Assembly (NCBI GenBank): GCA_016218045.1
Contig: JACRFB010000040.1
Coordinates: 62,001 to 126,000 of the forward strand
Reading direction: 5' to 3'
Source: Ignavibacteriota bacterium
GTDB taxonomy: Bacteria > Bacteroidota > Ignavibacteria > SZUA-365
DNA: 64,000 nucleotides
Part shown: positions 1 through 64,000 of the stretch, piece by piece
Position numbering within the stretch: the first letter of the stretch is position 1
How the letters are laid out: every line of letters begins with the position of its first letter
Translations under genes and position numbers: made by a program
Notes under the pieces: model-generated
What the model was told of the DNA's origin: nothing
Databases searched by the model: none
What the model saw: the letters and a program-made list of their open reading frames with translations, nothing else

Positions 1-278
1 ACGAAAACTTCGCGGCTCTCGCCGAGCAGGACCGCACCGTCGTCCTGCATCTCTCCGCCATCCTGCGCATCGCCGACGGCCTCGACCGCCGGCATCGCGC
101 CGTCTTCTCGTCGGTCGTCTGTGAACAGACGCGCGACAGCATGACGTTCCGGCTCCACAGGCATCGCGCGGTCGACTGCTCGCTCGAGGTCTGGGGCGCC
201 GAACGCCGCAAGGACCTCTTCGAACAACTGTACGGACTCCGGACGGTATTCACTCCCGAGCAATCGGAGAAGCCGTGA
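1..278 (+). CDS. Ppx/GppA-type phosphatase, C-terminal fragment (5' end outside window)
   Basis: Open from the window edge in the frame starting at base 3 and ending with TGA at 276-278, so about 91 C-terminal residues are visible. The segment LSAILRIADGLDRRH matches the conserved stretch in the HD-like C-terminal domain of exopolyphosphatase/guanosine pentaphosphatase proteins. It is followed by a small alpha/beta tail (LEVWG, KDLFEQLYGLRTVF) also typical of that family. The family hydrolyses polyphosphate or pppGpp. The catalytic N-terminal half is not in the window, so substrate preference cannot be judged. Confidence 0.75.
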   Translation, partial: ENFAALAEQDRTVVLHLSAILRIADGLDRRHRAVFSSVVCEQTRDSMTFRLHRHRAVDCSLEVWGAERRKDLFEQLYGLRTVFTPEQSEKP

Positions 279-377
279 AACAACCGTCATCCTGTTTCGT
301 TCAATCTCCATGAGCTTATTCACCGGGTACAATTCCCCTCACGAACTCTCACGAGACACCACAACACAGGGTAGACC

Positions 378-1142
378 ATGACACACACACGTACTTCCTC
401 CGGCATACTTCTGGCGCTCGCGCTCGCGGCGATCGTTGCGCTTGCGCAGCCCGCACATCTCCTTGCGCAGGAAGAAGAACGCCCGACGGGCGTGACCGCC
501 GGACTGCACCTGCAGCTCGTTTTCCCGCGCGGCGACTTCGAAAAGAAAGTCGACAACCTCGGCTTCGGCGCCAACATCGATCTGGGGTATTCCTTCCCCG
601 GCCTGCCCGTCACTGTGGGCCTCGAAGGCGGCTACGTCGTGTACGGCAGCAAGACGTACAAGACGCAGTTCAGCGAATTTGTTCCCGTCAGCGTCGAGGT
701 GACTGCCACAAACAGCATCGTGCCTCTGCACCTCTTTTGCCGCCTGCAACCACACTACGGCGACTTCCGGCCCTACGCCGAAGGCCTGCTGGGCATGAAT
801 GTGCTCACCACCTCGTCGAGCGTGCGCAACTTGAATACCGACGAGGAAATCGCGGGCGACACCAAACACTCCGACGTGGCCTTTTCGTACGGTGCGGGCG
901 GCGGCGTGATGGTGCGCGTGTGGAGCGGCACTGCGCCTGATCAGAGCAGCGGCCGCAACCATCCGATGGAGGTGTTTGTCGATGCGCGCGTGCGCTACCT
1001 CTACGGCGGCACCGCCAAGTACTACACCGACAACGCGGTGTACCAGCTCCCCAACGGCGCCGTAAAATTCGACGACTCGAAACTCACCTCGTCAAAGACC
1101 GATTACATCACCGCCATGCTCGGCGTTGTCGTGCGCCTCTAA
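378..1142 (+). CDS. Outer-membrane beta-barrel protein, hypothetical
   Basis: 254 residues. A signal peptide is visible: MTHTRTSSG, then a hydrophobic stretch rich in L and A, ending near AQPAHLLAQ. The mature part alternates polar and aromatic residues in amphipathic strands (GLHLQLVFPRGDF, FGANIDLGYSF, VTVGLEGGYVVYGS, DARVRYLYGG) and ends in VRL, as in small porin-like barrels (OMP_b-brl type). No catalytic motif is seen. A strong bidirectional terminator lies just downstream. It probably inserts in the outer membrane; its ligand or role is unknown. Confidence 0.7.
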   Translation: MTHTRTSSGILLALALAAIVALAQPAHLLAQEEERPTGVTAGLHLQLVFPRGDFEKKVDNLGFGANIDLGYSFPGLPVTVGLEGGYVVYGSKTYKTQFSEFVPVSVEVTATNSIVPLHLFCRLQPHYGDFRPYAEGLLGMNVLTTSSSVRNLNTDEEIAGDTKHSDVAFSYGAGGGVMVRVWSGTAPDQSSGRNHPMEVFVDARVRYLYGGTAKYYTDNAVYQLPNGAVKFDDSKLTSSKTDYITAMLGVVVRL

Positions 1143-1188
1143 CAGCGGGAGAGACACACGCAGCGTTCCGACCACGCTGCTCCCCTCG

Positions 1189-1236
1189 ATACAATTCGCC
1201 CCCCTTGCTGCATACAGAGCAAGGGGGGCGTTGTAT
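1189..1236. terminator. Strong bidirectional hairpin terminator
   Basis: Perfect 13-bp stem (CGCCCCCCTTGCT at 1197-1209 with its complement at 1218-1230). It is extended by flanking ATACAA/TTGTAT arms at 1189-1194 and 1231-1236. It sits between the barrel-protein gene and the convergent lipoprotein gene, so it can serve both strands. Confidence 0.8.
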
Positions 1237-1278
1237 TAACGACGTACAATCACCTCAATTCCGCGAGAAGTATTCCTT

Positions 1279-1320
1279 CTACCCACCTACCATCTACTCT
1301 CTACCAACTACCATCTACCG
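1279..1320. repeat. Intergenic CTACCAACTACCATCTACC repeat (family B)
   Basis: Low-complexity run built from CTACC/CATCTACC words. The same words recur at 38277-38323, 57806-57843 and 60213-60250. The repeat overlaps the 3' end of the minus-strand lipoprotein gene and contributes its TAG stop (CTA at 1315-1317). Confidence 0.75.
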
Positions 1321-2007
1321 CTTCCTCGACCCCGCGTAATCCTCGCGCAACCGTCGGCCGATCACTTCGCCCACGTCGGTCGCAGCCGCAAGCACGGCGT
1401 CCTGAATTTCCTTTTCCGACATGGCAAAGAAGCGCACGGCGTTCAGGACGCTGGCGGCTGTGGCCACACCCGACACCGGAACGGCGCCCGACGGTGTGAA
1501 GGTGATGGTTGAGGTCACGGCCTCGGCCTCATCCCATATCTCCTCGCCCGTGCGGCGGTCGATGAGCATACACAGCGCCTCGACACGCAGGAACACACCC
1601 GTCGCGCGCGACACGACGTCGCATTGGCGCAGCACCGTCTCGACAACAAAGTCGGTGCGCTCGCCGGCCGCATCGACGCCGGTGCCGGAGAGGTAGGTCT
1701 CGACGGTGCGTTGTACACCGCTGTTGATGGCGCTTGCAACACCGATGGGTCGGACGGCATTGTGCAGCTTGCTCTCCGCGCCGCCCGACAGCAGGTCCGA
1801 TCCGATACCCGAGACCAGCGCGCCGACGGTACCGCCGGGTGTCGGATTTTCGATGTCGATACGTACCCGCGAGGCGTCGGACGCGACGACGGGCCGGAAC
1901 ATGAATTCCTTCCCTGCAAAATCGTAGCGCGCGAGTTGGTGTGATGGACCACACGCGGAAAGCAGGGCGAGAGCGGCCAGGGCTGCCAGAGAGAGAAGAC
2001 GAGACAT
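1315..2007 (-). CDS. Lipoprotein of unknown function
   Basis: The start is taken at the ATG at 2007, where MSRLLSLAALAALALLSAC gives a clear type II signal peptide with lipobox LSAC; the open frame runs further upstream without coding character. The product is 230 residues. The mature part has DFAGKEFMF, a region with paired GTGVDAAGERTDFVVE segments and an Arg/Lys-rich tail (RRLREDYAGSRKR). No recognised domain. It is likely anchored to a membrane facing the periplasm. It is divergent from the M1 peptidase gene, with about 180 bp between them. Confidence 0.65.
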   Translation of the reverse strand: MSRLLSLAALAALALLSACGPSHQLARYDFAGKEFMFRPVVASDASRVRIDIENPTPGGTVGALVSGIGSDLLSGGAESKLHNAVRPIGVASAINSGVQRTVETYLSGTGVDAAGERTDFVVETVLRQCDVVSRATGVFLRVEALCMLIDRRTGEEIWDEAEAVTSTITFTPSGAVPVSGVATAASVLNAVRFFAMSEKEIQDAVLAAATDVGEVIGRRLREDYAGSRKR

Positions 2008-2093
2008 AGGTCTGATATTGTTGTGAGAGTGTACGAGAATATGAAAACCTACGGCGTTGCGCGCACTTCTCAAAGCGGTGCGGAATTCCGGCA

Positions 2094-2124
2094 TTGCACA
2101 CACACGGCGCGCGTGCTAGATTGT
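2094..2124 (+). promoter_or_regulatory. Candidate Bacteroidota-type promoter of the M1 peptidase gene
   Basis: TTG at 2094-2096, 20 bases, then TAGATTGT at 2117-2124. This fits the TTG/TAnnTTTG arrangement known for the Bacteroidota primary sigma factor and lies about 60 bases before the start codon. Pattern match only. Confidence 0.35.
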
Positions 2125-2187
2125 GTGCTTGATCGACGCGCGCGGAACCGGATCCGGCTCCGCCTTTCCACGACATACGGAGATATT

Positions 2188-4902
2188 ATGTCACGACACC
2201 GCCATTGCGGCGTTGCGGGCCTGCTTTTCTTCCTGCTCGCCACCGCACTTTCCACAAGCCAGTCGCTCGAGACGCGGGCGCACCGCGAGGCCGAGATGCA
2301 GCGTTACGCCAAACTCACTGCGCGCGAGTCGCATGTGCTCGCGTCGGGAGCGGACTACGACGTAGTCCATTACCGTCTCGAACTCACCATGCCCTCGGCC
2401 GATCCGCAATTCCGCGGCGCGGTGACGATGAAGGCGAACAGCACCATCGACGGACTCGGCACGGTGGTACTCAACGCGGGAGCGGCGCTGGTTATCGATT
2501 CCGTGCTCGACGGCGCGCGCACCATCATGGCCTTTGCGCACGAGGGCGACTCGCTCAAGGTGACAGTCGGAAACCTGGCCCGCGGCGCGGCGTTTGAACT
2601 GCGTATCGTGTATCACACACCGTTTCAGGATAGTCCCGTCGCGCGCGGCCTCGTGAATCACGCGGTGTTCGGAGGGCAGACCCTCGCGATAGGATCGCAG
2701 TCGGAACCGTATGACGCGCGCCACTGGTGGCCGTGCAAGGACGATCCGGCGGACAAGGCCGACTCGGTCGAAGTGGTTGTCACCGTCGACTCGTCCCTCT
2801 TCTGCGTGAGCAACGGCCTGCTGCGCGCCGACACGCGCCACACCGACGGCACGCGCACCTTCCACTGGGTTTCGAAATATCCGATCGCGACCTACCTCGT
2901 CATGATCGCGGCGGCGCGGTACGCGACGTTCGATACCACCTTCACACATGCCGGCATTACGATGCCCGTCACAAACTGGTACTACGGCTTGACCGCTGCG
3001 CAGATGGCGCAGAGTGAAACGGCCATGCTCGACGGACTGCGCGTGTACTCGGATCTCTTCGGGACCTACCCGTTCATACGCGAGAAGTACGGCATGGCCG
3101 AGTATGAGGCCTTCGGCGGCGCGATGGAACATCAGACCGTGTCGTCCATGGGCTTCTACGGCACCGATGTCACGGTGCATGAGCTGTTTCATCAGTGGTT
3201 CGGCGACAAGGTGACCTGCGCCACCTTCGAGCACATCTGGTTGAACGAGGGCTGGGCGACATACGGCGAAGCCCTCTACGCGGAATCGCGCTGGGGTCTC
3301 GCGGGACTGAAGGACATCATGTCCTCCAACACATTCTACGGACCCGGTACGATCTACGTGTACAACGCGCTCGACAAGGGCATGAACCAGATCTTCAACG
3401 GCAATCTTTCATACAACAAGGCCTCGTGGGTCGTGCACATGCTGCGCCACGTCGTGGGCGACAGCGTCTTCTTCCGCGCCACACGCAAATATCTCGGAGG
3501 CGAGGAACGCACGGCCTACCGCAGCGTGACCACCGACGAATTCCGCGGCTACTACGAGCGCGAGAGCGGCATGGATCTGCGTCCCTTCTTCCAGCAGTGG
3601 ATCATGGGCGAGTACTTTCCGACGTACAAGGTGAGCTGGACCTCCGCGCCCTCGGGCGCCGACACGCAGGTGGATCTGCGCATCGAGCAGCTCTACACGC
3701 CGCAGCGGCAGGTGTTCGACATGCCGATCGACATCACCTTCCAGCTCGCGGGCCGCGACACCACCGTCGTTATACGCAACAACACCGCGCTCGCGACATA
3801 CACATTTGTCCTGCCCGAGAAACCCCGCACCGTGCAGCTCGACAAGGACAACTGGATACTGAAGCAGGTTGTCACACCGATCGCGAATCCCACCTTCGAC
3901 AAGGGCATCCTGCTTGTGAACGGCGTGGATTGGGACGTCGAGGCGTACACGACGGAAATCAAAAACGCGTACGCCGATTCCATATTCACCGGCAACAAGC
4001 CCTACACATTCTGGGATCTGTTCCCTGATCCCGACGCGGGGTATCCGGCGAACATGCCCGCGCCCGCCGGCAGCGGCGCGGTGCCCGCAGAACTCATCGG
4101 CAATTACTGCACGGTTGTATGGATAGGAAATGCCTACGGCGGCGACGAGGCCGTGTGGAACAATTCGAACATCTGGGAATACATCAAGGCCGGCGGCAAT
4201 GTGATTCTGGTGACCCGTATGGGCCGTTCGTTTATCTCGACCGATCTGCAGCAGTTCCTTGGTCTGACATGGGTGCAGAGCAACCGTCCGCTGGCGGAAC
4301 TCAAAACAAAGCAGACCTGGCTGGCGAACATGCGTGTCGTCGGCGACCAGTCGCTTGTGCATCCCTTCCAGTCGGTGCTCACCCGTCCCGAGAACGAACT
4401 CCTGTACGTCGACACGCAGGCGAATCCCTCGGCCGAGCTTGGGCAGGGCGTACTGGCCAAGCCGCAGACCATCGCGGGCGCACCCACGGGATACATGGCC
4501 TTCCTCAGCATGCGCCCCTACCGCGTTGTGCCCGAAGACATGAAGCCCACGATGCAGGCGCTGCTCGACCGGCTGCCCTGTATTCCGCGGTCGACAGGCG
4601 TGACGGAGCCGCTGGCGCCGGACGCGCCGGAGATCGTTTCCACGTTCCCGAATCCGATACACGCCGCGCACACATCGCTGATCACGATCAACTACCGCAC
4701 GGGCGCCACCACGGCGCGGTACGCGACGCTGCGGCTGTATGACGCGCTCGGACGCGAGGTGCGCACACTCGAAAACGGCGAGGTAGGACCGGGCCTGCAC
4801 GCCGCGGTCGTCGATGCGTCGACGCTGCCCGCGGGCGTCTACATCTGCACCATCGAATCGGGCGGCATCGAGGCGGCGCGTACGCTGCACGTCCTGCGTT
4901 AA
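2188..4902 (+). CDS. Secreted M1 family aminopeptidase with T9SS sorting domain
   Basis: 904 residues from the ATG at 2188, chosen because it begins a signal peptide (GVAGLLFFLLATALSTSQS). M1 hallmarks are present: the exopeptidase motif as GAMEH near residue 311, the zinc motif HELFH near 331-335, and the third ligand in WLNEGWATYGEALY about 18 residues later. N-terminal beta-sandwich and C-terminal regions follow the family order. From about residue 813 a C-terminal T9SS (Por secretion) domain is visible: FPNPI, LRLYDALGREVRTL, LPAGVYICTIESG, ending HVLR. It likely cleaves N-terminal residues from peptides outside the cell or at its surface. GAMEH differs from the more usual GAMEN and is seen in some secreted members. 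Confidence 0.92.
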   Translation: MSRHRHCGVAGLLFFLLATALSTSQSLETRAHREAEMQRYAKLTARESHVLASGADYDVVHYRLELTMPSADPQFRGAVTMKANSTIDGLGTVVLNAGAALVIDSVLDGARTIMAFAHEGDSLKVTVGNLARGAAFELRIVYHTPFQDSPVARGLVNHAVFGGQTLAIGSQSEPYDARHWWPCKDDPADKADSVEVVVTVDSSLFCVSNGLLRADTRHTDGTRTFHWVSKYPIATYLVMIAAARYATFDTTFTHAGITMPVTNWYYGLTAAQMAQSETAMLDGLRVYSDLFGTYPFIREKYGMAEYEAFGGAMEHQTVSSMGFYGTDVTVHELFHQWFGDKVTCATFEHIWLNEGWATYGEALYAESRWGLAGLKDIMSSNTFYGPGTIYVYNALDKGMNQIFNGNLSYNKASWVVHMLRHVVGDSVFFRATRKYLGGEERTAYRSVTTDEFRGYYERESGMDLRPFFQQWIMGEYFPTYKVSWTSAPSGADTQVDLRIEQLYTPQRQVFDMPIDITFQLAGRDTTVVIRNNTALATYTFVLPEKPRTVQLDKDNWILKQVVTPIANPTFDKGILLVNGVDWDVEAYTTEIKNAYADSIFTGNKPYTFWDLFPDPDAGYPANMPAPAGSGAVPAELIGNYCTVVWIGNAYGGDEAVWNNSNIWEYIKAGGNVILVTRMGRSFISTDLQQFLGLTWVQSNRPLAELKTKQTWLANMRVVGDQSLVHPFQSVLTRPENELLYVDTQANPSAELGQGVLAKPQTIAGAPTGYMAFLSMRPYRVVPEDMKPTMQALLDRLPCIPRSTGVTEPLAPDAPEIVSTFPNPIHAAHTSLITINYRTGATTARYATLRLYDALGREVRTLENGEVGPGLHAAVVDASTLPAGVYICTIESGGIEAARTLHVLR

Positions 4903-4932
4903 CACGGGCGCTTTCCCGCGCATAAAACGGAG

Positions 4933-4964
4933 AAGGCCGTCCTGAATTCTCAGGACGGCCTTTT
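4933..4964. terminator. Bidirectional terminator between M1 peptidase and greA
   Basis: AAGGCCGTCCTGA at 4933-4945 pairs perfectly with 4950-4962 around a 4-base loop. It is followed by T residues on the plus strand and preceded by A residues, so it can end both convergent transcripts. Confidence 0.85.
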
Positions 4965-4985
4965 GTATTCAGAGGGGGGCGATCG

Positions 4986-5465
4986 TCAGCGCGTGATGTT
5001 GATGATCGTGTATTCGAGCGTGCCGGCCGGGACTGTCACCGTCACATCGTCGCCGAGTTTCTTCTTCAACAGTGCTTTACCGATGGGCGAGGTGACCGAG
5101 ATCTTGTTCACGTCGAAGTCGGCTTCTTCCGGGGAGACAAGTTTGTATGTGACTGTTTCGCCGGATTTGCGATCCTTCAATGTCACATCGGAGAGGATGT
5201 ACACGGCGTCGTTCGGCAGATCCTTCGACTCGATGATGCGCGCGCGCGACAGTGTGGTCTCGAGTTTGCTGATACGGAGTTCGAAAAGCCCCTGCTCTTC
5301 CTTCGCCGCGTCATACTCCGCGTTTTCACTCAAATCGCCGTGCGAGCGCGCCTCGGAAATCTTGTCTGCGATCTCCGCACGACCCTTGGTCTTCATCTCA
5401 TGCAGTTCGCGTTCCAGTTCGCGCATGCGTTCGCGCGTCAGGTACACGGTTCCAGATCCTTCCAC
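4986..5465 (-). CDS. greA: Transcript cleavage factor GreA
   Basis: 159 residues. The GTG at 5465 is preferred because GAGGAG lies 7 bases upstream and the length then matches GreA (about 158). The reading frame continues upstream to a TTG at 5480. The N-terminal coiled coil carries the functional tip (LHEMK...EARSHGDLSENAEYDAAKEEQ, with the acidic D-E pair typical of GreA). The C-terminal FKBP-like domain includes SPIGKALL and the terminal VTVPAGTLEYTI. The protein enters the RNA polymerase secondary channel to rescue backtracked complexes. It has its own promoter and a terminator-like hairpin in the leader. Confidence 0.95.
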   Translation of the reverse strand: MEGSGTVYLTRERMRELERELHEMKTKGRAEIADKISEARSHGDLSENAEYDAAKEEQGLFELRISKLETTLSRARIIESKDLPNDAVYILSDVTLKDRKSGETVTYKLVSPEEADFDVNKISVTSPIGKALLKKKLGDDVTVTVPAGTLEYTIINITR

Positions 5466-5495
5466 GACGTGACTCCTCAATTGGATGGAAACAAT

Positions 5496-5533
5496 AAAAA
5501 AACAGAGCCAGCGTTCCGCCCGGAATACTGGCT
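5496..5533 (-). terminator. Intrinsic terminator in the greA leader (possible attenuator)
   Basis: On the minus strand AGCCAG, TTCCG, CGGAA and CTGGCT form an interrupted stem (5533-5506), followed three bases later by seven T residues (5502-5496). It lies downstream of the predicted greA promoter and upstream of the greA ribosome binding site. Transcripts from that promoter must therefore cross it. It can also end ribBA readthrough. Confidence 0.75.
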
Positions 5534-5541
5534 ATGCTTTC

Positions 5542-5572
5542 CTAATATAGTGAGCGGCCACGCTGAAGTCAA
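5542..5572 (-). promoter_or_regulatory. Candidate greA promoter
   Basis: Minus strand: TTG (5572-5570), 20 bases, TATATTAG (5549-5542). The predicted transcription start falls near 5536, immediately before the hairpin at 5533. Spacing matches other candidate promoters in this window. Confidence 0.45.
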
Positions 5573-5613
5573 GCGCCCCACCCTGTTCTTACATCCTAAC
5601 TCCTAGCTCCTCC

Positions 5614-6825
5614 TCAGTGATCCTTCGAGAGAAGGTGCCCCATCTTCTCGCGCTTCGTGCGGAGATAGAACTCATTGACCTCGTTCGGCATGATCTCGAT
5701 GGGCACTCGCTCGACGATCTCCAGGCCGTAACTCTGCAGTCCGATGAGTTTCTTGGGATTGTTGGTGATGAGCCGCATCTGGTGCACGCCGAGGTCGGCA
5801 AGAATCTGCGCGCCGATGCCGTAATCGCGAAGGTCCTCCTGGAAACCGAGTTCCAGATTGGCCTCGACGGTATCGCGACCGAGATCCTGCAGATTGTAGG
5901 CCATGAGCTTGTTTGCGAGGCCTATGCCCCGGCCTTCCTGGCGCATGTAGAGAATGATGCCGCGCCCCTCGCGCTCGACCATCATCATGGCCGCGTTGAG
6001 CTGGTCCTTGCAGTCGCAGCGCAGTGACCCGAACGTATCACCCGTGATACACTCCGAATGCACACGCACGAGCACCGGACCGGGCTGCGTCATGTCGCCG
6101 CGCACGAGGGCAAGATGTTCCTTGCTATCGAGCACGTTTTCGTAGAGATGGATTTCGAAGTCGCCGTAGCGCGTGGGCAGTTTCGACTGCGCGAGCTTTT
6201 TAATGAGTCGCTCTTTCTGCACGCGGTAGGCGATGAGATCCTGTACGGAGATGATCTTGAGATGGTGCTTGCGCGCGATCGAGAGGAGCTGGGGGAGGCG
6301 CGCCATACTGCCGTCTTCGTTGAGAATCTCGCAGAGAACACCCACGGGCCGGAGGCCGGCCAGCAGGGCGAGATCGACGGCGGCTTCGGTATGACCCGCG
6401 CGGCGCAGCACGCCGCCCGGTATGGCCTTGAGGGGAAAGATGTGCCCCGGGCGCGCCAAATCACGCGGCTTTGTCGCGGGATCCGCGAGCGCGCGGATGG
6501 TGGCCGTGCGGTCGGCCGCCGAGATGCCGGTGCTGGTGTTGTGCACGTAGTCGACGGTCACGGTGAAATTTGTTCCGTGGATCGCCGTGTTGGTGTCGAC
6601 CATCATGTCGAGGCCGAGATCGTGCATGCGTTCTTCGGTGAGCGGCGTGCAGACGAGTCCGCGGCCCTCCGATATCATGAGATTGACGATCTCGGGTGTG
6701 ACGAGTTCGGCGGCGCAGACGAAATCGCCTTCGTTTTCGCGGTCCTCGTCGTCGACGATGATGATGACCTTGCCCGCGCGAATATCGGCGATGGCTTCGT
6801 CGACGCTATGGAAATGGGAGGACAT
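5614..6825 (-). CDS. ribBA: Bifunctional 3,4-dihydroxy-2-butanone-4-phosphate synthase / GTP cyclohydrolase II
   Basis: 403 residues, both domains intact. The N-terminal DHBP synthase (about 1-200) contains [13 protein letters not shown], the acid-rich active-site loop. The C-terminal GTP cyclohydrolase II (about 205-400) has the zinc site [15 protein letters not shown] and the catalytic [13 protein letters not shown]. It supplies both precursors that feed riboflavin biosynthesis from ribulose-5-phosphate and GTP. The start lies 8 bp from the yajC stop, so the two are probably co-transcribed. Confidence 0.97.
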
Positions 6826-6832
6826 GTGCTGC

Positions 6833-7156
6833 TTATTCCGACGCTTCCTTGGTGATGCTCGCGATGGCTGCGCGCTCGAACTTGAGTTTGAGGTTGTCGC
6901 CCGCGTCGATCAGCACGGTCTTCTCGTCGACGCTCACGACCTTGCCGTGCATGCCGCCGGTGGTGACGACCTTGTCGCCCTTCTTCACGCTGTCGAGTAG
7001 CTTCTGGCGTTCCTTCGCGCGCTTCTGCTGCGGACGGAGAATCATGAAATAGAAGATGACAAAGATCAGCGCGAAGAAAATGAGGGTGCTGACCATGCTG
7101 TTGCCGCCGCCCCCGCCCTGCTGCGGGGCCATGAGCGCGATAAAAAGTGAATTCAC
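6833..7156 (-). CDS. yajC: Preprotein translocase accessory subunit YajC
   Basis: 107 residues from a GTG at 7156, chosen because AAGGAG sits 6 bases upstream; the frame is open further up. One transmembrane helix ([20 protein letters not shown]) is followed by the family signature [20 protein letters not shown] and [13 protein letters not shown]. It associates with SecDF at the inner membrane. It lies between tgt and ribBA; tgt-yajC adjacency is a widely conserved order. Confidence 0.95.
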
Positions 7157-7184
7157 AAAATGCTCCTTGCTGGTGCGATTCGAA

Positions 7185-8354
7185 TCATGCGGCGTGTGTG
7201 CCGCTCGTGTACCGGGCGATGAATTGCTGCTTCCACCCGGAAAAGACATCTCCCAAAATAGCATTCCGCATGTCGCGCGTCAATTGCAGGTAAAATGCCA
7301 GGTTGTGCTGCGAGGCGAGCTGCATCGCGAGCGTCTCGCGCACATGAAAGAGATGCCGCAGATACGCGCGGCTGAATGTCGCGCAGGCGTAACAGCCGCA
7401 TTGCGCGTCGATGGGGGCCTCGTCGCGCGCGAATCGCTCCTTGTCGATGGGAAGCGGTCCGTCGAAGGTGAACAGCAGACCGTGACGGCCGTCGCGTGTG
7501 GGCATGACACAGTCGAACATGTCCACGCCGCGCGACACGGCCTCGACGATGTTGAGCGGGGTGCCGACGCCCATCAGATAGCGCGGCTTGTGCGCGGGCA
7601 ATGCCGCGGCGGTGTACCCGGTCACCTCGTACATAGTGTCGATGTCCTCGCCCACGGCAAGACCACCGATGGCGTACCCGTCGAAGTCCAACGCGATAAG
7701 TCCTTCCGCATTGCGAAGGCGCAGGTCCTGGAACACATTCCCCTGCACGATGCCAAAAGCCGCCTGCGTGTGTCCGTAGTGAGGGACGGTTTTCCCGAGA
7801 TGTTCGCGGGCCTGCGCGGCCCAGCGAAGCGTCAATTCGGCGCTGCGCGCGGCGTATTCGTATCCGCAGTCCGCGGCGGGACACTCGTCGAGTATCATCA
7901 TGATGTCGGAGCCGATATCGCGCTGAATGTCGATGACACTCTCGGGAGTGAAACGGTGCACCGAGCCGTCGATATGCGAACGGAAGGTGACACCGCTCTG
8001 TTCAATGCGGCGCAATTGCGCAAGACTGTACACCTGATAGCCGCCGCTGTCGGTAAGCATCGCGCCGTTCCATGCCATGAACCGGTGCAATCCCCCGCGC
8101 TCCCGCAGGAAGTCCGCTCCGGGGCGCAGCGCGAGATGGTAGGTGTTCGCCAGGATAATGCGCGCGCCGATGTCGACAAGCTCCCGCTGCTCGACGGCCT
8201 TTACGGTTCCCTGTGTACCCACCGGCATAAACACCGGCGTGGGGATGTCGCCGTGACCGGTGTGTACAATTCCCGCGCGCGCGCCGGTCGTTGCATCACG
8301 ATGCGCGAGAGTAAAAAACGGGGACGCGCTCCCGTGTCTCCCGGGTGCGGACAT
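7185..8354 (-). CDS. tgt: Queuine tRNA-ribosyltransferase
   Basis: 389 residues. It exchanges guanine for the queuosine precursor preQ1 at the wobble position of GUN anticodons. Key features: GTVKAVEQREL in the N-terminal region, MLTDSGGYQVYSL with the catalytic Asp at 102, DECPA, GGLAVGE, and the C-terminal zinc site CGCYACATFSRAYLRHLF...ASQHN. Length is normal for bacterial Tgt. It is 26 bp downstream of the rrf2 gene and 28 bp upstream of yajC, consistent with one transcript. Confidence 0.96.
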   Translation of the reverse strand: MSAPGRHGSASPFFTLAHRDATTGARAGIVHTGHGDIPTPVFMPVGTQGTVKAVEQRELVDIGARIILANTYHLALRPGADFLRERGGLHRFMAWNGAMLTDSGGYQVYSLAQLRRIEQSGVTFRSHIDGSVHRFTPESVIDIQRDIGSDIMMILDECPAADCGYEYAARSAELTLRWAAQAREHLGKTVPHYGHTQAAFGIVQGNVFQDLRLRNAEGLIALDFDGYAIGGLAVGEDIDTMYEVTGYTAAALPAHKPRYLMGVGTPLNIVEAVSRGVDMFDCVMPTRDGRHGLLFTFDGPLPIDKERFARDEAPIDAQCGCYACATFSRAYLRHLFHVRETLAMQLASQHNLAFYLQLTRDMRNAILGDVFSGWKQQFIARYTSGTHAA

Positions 8355-8380
8355 GTGTGAAGGACCCTCGGAAAGAATGG

Positions 8381-8836
8381 TTACTTCTTTCCCGACTTCT
8401 TCTTGTTGAATACGTAGGGCGCGCCCTGCGAGGTCACCTTGCCGATGATGTCGGACAATGTGATGCCCTTCAGGTAATTCGCGAAGCGGTTGTTCGCTTC
8501 GACGAATGAATCGAGGACGACGCAGGTCGACTTCAGGTGGCAGTCCATAATGCCGAGACAGCAGTGGCGCTTGATGACGGGTCCGTCGACAGCTTCAACG
8601 ATGTCGAGAAGGGTAACCGACGCGGGGTCCTTGGCGAGAAGATATCCACCCGTGATTCCGCGCTGTCCCAGAATGATGCGGGCGGTAGAAAGCTGCTGGA
8701 AGATCTTCGCCAGATAGGTGCGGGAGACGTTCTGATACTCCGCGATTTCAGAAATCTGGACGGGCTCGCCCGATTTCTTCGTGACGAGATATACGAGCCC
8801 GTGGACTGCGTATCCTGCGGATTTTGAAATGTGCAT
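8381..8836 (-). CDS. Rrf2 family transcriptional regulator, probable Fe-S type
   Basis: 151 residues. The N-terminal winged helix is typical (SKSAGYAVHGLVYL, EIAEYQNVSRTYLAKIFQQL, GGYLLAKDPASVTLLDIVEAVDG). The mid-region has HCCLGIMDCHLKSTC, which places three spaced cysteines where IscR/NsrR-type members bind an iron-sulfur cluster, with an extra adjacent Cys. The tail is Lys-rich. It is the first gene of a probable operon with tgt, yajC and ribBA and may regulate its own promoter. The sensed signal (Fe-S status, NO or redox) cannot be told from sequence. Confidence 0.88.
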   Translation of the reverse strand: MHISKSAGYAVHGLVYLVTKKSGEPVQISEIAEYQNVSRTYLAKIFQQLSTARIILGQRGITGGYLLAKDPASVTLLDIVEAVDGPVIKRHCCLGIMDCHLKSTCVVLDSFVEANNRFANYLKGITLSDIIGKVTSQGAPYVFNKKKSGKK

Positions 8837-8880
8837 GGTCGTACTGGTATGGTGAGAATAAGAGGCCCATCAATTCAGAG

Positions 8881-8910
8881 TAAAATTATCACAATTTTTT
8901 CGGATTACAA
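8881..8910 (-). promoter_or_regulatory. Candidate promoter of rrf2-tgt-yajC-ribBA
   Basis: Minus strand: TTG (8910-8908), 19 bases, TAATTTTA (8888-8881), 7 of 8 matches to TAnnTTTG with the last base differing. It is in an A+T-rich gap about 45 bases before the rrf2 start. Confidence 0.45.
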
Positions 8911-8940
8911 TATGGTCTGAATTTTTTTTTGCAGACATCG

Positions 8941-9633
8941 TCATTGATCGGCCGAGAACCAGCCGCGCCATCCGCATTTGTGGCAGCGGTACGGACGCCT
9001 GCCGAGCAGTTTGCGGCGAAGCGTCTCCCATATGTTGCGCGGGCGGGAACGGAACAGGCGGAACTCACCGCAGCTCGGACAGGCGCGTCCCTTGTGCCGT
9101 TTCGAGGAATGAAATTCCAAATCCTGCGGTTCGGAATACGGCTTGGGTTGTGCGTCGATGCTGGGCATCTCCACGTCACCGAACCCGTCGTCATCGAGCG
9201 GAGGACGGATCACCTGCGCGGGCCTTTCGTCCGGCGGAAACGTGCTGCTGCGGGATGGTGTCTCCGGCGCGCCGCCGGTGGGCGATGCAGGTGGAGGGGC
9301 AGGCGTAGCTGGACGCGGGATATCCCTTTCGGGCGGCAGAATCGCTTCGATGGGTGCAGCCCCGTCATCCAAGGTAAAATTCGGGATCGTGTCGTCGCCC
9401 TCGACCATGGGGGCTGCTACCGATTCGATGCCGCTTGCGGAGTAACGCAATTTCGCTTCGTCAACCCAGCCGCGCCAACCGCACTCATGGCAGCGGAACA
9501 CCCGCTTGAGGGTGTGCGCGCGCTTGAATCGTTCCAGACGCGTCTTGCTGTGGCTCCTCCGCAGGGCTTCGGCGCCGCACTTCGGACACAAGGCGATCAC
9601 CTCGCTATGCTGTAACCAGGGGTGGTGTTCCAT
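8941..9633 (-). CDS. Protein with two terminal C4 zinc ribbons, unknown function
   Basis: 230 residues from the ATG at 9633; upstream frame continuation lacks coding character. Two near-copies of one zinc ribbon flank a long Pro-rich, probably disordered middle. The first runs from LCPKCGAE to FRCHECGWRGW and the second from ACPSCGEF to YRCHKCGWRGW. Each has CxxC, about 30 basic residues, then CxxCGWRGW. No signal peptide. Such ribbons can bind nucleic acid or protein. It is divergent from the ECF sigma gene and unrelated in strand to the rrf2 operon. Confidence 0.7.
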   Translation of the reverse strand: MEHHPWLQHSEVIALCPKCGAEALRRSHSKTRLERFKRAHTLKRVFRCHECGWRGWVDEAKLRYSASGIESVAAPMVEGDDTIPNFTLDDGAAPIEAILPPERDIPRPATPAPPPASPTGGAPETPSRSSTFPPDERPAQVIRPPLDDDGFGDVEMPSIDAQPKPYSEPQDLEFHSSKRHKGRACPSCGEFRLFRSRPRNIWETLRRKLLGRRPYRCHKCGWRGWFSADQ

Positions 9634-9805
9634 GCTCGTGGCAATTGTGGGGGTTAGTCGGCAGGTTCTTCCCGGGGCCGGACAGTACTGGTGGGAAATA
9701 TAACTCCGGCAGCCGCCCATTTCATAACCCGTTGCACACGGTTTTCAAGACAATTCCCCGTATTATCGGTACAATCAGGGCAAAAAGTAGTCCCCACCGC
9801 AAAAA

Positions 9806-9837
9806 TTGTGAAATCTCGGGAACTCGCCCTATATTCT
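9806..9837 (+). promoter_or_regulatory. Candidate promoter of the ECF sigma gene
   Basis: TTG at 9806-9808, 21 bases, TATATTCT at 9830-9837, about 33 bases before the start codon. A GGGAACT word at 9818-9824 could alternatively be an ECF-type -35 element for autoregulation. The two readings cannot be separated by eye. Confidence 0.35.
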
Positions 9838-9869
9838 TGAGCTAAGGATTAGCCGAATGATGGAGATAT

Positions 9870-10514
9870 ATGTCGCTCCTGAACCCTGAACTTCAGGAAG
9901 AAATATTGGATGAAAATTCGGTCGATGCGCCCATCGACGCCGAATACTTGAAGAAGCGCCACCTCGAATTCGAGCGCGAGGCGCTTCCACATATGGACGC
10001 ATTGTACAACTTCGCGCTGCGCATGACATCCGATCCGGATGATGCCGACGATCTGCTGCAGGAAACCTACCTGAAGGCCTACCGTTTCTTCGACAAATTC
10101 GAGAAAGGAACGAACTGCAAGGCCTGGCTGTTTCGCATCATGAAGAACTCCTTCATCAACATCTACCGGAAAGTGGCAAAAGAGCCGGACAAGGTGGATT
10201 ACGATGAGGTCGAGGAGTTCTATCACTCGATCCGGGCGGAATCGGCGGATGCCAACGACCTGGAAGAAAAGCTGTTTTCGAATCTGCTCGACGACGACGT
10301 CTCCGAGGCGCTTGAATCGCTGCCCGAGGAGTTCCGAACCGTGGTGATCCTGTGCGACATCGAGGGATTCACATACGAGGAGATAGCGGAATTTGTGGAA
10401 TGCCCGATCGGGACAGTCCGGTCGCGCCTCCACCGCGGGCGGAAAATGCTGCGCGCAAAACTCCTTGATTACGCAAAGTCCCGCGGATTCGCATCGGCCG
10501 ACGAGACGATCTGA
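9870..10514 (+). CDS. ECF-type RNA polymerase sigma factor
   Basis: 214 residues with a TGGAG ribosome binding site. Region 2 is clear ([49 protein letters not shown]) and so is region 4 ([46 protein letters not shown]). The linker is acidic. It directs RNA polymerase to a stress or envelope regulon, as is typical for the class. It is followed 36 bp later by a small gene in the usual anti-sigma position. Confidence 0.93.
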
Positions 10515-10550
10515 TACCACCACCATTCACTGCGCTGCGACGCGAGACCA

Positions 10551-10808
10551 ATGAAAGCGGAAGAAGTCCCGGAATACATCAGCGCCCTTGTCGACAAGGA
10601 AATCACGGATCTGACCGACGAGGAAGTGGAGATCCTGCAGCGGATGGTGCATGAGCGGCCGGAGTTGTTCGGGGAGTATCAACTGAATCTGGCCACGAAG
10701 CTGTGTCTGCACAAACACCTCAAGTCCGTCCGCTGTCCGACCGCAACGTCCGACACGATTCGTTCCACGATTTATCACCTTTTTAAATCGCAGCGGGCGA
10801 CACTGTAG
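10551..10808 (+). CDS. Small protein downstream of sigma factor, possible anti-sigma factor
   Basis: 85 residues, no signal peptide, no membrane helix. It has an acidic helical N-terminus (EYISALVDKEI, EEVEILQRMV) followed by LATKLCLHKHLKSVRCP. Position and a Cys/His-bearing helix suggest an anti-sigma factor. The canonical zinc motif HxxxCxxC is not present, so this is an inference from context. If it is an anti-sigma factor it would act in the cytoplasm. Confidence 0.5.
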   Translation: MKAEEVPEYISALVDKEITDLTDEEVEILQRMVHERPELFGEYQLNLATKLCLHKHLKSVRCPTATSDTIRSTIYHLFKSQRATL

Positions 10809-10920
10809 ACACGCGTTTCTGTTTCCCGGCACGTTCCCGCCGCCGTTGCCTGTCGGCGCAGGGCCGGTGTGCCGCGCCGATTACGTCGCATCACAGACAT
10901 TCATTCCGAAGATCCCCGTC

Positions 10921-11976
10921 ATGAAGATATTTGCCCCAACCTTTATCCTTGTTCTTGCCATCCACGCCGGCGCTCTGGCGCAGGAGGCGGGCTCCGACGA
11001 TGCCCGGCTACTCCGTGACGGCGAGAAACACCTGCGAAACATCCGTCAGCTCACCTTTGAGGGCGAGAACGCCGAGGCATACCTGTCCTTCGACGAAACC
11101 AAACTCATCTTCCAGTCGCGTCTCGCGGGAATGGAGTGCGACCAGATCTACACGATGACCATCGACGGCGCCGACCGTCGTCGTGTGTCGTCGGGCAACG
11201 GACGCACCACATGTTCGTACTGGCTGCCCGACGGAGAACACATCATCTACGCCTCCACGGAGGGACACGCCGCCGACTGCCTGCCTCAGCCCGACAAGTC
11301 GAAGGGGTATGTGTGGAAACTGTATCCCGAGTTCGACATTTACCGCGCTCGTTCCGACGGCAGCGAAATACAACCGCTGGCGGTGTCGGACGGGTACGAT
11401 GCGGAGGCGACCGTGTCGCCCAACGGCGACAAGATCATTTTCACCTCGACGCGCGACGGGGATCCCGAACTTTACATCATGAACATCGACGGCAGAAATC
11501 TCACCCGCCTGACACACGAGCCGGGCTACGACGGTGGCGCCTTTTTCTCGCCGGACGGTTCGAAGATCGTGTTCCGCGCCAGCAGGCCGCGCACCGAGGA
11601 GGAGCAGGCCGCGTACAGGGAGTTGGTGAACGAACATCTCGTCCGACCGACAAATCTCGAAATCTTCGTGATGGACGCCGACGGCAGCAACATGCGCCAG
11701 GTGACCGACAATGGCGCGGCGAATTTTGCGCCGTATATGCACCCCGACGGCCGACGCATTATTTTCTGTTCGAACATGGACGCCAGCAACCGGCGGAACT
11801 TCGACCTGTACATGGTGAGCATCAACGGCGGCGAAGCCGAACGTATCACCTTCGACGGCGAGTTCGACGGATTTCCCATGTTTCTGCGTGACGGAAAACA
11901 TCTTGTATTCTGCTCAAATCGCAACAACAAGAATCCCGGCGACACAAACGTCTTTATCGCCGAATGGGTCGACTGA
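10921..11976 (+). CDS. Exported TolB-like PD40 beta-propeller protein
   Basis: 351 residues from the ATG at 10921, which begins a signal peptide (MKIFAPTFILVLAIHAGALAQ). At least five PD40/WD40-like blades are visible: SFDETKLIFQS, WLPDGEHIIYAS, VSPNGDKIIFTS, FSPDGSKIVFRA, MHPDGRRIIFCS and FLRDGKHLVFCS. The protein resembles the propeller of TolB and prolyl-oligopeptidase-type proteins but has no peptidase domain. It is probably periplasmic. It lies 16 bp upstream of the M28 peptidase gene and is likely co-transcribed with it. Confidence 0.8.
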   Translation: MKIFAPTFILVLAIHAGALAQEAGSDDARLLRDGEKHLRNIRQLTFEGENAEAYLSFDETKLIFQSRLAGMECDQIYTMTIDGADRRRVSSGNGRTTCSYWLPDGEHIIYASTEGHAADCLPQPDKSKGYVWKLYPEFDIYRARSDGSEIQPLAVSDGYDAEATVSPNGDKIIFTSTRDGDPELYIMNIDGRNLTRLTHEPGYDGGAFFSPDGSKIVFRASRPRTEEEQAAYRELVNEHLVRPTNLEIFVMDADGSNMRQVTDNGAANFAPYMHPDGRRIIFCSNMDASNRRNFDLYMVSINGGEAERITFDGEFDGFPMFLRDGKHLVFCSNRNNKNPGDTNVFIAEWVD

Positions 11977-11992
11977 TCCGAGGAATTTCAGC

Positions 11993-13786
11993 ATGACACG
12001 CACCCGCCTTACCACAATCCTCCTTCTCGCGGCCGCCTGCGCGGCGTACGCACAGACGATTCCGCCTCCGCCTCCCACGTCGACGGCCGACGTGACCATC
12101 GACGAGCTGGGCTATCACATCCGCTACCTCGCGTCCGACGAACTCGAAGGCCGGGGCACGGGAACAAAGGGCGGCGAACTGGCCGTCTCGTACCTGGAGC
12201 GCGAGTTCCAGCGCTACGGGCTCGCGCCCGCGGGGGACAAGGGCTACCGCCAGACCTTCGAAGCCGTGACCGGCGTGGCCATGGGCGCCGACAATACTCT
12301 GACCCTCTCGACGGCTGGTGCGCGCCGCACGCTGCTGGTCGGACGCGATTTCACTCCCTACGGTTTCTCCGCTGCGGGCAGGGCCTCGTCGCCTCTCGTC
12401 TTCGCGGGCTACGGGATAAACGCACCGAACAAGCAGTACAACGACTACGCGTCCGTCGACGTGAAGGGCCGCGTGGTGCTTGTGGCGAAGGGACATCCCG
12501 AGAGCGGCAATCCGCATTCGGACTTCGACGACATCTCCAGCGTGCGCAGCAAGGCGCTCTTCGCGCGTGAAGCGGGCGCGGCCGCGCTGCTCATCGTGAA
12601 TCCCGATGGCGACGGCCTCGCGGAGTTCACCTACGACAATTCGCCTCAGGGTGCGGGCATCATGGTCGTGAATATCACACGTGCCGAGGCCCTTGCGCTC
12701 TTCACCCGCGAGGCGCTCCCCGCCATACTCGCGCGCATCGACAGCACTAAAACACCGGCGTCGTCCGTCTTGTCCGATGTGACCGCCGATATTCAGACCG
12801 ACGTATCCTTTATTCGCAAGCCCGTCTCGAATGTCGCCGCCCTGCTCGAGGGGAGCGATCCGGCGCTGCGCGGACAGGTCATTGTGATCGGCGCGCATTA
12901 CGACCATCTCGGCTGGGGGCAGAGCGGATCGCTGTACCGCGGCAAGGATCGCGTGATACACAACGGCGCCGACGACAACGCGTCGGGTACCGCGGCGATG
13001 CTCGAACTCGCGCAGTACTTTGCGTCGAACCGGCCACGGCGGTCGGTGCTGTTTCTCGGTTTCGCCGCGGAGGAGATGGGCCTGCTCGGTTCGTCGCATT
13101 GGGCGAAGAATCCCACGAGGCCGCTTGCCGACGTCGCGTGGATGATCAACATCGACATGCTCGGCCGCCTTTCCGACAGCACCAATAAATTGAACGTGCA
13201 GGGTGTGGGCACTTCGAATGGTTTTGAAGAACTCGTGAAAAAAGTAAACGAGTCCTACAAGTTCGACCTCGGCCTGATTCAGGACGGGCAGGGCTCGAGC
13301 GACCACGCCAGCTTCTACCGCAAGGATCTGCCCGTGCTGTTCTTCTTCACCGGCCTGCACACCGACTATCACCGTCCCAGCGACGACGCCGACAAGATCA
13401 ACCTCCCCGGCGAGCAACGCGCGGCGCGCTTCATCGCCGATGTGCTGCGGGCAATCGACGCGCGCGACGAGCGTCCGCTCTTCACGAAGGTCGTGGTAAA
13501 GGAAGACCGGCGCGTACGTGGTTTCAACGTGTATGTCGGAACGATTCCCGACTACGGAAACACCGAGGAAGGATTCAAGATCACAGGCACGAGTCCGGGC
13601 AGTCCTGCCGAAAAGGCGGGTCTCAAGGCCGGCGACCTTATCGTGCAATTCGGCGACACCAAGCTGAAGAACATCTACGATTACATGAATGCGCTCGGCC
13701 TGCACAAGCCCGAGGAGGATGTGCCGGTGACCGTGAAACGCGGAGGCGAGCTTCTCACGCTGACGATACACCTCGTCAAAAAGTAA
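11993..13786 (+). CDS. Exported M28 family metallopeptidase with PA and PDZ domains
   Basis: 597 residues from the ATG at 11993, which starts a signal peptide (TTILLLAAACAAYAQ). A protease-associated (PA) insert lies at about 110-260. The M28 catalytic domain holds the zinc ligands and base in VIGAHYDHLG, NGADDNASGTAAMLE, AAEEMGLLGSSHW, INIDMLGR and the final His in LHTDYHRPSDD. The C-terminal PDZ (about 505-597) has GSPAEKAGLKAGDLIVQFG. It is an aminopeptidase-like enzyme acting on peptides in the periplasm or outside. A strong terminator follows. Confidence 0.93.
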   Translation: MTRTRLTTILLLAAACAAYAQTIPPPPPTSTADVTIDELGYHIRYLASDELEGRGTGTKGGELAVSYLEREFQRYGLAPAGDKGYRQTFEAVTGVAMGADNTLTLSTAGARRTLLVGRDFTPYGFSAAGRASSPLVFAGYGINAPNKQYNDYASVDVKGRVVLVAKGHPESGNPHSDFDDISSVRSKALFAREAGAAALLIVNPDGDGLAEFTYDNSPQGAGIMVVNITRAEALALFTREALPAILARIDSTKTPASSVLSDVTADIQTDVSFIRKPVSNVAALLEGSDPALRGQVIVIGAHYDHLGWGQSGSLYRGKDRVIHNGADDNASGTAAMLELAQYFASNRPRRSVLFLGFAAEEMGLLGSSHWAKNPTRPLADVAWMINIDMLGRLSDSTNKLNVQGVGTSNGFEELVKKVNESYKFDLGLIQDGQGSSDHASFYRKDLPVLFFFTGLHTDYHRPSDDADKINLPGEQRAARFIADVLRAIDARDERPLFTKVVVKEDRRVRGFNVYVGTIPDYGNTEEGFKITGTSPGSPAEKAGLKAGDLIVQFGDTKLKNIYDYMNALGLHKPEEDVPVTVKRGGELLTLTIHLVKK

Positions 13787-13808
13787 CACGCGCAAAGCTG
13801 GGCGAACA

Positions 13809-13845
13809 CGGCGCGGGGTGGTTCTTCCACCCCGCGCCGTTGCAT
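13809..13845 (+). terminator. Terminator after the M28 peptidase gene
   Basis: Perfect 13-bp GC-rich stem (CGGCGCGGGGTGG at 13809-13821 with 13827-13839) and a 5-base loop, followed by TTGCATTTT. Confidence 0.8.
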
Positions 13846-14133
13846 TTTCGGGGGAACGGAGATTGGGATGCAGCGACACGGGCCGCGCGGGGAGCGGGCT
13901 GACGGCGCTCCCCTGCGTCAAAAATCTTGACGAATTCTTTATAAGACACATGCGGCTTTTTACGGTGTCTTCACATGCTTTTGTAAGGGTGATGATGAGA
14001 TTGTGGGTGTCATGCCCCGCGTCATACTGCCGCGTGAGGTCCCCCGCGATGGATGCACAGAGCTTCCGGGAGACGACACTGCGGCGCGTTCCAGCGGCAT
14101 GACCTGCAATCGTCTGGTACATGGAGGTCACTC
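13846..14133 (+). other. Gene-free leader of the kdp operon
   Basis: No convincing coding region. It is more A+T-rich than its neighbours in the middle (13918-13985). It must contain the kdp promoter and any KdpE operator, but no element with acceptable spacing could be identified by eye. AGGAGGT-like sequence (TGGAGGTCA) at about 14122-14130 is the kdpC ribosome binding site. Confidence 0.4.
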
Positions 14134-14724
14134 ATGCGACACCATCTTCGGCCCGCGCTTGTGCTTCTCGCCGGCTGCATGCTTCTCACCGGAGCAGCGT
14201 ATCCCGCCCTGGTCACGGCCCTTGCCGATCTGTTCTTCCCCTGGCAAAGACACGGCAGCCTGATCCGCCACGGCGACACGGTGCTGGGATCCGCGCTGCT
14301 GGGACAACAATTCTCGCGGCCCGAATATTTCTGGGGACGACTGTCGGCGACGGTGCCCATGCCGTATAACGCCGGCGCTTCGGGCGGATCCAATTATGCT
14401 CCAACACACGATTCCCTGCTGGCAAGGGCTCGACAGCGCATAGCCGATCTCCGGGCTTTCGACACGTCGGACACACGCCCTGTTCCCGTCGATCTTGTCA
14501 CGGCCTCGGGAAGCGGCCTCGATCCGCATATAAGCGTCGCCGCGGCGATGTATCAGATTCCCCGGGTCGCAAAAGCCCGGGGCATCCCGGAGGAGCCGTT
14601 GTACGCCCTGATCGAGAGTCACACGGAATCGCGGGGATGGGGATTTCTCGGCGAAGCCCGGGTACACGTGCTGCGGTTGAACATCGCGCTCGATTCGTTG
14701 AGGGAGGGACCGACCCATGAGTGA
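14134..14724 (+). CDS. kdpC: K+-transporting ATPase subunit C
   Basis: 196 residues from the ATG at 14134 with a GGAGGT site. One N-terminal membrane helix (LRPALVLLAGCMLLTGAAYPALVTAL) and the family signatures GSALLGQQFSRPEYFWGR, SGGSNYAPT, VTASGSGLDPHIS and ALIESHTE, ending with LNIALDSL. KdpC stabilises the KdpFABC complex and aids ATP binding by KdpB. Unusually it is the first gene of the operon and not after kdpB. It overlaps the following small gene by 8 bp. Confidence 0.95.
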   Translation: MRHHLRPALVLLAGCMLLTGAAYPALVTALADLFFPWQRHGSLIRHGDTVLGSALLGQQFSRPEYFWGRLSATVPMPYNAGASGGSNYAPTHDSLLARARQRIADLRAFDTSDTRPVPVDLVTASGSGLDPHISVAAAMYQIPRVAKARGIPEEPLYALIESHTESRGWGFLGEARVHVLRLNIALDSLREGPTHE

Positions 14725-14827
14725 TCTCGTCTATGTTCTTCTTGTGGCGGGCTTCGGGCTCTGTACGGTCGGCCTCATACAGCTCTGCGAGCGACTGCGC
14801 GCCAGCGACAGTGGAGGACGGCGATGA
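14717..14827 (+). CDS. 36-residue single-helix membrane protein in kdp operon
   Basis: Begins MSDLVYVLLVAGFGLCTVGL and ends ASDSGGRR. GAGGGAGG lies upstream. The start overlaps the kdpC stop and the TGA overlaps the kdpF start (ATGA). One hydrophobic helix followed by LCERLR. Small proteins with a helix followed by LCERL are often present but unannotated next to kdpF in other kdp operons (from memory, not searched). It may be an accessory of the Kdp complex. Confidence 0.65.
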   Translation: MSDLVYVLLVAGFGLCTVGLIQLCERLRASDSGGRR

Positions 14828-14916
14828 TCACATTTCAGGTCGTTGCGGCGTGTGTTGCGATCGGACTCCTCGCCTACCTGTTCGTCGCGATGCTCAAACC
14901 GGAGAAGTTCTCATGA
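14824..14916 (+). CDS. kdpF: K+-transporting ATPase small subunit F
   Basis: 30 residues. Single membrane helix (VVAACVAIGLLAYLFVAML) followed by KPEKFS; the pattern of a helix ending L-x-PEKF is the KdpF signature. GGAGG is placed 5-6 bases before the ATG. It overlaps kdpA by ATGA. It stabilises the KdpABC complex in the inner membrane. Confidence 0.9.
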   Translation: MITFQVVAACVAIGLLAYLFVAMLKPEKFS

Positions 14917-16652
14917 TCCCCATCGACATACTCCGCCTGTTCGTGCTCATTGTGCTTCTCACGGCCGCGTGTATCCCTCTCGGCAGGTATATGGCACGCG
15001 TCTATTCGGGTTCGCGGACATTTCTCGATCCGCTGCTGCGCCCGATAGAGCGGGCCATTTACCGTGTCGCCGGTATTCGCGCGGAGGAAGAACACGACTG
15101 GAAATGGAATGCGACGGCCATGCTCGTGATCAATGCCGCCGGGTACGTCGTACTCTACGCGCTGCTTCGGATGCAGGACATGCTCCCGTTCAATCCCCAA
15201 TCGCTCCCCGGCGTTGCGGCCGACACGGCGTTTAATACCGCCGTAAGTTTCGTGTCCAACACAAACTGGCAGTCGTACAGCGGAGAGACAACGATGAGTT
15301 ATCTCTCGCAGATGTTTGGACTCACCGTACAGAACTTCCTCTCTGCGGGCACGGGCATGGCGGTTGCCGCGCTGTGTATCCGCGGCCTCGCGCGCCACTC
15401 CACCACGCTGCTGGGAAATTTCTGGGTGGATCTGACGCGCAGCATTCTGTACATCCTCTTGCCCCTTTCCATGTGCCTCGCCCTTGTACTGGTGTCGCAG
15501 GGTGTGATTCAGAATTTTGATGCGCCCGTGCCGGCGACTTCTCTTGAAACCGCACACAGGGCCGGTGCAGCGGATGGCGCGTCGGGTCTTGTGCCGATGG
15601 GTCCGGCAGCGTCGCAGATAGCGATTAAGCAACTTGGCACAAACGGGGGCGGATTTTTTAACACAAACGCGTCGCACCCGTTCGAAAATCCCACGCCGCT
15701 GTCGAATCTGCTGCAGATGCTTGCCATTCTCCTGCTCCCCGCGGCCCTCTGTTTCACCTTTGGATCGATGGTCCGCGATTCACGGCAGGGAACGGCGCTG
15801 TACATCGCGATGCTTGCGATTCTGCTCTGTGCATCCGCAGGAGTCCTTGTGGTGGAAGAACAGGGCAATCCCGTATTCATGCGTCTCGGAGTCGATCAGA
15901 CGTCCACTTCCATACAATGCGGCGGAAACATGGAAGGGAAGGAGGTGCGATTCGGCGCAGGCAACTCCGCGTTGTGGGCGGTGTTCACGACGGCCGCGTC
16001 GAACGGATCCGTCAACTCCATGCACGATTCTTTCATGCCCTTGGGAGGCGGCATCCTGATGTTCCTCATGCAGCTCGGCGAGGTTGTGTTCGGGGGAGTC
16101 GGTTCCGGACTCTACGGAATGTTCGTGTTTGTGATCGTGGCGGTCTTTGTCGCGGGTTTGCTTGTCGGCCGCACGCCGGAGTATCTCGGACACAAGATCG
16201 ACGCCTTCGACATGAAGATGTCGTCGCTGCTCATCCTGATCATGCCGATAACCGTGCTCGGATTGACGGCCTTGGCAGTGTCGTGCGACGCGGGGCGTAC
16301 AGCGATATTTAACGGCGGGCCGCACGGCTTCAGCGAAGTGCTGTATGCGTTCACCTCGACGGGAAACAACAACGGGAGCGCATTCGCGGGCCTCGGTGCG
16401 AACACTCCGTTCTACAACATCAGCGGCGGCATCGCCATGCTGATCGGCCGTTATTGGCTCGCCGTTCCCGCGCTCGCCCTCGCGGGTTCCCTCGCCGGCA
16501 AACAGCACACTCCGCCGGGACAGGGCACTCTTCCCACACACACGCCGTTGTTCATCGGCTGGCTCCTTGCGATCGTGCTCCTTGTCGGCGCATTGAATTT
16601 TATTCCGGCACTGGCTCTCGGCCCCATTGCAGAACACCTTCTGCTTCCCTGA
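14913..16652 (+). CDS. kdpA: K+-transporting ATPase subunit A (channel-like)
   Basis: 579 residues, about ten membrane helices. The selectivity-filter loops of this K+-channel-related subunit are recognisable: FVSNTNWQSYSGE, LGTNGGGFFNTNASHPFENP, TTAASNGSVNSMHDSF and STGNNNGSAFAGL. The start at 14913 overlaps the kdpF stop. It is the ion-binding and translocating subunit of the high-affinity K+ pump. Confidence 0.98.
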   Translation: MIPIDILRLFVLIVLLTAACIPLGRYMARVYSGSRTFLDPLLRPIERAIYRVAGIRAEEEHDWKWNATAMLVINAAGYVVLYALLRMQDMLPFNPQSLPGVAADTAFNTAVSFVSNTNWQSYSGETTMSYLSQMFGLTVQNFLSAGTGMAVAALCIRGLARHSTTLLGNFWVDLTRSILYILLPLSMCLALVLVSQGVIQNFDAPVPATSLETAHRAGAADGASGLVPMGPAASQIAIKQLGTNGGGFFNTNASHPFENPTPLSNLLQMLAILLLPAALCFTFGSMVRDSRQGTALYIAMLAILLCASAGVLVVEEQGNPVFMRLGVDQTSTSIQCGGNMEGKEVRFGAGNSALWAVFTTAASNGSVNSMHDSFMPLGGGILMFLMQLGEVVFGGVGSGLYGMFVFVIVAVFVAGLLVGRTPEYLGHKIDAFDMKMSSLLILIMPITVLGLTALAVSCDAGRTAIFNGGPHGFSEVLYAFTSTGNNNGSAFAGLGANTPFYNISGGIAMLIGRYWLAVPALALAGSLAGKQHTPPGQGTLPTHTPLFIGWLLAIVLLVGALNFIPALALGPIAEHLLLP

Positions 16653-16664
16653 CAGGTGACTCAC

Positions 16665-18767
16665 ATGACACAGCATTCGAGACCCGACACCCGCCCCTCC
16701 GTCGTATTCAACCGCGGCCTGTTGACAGGTGCGCTGATAGACGCGCTGCGGAAACTGGATCCGCGACTGATGATGCGCAATCCCGTCATGTTTGTTGTGG
16801 AGGTGGGAGCCCTGTTCACAACCGTCCTCTGGGTGCAGGCGCTCGCAGGCCACGGCGAAGATGCTTCATCGTTCAGCGGCGCGGTGAGTCTCTGGTTATG
16901 GTTCACCGTCTATTTCGCTAACATCGCCGAAGCGATCGCGGAGGGACGTGGCAGGGCCCAGGCCCACGCACTGCGCGCGAGCCGGCGTGAAGCGTCGGCG
17001 GTGCTGCTCGCTTCACCCGATCCGGGCGCGGAACGACGGGAGGTTTCGTCGAGCATGTTGTCCCGCGGCGATATCGTGATGGTGGAAGCCGGGGGCATGA
17101 TACCGGCGGACGGTGAAGTGATAGACGGGGTGGCATCAGTGGACGAAAGTGCCATCACGGGAGAAAGCGCGCCGGTCATACGCGAGGCGGGAGGCGACCG
17201 CAGCGCCGTGACCGGCGGCACCACGGTGCTGTCGGACTGGCTGATCGTGTCCGTTACCGCGGAACCGGGTTCGGGCTTCATCGACAGGATGATCCGGCTT
17301 ATCGAGGGGGCGCGCAGGCAGAAAACACCCAATGAAATCGCACTCAACATACTGCTCGCCGCGGTCACCATCATTTTTCTTGTGGTCTGTGCGACACTTC
17401 TTCCCTTCTCGCAGTACAGCGTGACGGCGATGGGCAGGGGCGAACCCGTCACCTTCACGGTTCTGATCGCCCTTCTGGTCTGTCTCATTCCCACAACCAT
17501 CGGAGGCCTGCTCTCAGCGATCGGCATCGCGGGCATGGACCGCATGCTCCGTCACAACATCATCGCCACATCGGGCCGCGCAGTCGAGGCCGCCGGCGAT
17601 GTCGACGTGCTGCTTCTCGACAAAACGGGCACCATCACACTCGGAAACCGCATGGCCACCGAATTTGTGTGCGCCCCCGGTGTGACATCCGAGCGCCTCG
17701 CGGACGCCGCCCAGCTTGCGTCGCTGGCCGATGAAACTCCCGAGGGACGGTCCATCGTCGTGCTCGCGAAGGAACGGTACGGTCTGCGTGCGCGGGACAT
17801 TCAGGAGTCGCATCTCCAATTCATCCCATTCTCGGCGCACACACGTATGAGTGGTGTGGATATCGTGGGCGCCGAATACAGGCCGACCCGAAGTATACGC
17901 AAGGGCTCGGCAGGAGCCATCCGCTCATTTGTCGCAGGCAACGGCGGCACGTTCCCGCAGCAGATCGATGCCCGGGTACAGGATGTAAGCCGCAACGGCG
18001 AGACGCCGCTCGTTGTGGCGGAAGATGCCGAAGTACTCGGGGTGATCCGGCTGAAGGACATCGTCAAGGGCGGCATCAAGGAGCGATTCACGCGGCTGCG
18101 GGCGATGGGCATCAAGACCGTGATGATCACAGGCGATAACGCCCTGACGGCGGCGGCCATCGCCGCCGAGGCCGGAGTCGACGACTTCCTCGCGGAGGCG
18201 ACCCCGGAGGACAAACTGACGCTGATTCGCAAACACCAAAGCGGCGGACACCTCGTTGCCATGAGCGGGGATGGCACCAACGACGCGCCCGCGCTTGCGC
18301 AAGCCGACGTGGCAGTCGCGATGAACACCGGCACACAGGCCGCGCGCGAAGCGGCAAACATGGTGGATCTCGACAGCAATCCCACAAAGCTTCTGGAGAT
18401 CGTCGAGATCGGCAAACAGCTCCTCATGACACGCGGAGCACTGACGACTTTCAGTCTGTCGAATGACCTCGCGAAGTACTTTGCCATCATTCCCGCGGCT
18501 TTTGTCGGCACCTTTCCCGCGCTGAAGGCGCTCAACATCATGGGCCTGGCGACCCCACACAGCGCGATACTCTCGGCGGTGATCTTCAACGCCCTCATCA
18601 TCGTCGCACTCATCCCTCTTGCGCTGCGCGGCATCCGCTACTCTCCCGCGGATGCCGCAACGCTGCTGCGGCGCAATCTCCTGATCTATGGCGTGGGCGG
18701 ACTGTTCGTGCCGTTCATCGGCATCAAACTCATCGACGTGTTTCTCGTCGCGATAGGTGCGTCATGA
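16665..18767 (+). CDS. kdpB: K+-transporting P-type ATPase subunit B
   Basis: 700 residues from the ATG at 16665 (AGGTGA upstream; a GTG at 16656 is an alternative). The actuator motif TGESAPV, the phosphorylation site DKTGTITLG near residue 319, MITGDN and the hinge [19 protein letters not shown] are intact, followed by [20 protein letters not shown] typical of KdpB. It hydrolyses ATP to drive K+ through KdpA. Its stop overlaps the start of the next gene (ATGA). Confidence 0.98.
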
Positions 18768-19126
18768 CACTGCCCGCATGGATCACACGCCTCATCCGGC
18801 GGCGCCCCGCGCATACGCCGCCCTCACCACGCACAGAATCTTCCGTGGCGCGCGCGCTTCTCGAAAGCAGGGCCTGTACACGACTGCAATGGCTTCTGGA
18901 AGCGCGGTTCGGCGACGCCGTGCATCTGGTACCCGATCCCGATCGTGTGGCGGCGGATCCCGTGCTGCGTGTCATTGTGCGTGTGACGGGACGTCACCTG
19001 GCGCAGCAGACGCTGATCATCCTGTACATCATCCGGCATGTCATGGAATACTACGGGCTGCCGTTTCAGGCCTCTATTCAGAGCACGGATGCGCAGCCAC
19101 ATACGCGTGCTGACCGTGTCCGCTGA
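18764..19126 (+). CDS. 120-residue protein between kdpB and kdpD, unknown
   Basis: Starts in an ATGA overlap with kdpB, so it is almost certainly translated as part of the operon. The N-terminus is basic and Pro-rich ([15 protein letters not shown]). Then comes a predicted alpha/beta segment, and then a moderately hydrophobic helix [20 protein letters not shown]. No domain recognised. Possible roles, all inference, are coupling of the pump to the KdpD sensor or regulation of complex assembly. Confidence 0.65.
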
Positions 19127-19203
19127 CACGTCACACAATCGCGTGCGCCTCACGATGCGGTGCACATCGATTCTCACCCGGAATTTTGATAGGTTGCGGC
19201 GTA

Positions 19204-21891
19204 ATGGACGTTGATGGAACACGGCCGGACCCCGACTCGCTGCTGCGCTCGATGAAACGCGCGGAAGTGCGGGAGAAACGCGGGCATCTGAAGATTTTTT
19301 TCGGGATGTGCGCGGGTGTGGGCAAAACCTACGAGATGCTCCGCACCGCGCGCGAGGCCCTGATCCGCGGCACGGACGTGGTGGTGGGATACGTCGAAAC
19401 ACACGGGCGGACTGAAACGGAAGCGCTGCTGCAGGGTTTGGAGACGGTGCCGCGGCGCGTGGTCGTTTACCGCGGCGTCACGATGGAGGAAATGGATCTT
19501 GACGCGATCCTTGCCCGCAAGCCGTCGCTGGTGCTGGTGGATGAACTCGCACACACGAACGCGCCGGAAAGCAGGCATACGAAGCGGTATCTGGATGTGC
19601 TGGAACTGCTCGACAACGGTATCGACGTGTGTACGACTCTCAATGTGCAGCACATCGAAAGCCGCGCCGACGCCGTCGCACAAATAGCGGGCATCGTCGT
19701 GCGCGAAACCGTTCCCGATTCCATCTTCGAACGCGCCGACGAGGTCGAGGTCATCGACCTGCCTCCCGACGAGCTGCTCACACGCCTCACGGAAGGAAAA
19801 GTATACTCGGCCGAAAGATCCGAGCGTGCGCAGCGGCATTTCTTCCGACGCGGAAATCTGACCGCTCTGCGCCAGATGGCGCTGCGCCTCGCCGCCGAGC
19901 GCGTGGATGCCCAGATGCGCGAGTTCCTCGCGGCCGAACGTATCGGCGGACCGTGGAAAACGGGTCAGCGGCTGCTCGTCGGCATCACGCCCGGACGTGA
20001 TTCCGTGCAGCTCGCACGCTGGACCAAGCGTCTCGCGACCATGTTGCGCGCCTCGTGGATCGCGGTTTTTGTCGAGCGGTCGCCATCGATGCCGCCGGAT
20101 CAGCGCGAACAATTCGCGCGCAACATCGAACTCGCGCGCGAGCTCGGCGCGGAGATCATCACCACGGCGGATCAGGATGTGGCGGCGGCCCTGGTGCGCG
20201 TCGCGCGCGAACAGAACGCGACAACAATCATAGTCGGCCGCTCGCCCCGTCTTGCATTCTGGCGAAAAAACATCGTCGCCGGCATCATGGCGCAGAGCAG
20301 GGATGTGGATGTGTACGTGGTCGGAGGCGACCCGGCGGCACACTCACGGCCGCTGTCGCCACTGGCCGGTCTGACCCGCCGTTCTCCCGTGCACCACTAC
20401 GGCATCGCCGCCGCGATCGTCGCCCTGCTGGCCACCGCGTGTTATCCGCTCGCACCGCATATCGGCTATCAGACAGTGGCACTTGTCTTCCTCCTCGCTG
20501 TGACGATTCTGCCTCTCCGGCTGGGGGTCGGACCCGTCATTCTGGCATCGACACTCAGTGCGCTTTTCTGGGATTACTTTTTTATTCCGCCGCGCTTTAC
20601 CTTCGCGATCGCGCTCCCGCAGGACATGCTCATGATCGCCGCCTATTTTACCATCGCGGTCGTCACGGGCGTGCTGACGGTGCGCGTGCGCACGCGCGAG
20701 CGCTCGGTGCATGCGCGCGAGCATCGCGCCTCGGCGCTATACTCTTTGACACACGATCTCTCCTCTGCGCTCGATCAAAACAACGTGGTGCACGCCGCGG
20801 CGGGGCACATCAGAAAATACCTCGATGCGGACGCGACGTTTTTCCTCAGCGATCTCGACGGGGATTTTGTTCCCGTGCCACATCAGGGCAGCGCGTTTTT
20901 TCCCGACACGAAAGAAGTGGCCGTTGCCTCGTGGGTGCACTGGAATGAAAAGCGTGCGGGGAAGTTCACCGACACCCTTTCCTCCGCCGATGCGACCTAT
21001 TACCCGCTCTCCGGACCACGGTACACACTGGGCGCTGTCGGCATACGAACCGTTTCAGGCGAGCGCCTGACACTGGATCAGGAGATACTTCTGGAAAACT
21101 TTCTGCGGCAAATCGCCACGGCACTTGACCGCGAGTTTCTGAACGAGATGGCGAAAAAATCCATCGCGCTCGCCGAATCCGAACGGCTCTACACCACGTT
21201 GTTCAATTCCATCTCGCACGAAATCCGCACGCCGATCACCGCGCTTCTCGGGAGTGCAGAGGCGCTCTCCGATGACACGATCTCAGGGAATCCGGGTCTG
21301 CGTCGCGAACTTGTCACGGAAATCCTGCACGCGTCGGAGCGGCTCGACCGCACGGTGCAGAACCTGCTTGCCGTCACCCGTCTCGAGGCGGGCCGCGTGG
21401 GGGTGGACGCCGACTGGCTCGACCTGCGCGATGTGGTGAATGCGGCCGCATCGGAGCTTGGCGACTCGCTGCACGAACATCCTTTCGTGATCGACATCGC
21501 GCCCGCGGTTCCTCTGATCAAGGCGGATTTTACCCTTCTCCAAGTCGCGCTGTCGAATCTGCTCAGAAACGCGATGCAACACACTCCCGCCGGGACGCGT
21601 GTCTCTGTGTCAGCCCGCATTTCGGGCGACCAGATTGTGGTGACAGTGGAGGACGAAGGGCCGGGTTTCGATTCAAGCGTCCTCGCGCGCGCCTTCGAGA
21701 AATTTGTGCGTGGAGCGAATTCGGGCACGGGTGGAATCGGTCTGGGGCTCACCATCGCGCGCGGCTTCATCGAGGCACATCATGGGTCTCTGCAGGTGGA
21801 CAACAGGCCCGATGGAGGAGCGCGCTGCGTCGTGCGCCTGCCCGCCGGACCAGCACCGCGACAGGCAGAGGGGGCGCCGGATGAGCAATGA
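19204..21891 (+). CDS. kdpD: Sensor histidine kinase of the Kdp system
   Basis: 895 residues from the ATG at 19204. The complete KdpD architecture is present. The N-terminal KdpD domain has IFFGMCAGVGKTYEM (Walker A) and LVLVDELAHTN (Walker B), followed by a Usp-like domain to about 380. Four membrane helices span about 400-500. A GAF-like region and HisKA with the phosphorylated His in FNSISHEIRTPITALLGS near residue 671 follow. The HATPase domain has LLRNAMQHTPAG, DEGPGF and GIGLGLTIARGFIEAH. It senses K+ limitation and phosphorylates KdpE. The stop overlaps kdpE. Confidence 0.97.
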   Translation: MDVDGTRPDPDSLLRSMKRAEVREKRGHLKIFFGMCAGVGKTYEMLRTAREALIRGTDVVVGYVETHGRTETEALLQGLETVPRRVVVYRGVTMEEMDLDAILARKPSLVLVDELAHTNAPESRHTKRYLDVLELLDNGIDVCTTLNVQHIESRADAVAQIAGIVVRETVPDSIFERADEVEVIDLPPDELLTRLTEGKVYSAERSERAQRHFFRRGNLTALRQMALRLAAERVDAQMREFLAAERIGGPWKTGQRLLVGITPGRDSVQLARWTKRLATMLRASWIAVFVERSPSMPPDQREQFARNIELARELGAEIITTADQDVAAALVRVAREQNATTIIVGRSPRLAFWRKNIVAGIMAQSRDVDVYVVGGDPAAHSRPLSPLAGLTRRSPVHHYGIAAAIVALLATACYPLAPHIGYQTVALVFLLAVTILPLRLGVGPVILASTLSALFWDYFFIPPRFTFAIALPQDMLMIAAYFTIAVVTGVLTVRVRTRERSVHAREHRASALYSLTHDLSSALDQNNVVHAAAGHIRKYLDADATFFLSDLDGDFVPVPHQGSAFFPDTKEVAVASWVHWNEKRAGKFTDTLSSADATYYPLSGPRYTLGAVGIRTVSGERLTLDQEILLENFLRQIATALDREFLNEMAKKSIALAESERLYTTLFNSISHEIRTPITALLGSAEALSDDTISGNPGLRRELVTEILHASERLDRTVQNLLAVTRLEAGRVGVDADWLDLRDVVNAAASELGDSLHEHPFVIDIAPAVPLIKADFTLLQVALSNLLRNAMQHTPAGTRVSVSARISGDQIVVTVEDEGPGFDSSVLARAFEKFVRGANSGTGGIGLGLTIARGFIEAHHGSLQVDNRPDGGARCVVRLPAGPAPRQAEGAPDEQ

Positions 21892-22579
21892 TCACCTGAT
21901 TCTCGTCATCGACGACGAGGTGCAGATACGGCGCCTCGTGCAGATCACACTCGAATCCGCACGCTTCCGGACGCTGCTCGCAGCCAGCGGCGCGGACGGT
22001 CTTACCGCAGCGGCCATGCAACACCCTGATGCGGTGATCCTCGATCTCGGCCTGCCTGACATGTCGGGCGAGGCCGTGCTCGCGCGCCTGCGCGAATGGT
22101 CCGACATCCCGGTACTCATCCTCTCGGTGCGAAATGCGGAACGCGACATCGTCTCGCTTCTCGACGCGGGAGCGGACGATTACCTTACGAAACCGTTCAG
22201 AAGCGGAGAACTGATTGCGCGCCTCCGCAGCGCGCTGCGGCACAGGCCCGGGATGCAGCGTGAGCAGGTGTTCCGCAGCGGCGGACTGTCGGTGGATTTG
22301 ACCACTCGCCAGGTATCCGTTCACGGCAACGCGGTCAAACTGACACGCACCGAGTACAACGTGCTCGCCCTCCTCGTCCGCAACGCGGGACGCGTCCTTA
22401 CGCACCGCTACATTCTCGAGCAGGTGTGGGGCGAGGCGTTCGTGGAAGAGACCGAGTACACACGGGTGTACGTCGCGCAGCTCCGGAGAAAACTGGAGGA
22501 TGATCCGCTACATCCGGTGCTGATCTGCACGGAATCCGGCATCGGTTACCGGCTTTCGACCGGAGAAGAAGCCGCGTAA
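21881..22579 (+). CDS. kdpE: Kdp operon response regulator
   Basis: 232 residues from the ATG at 21881, an 11-bp overlap with kdpD. The receiver domain has VIDDE, the phospho-acceptor in VILDLGLPDMSGE (Asp near 54) and LTKPF. The OmpR-type winged helix has LTRTEYNVLALLVRNAGRVLTHRYI and the recognition segment TEYTRVYVAQLRRKLEDDP. It most likely activates the kdp promoter upstream of kdpC. Confidence 0.96.
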   Translation: MSNDHLILVIDDEVQIRRLVQITLESARFRTLLAASGADGLTAAAMQHPDAVILDLGLPDMSGEAVLARLREWSDIPVLILSVRNAERDIVSLLDAGADDYLTKPFRSGELIARLRSALRHRPGMQREQVFRSGGLSVDLTTRQVSVHGNAVKLTRTEYNVLALLVRNAGRVLTHRYILEQVWGEAFVEETEYTRVYVAQLRRKLEDDPLHPVLICTESGIGYRLSTGEEAA

Positions 22580-22594
22580 ATATCGAAGCAGTGC

Positions 22595-22615
22595 GCGCGG
22601 ACTCAGCGTCCGCGC
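22595..22615. terminator. Hairpin between convergent kdpE and ruvX
   Basis: GCGCGGAC (22595-22602) pairs with GTCCGCGC (22608-22615) around a 5-base loop and overlaps the last codons of ruvX. There is no clear T-run on either side, so its strength as a terminator is uncertain. Confidence 0.35.
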
Positions 22616-23028
22616 ATGTTCGCGCCGCGGTCGAGGAAACCTTGCAGCAGGTGCACCGCCGCGATCTCGTCGACTTTCGCCTTGTCCCGTCTTTTTGCGC
22701 GCCCCACGCCGAGATCACGGATCGTCTGCGTCGCCATCGACGAGGTGAATCGTTCGTCGAATGTCTCGACAGGCAGTTCCGTTCGCGCACGAAGCGCCTC
22801 GACGAACGCGAGCACAAGGGTTGTGACCGGGCCGTTCTCACCCTGCAGGGTGAGCGGCAATCCGACCACGATGCGTCCGACGTTCCTCTCCGCGGCCAGC
22901 GCGAGGATCCGGTCGATGAGATCGGGTCCGGCGCCAAACGTACCCGCACCGGACGCGATGATACCCATCGGATCGCTGACGGCGAGGCCGATGCGTTTTT
23001 CTCCATAGTCGATCGCGAGTGTGGTCAT
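22603..23028 (-). CDS. ruvX: Putative Holliday-junction resolvase-like pre-16S rRNA nuclease
   Basis: 141 residues from the ATG at 23028. The YqgF/RuvX signatures are present: LAIDYGEKRIGLAVSDP with the catalytic Asp, RIVVGLPLTLQGENGP, and FDERFTSSMA followed by KVDEIAAVHLLQGFLD. The family trims the 5' end of 16S rRNA. It is the last gene of a rel-HU-ruvX cluster, 63 bp after the HU gene. Confidence 0.93.
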   Translation of the reverse strand: MTTLAIDYGEKRIGLAVSDPMGIIASGAGTFGAGPDLIDRILALAAERNVGRIVVGLPLTLQGENGPVTTLVLAFVEALRARTELPVETFDERFTSSMATQTIRDLGVGRAKRRDKAKVDEIAAVHLLQGFLDRGANMRGR

Positions 23029-23091
23029 GCGTTCACACGTCCGGTGGGCTGAGACCATCCGGCCGCGGCCGGGATGACGCTGAATGCCCCT

Positions 23092-23499
23092 TCAGCGCGC
23101 AAGGAAATCGTCGGCGGTGCCGGCCGTGGCGAACACATTCGGTTCGCGTTCGACACCGTCCCGCAACATCGCTTCTTCGTCGGCACTGAGCGGCTGCGTC
23201 AGGAAATTTTTCAGCAGTTTGCTCGGTTTAAAATGTGTTTTACGTCGCGGCGGAACATACACCTTGTCCCCTGTTTTCGGATTGCGCGCGCGCGGCTTTG
23301 CACGGGTCAGCTTCACCTCGAAGACGCCGAAATCACGCACCTCTAGGCGCATCTCGGGGTCGGCCGACATCAGCAAATCGCGCACGGCTGTCAGAACGCT
23401 TTCGACCCAGAGGTCCGCGTCCTGCGTCTTGATTGAGTGTGCCTCGGACACCCGCTTGGCGATATCCTTGCGGGTGAGCGTGGGAACCTTGTTTTTCAT
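23092..23499 (-). CDS. HU/IHF family DNA-binding protein with C-terminal extension
   Basis: 135 residues. The core (about 8-100) has LTRKDIAKRVSEAH, VRDFGVFEVKLTRAKPRARNPKTGDKVYVPPRRKTHFKPSK, including the R-NPKTG arm that contacts DNA. A further 35 residues (LSADEEAMLRDGVEREPN...) are acidic and not part of standard HU. It lies 24 bp after rel with a GGAGG site. A nucleoid protein, possibly with a protein-binding tail. Confidence 0.88.
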   Translation of the reverse strand: MKNKVPTLTRKDIAKRVSEAHSIKTQDADLWVESVLTAVRDLLMSADPEMRLEVRDFGVFEVKLTRAKPRARNPKTGDKVYVPPRRKTHFKPSKLLKNFLTQPLSADEEAMLRDGVEREPNVFATAGTADDFLAR

Positions 23500-23523
23500 G
23501 AGGTGTGATTCCTCCCGGGGGGG

Positions 23524-25809
23524 TTATGCGACATCGACATACCGCTCTGCTATCGACACACCACGCACTTTTTTGACCCGTTCAATAAGGCGTTGCAGAT
23601 GGTCGAGGTCGCGTACAGTGACCAGCACCGACCCGTGGAACGACGAGGTCCCGGGCAGTGCTTCGATGTTCACGCTTCGGATGTTTGTGTTATTGTAACT
23701 GGAAATGGCGAGCGCAATCTCGTTGAGGACGCCGGGGCGGTCGTCGCCCTCCATGCGTATCCCTCCGAGATATTCGCCGGTCGGTGTCAGCGGCCACGAG
23801 ATTTCGATGAGCCGGTCGCGCATCGACTGCGTGGATGTATCGCCGTCGCTGAGCAGGCGCAGGATGTTGCGGCAGTTGCTGCGGTGAATCTTGATGCCGC
23901 GCCCCTGCGTGACAAAACCCACCACCTCGTCGCCGGGCAGAGGGCTGCAGCAGCGGGCGAAGTCGAACTGTATGTTGCCGGTCTGTCCCTGTATCAGTAT
24001 GCCCTGCTCTTCACGCGCGGCCTGCGCGTACTGCTCGAAGACCTGCGCGCGGTCGGCCGTGGGCAGCGTGATATCGACGTCTTTCGGACGTGACTCGTCT
24101 ATGGTGCGCAGTATGTCGTCGGCGGTCAGCTCGTCGTTGCCGAGGGCGATGAACAGTTTGCCCGGACTCGAGAAGCCGAGCCGTACCGCGGCGCGATGCA
24201 GTTCGTCGTCGTGGATGTCCAGACGCAGGCGCTTGATCTTGCGGTCCCATTTCTCGCGCCCCTTTTGCTGCCGGATTTTTCCCTGCTCGCTTATAAAGCG
24301 GCGTATGTCCTTTTTTGCGCGCTGTGTGACGACCGACTGTTCCCAGTCGGGACTCAGGTACTGATTGCGCGAGGTGATGACCTCCACCTGATCTCCGCTG
24401 CGCAGGCGCCTGTTGAGCGGCACGATGCGCTGATTCACTTTTGCGCCGATGCAGTGAATGCCCACTTCGGAGTGGATCGCGAAGGCGAAGTCCACCGGTG
24501 TCGCGCCCGTCGGCAGCACGATCAGATCGCCTTTTGGTGTAAACACCACGATCTCTTCCTGGTACAGGTTGCGCTTGAAACCGTCGATGAGCAGCTCGGC
24601 GCTGTCTTCCTCGCCGCCCGCGGGAGCGGCCTCGAGAATCTCGCGCACCCAGGTGCCCCAATTTTCGAAGGCGCTCTGTTTGTACTTCACACTTTCCTTG
24701 TAGGCCCAGTGCGCGGCGATGCCCCGTTCGGCGATGTCGTGCATCTGCCGCGTGCGGATCTGCACCTCGACCATTTTTCCCTCTGGTCCGAGCACCGTCG
24801 TATGAATGCTCTTGTAACCGTTTGTTTTCGGCAGCGCGATAAAATTTTTGTACCGCTCCGGGATCGGGGTGAACAGTTCACACACGATGGCGTAGGCGAG
24901 ATAACAGCCCTTTTCCGACTCCGAATCGAGGATGATACGCACGGCGAAGAGGTCGTAGATTTCGTCGAGTGTCTTGTTCTGTTTGAGCATCTTGTTGTAG
25001 ATGCTCCACATGTGTTTCGGTCTGCCGCTGACTTCGGCCTTGAGTCCGTTTTTCTCGAGTTCCGCGCGAATCGGCCGCATGACCCGTGTGAGGTAGTCCT
25101 CGCGATCACGCCGCTTGGTGGAGAGCTGGTCCTTCAGTTTCCGGTACGGTTCCTCGTAGAGATACTTGAAGGCCAGATCCTCGAACTCCCATTTCAGACG
25201 GCCCAGACCGAACCGGTGCGCGAGCGGCGCGTAAATCTCGAGCGTTTCCCGGGCGATGCGCTTCTGCTTGTCGGCATTCATGTATTCGAGCGTGCGCATG
25301 TTGTGCAGGCGGTCGGCGAATTTCACAAGGATCACGCGCACATCGTTGAGCATGGACACGAGAAGCTTGCGATAGTTCTCGGCCTTGGTCACTTCCCTGC
25401 TCTGGAGGATGTTCGAGATTTTTGTCGCGCCGTCCACAATATCGGCCACATTGGATCCGAATTCCGCCTGAATCGAATCGTATGTGCACGTTTCGCAGTC
25501 CTCGATCACATCGTGCAGCAAGGCGGCCGCCACAGTCACATCATCGACAGGAATTTCCTGGGCAACAATCATCGCCACCGCGACGGGATGTGTGAAATAC
25601 TCCTCCCCGGAATGGCGCGCCTGGCCTTCATGTGCCGCTTCGGCAGTATAAAATGCACGACTGATGAGATCGGTGTCGACCGTCCTCATGTTGCTTGTGC
25701 ACACTGTGAGAAGCGCTTCCAGCATCTCTTTGTGATTTGCCGAGGAAGCGCCCGGTTTTCGTGCCGTCATCCCACTCATGCGCCGTTTTTTAGCGTCGCC
25801 GAATAACAT
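23524..25809 (-). CDS. RelA/SpoT family (p)ppGpp synthetase/hydrolase
   Basis: 761 residues. The domain order is that of bifunctional Rel. It starts with an HD hydrolase (EEYFTHPVAVAMIV, AALLHDVIEDC, RLHNMRTLEYM), then the synthetase (SGRPKHMWSIYNKM, YDLFAVRIILD, FIALPKTNGYKSIHTTVLGPEG, VEVQIRTRQMHDIAERGIAAHW). TGS (VVFTPKGDLIVLPTGATPVDFAFAIHSEVG) and a C-terminal ACT domain follow. It controls the stringent response. Intact HD residues suggest it can both make and degrade (p)ppGpp. An upstream promoter candidate lies just before the start. Confidence 0.96.
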   Translation of the reverse strand: MLFGDAKKRRMSGMTARKPGASSANHKEMLEALLTVCTSNMRTVDTDLISRAFYTAEAAHEGQARHSGEEYFTHPVAVAMIVAQEIPVDDVTVAAALLHDVIEDCETCTYDSIQAEFGSNVADIVDGATKISNILQSREVTKAENYRKLLVSMLNDVRVILVKFADRLHNMRTLEYMNADKQKRIARETLEIYAPLAHRFGLGRLKWEFEDLAFKYLYEEPYRKLKDQLSTKRRDREDYLTRVMRPIRAELEKNGLKAEVSGRPKHMWSIYNKMLKQNKTLDEIYDLFAVRIILDSESEKGCYLAYAIVCELFTPIPERYKNFIALPKTNGYKSIHTTVLGPEGKMVEVQIRTRQMHDIAERGIAAHWAYKESVKYKQSAFENWGTWVREILEAAPAGGEEDSAELLIDGFKRNLYQEEIVVFTPKGDLIVLPTGATPVDFAFAIHSEVGIHCIGAKVNQRIVPLNRRLRSGDQVEVITSRNQYLSPDWEQSVVTQRAKKDIRRFISEQGKIRQQKGREKWDRKIKRLRLDIHDDELHRAAVRLGFSSPGKLFIALGNDELTADDILRTIDESRPKDVDITLPTADRAQVFEQYAQAAREEQGILIQGQTGNIQFDFARCCSPLPGDEVVGFVTQGRGIKIHRSNCRNILRLLSDGDTSTQSMRDRLIEISWPLTPTGEYLGGIRMEGDDRPGVLNEIALAISSYNNTNIRSVNIEALPGTSSFHGSVLVTVRDLDHLQRLIERVKKVRGVSIAERYVDVA

Positions 25810-25831
25810 CGAATCTGAGCTTCTCCAGCAC

Positions 25832-25861
25832 TGAATATAAAGGATTTAGGATGAAAGTCAA
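25832..25861 (-). promoter_or_regulatory. Candidate promoter of rel-HU-ruvX
   Basis: Minus strand: TTG (25861-25859), 19 bases, TATATTCA (25839-25832), about 22 bases before the rel start codon. The element resembles the greA and ECF-sigma candidates. Confidence 0.45.
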
Positions 25862-25999
25862 GCAGAAATGCACCAACCTGCTCACTTGATTCATTTCAGT
25901 GCAAGGTAATAGGAGTTTCTGCACTCCGTCACGGGTACAGTGTATGGCCTCCCGATCCGACAGCACTCGGAACATGGAAATGCGCGTGATATTGGAGGA

Positions 26000-26959
26000 T
26001 CAGAGACGAGTGGAGAACAGGACCTGACCATCCGTGTCGACACACTGCACGAGCAGTGCATCCTTGTTCACCTGCAGCCACAGGAAACCCCTGACGGCCG
26101 CTGCAAAAAGCGTATTCGCCGCCCAGCGCGTATCGCGTGCCCTCACCGCCGCGCCGCTGACAAGGTATCCGACACTGTTTACGCGTGATAACACCTGCAG
26201 GTCGTTGTCGCGTCCGGCGAGATAGGCATCCACGCGATGTTTTTCGAGGATGGGTTTCACATGGCGGATCATGCCCAGTGTATTGCCATTGCGGCCGTTG
26301 GAATACACGGGATGATGCCCGAGCACGATGTGGCGTTCCTCCTTCGACGAAGCGCACACGGAATCGAGCCATGCCACCTGCCTGCTCCTTTCGGTCTCGG
26401 CGGCGGCGAGCAGACCCGGCGTATCGATGCCCGTGATGCGCACATGCAGCGAGCCGTCTGCGCTCGAGAACACGGTGGTCCAGTTACGCGCGGGCATGTT
26501 CCAACTGATCGTTGCATTTCGGCTCCGGTAGCGTGTCTGCGCGTCCACATCGCCCTTGGCGTCGGCCATGCCGGGCACCGCCCAGAGTGGCGTCTTCAGT
26601 TCCGCCGGGCCAAACACACTTTCGAATTTCGACTCCCACTGCGGATCATCGATGCCGGCAACTCCACCATCGAGGAAATTGCCGCCCGCGGCAAGTACAG
26701 CCGCGACAGGATCGTCCTCGTGTTTCCTCGCCAGCCCTGCTGCAAGCGCGCGCAGTTCCTTCGCGGCGCCGCCCCAGTCACCGATCACCACAAAGGCGAG
26801 GGCGGGAGCCGGCAGCCGGTCGCGTGTCTCGAAGGCGGGGAGCTGCGCGGGCGCGCCTTCAACAACGCCCGTCTGCGCCACGCAGGAAGGAGCGCACACA
26901 CACACCACGACTCCCACCACCATCACGTACACTACACGCATCGCCCATGCTGCACGCAT
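26000..26959 (-). CDS. Exported purple-acid-phosphatase-like protein lacking most metal ligands
   Basis: 319 residues. The ATG at 26959 has GAGGTG upstream; an ATG at 26989 is also possible. The signal peptide is VVYVMVVGVVVCVCAPSCVAQ. The fold follows tartrate-resistant acid phosphatase: FVVIGDWGG, then GGNFLDGGV, VPGMADAKGDVDAQTRY, IVLGHHPVYS and YLAGRDNDLQVL. Compared with the family motifs GDN, GNHD and GHDH, only GDW and GHHP keep metal ligands. The others read GGN, GMAD and GRDN. The protein is therefore probably not an active dimetal phosphatase and may be a binding or structural relative. Confidence 0.75.
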   Translation of the reverse strand: MRAAWAMRVVYVMVVGVVVCVCAPSCVAQTGVVEGAPAQLPAFETRDRLPAPALAFVVIGDWGGAAKELRALAAGLARKHEDDPVAAVLAAGGNFLDGGVAGIDDPQWESKFESVFGPAELKTPLWAVPGMADAKGDVDAQTRYRSRNATISWNMPARNWTTVFSSADGSLHVRITGIDTPGLLAAAETERSRQVAWLDSVCASSKEERHIVLGHHPVYSNGRNGNTLGMIRHVKPILEKHRVDAYLAGRDNDLQVLSRVNSVGYLVSGAAVRARDTRWAANTLFAAAVRGFLWLQVNKDALLVQCVDTDGQVLFSTRL

Positions 26960-27080
26960 CACGCACCTCACTCTCGGAAAATGAAACACACCCTATTGTA
27001 CCGAAAACACATCACAGGTGAAACACCCCGATGCAGATCTGTCTGATCGCGCGCCTGTGGCACTTCGGCGGACAGGCGTC

Positions 27081-27131
27081 TTCCCACTCCCTACCCCCTA
27101 CTCCCTCCTCCCCACTCCCTCCTCCCTCCTG
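27081..27131. repeat. Polypyrimidine CCCTCCTCCC tract (family E)
   Basis: A run of CCCTACTCCC/CCCTCCTCCC words containing only pyrimidines and a few A. It overlaps the 3' end of truA, encoding its last ten residues and its stop (CTA at 27098-27100). A similar C/T-only tract lies at about 61010-61050. Confidence 0.6.
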
Positions 27132-27922
27132 TCGCGGCACCGCGCCATCACAGTGCGCATCATCGCAAACTCCTCGGGATCGTAGCGCACTTCGGTCAGC
27201 ACAAGTCCCTGCGGCGGAGCAAGCATCGGTGTCAGCGCGCGATCGCGCGCCGCGAGAATGCCCTCCATGTCGCCGGGATCGAGCCGGCCCCGCCCCACCT
27301 GCATGAGCCCGCCCACGATCGCGCGCACCATTCCGTGCAGAAAGCGGTTCGCGCGTATTTCGAAGCGGCCCTCGGGTCCGTCGCTGTTCCATGCGGCATC
27401 GAACACATGGCAGAAGCAGTGTTCGACGTCGTCGGACTGTTTCGAGAAGCTCGTGAAATCGTGTGTGCCGGACAGCGCGGGCACCGCGTCGAGGATGCGC
27501 CCGTGGTCGATGCGGCCGTGCAGTATCCAGCGCGTGCGCCGATCGATGGATGCGCGTCTGCTCGTGACCGTGTACACATAGGCGCGTGATGAGGCCGAAA
27601 ATCGGGCATGGAAGTCCGATTCCACGCGCGCGACATCGTGTATGGTCACGTCGGGCGGCAGCATCGCGTTGAGTGCGCGGCCGATGGTGTGCGTGTCGAG
27701 GGTGGTCTCGGCGTCAAAATGCGCCACCTGACCACGCGCGTGCACGCCCGCGTCGGTGCGTCCCGCGCCCGTCACACGCACGAATTTCTGAAACAGCCGC
27801 GCCGCCGCCGTTTCTATTTCCTGCTGCACCGAACGCCCGTTGGGCTGCGTCTGCCAGCCCACAAAATCACCGCCGTCATATTCGACGGTGATCCTGTGCC
27901 GATATGCCTGCACGTGATCCAC
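27098..27922 (-). CDS. truA: tRNA pseudouridine synthase A
   Basis: 274 residues from the GTG at 27922; a GTG at 27913 is equally possible, and neither has a clear ribosome binding site. TruA motifs are present: YDGGDFVGWQTQPNGRSVQQEIE, GAGRTDAGVHARGQVAHF with the catalytic Asp, FHARFSASSRAYVY and IRANRFLHGMVRAIVGGL. It modifies positions 38-40 of tRNA anticodon arms. The last ten residues (RREEGVGRRE) are encoded by a low-complexity repeat and look like a recent extension of the gene end. Confidence 0.93.
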   Translation of the reverse strand: MDHVQAYRHRITVEYDGGDFVGWQTQPNGRSVQQEIETAAARLFQKFVRVTGAGRTDAGVHARGQVAHFDAETTLDTHTIGRALNAMLPPDVTIHDVARVESDFHARFSASSRAYVYTVTSRRASIDRRTRWILHGRIDHGRILDAVPALSGTHDFTSFSKQSDDVEHCFCHVFDAAWNSDGPEGRFEIRANRFLHGMVRAIVGGLMQVGRGRLDPGDMEGILAARDRALTPMLAPPQGLVLTEVRYDPEEFAMMRTVMARCRDRREEGVGRRE

Positions 27923-27981
27923 GGGAAAAAGGTAACGGAAAATCGGCGCGCCCGCAATGCGGTGGCACGCGCCGAAGCGGA

Positions 27982-29004
27982 CTACCGGAGCGCGTCGATA
28001 CGGTCGCGGTAGCCGCCGTACACGAGATCCACGGTGTTCGCCGACTGCAGAAACTCGTGAGGGAAACCGAGTGGAATGGCGCTCGCCTCGTCGAGGCGGC
28101 GGAGCTGTCCCTCGTCGAGGCGGACGTCGAGGCAGCCGAAATTGTCGCGCAACTGTGCAGCGTTCCGCGTGCCGAGAAGCGGGATGATGACACCCGGCTG
28201 CTGCCGCACCCAGCTCAGCGCCACATGCGCGGGCGTACATCCGCACTCGTGCGCGATGTCCATCACGATCCGTGAAATGGCGAGATTCCTCTCGTTCACC
28301 GTTTTAGAGCCGGCCAGCCGCCCCTTCTGCGCCGGATCGACATTGTACTTTCCGGAGAGCAGGCCCGAGCCGAGCGCGCCCCAGGGCATGACAGCCAGAT
28401 CCAGTTCACGCGCCATCGGCAGCAGATCGCGTTCAGGCGTACGCTCGAGCAGACTGTACTTGAGCTGCGTAGCGGCGAAGCGCGTCCACCCGCGCAGATC
28501 GGCCATGGTGACGAGACGCGAGATGACCCAGGCGGGCGTGTCGGAGATGCCGATGTAGAGCACCTTGCCCGCGCGCACGAGATCGTCGAGTCCACGAAGC
28601 ACTTCCTCGGGCGGCGTCATGAAGTCCCACGCATGAACCCAGAACAGATCCACGTAGTCCATCTTCAGGCGTTTCAAACTCGCGTCGAGCGCCTGCATCA
28701 TGTTCTTGCGGCCGTTGCCGCTTGCGTTGGGATGGTCCTTCGATGTATAGAGTGTGTACTTTGTGGCGACAACAAACTTCTCGCGCTCGGCGCCTATGAA
28801 TTCACCCAGATACCGCTCGCTTGTCCCCTCGGTGTAGCGGTTGGCTGTGTCGAAAAAATTTCCGCCCGCCTCGACGAAGGCATCAAATATCGCGCGGCTT
28901 TCGTCCTTCGATGCGCCCCAGCCCCATTCCTCTCCGAAGGTCATCGTGCCGAGAGCAAGTTCCGATACGCGCAATCCGGTTTTACCCAACAGTTTGTACC
29001 GCAT
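27982..29004 (-). CDS. Aldo/keto reductase
   Basis: 340 residues. The (alpha/beta)8 AKR catalytic tetrad is visible: Asp and Tyr in FFDTANRYTEG, Lys in VVATKYTLY, His in DLFWVHAWD. NADPH-binding C-terminal segments include PWGALGSGLLSGKY and IIPLLGTRNAAQLRDNFGCLDV. It is most like AKR11/YajO-type oxidoreductases. The substrate is unknown. It lies between the M6 protease and truA on the same strand. Confidence 0.92.
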   Translation of the reverse strand: MRYKLLGKTGLRVSELALGTMTFGEEWGWGASKDESRAIFDAFVEAGGNFFDTANRYTEGTSERYLGEFIGAEREKFVVATKYTLYTSKDHPNASGNGRKNMMQALDASLKRLKMDYVDLFWVHAWDFMTPPEEVLRGLDDLVRAGKVLYIGISDTPAWVISRLVTMADLRGWTRFAATQLKYSLLERTPERDLLPMARELDLAVMPWGALGSGLLSGKYNVDPAQKGRLAGSKTVNERNLAISRIVMDIAHECGCTPAHVALSWVRQQPGVIIPLLGTRNAAQLRDNFGCLDVRLDEGQLRRLDEASAIPLGFPHEFLQSANTVDLVYGGYRDRIDALR

Positions 29005-29091
29005 GTTTTTGCTCCGCTTCTCTTTCGTGATTCCGTTTTGTTCCTAAAAGAACACGCGCACCGCGTGAGGGCGTTCCTTCGGCAGTCTCCG

Positions 29092-31209
29092 TCACCGCGT
29101 GGTGATCCTGCATTCTTCAGACCAGGTCGAAAACCCGCCGTGTGCATACACGGCCCTCACGCGGCAGCGTGTGACACCTGTACGCGCGGGAACAACGGTG
29201 AAAGTCGAGCCGGGATGCGCCACCGAGCCCGTCGCGGTGAACGGACCGTCGCCCGCCGCACATTCGATTTCGTAGCGGCCCGGCGCGGCGGCATTGTCCA
29301 TGGCGGGTTCCCGATTCGGCGCCCATGAAATGATGCCGCGTGTGGTGTCGGTCACGCGCAGCAGCGTCGGCTTCGAGGGTGGGAACTCGTCGAGCGCGCC
29401 ACGTTTGACACGCACGCGCAGCGCTCCGGTGCGGGCATCGCGATCCAGAACCTGGATGCCGAGAGGGGCTCCGTCCGGCAGCGTAAAACGCGTCCTGGCC
29501 CACACGGCAAGCGGCGGATTCGACCAGGGTGTGAGTACATCGCCGGGCTGAAACACATCGAAGGCATCACCGACATTGTCGGTGGCGGATTCTGTGGAAT
29601 CGGCACAATTGCTGCACCCGAGGTACGGTCCTATCGCGCGCGGCTGTCCGCCGGGCGTGGGCCAGTATCCGGCGAGCCAGTGGCGATTCGGATGCGCCGC
29701 GATGTAGATACGTTCGCGTTCGTCGTAGCCGCCGAAGGCGTCGGCGCTGTCCTTTTCAATCGCGGTGTACGCGTTGCTTCCGCCACGATCCCGTACCAAT
29801 CTCCACCGGTACCGTCCGTCGGCGCACACGATGCGCGCACGGGTGTAAGGCAGACTCGCGTCCTCGGCGATGATGTGTGTGACGAGCAACCCGGGGGCCA
29901 GCCGCGCGCCTGTCGCATGATACGGCACACGCCGCGCCTCGAACGGTCCCTTCCAGCCGCGGTTCTCGAGCACGAGGAATTGCGGACTTCCCTGCAGCGC
30001 GATGCGCGCGGCCTGCGTGCCGCGGCCCATCGTATGAGGATCCTCGAGCAGCAGCACGCGGTCGGTATCGGACAATCCGACCTCACGCAACGTGCCCGCG
30101 CCCGTGTTCACCCAGCCGAGCCGCATCCGTTCGTACGCGAGCATGTTGCCGAAAGTATTGCCCGTCGTGACCGCGTATGCGGTGAAGTAACTGGTGTACC
30201 GCGTGGTCGAAAGCGAGATGTCGCTGTTGCCCAGATGCGACGGTCCGAACAGGTAATGGCCCATCTCGTGGATCAGCTCGCCGAAAATACGCGGCTGTCC
30301 TTTTGCTCCCGCCACCGTATCGTTCAACGTCACCGGCTTGCGCGCGCTCGCGCCGAAACTCATCACACCACTGCCACGCCCCTCCACAAATCCCGCCGTG
30401 TGATTCACCGCAACGCCGTCGAAGCGGAGCTGCGGACCGTTCACGTTAAAATCCGCCGACACGCGCGCATAATCGCGGTATCGCGCGCGGCGCGGATCAC
30501 CCTCGGGGAAAGGATTCTCGCTGTGTGTGCGCGTGAGGAACCAGATCATGTCGGCAAAACCGTCGGGTTTTCTGCGCGCCGCATAATCGTCGGTGGTGGA
30601 CCACAGGTCGTACTTCCGAAAATCCACCCTGTGTTCTCCTCGCGGATCGTCGAGTTTGCGAAGCGCATCACGGATCACGGCACCGCGCAGTTCCTCGTCG
30701 CGGCCCTCGAGGCGCATGCGGTAATATTCCTCGGTGGAATCGAGCGTGACATAGCGCACATCTCCGACGAGGCGGAAGAGTCCGTTGGAATTTCTGCGGA
30801 AGTACTCGCTGATGTTTTCGGGATTGCGGCCGATGGCGGACGGTGTGGCATCGACCATGGTTTTTGCCCATGCAGGCAGCCGATCCGGGTCCGGCCACGA
30901 CTCCGTGCGCAGCGTGTCGCCCGCATACCGCGCAAATACCACAAGCACGCGGAGGAAGCCCGTGCCTGTGCTCGCGGGTTTATGTTTGCCGCCCGATGGG
31001 AGCGGTTTCGGCGGCGCGGCAACGGCCACCGGCGTGCGGCCCTGCGCCTGCAGCGCCGGCGCACAGAGCAGCGAGCACAGCGCAAAGGCGGCCAGCATAA
31101 CGGCGACGCTCCACAGTTCCGAGATCGTTGTCGACGAGCAACAACGCGTGCGCGGGCGTGCCGTGCAGGGACGAGCCGGGGTGGCGGCGACGAAGGGAGA
31201 GGGAATCAT
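29092..31209 (-). CDS. Secreted M6-type (immune inhibitor A-like) metalloprotease
   Basis: 705 residues if translated from the ATG at 31209, which overlaps the glnE stop (ATGA). A Met at 31098 would give a shorter, more typical signal peptide (MLAAFALCSLLCAPALQAQ), so the start is uncertain. The metzincin-type motif HEMGHYLFGPSH near residue 314 supplies HExxHxxGxxH. The N-terminal LRVLVVFARYAGD and the later NMLAYERMRLGW resemble M6 peptidases. The C-terminal 100 residues look like a fibronectin III/Ig fold (PSKPTLLRVTDTTRG...CRVRAVYAHGGFSTWSEE). No T9SS tail. It likely degrades extracellular protein. Confidence 0.82.
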   Translation of the reverse strand: MIPSPFVAATPARPCTARPRTRCCSSTTISELWSVAVMLAAFALCSLLCAPALQAQGRTPVAVAAPPKPLPSGGKHKPASTGTGFLRVLVVFARYAGDTLRTESWPDPDRLPAWAKTMVDATPSAIGRNPENISEYFRRNSNGLFRLVGDVRYVTLDSTEEYYRMRLEGRDEELRGAVIRDALRKLDDPRGEHRVDFRKYDLWSTTDDYAARRKPDGFADMIWFLTRTHSENPFPEGDPRRARYRDYARVSADFNVNGPQLRFDGVAVNHTAGFVEGRGSGVMSFGASARKPVTLNDTVAGAKGQPRIFGELIHEMGHYLFGPSHLGNSDISLSTTRYTSYFTAYAVTTGNTFGNMLAYERMRLGWVNTGAGTLREVGLSDTDRVLLLEDPHTMGRGTQAARIALQGSPQFLVLENRGWKGPFEARRVPYHATGARLAPGLLVTHIIAEDASLPYTRARIVCADGRYRWRLVRDRGGSNAYTAIEKDSADAFGGYDERERIYIAAHPNRHWLAGYWPTPGGQPRAIGPYLGCSNCADSTESATDNVGDAFDVFQPGDVLTPWSNPPLAVWARTRFTLPDGAPLGIQVLDRDARTGALRVRVKRGALDEFPPSKPTLLRVTDTTRGIISWAPNREPAMDNAAAPGRYEIECAAGDGPFTATGSVAHPGSTFTVVPARTGVTRCRVRAVYAHGGFSTWSEECRITTR

Positions 31210-34091
31210 GGTGTATCACGTTCTGGAGTATCGGATCCGTTATTCTGTTTTAGTGCCGCCATGCGCACCGCGTCGTCGAAGAGTGCGCGGAGGCAGGCAC
31301 GATGCCGGTGCAGCGCACGTACAAGCGACGTGTCACTCTCGTAGCCGAGCACCGCAGCAAGGGCGGAGCGGTCGTCGGGGAGCAGATTCGACGGTGATTC
31401 GAGCGTGAGCCGCAGCGCGGCCTGCAGCGCGCGCAACGCGGCATACGATGCAGCGGCCTCGCGTGCGCGCGCTGCGAGTGGAGGATACGCGAACGGCAGC
31501 GCATCGATCGCGGCGAAGCTGTTTGGTGTCCGCAGCGCACCGCCGGATCCCGCAGCCGCGAGCTGGAGTACCTGCACGGCGAATTCGGCGTCGACAAGTC
31601 CGCCCTGCGAGAGCTTCACGTCGAAAAAATCCGCCTGACGGAAACGGTTCACGGGCTCCATGCGGCGTCGCATCTCCACGATGCCCGTCAGTGCGGAAGC
31701 GTCCAGCGTCACATTGTGAAGGACGCCGGAGATGAAGTCCGCCGTCTCGGCCGCGAGTCCGGCATCCCCCGCCGCGGCGCGCGCCTTGAGCAGCGACTGC
31801 TTTTCCCACAGCGATGCGCGGCCGTCGAAGTACCGCCTGTATGCGTCGAAAGATGTTGCGAGCGGACTGCTCCTGCCCTCGGGACGCAGCCGGGCGTCCA
31901 CCTCGTAGGCGTGAGCGCCGAGGGCGGACGGACCCAGCGCGTGTATCACTGCACGAGCGAGGGCCTGCGCGTCGTCTCCGCCGAAGCGCGGCGTTTCGCG
32001 ATAGAGAAAGATCACATCGAGGTCGCTGCCGGGCGCGAGTTCGCAGCCGCCGTATTTGCCCATCGCGAGCACGAGGAAGGGGGCGCCGGGCGCGAGCTGT
32101 GACATCGCCGCTTGCAGGCAGGCGTCGGCGGTTTCACCGAGCGCGGAGGCATAGGCGGCGATCGGTAATTCGCCGAGCAGGAAGGCCGCAGCGTAGGCGG
32201 CTTCGCGATGCAGTTTGAACGACGCGGGATCGGCCGCCGCATCCGTGTGAACCGACCCGCTGAACAGTCCTTCGAGCGCGAGGGGCGCGGCGCCGAGCGC
32301 GCGGAGAAGTCCGGGCGCCGCCGAGGCCAGTCGCAGCAGCAGGCGCCGCGCCGGCGCGCGGGAGAGGAATTCGGCGACGGTGCGCGGCGCGGGCGACGCG
32401 GCAAGCAGGGCCTCGAGACCCCGCGCGCCGGCGTCGGGCAGCGGTTCGCGCGCAAGGTCCGCGAGCAGCGCGTCGAACATCGCCGACATGCGCGCGCGCT
32501 GCGCGCCGTCATGCGGCCGCGAGGCGCGGCCCTCGCGCAGTCCGCGCAGCGCGCGCGCGGTGGTCTCGGTCTCCCGGAAACCCATCACACGCAGCGCCTC
32601 GGGTCCGGGCACCGACGCTTGCGCCTGTGCCGCATCGACGGGACCGAGCACCGCATCGGCGCAGCGGGCGACTGCCGCGCGTGTCTCCTCGAGCGCGCGC
32701 GTGAATTCGTCGGTGGCCTCGTATCCAAGTTTCCACGCAAGAACGGCGCGCGCACTGTTCTCGCGCGGCACGCGGTGCGTCTGTTCAAACGATTCGAGCT
32801 GCACCATATGCTCGACGCGGCGCAGCATGCGGTACCCGCGCGCAAACACGTCGCGCTCCTCCTCGCTCAGCCGCCCCGCGTCCGCCAGCGTGTCGAGCGC
32901 GGCAAGCGTGCCCGTGCCCGCGTCCGGCGTCGCGCCAGCAATCAACTGGAGGAACTGCGCGGCGAACTCGATATCGCGTATGCCGCCGCGCCCGTGCTTC
33001 ACGTCGTCCGCTTCACCCCATCGCGGCGAAAGACGCGCGCGTATGTCGGCCGCTATCTGGGAGGGCGGAGCCGCCAGGGTCCGCGGATGGACAAACGGCC
33101 GCAGCCGCTCGAGCATCCGCGCGCCGGCGCCCGCATCACCAGCGGCGCAGCGCGCCTTGAGCAGCATCTGTCTCTCCCACAGCGCCCCGCGCGCCGCGTA
33201 ATACGACATCGCGGCGTCGGCCGACATGGCCAGCGGACCCGCCGCACCATCGGGGCGCAGCCGCAGATCGGCGCGATAAAACATACCGTCGGTCGAAACC
33301 TCGGTGAGCAACCGCACGAGATACTCCACAACCTTCACCGCGGCGCTGAATACCGCCTCGGTGTCGCCCTCGTCAAGCGCCTCGTAGAAAACAACAAAAT
33401 CGATGTCGGAGCTGTAGTTCAACTCCTCGCCGCCCCATTTGCCGAGGGCAAGGACAACAAGCGGCGGCACACGCAGACCGGGCTGGCGCTCCTTGACGGT
33501 GTCGATCGCATGCGCAAGAAGCACCTGCACCACCGCATCGGCCAGCCACGAGAGTTCGCGCACGGTGTCTTCGAGCGCCGTCCCGCGCAATATGTCGCGC
33601 GCGCCGATGCGCAGCAGCTCACGGCGCTGATACCGCCGCAGCGACAACACGCGACGCGGAGCCGAGGTGAATCGCGTCCACGCGTCGCGCGCCTCGGCAA
33701 GCATGTCTTCACGCGCGGGACGTGTGTCGAGGGCCTCGCTGTCGATCAGCCAGCGGTACAGTTCCGCGTCGCGCACGAGCACATCGGCAAGAAAACCCGA
33801 GGTGGTGACAAGCCGGAAGAATGTGTCGAGCAGCAGCGGACGTCGGATACAATCGTCCACCAGGCTGCCCGGACTGAACGACGCATTCAGAAAACGGGAG
33901 AGCTGGACTAACGCTCTCTCGGGATCGGGCATCGCGCCGAGCGCCTCGCACACGAGGGTCCCGAAGGCGCTCAGATTCGCCGCGAACCGTTTCCGCGCAA
34001 GGTCGAGCAGACCTTCGTACAACTGCCCGCAGCGCGCCGCGTCCGCGCATCGCGCGGCGATGTCCGGCGGCAGCGCGTCGTGTGTTGTCAT
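31206..34091 (-). CDS. glnE: Glutamine synthetase adenylyltransferase/deadenylase-like protein
   Basis: 961 residues, the usual GlnE length, with two nucleotidyltransferase domains. The first has LGKWGGEELNYSSDIDFVVF (near residue 230) and the second LAMGKYGGCELAPGSDLDVIFLY (near 690). Each is followed by DLRLRPDG or DARLRPEG and by helical regions (FYRADLRLRP, DIEFAAQFLQL, DAEFAVQVLQL). It would adenylylate and deadenylylate glutamine synthetase in response to nitrogen signals. It is embedded by 4-bp overlaps between genes for two secreted proteins, an unusual neighbourhood. Confidence 0.93.
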   Translation of the reverse strand: MTTHDALPPDIAARCADAARCGQLYEGLLDLARKRFAANLSAFGTLVCEALGAMPDPERALVQLSRFLNASFSPGSLVDDCIRRPLLLDTFFRLVTTSGFLADVLVRDAELYRWLIDSEALDTRPAREDMLAEARDAWTRFTSAPRRVLSLRRYQRRELLRIGARDILRGTALEDTVRELSWLADAVVQVLLAHAIDTVKERQPGLRVPPLVVLALGKWGGEELNYSSDIDFVVFYEALDEGDTEAVFSAAVKVVEYLVRLLTEVSTDGMFYRADLRLRPDGAAGPLAMSADAAMSYYAARGALWERQMLLKARCAAGDAGAGARMLERLRPFVHPRTLAAPPSQIAADIRARLSPRWGEADDVKHGRGGIRDIEFAAQFLQLIAGATPDAGTGTLAALDTLADAGRLSEEERDVFARGYRMLRRVEHMVQLESFEQTHRVPRENSARAVLAWKLGYEATDEFTRALEETRAAVARCADAVLGPVDAAQAQASVPGPEALRVMGFRETETTARALRGLREGRASRPHDGAQRARMSAMFDALLADLAREPLPDAGARGLEALLAASPAPRTVAEFLSRAPARRLLLRLASAAPGLLRALGAAPLALEGLFSGSVHTDAAADPASFKLHREAAYAAAFLLGELPIAAYASALGETADACLQAAMSQLAPGAPFLVLAMGKYGGCELAPGSDLDVIFLYRETPRFGGDDAQALARAVIHALGPSALGAHAYEVDARLRPEGRSSPLATSFDAYRRYFDGRASLWEKQSLLKARAAAGDAGLAAETADFISGVLHNVTLDASALTGIVEMRRRMEPVNRFRQADFFDVKLSQGGLVDAEFAVQVLQLAAAGSGGALRTPNSFAAIDALPFAYPPLAARAREAAASYAALRALQAALRLTLESPSNLLPDDRSALAAVLGYESDTSLVRALHRHRACLRALFDDAVRMAALKQNNGSDTPERDTP

Positions 34092-35854
34092 GGCGCGGAC
34101 GTGAGTTCGCGAAGCTGCGTCGTCTCGCCGGTCTCGAACACGAGGCGCGCGGCGCGCGGTGGAAGGCGGTCGAGATCGAGGCCCAGCATGTGTGTGCCCG
34201 CGTCGATGCGTCCCTCCACGAGCACGGCAAGTTCGGCTCCGTCACCGTCCATGAGGCGCAGGCGCATGTCCGCCGGCGCGGGTAACTGGTATGCGACAAG
34301 CAGCAGGCGCTCGCCGTGGAACACTGGTTCGGCGAGGCGCGGCGCCGTGCGGGCGTGCGAGGGCGAGGGTGTGCGCGCGCGGCCTGCGATGAAGGCGCTG
34401 GAGCAGGCGTCACTTTCGTTGTTGCAGCGGTCGAGCGCGGTGACGACATACTCGGCCTCGGTGGCGCGCTGCGTATCGCGGTATTGTGTCACTCCTTCTG
34501 GCAGCACGGCGAGCAGGACGGGTGCGGCGGCCGCGTCACGTTCCATCCGATATACCGCGCTGCGTGTGACGGTCTCACCGTCGGCCGCGGGCGCGGGCGA
34601 CCTCCATGTCAGTGTCGCCGCCCCGTCACCGCGTTCAACGCGCAAGGCGGTCGGCGGATTCGGGCGCACGGGATCGCGCCAGGGCGCCGCGGGGGGCAGT
34701 ATCCGCGTTTCGTACCGCCCCGCGAAAGCGCTGCCGTCGCGCACATGCTCATAGCGGAAATAGGCCTGGCCCGCGGCGCCTGCTGCGCGGCTCACGTCGA
34801 TCATGTCGCCGATCCAGGGACGCACATCGTCCTTGTACGGGGCCATGCCCGCGATGATGGTCCGTCCCGACGACGCGCGCTGCCAGTCGTGGATCAGCGC
34901 GTCGAAATCCACATTGCTGCCGCGTCGTTTGAGCCCCCAGTAGATCTGCGGCGCGAGATAGTCGACGAGACCCTTGCGCAGCCAGCCGCGAGAATCCTGG
35001 CCCAGCGCGTGATACCCCTGCCAGCCGCGCGCGTCGGGGATGCTTTCGTAGATGCCGATCGGCGCTGCGCCGAGACGCAGGCGCGGCTTTAATGCCCGCA
35101 GTCGCGCCGAGAGTTCCTCGACAAAGGCGTCAACGTTTGCGCGGCGCCATGCCGCGCGCTCGGTCCCGCGACCGAGGCGCCTGTATGTCGCCGCGTCGTC
35201 GAAGTCCGCCTCCGGATAGCGCGCGTAGTCGAGATGGATCGCGTCGAGATCATATCGGAGCGCTATGTCCGAAAATAGCCGCACGAGCCACTCGCGCGCC
35301 TCGGGGATGCCCGGATCGATCCACTGCTCGCCCTTGTACTCGGTGGCCCACGTGGGTGATGCGTGCGCGATGTGCGGCGGCGTGCTTCGCGGCGGAGAGG
35401 CACCGCCGCTCCAGACCTTGAACACGTTCACCCATGCGTGGAGTTCGAGTCCGCGCGCGTGTGCCTCGCTGATGGCGAAGGCGAGCGGATCCCATCCGGG
35501 ATCCGTCCCGAAACTGCCGCTCAATTCCGCGGCCCAGGGTTCGATGGCACTGCGGTAAAACGCGTTCCCGCGCGAACGCGCCTGGAAATAGACGGTGTTG
35601 ATGTTCCGCGCCACGAGATTGTCGAGTATCACACGAAGTTCGCGCTGCTGCGCCTCGGGATTCCCGCGCGTCGCGGCGGAAGGCCAGTCGAGTCCGGAGA
35701 GTGTCGTGAGCCAGACCGCGCGGCACTCGCGCGCGGGCAGCGTCTGCGCAGGCGCGAGCGGACCCGCAAGAGCCAGCGCGGCGCACAGGCACAGCGCCGC
35801 CGCACCACGACGCCGCGCGGAGCGCGGCTCAGTCGCGCGCACGGCCTTCAACAC
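34088..35854 (-). CDS. Exported GHL10-type glycoside hydrolase-like protein
   Basis: 588 residues. A long basic n-region and hydrophobic core form a signal peptide (GAAALCLCAALALAGPLAPAQ). The catalytic-like TIM barrel (about 40-360) carries the GHL10/DUF187 pattern: ECRAVWLTTLSGLDWP, NTVYFQARSRGNAFYRS, LELHAWVNVFK, DAIHLDYARYPEADFDD and LVDYLAPQIYWGL. A fibronectin-III-like domain (about 370-470, NPPTALRVERGDGAATLTW) and a beta-rich C-terminal region follow. It probably acts on peptidoglycan-like or other glycans in the periplasm or outside. It overlaps glnE by ATGA and lies 15 bp after the GT-C gene. Confidence 0.85.
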   Translation of the reverse strand: MLKAVRATEPRSARRRGAAALCLCAALALAGPLAPAQTLPARECRAVWLTTLSGLDWPSAATRGNPEAQQRELRVILDNLVARNINTVYFQARSRGNAFYRSAIEPWAAELSGSFGTDPGWDPLAFAISEAHARGLELHAWVNVFKVWSGGASPPRSTPPHIAHASPTWATEYKGEQWIDPGIPEAREWLVRLFSDIALRYDLDAIHLDYARYPEADFDDAATYRRLGRGTERAAWRRANVDAFVEELSARLRALKPRLRLGAAPIGIYESIPDARGWQGYHALGQDSRGWLRKGLVDYLAPQIYWGLKRRGSNVDFDALIHDWQRASSGRTIIAGMAPYKDDVRPWIGDMIDVSRAAGAAGQAYFRYEHVRDGSAFAGRYETRILPPAAPWRDPVRPNPPTALRVERGDGAATLTWRSPAPAADGETVTRSAVYRMERDAAAAPVLLAVLPEGVTQYRDTQRATEAEYVVTALDRCNNESDACSSAFIAGRARTPSPSHARTAPRLAEPVFHGERLLLVAYQLPAPADMRLRLMDGDGAELAVLVEGRIDAGTHMLGLDLDRLPPRAARLVFETGETTQLRELTSAP

Positions 35855-35869
35855 TCCGGCACCCCGCGT

Positions 35870-37879
35870 TCATCGACGCCCGCGAAGCATGATGCTGCGG
35901 AATCCGAGCGCGGCGAGCGAGTCGCGGTAGTGCGACAACGCGGCCTTCTCGAAGGCCTCGCGATTGCGCGTGGAATTCGGAGAGAGAAGGACGGCCTGTC
36001 CGAGCAGGCGTATGGCCGCGGTGTGCTCGCGTTTCGCGCTGTACATGTCGCCGAGCGGCAGCATCGCCGCGCCGTAATCCTCCTGCAGCCGCAGAGCCCG
36101 CTCGAGAGCGTTGATCGCGCGGGTCGAATCGCCGATGCTCAGCAGGCACAGGCCGATGAGCGTCTGCGTGCGCGCGGATGCGGGATCGAGCTTGTACGAT
36201 TCCTCGAGCACGGCGAGCGCCTGTTCGTTCAGACGTGAGGCCATCATCGTCGCGGCGCGGACGTTTAACGCGCTGGCCGCCTGCGGCATGATGTGGCTGC
36301 GTTTCTTCTTGAACGGCAGCACTTCCATCACCTCGGGCACGCGGATGTCGGAGGTGAACAACGGATTCACGTTCACGACCTCATACTGTTCGCGCAGCAT
36401 CGCGTAATGCGTGATGCCCACAGCGGCGAGATACGTCTCGAGTTTCCCGAGATCGCCGATGCTGCTCACGAGTTCCGGCGTCAACACACCTGTCACATCG
36501 ACAACCTTTCTGCCGCTGAAATATCCGATCACGCCCGCGCTCTGCGTGGCGATGAGTGCGTCAGGATTTGTGTTCTGCGCGAGCCAGTGCGCGGCGGCGA
36601 TCTGCCGCTCGTTGACGTAGCGGACCGCCTTCACATAACTCTCGCGCGAGGGTACGGTGCCCGCGAGTCCGAGCGCGAGCGCCGCGATCGCGAGCAGCAT
36701 CAGCACCGGACGCGCAAGGCGCTGCGGCGCCTCTGTCCCGAGCTGTTCCGCCAGCAGCCCGAACAGGCGCCGCGCGCCCCACAGTGCAAGCAGGATGAAC
36801 GCGGGCACGGCGGGCGCGAGATAGCGTGCGTCATCGCGCAGGACGGGAAGGAAGATGCCGTAGGCGATAATCAGTCCCGCGGCGAACACCGCGGGCGACA
36901 GAACGGGAATACGCTTCCGCTTCAGGAAACCGCGCATAAGGAGTCCGATCCCCAAAACGGCGGCAAGAATCAACACCGCTCCTTCTGCGCTGGTGAAGTA
37001 TGTCAACACACCCGAGGCAAAACTCCCGCCGTCGGCATTATGGAAATAGGCCAACTTGGATCCGACAGAATTCGGAAATATGGTTCCGTTCAGTGCGAGG
37101 TTGAATACGAGATAGACGAGGAACAGAGCGAACCACACGAACATGCCTCTGCGTGACGCGAGGCGCGTGACCTGCGGATCAGTTGCGTCGGCGGCCGGTC
37201 GTTCGGTCACCACGCGGTGGTGATAGAAGAGATGGAACAGCGCCGCGATGAGGAGCACAAGCGCGTCGGGGCGGACCCACAGCGCCAGGCCTGCTAGGGT
37301 AAAGAACCACAGCGGTTTGCGTTCGGCATACAGCGCCCATGCGCCGATCGAGAGGGCGATGAACAACATGGTTGCGTGGCCCGAGGCGGCGGCGGCCTGC
37401 AAACGCGGATACAGCACAAATAGAAGGGCGGCGGCGAAGGCGATCCAGTCTTCTCCCGGAAACACTTTGCGCGCGAGGCGGAACAGGAACACCGCTGCGG
37501 CGGCGTACGATGCGGCTCCGACGATGTACGCGGCGGTGGTGGGACTCGACACGAGCAGTCCGAGCAGCGCCAGCAACAGCACCATCAAGGGCGAGGTACT
37601 GCCCGAGAACGACGGGATTGAGGGATGCGGCGCATACACGCCGTGCTGCACGAGGTTCTTTGCAAAGGTCAGCGCAATCCAGGGTTCGTCCGACGGGAAT
37701 CCCGCCGCCCCTACGCTTTTCGTAAGCGGAAGCACGTAGAACAGCACCGACGCAACGGCCAGCACCGCAAGCAGTCCCATGGCCACCGCCGCCTGCCGTC
37801 CGTTCCACGCACCCCAGACCCACGATACGGCACGTGTCTCCGCGCCCTTTTTTCGCCGTACGGCCTTTGAATCACTCAT
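35870..37879 (-). CDS. Polytopic GT-C type glycosyltransferase-like protein with C-terminal TPR
   Basis: 669 residues from the ATG at 37879; the open frame upstream is intergenic repeat. It has about ten membrane helices. The first luminal loop (FPSDEPWIALTFAKNLVQHG, then SIPSFSGSTSPLMVLLLALLG) resembles the acidic-residue loop of GT-C transferases that use lipid-linked sugars. After the last helix come a soluble domain and at least two TPR units (EQALAVLEESYKLDPASART, RAINALERALRLQEDYGAA, AAIRLLGQAVLLSPNS). It is divergent from prfA, with a repeat array between. A TATATTTC box at 37920-37913 may be its promoter -7 element. Confidence 0.72.
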   Translation of the reverse strand: MSDSKAVRRKKGAETRAVSWVWGAWNGRQAAVAMGLLAVLAVASVLFYVLPLTKSVGAAGFPSDEPWIALTFAKNLVQHGVYAPHPSIPSFSGSTSPLMVLLLALLGLLVSSPTTAAYIVGAASYAAAAVFLFRLARKVFPGEDWIAFAAALLFVLYPRLQAAAASGHATMLFIALSIGAWALYAERKPLWFFTLAGLALWVRPDALVLLIAALFHLFYHHRVVTERPAADATDPQVTRLASRRGMFVWFALFLVYLVFNLALNGTIFPNSVGSKLAYFHNADGGSFASGVLTYFTSAEGAVLILAAVLGIGLLMRGFLKRKRIPVLSPAVFAAGLIIAYGIFLPVLRDDARYLAPAVPAFILLALWGARRLFGLLAEQLGTEAPQRLARPVLMLLAIAALALGLAGTVPSRESYVKAVRYVNERQIAAAHWLAQNTNPDALIATQSAGVIGYFSGRKVVDVTGVLTPELVSSIGDLGKLETYLAAVGITHYAMLREQYEVVNVNPLFTSDIRVPEVMEVLPFKKKRSHIMPQAASALNVRAATMMASRLNEQALAVLEESYKLDPASARTQTLIGLCLLSIGDSTRAINALERALRLQEDYGAAMLPLGDMYSAKREHTAAIRLLGQAVLLSPNSTRNREAFEKAALSHYRDSLAALGFRSIMLRGRR

Positions 37880-37976
37880 ACCTGTTATGTCTCCAATCGT
37901 CTCAAGAATCGAGAAATATACGGATTCTCCACGTCTGCTCGGTTGCGCTCTCATATAAACACGTAGACACGGAGCT

Positions 37977-38237
37977 GTCTCCCGTATCCTGAATCCTAAC
38001 ACCCGTGTGAGGATACAGGAGAAAGGAGACAGGAGGAAGGAACTTGGCCGATGCCTGTCTCCTGTCTCCCGCATCCTGAATCCTCACACCCGCGTGGGGA
38101 TACAGGAGAACGGAGACAGAAGGAAGGAACTTGGCCGATGCCTGTCTCCTGTCTCCCGTATCCTGAATCCTAACACCCGTGTGAGGATACAGGAGAAAGG
38201 AGACAGGAGGAATGAGTTTACACGGTGCATGTCTCCT
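37977..38237. repeat. Three tandem 87-bp palindromic repeats (family A)
   Basis: Units begin at 37977, 38064 and 38151, each opening with GTCTCCCGTATCCTGAATCC or a near copy. Each holds a core palindrome of the type TCCTaACAC-CC-GTGTgAGGA and a second arm ending GGAGACAGGAGG. A whole unit can therefore fold into a long imperfect hairpin. A degenerate fourth piece (GTCTCCTGAATCCTG) lies at 38231-38262. Related copies lie at 57664-57880 and 59983-60355. Confidence 0.85.
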
Positions 38238-38274
38238 GAATCCTGTACCCTGTCTCCTCACTCACACTCCATAG

Positions 38275-38323
38275 GTCGATCTACCATCTACCTATCTACC
38301 AACTACCATCTACCCATCTACCA
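38275..38323. repeat. CTACCATCTACC repeat (family B) next to family A
   Basis: GATCTACCATCTACCTATC followed by CTACCAACTACCATCTACCC, the same words as at 1279-1320 and in the two composites flanking the kelch gene. It ends about 55 bp before prfA. A TATATTAA box at 38335-38342 may belong to the prfA promoter. Confidence 0.7.
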
Positions 38324-38376
38324 CAGAATTTCCGTATATTAAAGGTTGTTCGTTATGAAGGAAATCCCCGCTACCC

Positions 38377-39462
38377 ATGTTTGATAAACTCGATGCAGTC
38401 ATCGCGCGGTACGACGAACTCGGCGCGCTCATGGGCACTCCCGAGATAGCGTCCGACCAGACCCGATACACAAAACTCGCCAAGGAACGCCGTCAGCTCG
38501 AGGCGCTGGTCACCGTGTACAAACGGTACCGCCGCTTGAAACAGGACGAAGCCGGGCACAGGGAAATACTCGACTCCGAGAACGACGCCGATCTCGTGCG
38601 CCTGGCGCGCGAAGAGATCGATCAACTCGTTGCCGACATCGCGGAGACCGAGAACGAACTCAAGATCCTTCTTGTGCCGCGTGATCCCAACGACAGCAAG
38701 GACGTGATCATAGAAATCCGGGGCGGCACGGGCGGCGAGGAAGCGGCCCTGTTCGCGGGTGACCTCTACCGCATGTACAGCCGCTTCGCGGAAGTGCGCG
38801 GCTGGAAACAGGAACTTATCTCGCTCAGTGAATCGGGCGTGGGCGGGATGAAGGAAGTTGTGTTTTCTCTGAGCGGCGACGATGTGTACGGCGCGATGAA
38901 ATTCGAGAGCGGCGTGCACCGCGTGCAGCGCGTCCCCGCCACCGAGGCGAGCGGCCGCATACACACTTCCGCGGCCACGGTTGCGGTGCTGCCCGATGTC
39001 GAGGACGTCGATGTCGAGATCAGCGACAACGATGTGCGTATCGACATCTACCGTTCCGGCGGCAAGGGCGGGCAGAACGTCAACAAAGTCGAAACCGCCG
39101 TGCGCCTGACGCACATTCCCACCGGCATCGTTGTGACCTGCCAGGAGGAACGCTCGCAGCTCAAGAACCGGCAGAAGGCCATGAAGGTGTTGCGCGCACG
39201 TCTCTACGAACTGAAGATGAGCGAGCAGAACGCCGAGATATCGGCGGCCCGCAAACTGATGGTGGGAAGCGGCGATCGATCCGACAAGATCCGCACGTAC
39301 AACTTCCCGCAGAACCGGCTCACCGATCACCGCATCGGACTCACACTCTACAACCTCGGCGACATCATCAACGGCGCGCTCGAGGATCTCATCGAAAAAC
39401 TCAAGATCGCCGACCGCACCGCACGGCTGCAGGAAGGCATCGAGGGAAAGGCACACTCATGA
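38377..39462 (+). CDS. prfA: Peptide chain release factor 1
   Basis: 361 residues. The catalytic GGQ is in RSGGKGGQNVNKVETAVRLTH. RF1 domain features include EIRGGTGGEEAALFAGDLYRMY and the codon-recognition region leading to GVHRVQRVPATEASGRIHTS. It ends translation at UAA and UAG. The assignment as RF1 and not RF2 rests on overall length and the absence of a programmed frameshift. The stop overlaps kdsA by ATGA, forming prfA-kdsA-kdsC. Confidence 0.96.
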   Translation: MFDKLDAVIARYDELGALMGTPEIASDQTRYTKLAKERRQLEALVTVYKRYRRLKQDEAGHREILDSENDADLVRLAREEIDQLVADIAETENELKILLVPRDPNDSKDVIIEIRGGTGGEEAALFAGDLYRMYSRFAEVRGWKQELISLSESGVGGMKEVVFSLSGDDVYGAMKFESGVHRVQRVPATEASGRIHTSAATVAVLPDVEDVDVEISDNDVRIDIYRSGGKGGQNVNKVETAVRLTHIPTGIVVTCQEERSQLKNRQKAMKVLRARLYELKMSEQNAEISAARKLMVGSGDRSDKIRTYNFPQNRLTDHRIGLTLYNLGDIINGALEDLIEKLKIADRTARLQEGIEGKAHS

Positions 39463-40310
39463 ACGCCGCGTCTGTTGCACACATGCACATCGGCGCCGGC
39501 GCTCCGCTGGCGCTCATCGCGGGGCCCTGCGTGGTCGAAAGCCGCGACATGACGCTCCGCACCGCCGAGACGCTCCGCCTCGTCGCCGAGCGGTTCGGAC
39601 TCCCGCTTGTCTTCAAATCCTCGTATCGCAAAGCGAATCGGACCAGCTTGTCCGGATTTACCGGCCTCGGCATGGATGAAGCGCTTGCTGTTCTCGCCGA
39701 AGTGCGCAGCACCTTCGGCCTCCCCGTGGTCACCGACATTCACCGCGAGGACGAGGCGACTTCCGCGGCCGAGGTCGCGGACATGCTGCAGATTCCGGCC
39801 TTCCTGTCGCGGCAGACCGATCTGCTTCTGGCAGCGGGCCGCACGGGCAAGGCGGTGAACATCAAGAAGGGCCAGTTCCTCGCGCCGGGCGACATGCGCC
39901 ACGCCGCTGCCAAGGTGGCCTCGACCGGCAACACGAACATCCTTCTCTGCGAGCGTGGTGTCAGCTTCGGCTATCACGACCTCGTGGTCGACATGCGTTC
40001 ACTCGTGATCATGCGCTCGCTTGGTTATCCCGTGGTGATGGACGCAACACACGCGGTGCAGGTGCCCAGCCAGGGCGAGGCCTCGGGCGGTCGTCCGGAA
40101 TTTATTCTTCCGCTGGCGCGCGCGGCCGCGGCCGTGGGTATCGACGCGATCTTTGTCGAGACACACCCGGATCCGCGCAACGCGCTCAGCGACGCGGCCA
40201 GCCAGTTGCCGCTGTCGTACATCGACGTGCTCCTCGCGCAGGTTGTGGCCGTCGACCGCGCGGCGCGCGAGACCGGCGCGCTGGTGCAGGCGGGAGACTT
40301 CACCGAGTGA
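39459..40310 (+). CDS. kdsA: 3-deoxy-8-phosphooctulonate synthase (Kdo8P synthase)
   Basis: 283 residues. It condenses arabinose-5-phosphate with PEP. Family motifs: LALIAGPCVVESRDM, VFKSSYRKANRTS, GLGMDEALAVL, FLSRQTDLLLAA, NIKKGQFLAPGDM, CERGVSFGYHDLVVDMRSL, MDATHAVQVPS and FVETHPDP. An Asn-to-Cys choice defining metal dependence was not resolved by eye. It overlaps prfA and kdsC by 4 bases each. It shows that the organism makes Kdo, hence LPS. Confidence 0.97.
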   Translation: MNAASVAHMHIGAGAPLALIAGPCVVESRDMTLRTAETLRLVAERFGLPLVFKSSYRKANRTSLSGFTGLGMDEALAVLAEVRSTFGLPVVTDIHREDEATSAAEVADMLQIPAFLSRQTDLLLAAGRTGKAVNIKKGQFLAPGDMRHAAAKVASTGNTNILLCERGVSFGYHDLVVDMRSLVIMRSLGYPVVMDATHAVQVPSQGEASGGRPEFILPLARAAAAVGIDAIFVETHPDPRNALSDAASQLPLSYIDVLLAQVVAVDRAARETGALVQAGDFTE

Positions 40311-40828
40311 GACGCGAAAACCCCGCGGCGAAACACGACGCGCGCCTGCGCGACGTGCGCGCCTTTCTCTTCGATGTCGACGGCGTCCTCACCGTGGGTG
40401 GTGTCTCGTTCACGTCACAGAGTTTCGAGACCAAGACTTTTCACGTCGCTGACGCACACGGCCTGCGGCTGGCCGTCGACTTCGGCATACGCGTCGGTTT
40501 CATCACCGGCTCGCAGTCGCATATCATCGAGCAGCGCGCGCGCGAACTGGGCATCACCGATCTGTACCAGGGATCACTCAACAAGCTCGACGCCTACGAG
40601 GATTTTCGCGCGCTGTACAATCTCCGCGACGAGGAGATCGCCTACATGGGCGACTCCATGCTCGACGTGCCCGTGCTCCGGCGTGTCGGCTTCTCCTGCG
40701 CCCCGCGCAACGCGCACTCCGGCGTCCGTATCGCCGTCCACTACGTCACCCGCGCCGACGGCGGCGCCGGCGCCGTTCGCGAAGTGGTCGACATGCTCCT
40801 GCGGGCCAATGGGCAGGCAGGGGTGTAA
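40307..40828 (+). CDS. kdsC: 3-deoxy-D-manno-octulosonate 8-phosphate phosphatase (HAD)
   Basis: 173 residues from a GTG overlapping the kdsA stop (GTGA). The HAD motifs are AFLFDVDGVLTVG (nucleophile Asp), FITGSQS, NKLDAY with the conserved Lys, and AYMGDSMLDVPVL. It dephosphorylates the KdsA product to free Kdo. The three-gene order prfA-kdsA-kdsC indicates translational coupling of the Kdo enzymes. Confidence 0.93.
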   Translation: MRRENPAAKHDARLRDVRAFLFDVDGVLTVGGVSFTSQSFETKTFHVADAHGLRLAVDFGIRVGFITGSQSHIIEQRARELGITDLYQGSLNKLDAYEDFRALYNLRDEEIAYMGDSMLDVPVLRRVGFSCAPRNAHSGVRIAVHYVTRADGGAGAVREVVDMLLRANGQAGV

Positions 40829-40837
40829 CGACTCCGC

Positions 40838-40985
40838 CACGTCGAATGTGGAAAGTGGAATGTTGAACGTGGAAAGTGGAATGTGGAAAGTAGCAAAGTA
40901 AAAGAAGACCGCGAATCGCGGACGCCTTTCCACTTTGCTACCTTGCTGCGTTGCTACTTTGCTACGTTGCGACCTTTTACTTTCC
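40838..40985. repeat. GTGGAAAGTAGC repeat with central hairpin (family C), copy left of 41006-42985
   Basis: Direct words GTGGAAAGTGGAATGTGG and GTAGCAAAGTAAAAGAAG, a near-palindromic centre CCGCGAATCGCGG (40909-40921), then the mirrored arm CTTTCCACTTTGCTACC. Bases 40862-40947 are identical to 43147-43232 on the other side of the next gene. It sits between convergent kdsC and the T9SS gene and may also terminate both. Confidence 0.85.
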
Positions 40986-41005
40986 GCACTGCCACATCTA
41001 CCCGG

Positions 41006-42985
41006 TCAACGTATAGCAACCACCATCGCCCGCTGTAGCGTTCGTCCGCCGGCGATCAGTCGCCAGAAATAGATACCGGGAGAAGTGTGTCCCAAAACGA
41101 TATGTGCCGTGTGGGAACCACGGGTCTGCACCGCATCCACTGCCACCTGTACTTCACGGCCAAGCGCGTCATACAGCGCGAGGTGTACGTGTGTGTCGGC
41201 GGGCACGGAGTAGGCGATGTCGGTATGTGTGACGGCGGGATTCGGGTGATTCTGTTCGAGCGAGAAATCATCGGCCATGCCGAGAAGCACCGCCACGCTG
41301 TGCGAGTACGTCGCCGATCCGTCGCTGTCGATCTGCCGCAGACGGTACGCGGCTCCGCCCGACGTGTGATGCATCGATCCGATCACATCCGTGTACGAAT
41401 ACCGCGAGACCGATGACGTGCTGCCACGCCCGGGCACGAAGCCGATGCCGCTCCAATCCTCTCCCGATGCAAACCGGCGCTGCACCTCGAAACCGAGATT
41501 GTTCTGTTCGTTATCGGTGCTCCAGTGGAGCGCGATCACGCCCTCGTTCATGTCCGCAGTGAAGCGTGTCACATTCACCGGAAGCCAGCAGCCGAATCCG
41601 GGGGCCATGCCGCGATTCCTGTACGTCGCGATGCCGTTATTCGCCATCAGGACAAACGCATACAGGCAATCAGGTTCGTTGCCAAACCACTGGATGCCGT
41701 GGTCCACATCGGATATATATGCGTTGTTGCCGATGGAATGATACACGTTCTGGCCGAGATACGGTGTATTCCCAATAACGCGGGACGCCGATCCGATCGC
41801 CGAGACGTCCATGACACGGGCGCGTGTGTTGAGATTGGGCGGGTTCGTCGGATTCGTGGGATACGCATCCGCGCAAAGTAGAAATCGTTGGTTCGCATTT
41901 TTCGGATTCGCGAAAAACGAAAGAGGACCCGCAGGACCCGTGCCGGTGATCGGATCGGATGACAGCGTGTCGAGTATCGTCACAGGGACCGACGTGCTCG
42001 TTATTGCACCCGACCATCGGAGGACGCGGCTGCCCGTGGAAGTATATATATCGTCCGTGATGGCATTTCCTGTTACCGCGAGTCCGTTTCCACCGGTGTT
42101 GGGCGCATACGTCCATAGGCGCCGCGCGATGCGGTATTCGAGTTTCCTGCCGAGTCCGTCGGACACGTTGAGTGTTGTATCACGCTGCAGTATCAGGATC
42201 TCATTGTCCTGTCCTCCATCCTTTATACCCGTGATATACACTTGTGTTTTGTCCACCACCTTGAAGGCGCCGAGTGTTGCATCGTACACTCGTTCGCGTT
42301 TCCCCGTCACTTCGAAAGCGTCGCCCCAGCGCGACCACGACATGTCGCTGTTGCCCAGGGAGCCGGTGTTTGCGCGCGTGAGGTCCAGCGTCACGTACAT
42401 ACGACGCGGTGTGGACCACGGGGTGTCCCAGCGGTAGATGCGCAACGGACCCTGATACAGGTAGGTGGAGTCACAATTCGGCGGAGGACCGGGGAAGCAG
42501 ATCCCGAACAGAGGGGCCACGAGATTGCAAGCCCAGATGCGGCCCTCGTCGTCGACATCGATTTTATAGAGCGACATCTGTCCGTTCCCATATCCTCCGT
42601 AGTATGCGTTCGGCCACCCCTTGCCTGTCACAACCGTATCGAGAGGTACGGGCAGCACACCTCCCGCGCCCGTCACCGCATCACGCCCGACGGATGTGAC
42701 CGGCAGCAATGTCATCGGATCGAGGATGCGTATCGTGGGCCGCGGCACTCCATTGCTTCCCACCGTGACCAGAGCAGGGTTCACAACATAGAGAAGTTTG
42801 CGCACCGAATCGTACGCCAGTCCCGTGTACTGCCGCTGCCCCGCCATCCAACCGTATGTCGGATGCGAAACCGAAGCGGGCTGCAACACCGTCGCCAAGT
42901 CCTCCCAGTCGATGTTCCCCTGCGACTGCGCGACACTGCCACAACACAAACACGCAGCGAACACCATCAGAATCCGACGTATCAT
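41006..42985 (-). CDS. Secreted beta-propeller-like protein with T9SS sorting domain, unknown function
   Basis: 659 residues. Signal peptide MIRRILMVFAACLCCGSVAQS. Residues 60-460 contain repeated segments of the kind RQYTGLAYDSVRKLLYVVN, SLYKIDVDDEGRIWACNLV and GNAITDDIYTSTGSRVLRW, suggesting a propeller-like fold. A domain WLPVNVTRFTADMNEGVIALHWSTD follows, which commonly precedes T9SS tails, then NHPNPAVTHTDIAYSV, LALYDALGREVQVAVD and PGIYFWRLIAGG. The DNA is visibly less G+C-rich than its neighbours. It is bracketed by family C repeats on both sides. Confidence 0.8.
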   Translation of the reverse strand: MIRRILMVFAACLCCGSVAQSQGNIDWEDLATVLQPASVSHPTYGWMAGQRQYTGLAYDSVRKLLYVVNPALVTVGSNGVPRPTIRILDPMTLLPVTSVGRDAVTGAGGVLPVPLDTVVTGKGWPNAYYGGYGNGQMSLYKIDVDDEGRIWACNLVAPLFGICFPGPPPNCDSTYLYQGPLRIYRWDTPWSTPRRMYVTLDLTRANTGSLGNSDMSWSRWGDAFEVTGKRERVYDATLGAFKVVDKTQVYITGIKDGGQDNEILILQRDTTLNVSDGLGRKLEYRIARRLWTYAPNTGGNGLAVTGNAITDDIYTSTGSRVLRWSGAITSTSVPVTILDTLSSDPITGTGPAGPLSFFANPKNANQRFLLCADAYPTNPTNPPNLNTRARVMDVSAIGSASRVIGNTPYLGQNVYHSIGNNAYISDVDHGIQWFGNEPDCLYAFVLMANNGIATYRNRGMAPGFGCWLPVNVTRFTADMNEGVIALHWSTDNEQNNLGFEVQRRFASGEDWSGIGFVPGRGSTSSVSRYSYTDVIGSMHHTSGGAAYRLRQIDSDGSATYSHSVAVLLGMADDFSLEQNHPNPAVTHTDIAYSVPADTHVHLALYDALGREVQVAVDAVQTRGSHTAHIVLGHTSPGIYFWRLIAGGRTLQRAMVVAIR

Positions 42986-43047
42986 ACCACCTCCGGAATG
43001 TGCGTATGCTAGAAGGACAAACCCGCTTCGCGGGAAGTTACACTGCG

Positions 43048-43350
43048 GATGAAGAACGTAGAAAGTAGCAAGGTGGAAAGTAGCAAAGTAAAAGAAGACC
43101 GCGAGCCGGGGCGCCTTTCTACGTTGCTACGTTGCTACTTTGCTACGTTGAACGTGGAAAGTGGAATGTGGAAAGTAGCAAAGTAAAAGAAGACCGCGAA
43201 TCGCGGACGCCTTTCCACTTTGCTACCTTGCTACTTTGCTACGTTGAACGTGGAAAGTGGAATGTGGAAAGTAGCAAAGTAAAAGAAGATCGCGAGCCGT
43301 TCGCGCCTTTCCACTTTGCTACCTTGCTACTTTGCTACTTTGCTACGTGT
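43048..43350. repeat. Family C repeats, three units of about 96 bp, right of 41006-42985
   Basis: Three units; the second and third begin at 43147 and 43243. Each has GAAAGTAGCAAAGTAAAAG, a GC-rich centre, then CTTTCCACTTTGCTACC. The centres differ in sequence: CCGCGAATCGCGG in one, CGCGAGCCGTTCGCG in another. Both still pair, which suggests that the hairpin matters. They fill most of the gap between the T9SS gene start and the aminotransferase stop. Confidence 0.85.
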
Positions 43351-43356
43351 AACGTG

Positions 43357-44475
43357 TCACGCGACACCGATTGCCTCCACCGCGGCGTCGATCTCGTCGG
43401 TGGTGTTGTAGAAGTGCGGCGCGATGCGGATGTGACCGCTGCGCGCAGAGACGGTGATACCGCGTGTGTGCAGCGTTTCGGCGACGGCATCGGCGCGGTC
43501 GTGGCGGAAGGTGACTATGCCCGCCCGGCGGGCCGGATCGGCGGGGGTGAGCAGCGGAAAGCCCTTTTCCGCGATGCGTTCGTACGCATGATTCGCGAGG
43601 GCGCGCACGCTGCGCTCCACGTTCTCCATGCCGACGCGCTGGAAGAGAGAATAGGACCCGTGTGTCCCGAATATGCCGACGGTGTTGTAGGTGCCGTTCT
43701 CGTAGCGGCGCGCATCGTCGCGCGGCGCGAGGCGGTAGTCGAAGAAGTCCCACGCGTGTCCCACGCTGAGCCAGCCGAAATGCGCCTGCGCGATGCGCTC
43801 CTGCGCGCGTTCGCTGGCGTAGATCACCGCCACACCCTGCGGTGCGAGCTGCCACTTCTGCACGCCCGCCGAAAGGAAATCCACCGGCGTCTCGCGCAGG
43901 TCGAGGCGCAGCGCGCCGAGTCCCTGTATCGCGTCGATGGACAGCAGCACGTTGCGCGCGGCGCAGAGATCCGACAGCGCCTTGAGGTCGATGGTATAGC
44001 CCGAGAGGAACTGCACCCAACTGAGCGCCACCAGCACCGTGCGCGGACCGATGGCGCGCTCGACGTCCGCCAGCTCGATCACGCCGTTGCGCTGCGGGAC
44101 AAAGTCGAGTTCCACACCGTGCCGCGTGGCGTTCAGGAAAGGGTACACGTTCGCGGGGAATTCCTGCTCGGCCAGCACGATGCGATCGCCCGGCTTCCAG
44201 GCAAGGCCGCTCGCAAGCACGTTGAGCCCTTCGGACGTATTCTGCACAAACGCGACCCGTTCCGGCGCGCATCCGAGCATGTCGCCGGCGAGCACACGTG
44301 TCTCGCCCAGCACGCGCAGGAAGGATTGATAGATCTCGATGTCGCCCCGCACAAACACCTCGGTGGCGCGCCGCACCGCGTCCTCGACGTAGGTGGACCA
44401 CGGTCCGGTCGCAGCGTGATTCAGGTAGATGCGGCCGGATTCGAGATAGGGGAACAGTGAACGAACGTCTTGCAT
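43357..44475 (-). CDS. Class V aminotransferase (cysteine desulfurase / isopenicillin-N-epimerase-like)
   Basis: 372 residues from the ATG at 44475 (GAAGG upstream); longer starts at 44538 are less likely. PLP fold type I class V features: IYLNHAATGPWS, ERVAFVQNTSEGLNVLASG, VSWVQFLSGYTIDLKAL-type region and SIDAIQGLGAL. The Schiff-base Lys is in FLSAGVQKWQLAPQGVAVIY. It lacks the Cys loop expected in NifS/IscS desulfurases, so it is more likely an epimerase/kynureninase-like enzyme of unknown substrate. Confidence 0.88.
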   Translation of the reverse strand: MQDVRSLFPYLESGRIYLNHAATGPWSTYVEDAVRRATEVFVRGDIEIYQSFLRVLGETRVLAGDMLGCAPERVAFVQNTSEGLNVLASGLAWKPGDRIVLAEQEFPANVYPFLNATRHGVELDFVPQRNGVIELADVERAIGPRTVLVALSWVQFLSGYTIDLKALSDLCAARNVLLSIDAIQGLGALRLDLRETPVDFLSAGVQKWQLAPQGVAVIYASERAQERIAQAHFGWLSVGHAWDFFDYRLAPRDDARRYENGTYNTVGIFGTHGSYSLFQRVGMENVERSVRALANHAYERIAEKGFPLLTPADPARRAGIVTFRHDRADAVAETLHTRGITVSARSGHIRIAPHFYNTTDEIDAAVEAIGVA

Positions 44476-44629
44476 GGTATTCGCCTTCAACGTGAAGCGC
44501 GAAATATCCGGCGCATACGCGCCAGATCCCAATGCCATCTTGTATCAGGCAGCGTCCACACCAGAACGGCCACTTCATAGGTTGATGTCGCTAAGCGGCC
44601 TCAGTCGCTTCCACGGCCATGTGTCCATT

Positions 44630-44780
44630 CGTCTGATCGTCTAACCGTCTGATCGTCTAACCGTCTGATCGTCTAACCGTCTGATCGTCTAACCGTCTGA
44701 TCGTCTACCCGTCTGATCGTCTAATCGTCTGATCGTCTAACCGTCTGATCGTCTAACCGTCTGATCGTCTAACCGTCTAC
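44630..44780. repeat. CGTCTRAY octamer array (family D)
   Basis: Nineteen consecutive octamers alternating CGTCTGAT and CGTCTAAC (a 16-bp period), with two variants (CGTCTACC, CGTCTAAT). It fills the gap between the aminotransferase start and the aquaporin stop. The last unit provides the TAG stop of the aquaporin gene. No spacers, so it is not a CRISPR array. Confidence 0.9.
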
Positions 44781-45460
44781 CGTCTCCCGATAAAACGATA
44801 CACCATCGCACCAAGAACCGCACCTACAATAGGAGCAATCCAGAACAACCAGAGCTGCGCCACCGCCCAGCCGCCGACAAAAAGAGCGACACCGGTGCTG
44901 CGCGCGGGATTGACCGAGGTGTTTGTGACGGGAATGCTGATGAGGTGGATGAGTGTGAGACCGAGGCCGATGGCGACCGGCGCGAAACCTTTCGGCGCGC
45001 GTTCATCCGTCGCTCCGAGGATGATGAGGAGGAACATCATGGTCATGACGATTTCTGTCACCAGCGCCGCAAGAAGGGAATACTGCCCGGGCGAATGTTC
45101 CGCAAAGCCGTTCGACGCGAAGCCGCCCGCGGTCGTGAACCCCGCCTGCCCGCTTGCGATCACCAGAAGAACGCCGCCCGCGGCGATGGCACCGAGCACC
45201 TGTGCGGCGATGTAGGGGACGAGTTCCTTCGCCGGGAAACGTCCGGCGGACCACAGGCCGATCGAGACGGCCGGATTGAGATGGCATCCGGAAATGTGTC
45301 CGATGGCATAGGCCATCGTGAGCACTGTCAGACCAAAGGCAAGCGAGACGCCCAGGAGTCCGATGCCCACTGCGGGGAATGCGGCCGCGAGCACCGCACT
45401 ACCACATCCGCCGAGAACGAGCCAGAATGTTCCGAAAAACTCCGCGCCATACTTCTGCAT
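44777..45460 (-). CDS. aqpZ: Aquaporin Z-type water channel
   Basis: 227 residues from the ATG at 45460 (GAAGAGG upstream). Six membrane helices and both NPA boxes: [13 protein letters not shown] and [14 protein letters not shown]. The ar/R constriction Arg (in NPARS) and the preceding Thr/Ser match AqpZ-type orthodox aquaporins. It moves water across the inner membrane. Its stop codon lies in the octamer array. Confidence 0.94.
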
Positions 45461-45583
45461 GGGAGGCCTCTTCGAGAATAATGAATGGGGAAGGATATTT
45501 CGGGAAGATATCCACGCCGCAGCCGGATTCAAAGGTCACCGATTTCTCCCCTGCCGGGATCGAAAATTCGGTGTCGATCCGTC

Positions 45584-45615
45584 TTGCATCCCTCGGTTCG
45601 GGGTCTCTATATTTA
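45584..45615 (+). promoter_or_regulatory. Candidate promoter of the Cys-rich exported protein
   Basis: TTG at 45584-45586, 21 bases, TATATTTA at 45608-45615, 7 of 8 matches to TAnnTTTG, about 53 bases before the ATG. Confidence 0.4.
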
Positions 45616-45668
45616 CGGAGTTACAATATCCCGAACTCTCATTCTCACCAATTATAAAGGACACACTG

Positions 45669-45989
45669 ATGAAGAAAGTATTTGCCCTCGCCGCGATGTT
45701 TGCCCTGTCGTTCACGCTGATCTCCGCCACGGCACACGAGGATCCCAAGAAGGAAGGCGGCAAGGCCGCATCCTGCTGCGCGTCGAAGACCGTCGGTCAG
45801 ACCAAGGACGCCTGTGGCGACAAGGCCAAGCAGGCTTCGTGCAGCGACAAGGAGAAGGCCGAATGTGCATCACACGCTGCTACCACTGGCAAGAAGGAAA
45901 GCTGCGACATGTCGAAGTGCGCCGGTCACGCCCAGAAGGCCTCGACCACCACACCGGCCGACAAGCCCGCCGCACCCTCGAAGAACTAA
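45669..45989 (+). CDS. Small Cys-rich exported protein
   Basis: 106 residues. Signal peptide MKKVFALAAMFALSFTLISATA, AAAGGA ribosome binding site. The mature chain is Lys- and Ala-rich, with cysteines in short clusters: ASCCASK, DACGDK, ASCSDKEKAEC, ESCDMSKCAGH. There are no aromatic residues to form a core, so it is probably unfolded unless it binds metal or forms disulfides. It could be a periplasmic copper or zinc scavenger, which is inference only. A perfect terminator follows. Confidence 0.75.
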   Translation: MKKVFALAAMFALSFTLISATAHEDPKKEGGKAASCCASKTVGQTKDACGDKAKQASCSDKEKAECASHAATTGKKESCDMSKCAGHAQKASTTTPADKPAAPSKN

Positions 45990-46005
45990 GTGTTCCGGAC
46001 TGTAC

Positions 46006-46036
46006 CACAAAACCCCGCCGATGGCGGGGTTTTGTG
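46006..46036. terminator. Terminator after the Cys-rich protein gene
   Basis: Perfect 14-bp stem CACAAAACCCCGCC (46006-46019) with 46023-46036, loop of 3 bases, four T in the descending arm. Symmetric, so active on both strands. Confidence 0.9.
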
Positions 46037-46107
46037 TTAATAGGCCGGGCCGGGAATCGGGCAGGAGAAACGCTCCAGCAGGCAGCCCCCGGTACTCTCT
46101 ACCCGAC

Positions 46108-46460
46108 GTGTGTCGGCTTCGACACGTTCAGACTGACACAAGCATGCTGTGCAACCCGCGGGACCGGCACAGCGTGCAATTTCGACCCCGCGCCGCGCGT
46201 TTGGTACACCTCCCTTCCCTCCGTTCCTCCTGTGTGCTTTTCTCACGTACTCCCTTCCCCGCGTGTGTCGGCTTCGACACGTTCAGACTGACACAAGCAT
46301 GCTGTGCAACCCGCGGGACCGGCACAGCGTGCAATAGCGACCCCGCGCCGCGCGTTTGGTACACCTCCCTTCCCTCCGTTCCTCCTGTGTGCTTTTCTCA
46401 CGTACTCCCTTCCCCGCGTGTGTCGGCTTCGACACGTTCAGCCCGACACACGCGCGGTAG
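46108..46460. repeat. 155-bp direct repeat with two hairpins, 2.3 copies
   Basis: Copies begin at 46108, 46263 and 46418 (partial). Copies 1 and 2 differ by only two bases. Each contains GTGTCG-GCTT-CGACAC and a second stem GCATGCTGTGC (46142-46152) with GCACAGCGTGC (46167-46177). The truncated third copy ends in an enlarged perfect 12-bp stem (46415-46426 with 46443-46454) just downstream of the LamG gene stop. No coding region is supported here. Confidence 0.85.
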
Positions 46461-46487
46461 ACGTATCATCGATCCTCGACTCCCCGC

Positions 46488-49400
46488 TCACCGCTCGACC
46501 GCCGCATCGGGCGGCGCAAATGGCGGAGCGGTCAGATCCAGCACGGCATCCCGCCGTACCTTGACATAGTATCCTCGACCGGGCCGGAGAAGATTGCCCT
46601 CGGGAAAACGGTAACCCTCGCCGGGTGTGAATTGGAACACGTTCACGAGCGCATCGACGGGCGTCTGCCGCAACGTGCCGATGTCCACCGGACCCGAACC
46701 CGCGCCAACAAGATTCCAGCCGCCGCCTATTCCCTTCAACACCAGACGCAGCGCGCCGCGCAAAGCGCCGCTTATGAGCACGCTGTCGGTCTTCGCAAAC
46801 TTGATCCAATAACCGACTCCGAAGACCAGGCGCGACTCCTCCACATACCCGGTATCGGGTGCGTAGCGCCAGGCCTTGGCCGGCGAGGCGTCGGGCAGAA
46901 GTGTGGTGATACTGCCGTCAACTGGATCGACAGGCAGTGAGACGAGATTCCACCCCTTCCTGTAGTGCAGCATCACGCTGCCTCCACGCGGTGTGGCGGA
47001 GAAGTTCAGATCGGATCGAGGTGATACGAGCAGCGCAATCGTGTGTGCCGCGGGGATGAACGAGTACATGGGACTCGACGCTGTAACGACATATGATCCC
47101 GTGCGCAAGCCGGGAATCGAGAAGCTGCCGTCGGCGCCGGTCAGAACCTGCAGCACGCTGTCGCCGCTGATGTCGATGCGCGCGTTCGCTAGGGGCACAC
47201 CGCCCGCATCCACGCGGCCCGAAACGGGATAATACGCGAGATTCGAAACGATCAACTGCACGGGCACGACAAACGGGCTGTTGTCGCCGTTTCCGTTGAG
47301 AAGCACACCGCCTGTGTGTGTACCCGGAGCAAGACTGGCAGCGTTGATCGAGACCAGTATCGAGTCACCGCCCGCGCCGGCCGCGGGTGCGATCTGCATC
47401 CACTGCACGGTGGCGCTCGCGGTCCATGCGAGTGATCCCGTTCCGGCATTCCGGATTTTGACATACTGCGGCGGCGGATTCACGCCGGGCTGCGTCGAGA
47501 ACTGCAGTGCCGCCGGCTCGGCCGCGAAGCGTGGTGTCGCGGTGACGATAAGTGTGACGGGCACGGCGTACGGCATGTTTGCGGCGTTGCCCGTGAAACG
47601 AATCGTGTCGAGATAGGTGCCCGGTGCGATCACGGTGCTCGGGATATGCGCCTGTATCGTGCCGCTGTTGCCGCTGCCGCCCGAGGGTGTCACGTCGAGC
47701 CAGGGGCTGCTCCACGAAACGCTCCACGACAACACTCCGGAACCTGAGTTTGAGATCGTGAGATCCTGTGCAGGAGGCAGCGGCCCGTTTTGCCCCGCCG
47801 TGAACACCAGCGACGAGGGTTTCGCCAGAATCACGGGCGGCGGCGAAAGCACGGAAAAATCGGCGTTCGACGAGTCGATCAGTTCGGGCGAACTTCCGGA
47901 ACGGATGCGCACGCGGGCGTTTTGGGTTTCCGGACCCGTCACCGTCCACGGATAACTTCCAGCGGCGGCGGCAGTGTTTGAGACCACTGTCTCGCCGAAA
48001 CTCGCACCTCCGTCGCGCGACAACTCGATGGTGACGGTGCCCAGACCCGCCGACACCCACGTGATGTTTTGCGTGCTGCCGATGGTCCAGTTCTCGCCGC
48101 CGTTCGGCACGGTAAGCACAAGCGTCGCCGCGGCGGGAAGATCGGACGCGTCGCGGAAGTACAGGCCGTTAGCGGAAGAGTTCGTATTGTACAGGTGATT
48201 CGCGGAGACGGACTGGTCGAGCACGTCGCCGTCGAAATGATAGACGCCTGTGAGGCCCGCCGCCCCGCTCTCGAACTCGAGGCGAAATGTGTTCGCGATG
48301 TCGGCCGCGCTGCGCGCGACGTTCCAGAGGCGCAATTCGTCAAGCCGTCCCGCAAGGGCGTAGGCCTGCGCTGGACCGAACTGCGGATCGGACGTGCCGA
48401 CCAACAGAGAGGCCTGCGACGATGGGGACGCTCCCGCAAAGCCCGCCGATCCTTTCTGCACACCGTTGATGTAGAGACGCGCGGTGCCCGTGTTTCCGCC
48501 GTACTCATAGGTCGCGGCCACATGCACCCACTGCCCGGTCGGCAGCGGATCCGTACTTTCAAGCACGTTTGCCCAGACGCCGGTCGGCGCAAAACGGAGG
48601 CGCCCGTTCTGTTTGTTCACGCCCAGCCAGTACGAGAAGGAATTGTTCGGCACCGAGCCCTTACACACAAAGGTCTGAAACGCTGTCGCCGCACCGCCCG
48701 CGGCAAGGTAGGCCCAGGACTCGATGGTGTAACTTCCGGAGAAGGTGTTGCCCGTGTGTGATGGACCCGAAAAATAGTCGTGACCGCTGCTGCCGTCGTT
48801 TACGAAGAGGGCGCAGATGCGTTCGTAGTGTACTCCCGGCCCCGCGGGATACGTGACACTGCCGACGGCGCTGCCGTCGTTGCCGCGGGCTGAATCGACG
48901 GCGTCGCCGTTCATACGCCACGCCGCGGCGAGTGCGTTGCCGTACAGCCCGCCCGCAAACACATGCGGCACGCGGTACAACAAACCGAGCGCCACGTTGT
49001 AACTGATGGGCGCCGACCAGATGCGCACTTCGTCGATGCCCCCACTGAAGAAATAATTCGCCGATGCGCCCTGCCTGTCGGCCCCGATGCGGAGATCGTC
49101 CACCGAGGTTCCGAGCGACTGCGTCACCCCGCCGATGGCGCGGTCGAGCGTGCCGTTGATGTAAAAGAGTATCTCGTTCTTTACATCCGAAAATGAGACG
49201 GCCACATGCGTCCACTTGTTCAGCGGCACAGAACTGTTGCTTTCATACAGCACACCCGATCCGGGATAAAAGCGCAGTTGTCCCGTGGTGTTCAGGCCGA
49301 GCCAGTATCCCGTGTTCCATGTGTTGCCGACAATGGTCGGAAAACCGGCATACGATGACGGCGCTATCCACGCGTCGATGGTCATGGCGCCGCTCTGCGC

Positions 49401-49565
49401 CAACGCACCGTTGAGTGATATGGAGTTCGGCACACTGATGTACGACGAGCCCGGGAAGGACGCGTGCCTGTTCGCGGTAGGATACGCGCCGCGCACCGCC
49501 GGCGCGAGCCACAGCAGTGTAACTGCCGCAAAAAAAATAGGAAGTGTACGGGCAAATTTCGTCAT
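46488..49565 (-). CDS. Large secreted protein: two LamG, two BACON-like, Cna-like domains
   Basis: 1025 residues. Signal peptide MTKFARTLPIFFAAVTLLWLAP. Two LamG/concanavalin domains (about 35-220 and 250-430) have DAWIAPSSY, WTHVAVSF, FYINGTLDRAIGG, GIDEVRIWSAPIS and RLDELRLWNVARS. Next come a segment with PNGGENWTIGSTQNITW and two BACON/Abnormal-spindle-like repeats (LSWSVSWSSPWLDVTPSGG, LAWTASATVQWMQIAPAAG). A regulatory-like beta domain follows (NARIDISGDSVLQVLTGADG). It ends in a GWNLVSLPV...GYWIKF...GWNLVG...GRGYYVKV module and has no T9SS tail. Probably a surface carbohydrate-binding or adhesive protein. Confidence 0.85.
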   Translation of the reverse strand: MTKFARTLPIFFAAVTLLWLAPAVRGAYPTANRHASFPGSSYISVPNSISLNGALAQSGAMTIDAWIAPSSYAGFPTIVGNTWNTGYWLGLNTTGQLRFYPGSGVLYESNSSVPLNKWTHVAVSFSDVKNEILFYINGTLDRAIGGVTQSLGTSVDDLRIGADRQGASANYFFSGGIDEVRIWSAPISYNVALGLLYRVPHVFAGGLYGNALAAAWRMNGDAVDSARGNDGSAVGSVTYPAGPGVHYERICALFVNDGSSGHDYFSGPSHTGNTFSGSYTIESWAYLAAGGAATAFQTFVCKGSVPNNSFSYWLGVNKQNGRLRFAPTGVWANVLESTDPLPTGQWVHVAATYEYGGNTGTARLYINGVQKGSAGFAGASPSSQASLLVGTSDPQFGPAQAYALAGRLDELRLWNVARSAADIANTFRLEFESGAAGLTGVYHFDGDVLDQSVSANHLYNTNSSANGLYFRDASDLPAAATLVLTVPNGGENWTIGSTQNITWVSAGLGTVTIELSRDGGASFGETVVSNTAAAAGSYPWTVTGPETQNARVRIRSGSSPELIDSSNADFSVLSPPPVILAKPSSLVFTAGQNGPLPPAQDLTISNSGSGVLSWSVSWSSPWLDVTPSGGSGNSGTIQAHIPSTVIAPGTYLDTIRFTGNAANMPYAVPVTLIVTATPRFAAEPAALQFSTQPGVNPPPQYVKIRNAGTGSLAWTASATVQWMQIAPAAGAGGDSILVSINAASLAPGTHTGGVLLNGNGDNSPFVVPVQLIVSNLAYYPVSGRVDAGGVPLANARIDISGDSVLQVLTGADGSFSIPGLRTGSYVVTASSPMYSFIPAAHTIALLVSPRSDLNFSATPRGGSVMLHYRKGWNLVSLPVDPVDGSITTLLPDASPAKAWRYAPDTGYVEESRLVFGVGYWIKFAKTDSVLISGALRGALRLVLKGIGGGWNLVGAGSGPVDIGTLRQTPVDALVNVFQFTPGEGYRFPEGNLLRPGRGYYVKVRRDAVLDLTAPPFAPPDAAVER

Positions 49566-49618
49566 CGGTGCAGTCCTGAGTCTTTGTGCCTATGGAGAAT
49601 GAGTATCACCGCAGCCGC

Positions 49619-49644
49619 GGAGAGAGGTCCTGCGACCTCCCTCC
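49619..49644. terminator. Hairpin downstream of 49672-50808
   Basis: On the minus strand GGAGGGAGGTC pairs with GACCTCTCTCC (one G-U pair) around GCAG, 28 bases past the stop codon of the T9SS protein gene. No T-run, so its role as a terminator is tentative. Confidence 0.4.
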
Positions 49645-49671
49645 GCAATGACTGCGGAAGTCGGTGGAAAA

Positions 49672-50808
49672 TCAGCGCAGGACGACGGAGCGGATCCGTG
49701 ACACACCCGCCACGTCGACACGCAGTAGGTACATGCCCGCTGCCGGGCGCCGCCCCGCGTCATCGTGCAGATCCCACTGCGCCGTGTGCCGGCCGGCGGC
49801 GCGCTGCGCGCTCGCCTCGATGAGGCGCACGCGGCGTCCGAGGGCGTCGTGCACCGACACCGACACCGCCGACGCACGTTCGAGCGTGTAGGCGAGTACC
49901 GCACCGCCGCCCGTCGCGTCCGCCGGATTTGGGTACACGTCGCCGAGCGAGAAGTCCGCCACCTCGGGTGCGTCGCCCGCCGACAGTACCATGTCGACGT
50001 GCACGGGGATGATCACGGGAGGATTCGCGAACGACTGGCGGATGCGCACCTCGCCCGACGTGCGGCCGTTCTCGAACGCGAGGTGATTCACGCCGATGGC
50101 GAGATCCTGCGCGCCGGTGCCGCTGGTGCGGCTGAGTGTGATCCACGAGGCGCTCGCCGAGGCGCTCCACGACGCCGTGGTGATGCTGGGCGTCACGCGC
50201 ACCGTCTTCGTGGCGGGAAGCACGGTGTCACGTGTGCTGAGCGAGAACACCACGCTCGCCGGCGCCACAGTGAACGTGAGCGGCGTCAGCGTGTACTCCA
50301 CCGAGATGTTGATGTCGCCTGTCGCGAACTGCGTGACGACGCTGTCGCCCGCCTTCGCCACGTTGTTGTTAATGCGGAGGGTCTTGATGCCGCTGTGCAG
50401 CGCGGGCGGCACGAGCAGTGTCACCGACGGCCAGGTACGCCCCGCCTGGTAGCGGATGCGGTACGTCTCGGTGACCGTCTGTCCCGAACCCGGCCATGGC
50501 CGGAAGTCGAGGAGGGAGCCCTCGCCGAGCGTGATGCCCTGCGCGGGACTCACCAGCCGCACGTCGAAAATTTCCGACGGCGGCACCGGCGGCAGTTCCT
50601 GCTCGCCGATCGACGCGTCGAGACCTTTCGTCGCGGCCTCATGCAGTCCGGTGAGCACCGTGCTCTCCTGGCCGCGGTTGTTCTTCACGAGAAAGGGAAT
50701 AGTCACCTGCTGCGCGTGCGTCTGCGCGAACGCGGGCGCGGCGGGCAGGAGGCAGCCGAGGAGCAGCACGGCCAACACACGATGCGGGGAGAGATTGAAT
50801 CGTTTCAT
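49672..50808 (-). CDS. Secreted BACON-like protein with T9SS sorting domain
   Basis: 378 residues from the ATG at 50808, preceded by AAGGAG, 11 bp after the stop of the 1751-residue protein gene. Signal peptide VLAVLLLGCLLPAAPAFAQ. It has the module KGLDASIGEQELPPVPPSEIFDVRL, then a BACON-like domain (SWSASASASWITLSRTSGTG), then a T9SS tail (DVYPNPADATGGG, VSVHDALGRRVRLIEA, AAGMYLLRVDVAG). Likely co-transcribed with, and a partner or shortened relative of, its upstream neighbour. Confidence 0.82.
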   Translation of the reverse strand: MKRFNLSPHRVLAVLLLGCLLPAAPAFAQTHAQQVTIPFLVKNNRGQESTVLTGLHEAATKGLDASIGEQELPPVPPSEIFDVRLVSPAQGITLGEGSLLDFRPWPGSGQTVTETYRIRYQAGRTWPSVTLLVPPALHSGIKTLRINNNVAKAGDSVVTQFATGDINISVEYTLTPLTFTVAPASVVFSLSTRDTVLPATKTVRVTPSITTASWSASASASWITLSRTSGTGAQDLAIGVNHLAFENGRTSGEVRIRQSFANPPVIIPVHVDMVLSAGDAPEVADFSLGDVYPNPADATGGGAVLAYTLERASAVSVSVHDALGRRVRLIEASAQRAAGRHTAQWDLHDDAGRRPAAGMYLLRVDVAGVSRIRSVVLR

Positions 50809-50819
50809 GGCGCGTCTCC

Positions 50820-53800
50820 TTACTTCACGATGATCATGTGGCGTGTGATGCGGGTGTCGCCTGCACGCAGTTCGACGAGGTACGTGCCCGCGGGCGACGG
50901 ACGTCCCGACGTCTCGCGGCCGTCCCACTGCGCGGTGTGGCGCCCCGCGGCGTGCAGGCCCGACACGAGCGTCCGCACGACGCGGCCGAGTGCGTCGTAC
51001 ACGGTCAGCGTCACGGTCTGCTCGGCTGCGACGTCGTACGAGAGGCTCGTCGCGACGGATCCCAACACACCTGTGCGGAACGGATTCGGGTAATTCTGTC
51101 CGAGCGCGAACAACGCGGGCGCGCCGGACTGCGTCACCGTCTTGCGGACGAGAACGCGGGTGATGTTGCCGCCGTCGGCGGGTGCGGGCACCATGATGCC
51201 GCTGCCGGCACGAGCGTCCAGCGTTCCGAGCGGCGTGCCGTCTTGGAGTGTGAACGTGTACGCGCCCGTCCCGTCGGTCATGTGAATGCGCCACGGCGCC
51301 GCGCCCTGCAGGCGCAGCGTCTGCTCGCCGGCATCCGGCGCGAAACCTGCGTCACCGGCGAAACGCGCATCGAAGGCGGATGACGGCGGTGTGGGCGGGA
51401 GTTCCGCCGCGACGCGCTCGTCCTGTGTCAAAGCCCGCACGGCGGCGTCCGGCGCGAGGAAAAGGTCCGTGCCGCGACCGCCTGCATCAGACACGGAGAA
51501 CGTGGCCGCGCGCGGCAGCGATGCCACGACACGCGCGTGGTCCGTTTCCACAGCGGCGGATTTTGTCGCGCCTCCGCCGGAACCGGCGAAGGGTTTCACG
51601 AGTTTGAGCGTCGCGTTGGGCCGCAGCTTCACCCAGTACCCCGCGCCCGGTTTCAGCACCGTGGCGGGTTTGTATCCGGCGTTGTATTCGAACAACGAGA
51701 TGATCGCGTTCGAGGGCGTCTGCGAGATCGATGCCAGCGGCACGTCGTACGAGATGCCGCCGATCAGGTTCCACCCGTCGGCCGCGGCCTGGCCCGTGCC
51801 GGGAAGACCCGTCACATCGAAGATCGTGCGCTCGATGCCGTTCACACGCCCCTCACCCGTGCCCGCGAATCGCAGCCAGTAGCCCTTGCCGAAGGTCAGG
51901 GCGTCGGTTGTCCGATACCCCTGCTCGGTGTCGAAGCCGTAGAGCGGGCTGCGCACCGATCCGTCGCCGAACACGCTGTTCACGCGGGAATCCGTCAGCA
52001 TCACGGGAAGCGACACGAGCTGCCAGCCGTCGCCGTGCGTCACTTTGTACGCCGTGTTGGGCTGCCCGTTGCCGTTGCCCGTCTCCGTGCCCGGATCCGG
52101 CACAGGGAGCGTGATGGTCACATCCTTGTCGTCCTGTCCGCTCGGATTCCGCAGCGCGATGAGTATGCCGAAGCTGCGCTGGCGGTTCTTCACGTCCTGC
52201 GTCTCGCCGTTGTCGAGGAAGCCCTCGAAGATGTAACAGTCGTCGGCGGGACGGAGCGCGATGAGGATGGCCGGGGCGCGCTGGCCGCCCTTCTTCTCGA
52301 AGAGCTGCGCATCCGACGGCCGCACGTTGAGAATCGGATTCCCCTGCTTGTCGGTCACGCACACGCGTCCGCGAATGAAGGGGAAGCTCGACGCATCCAC
52401 ATCGGACACGGCCACGCTGATCTCAGTGCGCGGCAGTTCGCGGCAGGTGTCCTGCGTTACCTCGATGGTGAAACCGCTCGATGTGCCCGCGTCCACCTTC
52501 AGGGATGTCGTGGCGCGCATATTCACGGACTCGCTGCCGACGGCGAGCACGAAGCTGCCCGTCACGGTCGGGGAGATCGGATCCCAGGTCAGCATCAGCG
52601 GATTTCCGTTCTCGCCCGGCTGCAGCGTGCCCGTGTACGTGTGCGACCCCTTGATCGCGCGGATGTCGGTCAGCGAACCCTGCGCAGCCCCGTCGATGTT
52701 CTTGAAACGCGCATCGTGAACGGCCGTCGGCGGCGGTGGCGGCAGTTCCACCTGTCCCGACTCAAGGCCGTCGCCCGCGCCCGCCTGCATGCCGTAGGTG
52801 AGTGTGGTGGTCTCGTTCTTGACCGTGGTCACGCGGAGGACGTGTGTAAACGCCGCCGGACCGCCGGTCGTGCAGGGCCGCGGCACGAGGATCGGCTTGA
52901 CGAGCAGATGCCGGAGCAGCTTCACGCGGATCTTCTGCGCGTACCGCCATGCCACGGGCGACACCACGTCCTTGTCGTTCAGGTTTCCGCCCCAGCCGAG
53001 GAAGTCGAAGCCGCTCGTGCCGCCCTTCGGCAGCTCGAGGTCGATCTCCTCGCCCGACACGCCGCGGAAACGCTTCGGCGCGCCGAGCACCGACTGCCAG
53101 GCCTCGGGGACGTCGTAGACAAGCTCGAACTCGCCTTGCGGCAACGGGGTGAATTTCGCGAGCAGCATACGCTCGCCCGGACCGTCGTTCTGCGGATTCA
53201 GGACACGCGTGTCCGGATTTTTCGTCCCCGGGAAGTGCCCCTCCCATCCCGTGAACTCGAAGCCGGGATCCGGATCGGCGACGAAGCCGAAGTTCAGCGG
53301 CGCGGTAAGACGCAGCCCCTGCTGTGTGAACAGGCGATGCGAGGGGATCTCGGTGTTGAAGGGATATATGCGTCCCCCGCCCGTCGGAATACGATTGATG
53401 TATCGGCACTCGGGACAGATCTGGTCGATCCCGCTCAATAGCGGCGGCACCTGCGACACGGTCACCGTGTACTCGCCCCAGTTGCCGACGCCGTTTGCAA
53501 GGTCGATGAGGTCGAAGGAGCTGCGGCGCGCGGCGACCGTGAAGCTCACCGATCCGTCCGCGGTCACATCGAAGAAATATCCGCCCGTGAAGCTGCGCCG
53601 CGCCTCGACAGGCGACGACGTCGGTGTGGGCTTGTACGTCACGTAGGGATCGAAGACCGAGCCCTGCTTCGGCACCACTGTCACGCGCGCCGAGGTGCCG
53701 GAGAGTCCGCTCGCCGTCAGCGCGAAATGATCGATGTCGAAGTAGTACCCGAACTCGGGCTGCTTCTTGTACATGATCGAGCCGTCCACCGACACGGGCG

Positions 53801-56075
53801 TTCCCGTCGCGGCGTTGAACGACACCGGCGTCGCCGTTGTGGCAGTGTTGTTCGGTTCGTTTCCGTCGTAGCCGAAGGTGGAGCGGATCGGGGCCGGCGG
53901 TGCGGGGGTGATGGCGACCTCGTTCGAGGGCGTGCCGCGCGCCCCGGCCTGGGTGACCGGCACAACGCGGAACGTACTCGCGGATCCCGCGATGAAGGAA
54001 GCGGTGGAGAGGTCGGCGTACCAGTACCCCGGCGCCGCGACGCCCATCGCGTAATAGCCCGCGGGAACGTCGTTCCAGTTTGTGCCGTTCCTCTGCTGCA
54101 CGACGTACGAGCCGCCGGAACCCGTGAGTGTGCTGCGCCAGACGAGTACGCCGCCGGGTTGCCACGCACGTTCATTCGTGCCGGCGACGGGACCGGGTGA
54201 TCCAAGGCGGCCTTCGAGCGTATTGTTCGCTGCGGTGATGCCGCCGCCCGTCGTGGTGTAACGCGCCTCGTAGTAGCCGACGGTGTTGTTGATGATCACG
54301 GACCGGGTCGCGCCCCACACCGTGCGGGTCAGGGAGGCGGAACGATTCGCGCCTTCGTACCACCCGTCGAAGTAGTAGCGCGTGCCGCCGACGGTCACTT
54401 CGGCGGGGACAGACACGTTCTGAATCGCGTATCCCAGCGCGAGGAACAGGGGCCGGATACGATCGAGTGACGGACCCGCCTCCATATCCACCGGCAGAGT
54501 GACCGGGATGCCCGCCGGCTGCGTGCCGAAGAAAATCGGGCGCGCCAGTTCGCGCGGGCCCCAGGCGACGAAATTCGCCGCGGCCGAGCTGATCTCGTTG
54601 TTCGAGAAGTTGAACTCGTTGTTGTCGCGCATCAGCGCGCGCACTGCATTCGTGTTCAAGACCATACAATTCGCATTCCCCGTGCCGCGGAAGAAGTACG
54701 CGGGCTGCGGGCAGTCGGTATCGCCCTCGTTCTCGCGATACTCGTCAGGCGCACCGAAGAGGTGCATCGTCTCGTGCGCGATCACCGGGCCTCCCAGTTC
54801 GCTGTTCAGCATCGCGTAGGGACCGATCACCAGGTCGGGCAAATCAAGACTGAAACGCAGCTCGGGGATGCTGATGCGACCACCGATATACCCTGTGCCG
54901 GCCGAACGTGCATAGGCGCGATGACTGGATCCGGGGGTGATGAGTTTAATGAAGTAGCTGATGGTCTGATCAACGCGCAGTTCCTCACTGCGACGATCGT
55001 TCCACTTCATCACATTGACGAATGCTTTTTCCGTGCCCTCAGGGAACACACTCCACACGGCGGCCAGATCGCACGGGATGCAGAGTCCGAGTGTAAGAAT
55101 GGCGCCTGCCCATCCCTCCGCGGGCCCGCCCCACGGATCGGCGTACCCGAGATTCCGCATCACCTGCCGGACGAGGCGGAAGTCCTGATCATTCGGCACC
55201 ATGACCGGTTCGCCCGTCACGCGTACGACGGTCGTCAACGAAGGACGGTAGAAGGTCGCGCGGAACGACAACGTCTTCCCGTAGCGGGCCGCGGAGCGCG
55301 AGAGGAAGTCGAACGCGCGGAAGATCTGTGCGATCTGGAAGAGTTCGTTTTCCGTCGTCCAGTTACCCACGGCGCCCGCACCCGTGCTCTCGAGCATGAA
55401 CACCTCCACGTTGATGACGCCGTAGAGCACGCCGCGCGGGATCCCGAGCAGCGACTGCAGACTGTCCTTCACGCGTCCCTGCCACTCGACGGCCGGCACG
55501 TTCTTCGCGCGCGCGACGCTGTCGCTCAGCGTTCCGAGCGGCGCGAGGAAGGCGCGGAAGGCGTCGCCGTCATTCGGCGACAGGCAGCTCGCGGCGCGCA
55601 TGCGCTCGGCGATGGCGTCGTCTTGCTTCGCGAGCAGACCACTCTTCGCCGCGGCGAAGTACTCGAGTCCCGCCGCCACGTCCTCCGCGTAGGGGCCGCT
55701 CACGGCCTCCTTCTGCATCGACGGCGTGGTGCGAACCAGCGCCACGCGGTCGAGCGCCTCCACGGCCGAACGCGCCTCGGCCGGCACGAAGCCCAGAAAG
55801 CGCTGCGGCGACAGCAGCGTCGATACGACGCCTCCCTTTTCGACGATGGCTCTCGCGAGCGCGTAGGCCTCGTCCCAGTCCCGGCATTCGGTCGTGATCA
55901 CCGCGTAGTCGCGGTAGTACTCCACCTGCTCACGGTCGGGCGTGCGCGTCTGCGCCTGCTGCGCAGACATCGGCAGGGTGAGGAGGAAGCCGAGCAGAAT
56001 GCCCACGGCGAGACGCGGTCGGAGCGTTGCACGCGGCATGCCCGCTCCACGGAATGCTTTGACACGAATTTTCAT
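50820..56075 (-). CDS. 1751-residue secreted multidomain protein, metzincin-like motif, T9SS tail
   Basis: Start at the ATG at 56075 (GGAG upstream). Signal peptide VGILLGFLLTLPMSAQ. Residues 40-480 include VIAHETMHLFGAPDEY near 433, an HExxHxxGxxD zinc motif with Asp as third ligand. Then follow fibronectin/Ig-like segments, a pre-peptidase-C-like domain, and InlB B-repeat-like segments (GFEFTGWEGHFPG, GFDFLGWGGNLND). Next come ELPPPPPTAVHDARF, a GWQLVSLPV/GKGYWLRF/GWNLIG/GAGYWVKL module, ELPPTPPSSAFDARF, and a T9SS tail (NYPNPFRTGV, VYDALGRVVRTLV, PAGTYLVELRAG). Probably a surface or secreted protease with adhesive regions. Confidence 0.85.
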   Translation of the reverse strand: MKIRVKAFRGAGMPRATLRPRLAVGILLGFLLTLPMSAQQAQTRTPDREQVEYYRDYAVITTECRDWDEAYALARAIVEKGGVVSTLLSPQRFLGFVPAEARSAVEALDRVALVRTTPSMQKEAVSGPYAEDVAAGLEYFAAAKSGLLAKQDDAIAERMRAASCLSPNDGDAFRAFLAPLGTLSDSVARAKNVPAVEWQGRVKDSLQSLLGIPRGVLYGVINVEVFMLESTGAGAVGNWTTENELFQIAQIFRAFDFLSRSAARYGKTLSFRATFYRPSLTTVVRVTGEPVMVPNDQDFRLVRQVMRNLGYADPWGGPAEGWAGAILTLGLCIPCDLAAVWSVFPEGTEKAFVNVMKWNDRRSEELRVDQTISYFIKLITPGSSHRAYARSAGTGYIGGRISIPELRFSLDLPDLVIGPYAMLNSELGGPVIAHETMHLFGAPDEYRENEGDTDCPQPAYFFRGTGNANCMVLNTNAVRALMRDNNEFNFSNNEISSAAANFVAWGPRELARPIFFGTQPAGIPVTLPVDMEAGPSLDRIRPLFLALGYAIQNVSVPAEVTVGGTRYYFDGWYEGANRSASLTRTVWGATRSVIINNTVGYYEARYTTTGGGITAANNTLEGRLGSPGPVAGTNERAWQPGGVLVWRSTLTGSGGSYVVQQRNGTNWNDVPAGYYAMGVAAPGYWYADLSTASFIAGSASTFRVVPVTQAGARGTPSNEVAITPAPPAPIRSTFGYDGNEPNNTATTATPVSFNAATGTPVSVDGSIMYKKQPEFGYYFDIDHFALTASGLSGTSARVTVVPKQGSVFDPYVTYKPTPTSSPVEARRSFTGGYFFDVTADGSVSFTVAARRSSFDLIDLANGVGNWGEYTVTVSQVPPLLSGIDQICPECRYINRIPTGGGRIYPFNTEIPSHRLFTQQGLRLTAPLNFGFVADPDPGFEFTGWEGHFPGTKNPDTRVLNPQNDGPGERMLLAKFTPLPQGEFELVYDVPEAWQSVLGAPKRFRGVSGEEIDLELPKGGTSGFDFLGWGGNLNDKDVVSPVAWRYAQKIRVKLLRHLLVKPILVPRPCTTGGPAAFTHVLRVTTVKNETTTLTYGMQAGAGDGLESGQVELPPPPPTAVHDARFKNIDGAAQGSLTDIRAIKGSHTYTGTLQPGENGNPLMLTWDPISPTVTGSFVLAVGSESVNMRATTSLKVDAGTSSGFTIEVTQDTCRELPRTEISVAVSDVDASSFPFIRGRVCVTDKQGNPILNVRPSDAQLFEKKGGQRAPAILIALRPADDCYIFEGFLDNGETQDVKNRQRSFGILIALRNPSGQDDKDVTITLPVPDPGTETGNGNGQPNTAYKVTHGDGWQLVSLPVMLTDSRVNSVFGDGSVRSPLYGFDTEQGYRTTDALTFGKGYWLRFAGTGEGRVNGIERTIFDVTGLPGTGQAAADGWNLIGGISYDVPLASISQTPSNAIISLFEYNAGYKPATVLKPGAGYWVKLRPNATLKLVKPFAGSGGGATKSAAVETDHARVVASLPRAATFSVSDAGGRGTDLFLAPDAAVRALTQDERVAAELPPTPPSSAFDARFAGDAGFAPDAGEQTLRLQGAAPWRIHMTDGTGAYTFTLQDGTPLGTLDARAGSGIMVPAPADGGNITRVLVRKTVTQSGAPALFALGQNYPNPFRTGVLGSVATSLSYDVAAEQTVTLTVYDALGRVVRTLVSGLHAAGRHTAQWDGRETSGRPSPAGTYLVELRAGDTRITRHMIIVK

Positions 56076-56219
56076 AATGTCTCCACGATATGGCAGTATG
56101 TGATACGCGATACTGCGGATAATATATATCCGATTTACAGCTGCGATTCGGCGACGAAAAAGAACGGGTATACTCCGAGAAACCCTTATCCGCCAGAAAA
56201 AGTTCTGAATGACGTACCA

Positions 56220-56250
56220 AGAATATATCGCCTCCCGGCCCACAAGTCAA
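56220..56250 (-). promoter_or_regulatory. Candidate promoter of the 1751-residue protein operon
   Basis: Minus strand: TTG (56250-56248), 20 bases, TATATTCT (56227-56220). It would give a leader of about 140 bases. The 56076-56516 gap otherwise shows no gene; it is A+T-rich near 56100-56240. Confidence 0.35.
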
Positions 56251-56516
56251 CATCCGCTCCGCAGACGGGGAAAAGGGAGCCACTGGTGTTTTTCTTGTGA
56301 CGTTTTCCCGACCACAGACAGATGACAGGCACGCACAGTATGGGAGCGGCCTGTCACGGCGCCTGCAGACTGTGCGTCATGCACGGCCGTGGATGATCAG
56401 CATCGTGATTCCGCCTCGCCGGTGTTTCTCGTCGGTGGAGCACACGGCACACTCTGAAATCAACCGCGCATGACGGATATTGCCGGTGAGTTTCCCCAGC
56501 ATCCATCCCCTGCGCC

Positions 56517-57641
56517 ATGCACCGAAACATCCTCCGCCTGTTCGCCCCCCTCCTGCTTCTCCTCGCCACGGCCGCGTCCGCGCAGGAGTCCCGCCCGAAA
56601 AACATCATCCTGCTCATCGGCGACGGCATGGGCACGGCGCAATTGAGTGCGCACGTGCTGCAGCAGAAGGATTCACGTTTCCACGAATTCCCGGTCGCAG
56701 GATTTTCGATGACACAATCGGCCAATGCCTTCGTTACGGAGTCGGCCGCGGGAGCGACGGCGCTCGCGACGGGCAGGCGCACGGTGAACGGACATCTCTC
56801 GCTCTCGCACATCAATGAACCTTTAACCACGCTGCTCGAGGCCGCGCGCGCCTACGCCGGCAAGGCGACGGGTGTGGTCGCGACGTCGTCGATCACGCAT
56901 GCCACGCCCGCGGCCTTCCTCGCGCATGTGGATTCGCGGAAAAAGGAATTCGAGATCGCCGAACAAATCGCCTCCTCGGGCGTGGATGTGGCGATCGGCG
57001 GCGGACGGCGCTTCTTCCTTCCCGCGCCCGAAGGTGCCCGCACGGACGGGACCGACCTGCTCGCGGCCATGCGCGCACGCGGCTACGACGTGCGCACAGA
57101 GCTGCATGACGGCGGGGCGAACGCGCGCACGACCGAGGCGGCAACGGGTGCCGCGGCGGGGAGCGCAGCGAGGCGCAGCATCATCCTCATGGCCGACGAG
57201 GGCCTGCCGAAAGCGGGTGAACGTTCATACTCCCTCGGCGATATGATCCGTGTCGCACTCGCAGCGCTTGTGCAGGACAGCGACGGCTTTGTGCTTATGG
57301 TGGAAGGATCACAAATCGACTGGGCGGCACACGCCAACGACCTGCCGCAATTACATTGTGAAATGGCCGACTTTGAAACCGCGCTCGCCGCGGCGCTTGA
57401 CTTCGCGGCACGCGACCGGCACACCCTCGTGGTTGTCACGGCTGATCATGAGACGGGCGGACTCTCACTCACCGGAAAAACGCCCGACGGTTCCGACATG
57501 AATGCACACTGGGCGGGTGATGATCACACCGGCGCGATGGTGCCGCTGTTTGCCTTCGGTCCGGGCTCAACGCGATTTGGCGGCATACATCGCAATGAGG
57601 AAATCGGCAAACGTTTGATGGAGTTGATTCAGGGACGTTGA
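56517..57641 (+). CDS. Exported alkaline phosphatase (PhoA family)
   Basis: 374 residues. Signal peptide LRLFAPLLLLLATAASAQ. Metal and active-site motifs: NIILLIGDGMGTAQ, the nucleophile Ser in FVTESAAGATALATG near residue 75, VVATSSITHATPAAF, VEGSQIDWAAHAND, VVTADHETGG and the final His in GDDHTGAMVPLFAFG. The residue before the nucleophile Ser is Glu where E. coli PhoA has Asp. It is shorter than E. coli PhoA and lacks the crown insert. Probably periplasmic phosphomonoesterase. Confidence 0.93.
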   Translation: MHRNILRLFAPLLLLLATAASAQESRPKNIILLIGDGMGTAQLSAHVLQQKDSRFHEFPVAGFSMTQSANAFVTESAAGATALATGRRTVNGHLSLSHINEPLTTLLEAARAYAGKATGVVATSSITHATPAAFLAHVDSRKKEFEIAEQIASSGVDVAIGGGRRFFLPAPEGARTDGTDLLAAMRARGYDVRTELHDGGANARTTEAATGAAAGSAARRSIILMADEGLPKAGERSYSLGDMIRVALAALVQDSDGFVLMVEGSQIDWAAHANDLPQLHCEMADFETALAAALDFAARDRHTLVVVTADHETGGLSLTGKTPDGSDMNAHWAGDDHTGAMVPLFAFGPGSTRFGGIHRNEEIGKRLMELIQGR

Positions 57642-57663
57642 TCTGCGCTCTGCCGGAGACAAC

Positions 57664-57880
57664 GCCGGAGTCGACACAGTGGCCGTCTCCTGACTCCTCA
57701 CACGAGTGTTAGGAGTCAGGAGGAAGGAGACAGGAGGAACGACTTGTCTCGGTGGCCGTCTCCTGACTCCTGTCTCCTGTATCCTTACGCACATGGAGCA
57801 GATCGATCTACTGATCTACCCATCTACCAACTACCCATCTACCGGGTACCAAATCCTCACACGAGCGTGAGGAGTCAGGA
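57664..57880. repeat. Composite family A + family B repeat, left of the kelch gene
   Basis: Contains GTCTCCTGACTCCTCACACG, its complement with GTGTTAGGAGTCAGG, GGAGACAGGAGGAACGA, and CTACCCATCTACCAACTACC. Bases 57711-57880 align without gaps to 60118-60287 (offset 2407), with a few substitutions before 57779 and near the right end. The central 85 bases are practically identical. It separates convergent phoA and kelch genes and may act as terminator for both. Confidence 0.85.
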
Positions 57881-57902
57881 TACACAGACAAAAGGTTTGA
57901 GT

Positions 57903-59843
57903 TTATTCTACCACACGTCGGAAGATCAACGCCAGACCGTCTTTGCACGCGTACAACCAATACCCACGCCAGGGAACGCCCTTGTCACCTGCATCGACGT
58001 AATACTCGCGGCATTTGCTATCAGGTTGAGTGGCGTAGACAGATGGATCGAAATATTTCATGGGTAGCTTTATCCATCCCTTTCGTTTTGCATCGTCGAG
58101 AGCCCGTTCCTCCCCGCCTTCGCGGATGCGGGCATGCGTAGAGAGCGGGCCGCCGAACTCGAATGGCCAACCGACGCAGTTCCATCCCTGTCGAAGCGAA
58201 ACGACTGCACTATCGTGCCGATATCCTGCCGCGCGAATCGTTCGAGATTGGGGATGAGGATTCCACAGCCAGACACCCTGGGAGGGGCGTAATGTGTCAC
58301 ACGTACCATATTGCGCATTCGTTCCATACTGTACCGCATGAACAGGATCAACAGCCAGATCGACACAAAAATATCCGCATGGAGACGCGTCATGCGGTGT
58401 GACAGCAGGTGCGAGCATGGTCCACCCAGCCGATGACGTAGTAGCGGAAACGAGAAAAGGAAGCGCCGGTTCGAGTCGCCACAGGTCGCGATATACTCCC
58501 GGCGACGTGCCGCCCATAAACCAGAATATGCCCTCATCGTCGCGCGTGCTCGCGAATTTGGAGAATGAACGAGGTGTGTTTCGTGCATCACGGACTCCCT
58601 TCACTCCGCTATACCCGGCGGCGCCTTGTGTGAGAGATCCCTTCAACCACACCCATTGGCGGGATTCAGGGAGAAAGGCCCACACATCGTTCCTCGACGT
58701 TGCTCCACCCTGTTTTTCGATCGCACCCCCAAAAAGCCAGAACCTGCCTCCGTCATCCATCCAACAAGAGAATGCGCTTCGGGCACCGGGTGTGTTCTCC
58801 TTTGCCGGCCATCCCTGCGTGCCGCCGTGTACCGGTGAATCCGGTTCCGGGGATCCATGGACCCATTCCCATTGACCACGTGTAATGTCGAAACGCCAAA
58901 GGTCGTTGCATGAGGCCATTTTCTCCACCGTCACTCTTTCGCTACCCCCGTACAACCACACGTCCCCGGTTTCATCAACCGCAATACCGGTGAGTATCCG
59001 ACCACCCGGGTGTCGATCCGTGGCTCCATAGGAGGCCCGAGTGTTTATGGTTTTTGTACCAGCCATCCACGTCCATCGCTGTGTCGAAGGATCGTACATC
59101 CAGAGATCTGCTAACGTCCCTTTGACGGTTGTGTCAGCCATTCCATATCCACCGTACATCCAGAATCGTCCGCGTGAATCCGTCGCACATGCGGCGCTTG
59201 TGCGGGCTCCCGGGAATGCGGTATCGGACGCAACACCGATAGGACCGTATCTACCTTTGACATACTTCTTGCTGGACCCACCCATCCACGTCCAATTTCC
59301 GCCACCTGCTTGTGAGTACATCCACAGGTCATTGAGAGCGCCGGTATCACTAAGCGAATCCAAGCCCCAGCCGCCAAAAAGCCACAAACGACCGGTATGA
59401 TCACGCCACGCCGCAGATCCACCCCGCGCGCCGGGTGTATTCTCACGACTGGGCGTACCCATGACGCCGTATCGCGGTGGTGCTCCAGCCGAGTCCGCAC
59501 CCGACATCCATGTCCACTCGCTTGTGCGCGCATCCCATCGCCAGAGGTCGTTCCCGTTTCCACCCGGTGGTGTCGCGTCGAAGATCAAACCGCCGAATAT
59601 CCACATGTTTCCGGTTGTATCGGCCCACATTGCGCAATCGTGCCGCGAGCCGGGGATGTTGTCCTTATGAGGCACGCCGAGCGTTCCGAAACGACCCGGT
59701 TTATTCGACTGCAGATCTCCGTGCATCCAGGTCCACATGGGGACGCCGTACCGTTCCTGTGAGAACGCTGTTGGAACATGGACACAAGCCATCATGACGA
59801 ACATCCATACTACACATTCAGACTTCACCCTGAAATACACCAT
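57903..59843 (-). CDS. Exported kelch-repeat protein
   Basis: 646 residues. Signal peptide CVVWMFVMMACVHVPTAFSQ. Six or so kelch blades recur with GRxGxxGVPxxxNxPGxR, then DxxGxxWxFGG and NDLWxWD..xxWTWM: for example MWIFGGLIFDATPPGGNGND, RLWLFGGWGLDS, RFWMYGGYGMADTT, DVWLYGGSERVT, RFWLFGGAIEKQ, IFWFMGGTSPGVYRD. The C-terminal 180 residues have GWTMLAPAV, GWNCVGWPFEF and RGYWLYACKDG, and there is no T9SS tail. The DNA is visibly lower in G+C than the surroundings and the gene is bracketed by direct repeats. Confidence 0.88.
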   Translation of the reverse strand: MVYFRVKSECVVWMFVMMACVHVPTAFSQERYGVPMWTWMHGDLQSNKPGRFGTLGVPHKDNIPGSRHDCAMWADTTGNMWIFGGLIFDATPPGGNGNDLWRWDARTSEWTWMSGADSAGAPPRYGVMGTPSRENTPGARGGSAAWRDHTGRLWLFGGWGLDSLSDTGALNDLWMYSQAGGGNWTWMGGSSKKYVKGRYGPIGVASDTAFPGARTSAACATDSRGRFWMYGGYGMADTTVKGTLADLWMYDPSTQRWTWMAGTKTINTRASYGATDRHPGGRILTGIAVDETGDVWLYGGSERVTVEKMASCNDLWRFDITRGQWEWVHGSPEPDSPVHGGTQGWPAKENTPGARSAFSCWMDDGGRFWLFGGAIEKQGGATSRNDVWAFLPESRQWVWLKGSLTQGAAGYSGVKGVRDARNTPRSFSKFASTRDDEGIFWFMGGTSPGVYRDLWRLEPALPFLVSATTSSAGWTMLAPAVTPHDASPCGYFCVDLAVDPVHAVQYGTNAQYGTCDTLRPSQGVWLWNPHPQSRTIRAAGYRHDSAVVSLRQGWNCVGWPFEFGGPLSTHARIREGGEERALDDAKRKGWIKLPMKYFDPSVYATQPDSKCREYYVDAGDKGVPWRGYWLYACKDGLALIFRRVVE

Positions 59844-59898
59844 GGATCACCCCGTTGTTCGAGAGGTTCATCGCAGGAAAAACTATGAGTGTGACGGG

Positions 59899-59906
59899 AG
59901 AATATA
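59899..59906 (-). promoter_or_regulatory. Candidate -7 element of the kelch gene promoter
   Basis: TATATTCT on the minus strand, about 55 bases before the start codon, in the small A+T-rich gap between the gene and the right-hand repeat block. The upstream partner is TTT and not TTG, so it is a weak match. Confidence 0.3.
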
Positions 59907-59982
59907 TCACACCTGTCTATCCGAAAAAAAACGGCTATCATTTGTCCAATTATCGACAGGGAAAACGAATTGACACTGTGGC

Positions 59983-60355
<373 letters not shown>

Positions 60356-60415
60356 CACAACGGAGCAGACCCTACGCCCGAAGCGTCGAAACGGACAACA
60401 GAATCGATCCCACCC

Positions 60416-60895
60416 TCAATCCGCGAATTGCCGCAGTGATTTTTTAAATCGTTCGAAGGCGGGACGGAAGCGGACCAGGTCCTCGGCGCGGCGGTATTTA
60501 ATGCCGAAAACGACACGTGTGTTTTCCGTAATGATGTCGCGGTAGGAACGTGTGTAGCGTCCGCCCCGGTCGGCGATGGTCACGAGAGTCACAGTGTATT
60601 GATCGATCTGTTGTTCCGAACGTGTCACCACTTTCTCGCGGCGTTCATTGAGCAGAATGTCGACAGGTTCGCCCGACCATTGGGGCGAAAAGACGTAGAA
60701 TTCCACCGCACCGTCGGGAGAGGCAAAAAACACACTCTCGGCGCCGATCCCTGTGGCGCTTTTTAGCGACACGCGCGCCACAAACTCCCGCGGATATTCG
60801 ATGGTAAACCACGCGCCTTCGAAGGTCTTCCATCCCTTCTGCCCCGCGGCTATCGCTGCCGCTGTTAAAAGAAGTACGAGTGTCATGCGGAACAT
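60416..60895 (-). CDS. Small exported protein of unknown function
   Basis: 159 residues from the ATG at 60895 (a second ATG at 60886 is equally possible). Signal peptide [16 protein letters not shown]. The mature part starts WKTFEGAWFTIEYPREFVAR, then VFFASPDGAVEFYVFSPQWSG, YTVTLVTIADRGGRYTRSYRD and a closing amphipathic helix FRPAFERFKKSLRQF. This pattern resembles PsbP/DUF1795-like proteins that begin with a WFTIxYP strand. Probably periplasmic. No partner gene is evident. Confidence 0.65.
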   Translation of the reverse strand: MFRMTLVLLLTAAAIAAGQKGWKTFEGAWFTIEYPREFVARVSLKSATGIGAESVFFASPDGAVEFYVFSPQWSGEPVDILLNERREKVVTRSEQQIDQYTVTLVTIADRGGRYTRSYRDIITENTRVVFGIKYRRAEDLVRFRPAFERFKKSLRQFAD

Positions 60896-61088
60896 CGTGT
60901 AATCTACGCAAGGGAAAGGGGAAAGTGGACGGGGATCGCGACACTTTTTCCTTTCGCTTCCGCATGGTAAGTTTGCAGGACCACTATCACGCACCTGCAT
61001 CCACACGATGCGCTCTCCTTCCCCACTCCCCCCTCTCCCCTTCCCTCGACATTCGCGATCTATTTCCGCATAACCTCTGGAGGCATTC

Positions 61089-62480
61089 ATGTCAGTCACC
61101 GTGCTCATCATCATTGTTGTCGTCGTCGCAGCGATCGTGGGATTCGTCTTCTGGATGACCCGGCAATACAGGAAAGTGGGCCCGAACGAAGTGCTGGTCG
61201 TGTCCGGACGCTCGAGCGTCATCACCACCCCCGACGGCACCAAGCAGGAAATCGGCTATCGCTTCCATATCGGCGGCGCGGCCTTCGTGAACCCGTTCAC
61301 GGCACAGGCCAGCGCCATGCCGATCGAGGTTGTGAGTCTTGCGATCAAGACACCGGAAGTGCTGTCGAAGGACGGTATCGCCATCGTGACCGAATCCTCC
61401 GCGCAGGTAAAGATCGATACGAGCGAGTACGCGATCTTCCTCGCCTCGCAGAACTTTCTCGCGGGCGGCACCGACGCCGTGCGCGAAGTGGCCCAGACCG
61501 TGCTCGAAGGCAAGGTGCGTGAAACCATCGGCAGCATGACGGTGGCCGAACTGTACCAGAACCGCGCGGAATTTGCGCAGCGTGTGTACAACGCCGTGGT
61601 GCGCGATCTCGCCAGCATGGGCCTCGTGATGCTCTCCTTCGCATTGAAGGACATCAGCGACACGCAGGGCTACCTCGACGCGCTGTCGAAGCCGATGGTC
61701 GCAGCCGCCAAGCGCGACGCTGCGATCAAGCAGGCCGAGTACGACCGCGACGCGGCCATCTACGCTGCACAGGCCAAGAAGGAAGCCGACATCGCCAAAC
61801 TGACCGCCGACGCGGAAGTGGCCGGACGCAACTGGAAGAACGAGGAACTGAAGGCCAATTCGCAGATCAACGTGAACAAGGTCCGTGCAAAGGCCGACGT
61901 CACCTACGAACTCGAGCGCTACCGCCTTGCCCAGGAAGTGAAGGTGGAAGAGTACAAGGTGAAGATCATCGAGACGCAGGAACAGGCGAAGGTGCAGACC
62001 GAGGAAATCCTCCGCAAGGAGAAGGAACTCGAGGCGAACATCATCAAGCCGGCCGAGGCGCGCAGGGCGCAGATACAGTCCGAGGCCGAGGCCGAGAGCT
62101 TCCGCGTGGGCAAGGAATCCGAAGCACGCGCATCCGCGCGGGCGCGCGAGAATGCCGTCGAGGCCGAACGTATCAAACTGCTGGGCGCCAGCGAAGCCGA
62201 CGCGATGAAGGAAAAGGCGAAGGCCTACGAGCAGTACAACCAGGCCGCCATGTACCAGATGATCGTCGACATTCTTCCCGAACTGACAAAGAACGTGGCC
62301 GAACCGCTTTCGCGCATCGACAAGATCACCCTTATCGGCGGCAGCGACGGCAAGCTCGGCACGTCGCAGATCACCGGACAGATCGCCGATGTGTTGTCGC
62401 AGGTTCCCGAAGTTGTCAAATCGCTCACCGGAGTCGACCTCGCCAAATATCTGCGCGAGAAACTCGGCGGAGAGGCCTGA
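61089..62480 (+). CDS. Flotillin-like SPFH/band 7 protein
   Basis: 463 residues, CTCTGGAGG upstream. One N-terminal membrane helix (VTVLIIIVVVVAAIVGFVFWM) followed by a band-7 domain (YRKVGPNEVLVVSGR, FVNPFTAQASAMPIEVVSLAI, ALKDISDTQGYLDALSKP). Then a long Ala/Glu/Lys-rich coiled coil (about 215-400) typical of flotillins and a C-terminal region. It scaffolds membrane microdomains. No NfeD-like partner gene is adjacent in the window. Confidence 0.92.
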   Translation: MSVTVLIIIVVVVAAIVGFVFWMTRQYRKVGPNEVLVVSGRSSVITTPDGTKQEIGYRFHIGGAAFVNPFTAQASAMPIEVVSLAIKTPEVLSKDGIAIVTESSAQVKIDTSEYAIFLASQNFLAGGTDAVREVAQTVLEGKVRETIGSMTVAELYQNRAEFAQRVYNAVVRDLASMGLVMLSFALKDISDTQGYLDALSKPMVAAAKRDAAIKQAEYDRDAAIYAAQAKKEADIAKLTADAEVAGRNWKNEELKANSQINVNKVRAKADVTYELERYRLAQEVKVEEYKVKIIETQEQAKVQTEEILRKEKELEANIIKPAEARRAQIQSEAEAESFRVGKESEARASARARENAVEAERIKLLGASEADAMKEKAKAYEQYNQAAMYQMIVDILPELTKNVAEPLSRIDKITLIGGSDGKLGTSQITGQIADVLSQVPEVVKSLTGVDLAKYLREKLGGEA

Positions 62481-62485
62481 TTACA

Positions 62486-62525
62486 CGGAGTGCCCAACTC
62501 CTGTCTCCTTCCTCCTTACTCCTGA
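62486..62525. repeat. Single family A fragment
   Basis: GCCCAACTCCTGTCTCCTTCC followed by TCCTTACTCCTGACGCAG, the CTCCTGTCTCCT words of family A without the full palindrome, in the gap between the flotillin gene and the aminotransferase gene. Confidence 0.5.
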
Positions 62526-62585
62526 CGCAGCTTTCACCCAACTACTGCACTATCACTCCATCGACTACTTTCCCGGAAGCAACCC

Positions 62586-64000
62586 GTGACCGCAGATAGA
62601 ATCAACCTCATCGGAACCTCCCCCACCCTGAAGGTGGACGCCAAGGCCAAGGCCATGCGCGAGGAGGGAATCGACGTCGTGAACCTGAGCGTGGGCGAGC
62701 CGGACTTCCCGACACCGCGCCACATCAGTGATGCGGCGAAGAAGGCCATCGACGAGAATTTCACCAAGTACACCGCGAGCGAAGGCATACTGCCCCTGCG
62801 CAAGGCCATCGCGCAGCAGGTGAAGGACGAGTGCGGACTCGAGTACGAACCGTCGCAGATCATCGTCTCGAACGGCGCAAAACATTCGCTCTACAACGCG
62901 ATGATGGCGCTCGTGAACGACGGCGACGAGGTGATCATTCCCGCGCCGTACTGGGTCTCGTATCCCGAGATGGTGAAACTCGCAAACGGCACGCCGGTCA
63001 TACTCAAGACGCGCGAGGAGGACGGCTTCCGCCTGAATCCCGACGCGCTGCGCGACACCATCACCGCGCGCACGCGCGCCGTGTTCCTCAACAACCCGTC
63101 GAATCCGACGGGCGGCGGCTACACGCGCGAGGAACTCGAGGCCATCGCCGATGTGATCGTGTCGGAAGACATCTACGTCATCGCCGATGAGATCTACGGC
63201 AAGCTGATGTACGACTCGCTCAAGTTCACACGCTTCGCGACACTCGGACCCGAGGTGAAAAAACGCACCATCACCATCGACGGCGTCTCGAAGGCCTATG
63301 CCATGACCGGCTGGCGCATCGGCTGGGCGGCGGGACCGAAGGACGTCATCGCGGCGATGGCGAAGGTACAGAGCCACGCCACGTCGAATCCAAGCTCCAT
63401 TTCGCAGCGCGCCGCGCTCGAGGCGTACAAGGGTCCGCAATACGAAATCTCGAAGATGGCGGCCGAGTTCGAAAAACGCCGCAACTACGTCGTGTACAAA
63501 CTGCAGAGCATCCCCGGCGTGTCGTGCCCGATGCCGCGCGGCGCCTTCTATGCGTTCCCGAACGTGTCGTCGTACTACGAAAAGGAATTCGAGGGCGTGC
63601 CGATACGCAACAGCTACGGCATGGCGTACTACCTGCTCAAACACGCGCACGTGGCGATCATCGCGGGCGAGGCGTTCGGTTCGGACGAGTTCATCCGCAT
63701 CAGCTACGCGACCTCGATGCAGAATCTCGAGAAAGGCCTCGCGCGCATCACCGATGCCCTCGCAAAACTGAAACCCGCGCCAAAACGCAAGCTCATCCGT
63801 CTCGCCAATACCGAAACCGTCGTGAAACACGAGGCACCGGTGGATGCGAAGGTGACGATCGAACGGCGCGATGCGCTGGTGGCCGAAGCCGAGGCGCATC
63901 TCCACTATTCGAGTTACCACGAGTGGAACGCGAACATCAACGGCATGATCGTGCAGCTCCGCACGAATGTCGCCCACTTGTACGACTTCTGGATGGAGAA
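62586..64000 (+). CDS. Class I aminotransferase (aspartate aminotransferase-like), 3' end beyond window
   Basis: Open from the GTG at 62586 to the window edge (471 codons visible). Core features: NLSVGEPDFPTP, KYTASEGILPLRKAI, VSNGAKHSLYNAMMAL, PAPYWVSYPEM, LNNPSNPTGG, VIADEIYGKLMY, the PLP Lys in TIDGVSKAYAMTGWRIGWAA, and RISYATSMQNL. Class I aspartate aminotransferases end near residue 395-400. Here a further 75 or more residues follow (PKRKLIRLANTETVV..., DALVAEAEAHLHYSSYHEW), so there is an additional C-terminal domain. The main activity is likely aspartate or broad-specificity transamination. Confidence 0.9.
   Translation, partial: MTADRINLIGTSPTLKVDAKAKAMREEGIDVVNLSVGEPDFPTPRHISDAAKKAIDENFTKYTASEGILPLRKAIAQQVKDECGLEYEPSQIIVSNGAKHSLYNAMMALVNDGDEVIIPAPYWVSYPEMVKLANGTPVILKTREEDGFRLNPDALRDTITARTRAVFLNNPSNPTGGGYTREELEAIADVIVSEDIYVIADEIYGKLMYDSLKFTRFATLGPEVKKRTITIDGVSKAYAMTGWRIGWAAGPKDVIAAMAKVQSHATSNPSSISQRAALEAYKGPQYEISKMAAEFEKRRNYVVYKLQSIPGVSCPMPRGAFYAFPNVSSYYEKEFEGVPIRNSYGMAYYLLKHAHVAIIAGEAFGSDEFIRISYATSMQNLEKGLARITDALAKLKPAPKRKLIRLANTETVVKHEAPVDAKVTIERRDALVAEAEAHLHYSSYHEWNANINGMIVQLRTNVAHLYDFWME

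Follow-up and report, generated by a model that had tools for sequence, protein, structure and literature searches.

Between a kdsC-type phosphatase gene and a class V aminotransferase gene, the window (the whole stretch of 64,000 nucleotides of the Ignavibacteriota genome that was analysed) contains a single gene for a secreted protein, flanked on both sides by copies of an intergenic hairpin element (Table 1). The C-terminal type A sorting domain of the 659-aa protein scored 33.1 bits with TIGR04183 (cut-off 23), and Pfam PF18962 gave 22.4 bits, under its 27-bit cut-off. The sequence-only reading of this DNA had placed one secreted-protein gene between the repeats and had called it lower in G+C. 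The gene and its T9SS tail are borne out, and the G+C (0.591) is indeed below that of the immediate neighbours (0.639 and 0.656), but it is not unusual: in the sample, 32% of the other genes and 27% of the T9SS genes had a G+C of 0.591 or less. A foreign origin of the gene on the basis of G+C was rejected, the value being ordinary.

Table 1. Genes and repeat copies at the locus (window positions).
Feature	Positions	Strand	Basis
kdsC-type phosphatase, left neighbour, part of the conserved prfA-kdsA-kdsC block	40307-40828	+	TIGR01670, 154 bits; synteny in relatives
Extra heptamer units, GTGGAAA/GTGGAAT type, outside R1	40838-40861		Sequence
R1, left copy of the hairpin element, complete unit plus an additional 8-nt unit	40862-40969		Identity to R3; predicted fold
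659-aa secreted protein with T9SS type A sorting tail	41006-42985	-	TIGR04183; homologues; tree
R2, first of the right-hand tandem trio	43054-43146		Sequence comparison; predicted fold
R3, equal to R1 except for one 8-nt unit	43147-43242		Sequence comparison; predicted fold
R4, third right-hand tandem copy	43243-43342		Sequence comparison; predicted fold
Class V aminotransferase / cysteine desulfurase-like, right neighbour	43357-44538	-	PF00266, 164.8 bits

Positions 40862-40947 and 43147-43232 are exactly identical over 86 bp, in the same orientation and at an offset of 2285, as had been claimed. Once one 8-nt gap is allowed, the match between R1 and R3 continues to the end of the unit, with no substitutions over the unit. 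Overlooked by the earlier reading was that the right flank consists of three tandem copies (R2-R4, 43054-43342) with a period of about 96 bp. Most differences between R4 and R3 fall in the apical hairpin, which keeps its hairpin form; R2 departs from R1 and R3 mostly in the apical hairpin too, with additional substitutions in the units. At the left end, TRF reported a period-7 tandem array (40844-40891), and R1 with its flank (40845-40970) is predicted to form a near-continuous hairpin. Compared with dinucleotide shuffles, the RNA fold z scores of the + strand were -5.17 for R1 with its flank, -3.88 for R2, -3.57 for R3 and -2.93 for R4; the corresponding z scores for single-stranded DNA were -6.26, -3.96, -4.31 and -3.74.

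R1 and R2-R4 belong to a large population of intergenic hairpin elements built from 7- or 8-nt units. When R3 (96 bp) was used as the query, 65 places in the same genome matched; identity was 88-100% among the four local copies and 81% for the best full-length match elsewhere, the matches of higher identity elsewhere being short pieces only. This element (family C) had no match in 11 other genomes of the family. Two position-chosen samples, each of 40 stretches and together covering 1.59 Mb, yielded 61 period-7 and 48 period-8 arrays, against 0 to 2 arrays for each of the periods 4 to 6 and 9 to 13. Larger periods such as 14 and 16 are multiples of 7 or 8. An order-2 random control contained no arrays, the lone count per period, in the real and control columns alike, stemming from one run of N. 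The array units are varied (GTGGAAA, GTAGCAAA, AGGAGAC, CTACCAT, GGGAGTA, GACAGCGG, CGTCTGAT, GTAAAGGG and others). A relative assembled as one contig (G004) had 6 period-7 and 2 period-8 arrays in 400 kb, and loci from other phyla had 3 and 1, respectively, in 333 kb. A reverse transcriptase was rejected as the generator of the units, the genome having no PF00078 match.

Most array clusters are intergenic (64 of 73 in samples 1 and 2; 35 of 38 in sample 1 plus the window). Among gaps of at least 150 bp, arrays were enriched in convergent gaps (14/43, vs 33/222 of the other gaps; P=0.009), and 14 of 69 divergent gaps held arrays. R1-R4 share the features of the intergenic heptamer/octamer class, namely 7- or 8-nt units, a mostly intergenic location and inverted pairing able to form stem-loops. 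The repeats around a kelch-protein gene further along the window, which the sequence-only reading had taken for an unrelated and independent family, are of the same kind: both sets are hairpin arrays of 7- or 8-nt units and represent one architectural class. Arrays in the window with a unit of 7, 8 or a multiple include those at 1278-1318, 27082-27130, 37975-38323, 44630-44785 and 57685-60369. A 155-bp tandem repeat (2.3 copies, 96%) occupies 46092-46450, inside an intergenic gap of 955 bp.

Are copies that flank one gene more alike than copies far apart? We compared all intergenic gaps of at least 60 bp with one another in 2.01 Mb, with genes called by a codon-usage script. Of 302 gap pairs that flank one gene, 11 were similar, 9 reached at least 80 bits and 6 at least 150 bits, whereas only 39 of 196,432 distant pairs (separated by over 20 kb or located on another contig) reached at least 150 bits (P ~1e-10). 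Near-identical pairs of the same family are therefore about 100-fold commoner around one gene than at a distance, and the proposal that flanking copies are no more alike than distant ones, named in advance as the outcome that would count against a special arrangement, does not hold (6/302 vs 39/196,432). At 80 bits or more, direct pairs outnumbered inverted pairs 8 to 1 around one gene but only 123 to 112 among distant pairs. Thus, the elements are dispersed in both orientations, while local twins are direct. Direct duplicates also occur inside the same gap. A cassette-like rule is not borne out when arrays of any family are counted: in sample 1, only 2 genes out of 502 had arrays on both sides, which is not above expectation (P=0.23; mean of the permutations 0.89). 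Taken by itself, the window did show bracketing above chance (2 of 37 genes, P=0.02), although the strict array detector missed R1 and the genes counted were others.

The layout shared with the kelch unit is confirmed: 57685-57880 and 60092-60287 are direct repeats of 196 bp (93% identity) around a gene for a kelch-repeat protein (57903-59843, PF24681). This protein had no full-length homologue in the 11 genomes of the family, and synteny of the unit was set aside as uninformative because, wherever a relative carries both of its neighbours, these are on separate contigs or a long way from each other. With a bracket defined as a direct same-family pair of at least 80 bits around a single gene, in addition to the two in the window, seven more were found in about 2.0 Mb (L142, L080, L091, L104 and L112 in the first data; L184 and L185 in the second sample). 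Tandem paralogues as the cause of a bracket held for L185 only, where the neighbour is 77% identical over 405 aa, and L185 was left out of the count that follows. At L142, a Y1 transposase gene missed by the gene caller lies between two right-hand copies, the best-scoring one (16806-16986) beyond it and a nearer related one (15393-15629) before it.

By the NCBIfam cut-off, 6 of the 8 bracketed genes have a T9SS tail, the kelch protein and L104 being the two without. Among isolated genes (both gaps at least 100 bp), 41 of 186 were scored as T9SS with a purpose-built tail profile (P=0.0016), and with the window excluded, 5 of 6 bracketed genes were T9SS (P=0.002). There are few bracketed genes, and the set was drawn up once the first data had been seen; in the second sample, for which the prediction was fixed before analysis, L184 was the sole clean added case. 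Arrays as a class showed no association with T9SS genes, being present in 16 of 74 gaps adjoining a T9SS gene and in 31 of 191 others (P=0.37). Overall, the sequence-only interpretation is supported in part.

Homologues of the 659-aa gene with conserved neighbours were found in the relatives G001, G002, G003 and G006 and on contig C10 of the same genome (G000). The gene in the window is a diverged paralogue of the C10 copy (G000:C10:6722-8716), which lies at the conserved site. In the tree, the window copy clustered with the C10 and G003 homologues (support 97/94), but its branch is long (1.53 changes per column) and the program flags its placement as unsure. The gene kdsC follows kdsA in 9 of the 10 relatives where kdsA was found. 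In G003, the nearest relative, the order is prfA-kdsA-aminotransferase, with no kdsC, T9SS gene or repeats between kdsA and the aminotransferase gene; in G001, G002 and G006, the three relatives checked, the aminotransferase gene is about 21 to 22 kb from kdsA. The absence of kdsC beside kdsA at this G003 locus (L093, G003:C89) is unlike the other relatives seen. G003 was rejected as a clean empty site because kdsC is absent there too, and a deletion in G003 is for this reason equally possible as an insertion in the lineage of the window. It follows that the gene is an old duplicate at a dispersed site, which either came to this position in the lineage of the window or disappeared from G003. 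The repeats are much more recent than the divergence of the gene from its paralogue.

We consider it rather likely that hairpin elements were recently copied locally, in direct orientation, on either side of a resident T9SS gene, and that the locus is not what a site-specific cassette insertion left behind. R1 and R3 would then owe their near-identity to this copying, around a gene that was already present. The copying may have proceeded by template switching during replication, by unequal exchange or by gene conversion within the repeat tracts, routes that are not distinguishable here; slippage-prone units of 7 or 8 nt together with palindromes would favour template switching. Three points count against local copying. 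A recently imported, already diverged gene would likewise pair an old gene with young repeats; the T9SS share of the bracketed genes (6/8) exceeds what copying alone predicts; and the adjacency of kdsA and the aminotransferase gene in G003 is what an insertion here would predict. The sequence-only reading had proposed a cassette-like unit. As a rival explanation, a recombinational gene cassette would mean that the T9SS gene arrived with a single element on a circle or donor fragment, which crossed over with a resident element to give a direct element-gene-element order. Such a cassette would account for the nearly uniform direct orientation of local same-family pairs (8 to 1), the T9SS excess among bracketed genes, the G003 site without gene or repeat, and a dispersed duplicate whose homologue on C10 keeps the conserved place. 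However, the gene is an old paralogue of ordinary G+C (branch 1.53), yet R1 and R3 are without a substitution, so that the origin as a mobile cassette is unsupported; kdsC is missing in G003 as well, and no empty site holding a single element was found. We regard the cassette as unlikely.

The predicted hairpins are stable and arrays are enriched in convergent gaps (P=0.009), as might be expected if monocistronic genes for secreted proteins retained the elements at each end as insulators or bidirectional terminators. This function would leave the near-identity of flanking copies and the expansion of periods 7 and 8 unexplained, and divergent gaps hold arrays too (14/69), so it has only a slight chance of being the explanation. 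That dispersed elements came to flank one gene by chance is very improbable: although the elements are numerous and clustered, and genes flanked on both sides by arrays irrespective of family are no more frequent than expected, the roughly 100-fold excess of same-family near-identical flanking pairs over distant ones refutes chance for the near-identity. Equally improbable is an assembly artefact in which one element was placed twice. The genome is a draft of 72 contigs and the repeat is close in size to a short read, but R1 has an 8-nt unit and unique flanks absent from R3, and comparable pairs occur on several contigs.

Irrespective of how the repeats arose, 86 bp of identity at a distance of 2.3 kb should suffice for RecA-type deletion or duplication, and since the gene lies between perfect direct repeats of this length, homologous recombination would be expected to raise the rate at which it is deleted or duplicated. 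Loss or amplification of the gene is thus probably facilitated by the repeats. Dispensable surface-cargo genes would best tolerate such loss or duplication, which may give the T9SS excess among brackets; the excess that copying leaves over could reflect either this tolerance or selection for variable surface proteins. A broader proposal, that the hairpin elements form a recombinational turnover system in which direct pairs around single T9SS-cargo genes let each gene be excised, amplified or swapped by homologous exchange between elements, diversifying the secretome, seems to us distinctly unlikely. If genes were gained and lost through the repeats in this way, short non-coding intergenic arrays would drive secretome variation in the lineage.

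In Xanthomonas and Nostoc, heptameric repeats (GGGNATC / GGGGA(T/C)T) are tandem and mostly non-coding, as are the 7-nt arrays here, and for Xanthomonas 70 and 75 cases are given in which two arrays form an inverted pair with stem-loop potential (Rehm et al. 2015, PMC4692102). That study follows one G-rich unit type (PMC4692102), whereas many unrelated 7- and 8-nt units occur here, and near-identical direct copies around single genes are a feature of this genome. TAACTGA and other heptamers form intergenic assemblages in some Bacteroidetes, and Elizabethkingia has nearly identical intergenic regions (MacGregor 2015, PMC4679880). In contrast to the arrays here, a single unit predominates in that system and, in the main genome studied, usually lies immediately before start codons, and the sections of that account drawn on here describe no hairpin units bracketing T9SS genes (PMC4679880). 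Geobacter metallireducens has multicopy repeats in opposite-strand pairs, each with four or five 7- or 8-nt units in tandem, which resemble the arrays here but were read as regulator binding sites, with IS elements near some (PMC2700814). A role of heptamer arrays in rearrangement has been suspected in other bacteria (PMC4692102, PMC4679880, PMC2700814). Heptamer arrays, their intergenic bias and their inverted pairing are therefore already in print in these sources (PMC4692102, PMC4679880, PMC2700814). What is new is that one genome combines numerous families of 7- and 8-nt units, and that T9SS genes are flanked by direct twins; searches of the open-licence literature returned no account of T9SS genes bracketed by hairpin pairs in direct orientation. 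Why the unit length is uniformly 7 or 8 despite unrelated sequences is a question that this genome makes tractable.

Integron attC sites carry the inverted core boxes RYYYAAC...GTTRRRY. By eye, this inverted pair is absent from R1-R4, where GTTGAAC at the unit start is direct, not inverted. As with integron gene cassettes and their attC sites (PMC2727003), single genes lie between structured sites in direct order, but the elements here are dispersed genome-wide and include tandem empty copies. The general integrase model PF00589 had 5 matches in the genome. REP/REPIN sequences with RAYT are likewise multicopy intergenic hairpins, but they are palindromes of 20-40 bp with a GTAG or CGTC tag, whereas the elements here are about 100 nt with tandem arms of 7- or 8-nt units (PMC3116915, PMC3733652). 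PF01797, a model that covers Y1 transposases generally, gave 5 matches in the genome, 4 over the cut-off. The repeats surrounding one Y1 transposase gene (L236, G000:C50:337-672), GCCCGAGCGCAGCGAAGGGCG-type palindromes with ACGTGTT and GTAGCAA units interspersed, gave on inspection no sign of family C as substrate. Another Y1 (TnpA-like) transposase gene (L234:1396-1914, G000:C46:36065-36400) lies amid short palindromes, outside which are AGGAGAC/CTACC hairpin elements in direct orientation.
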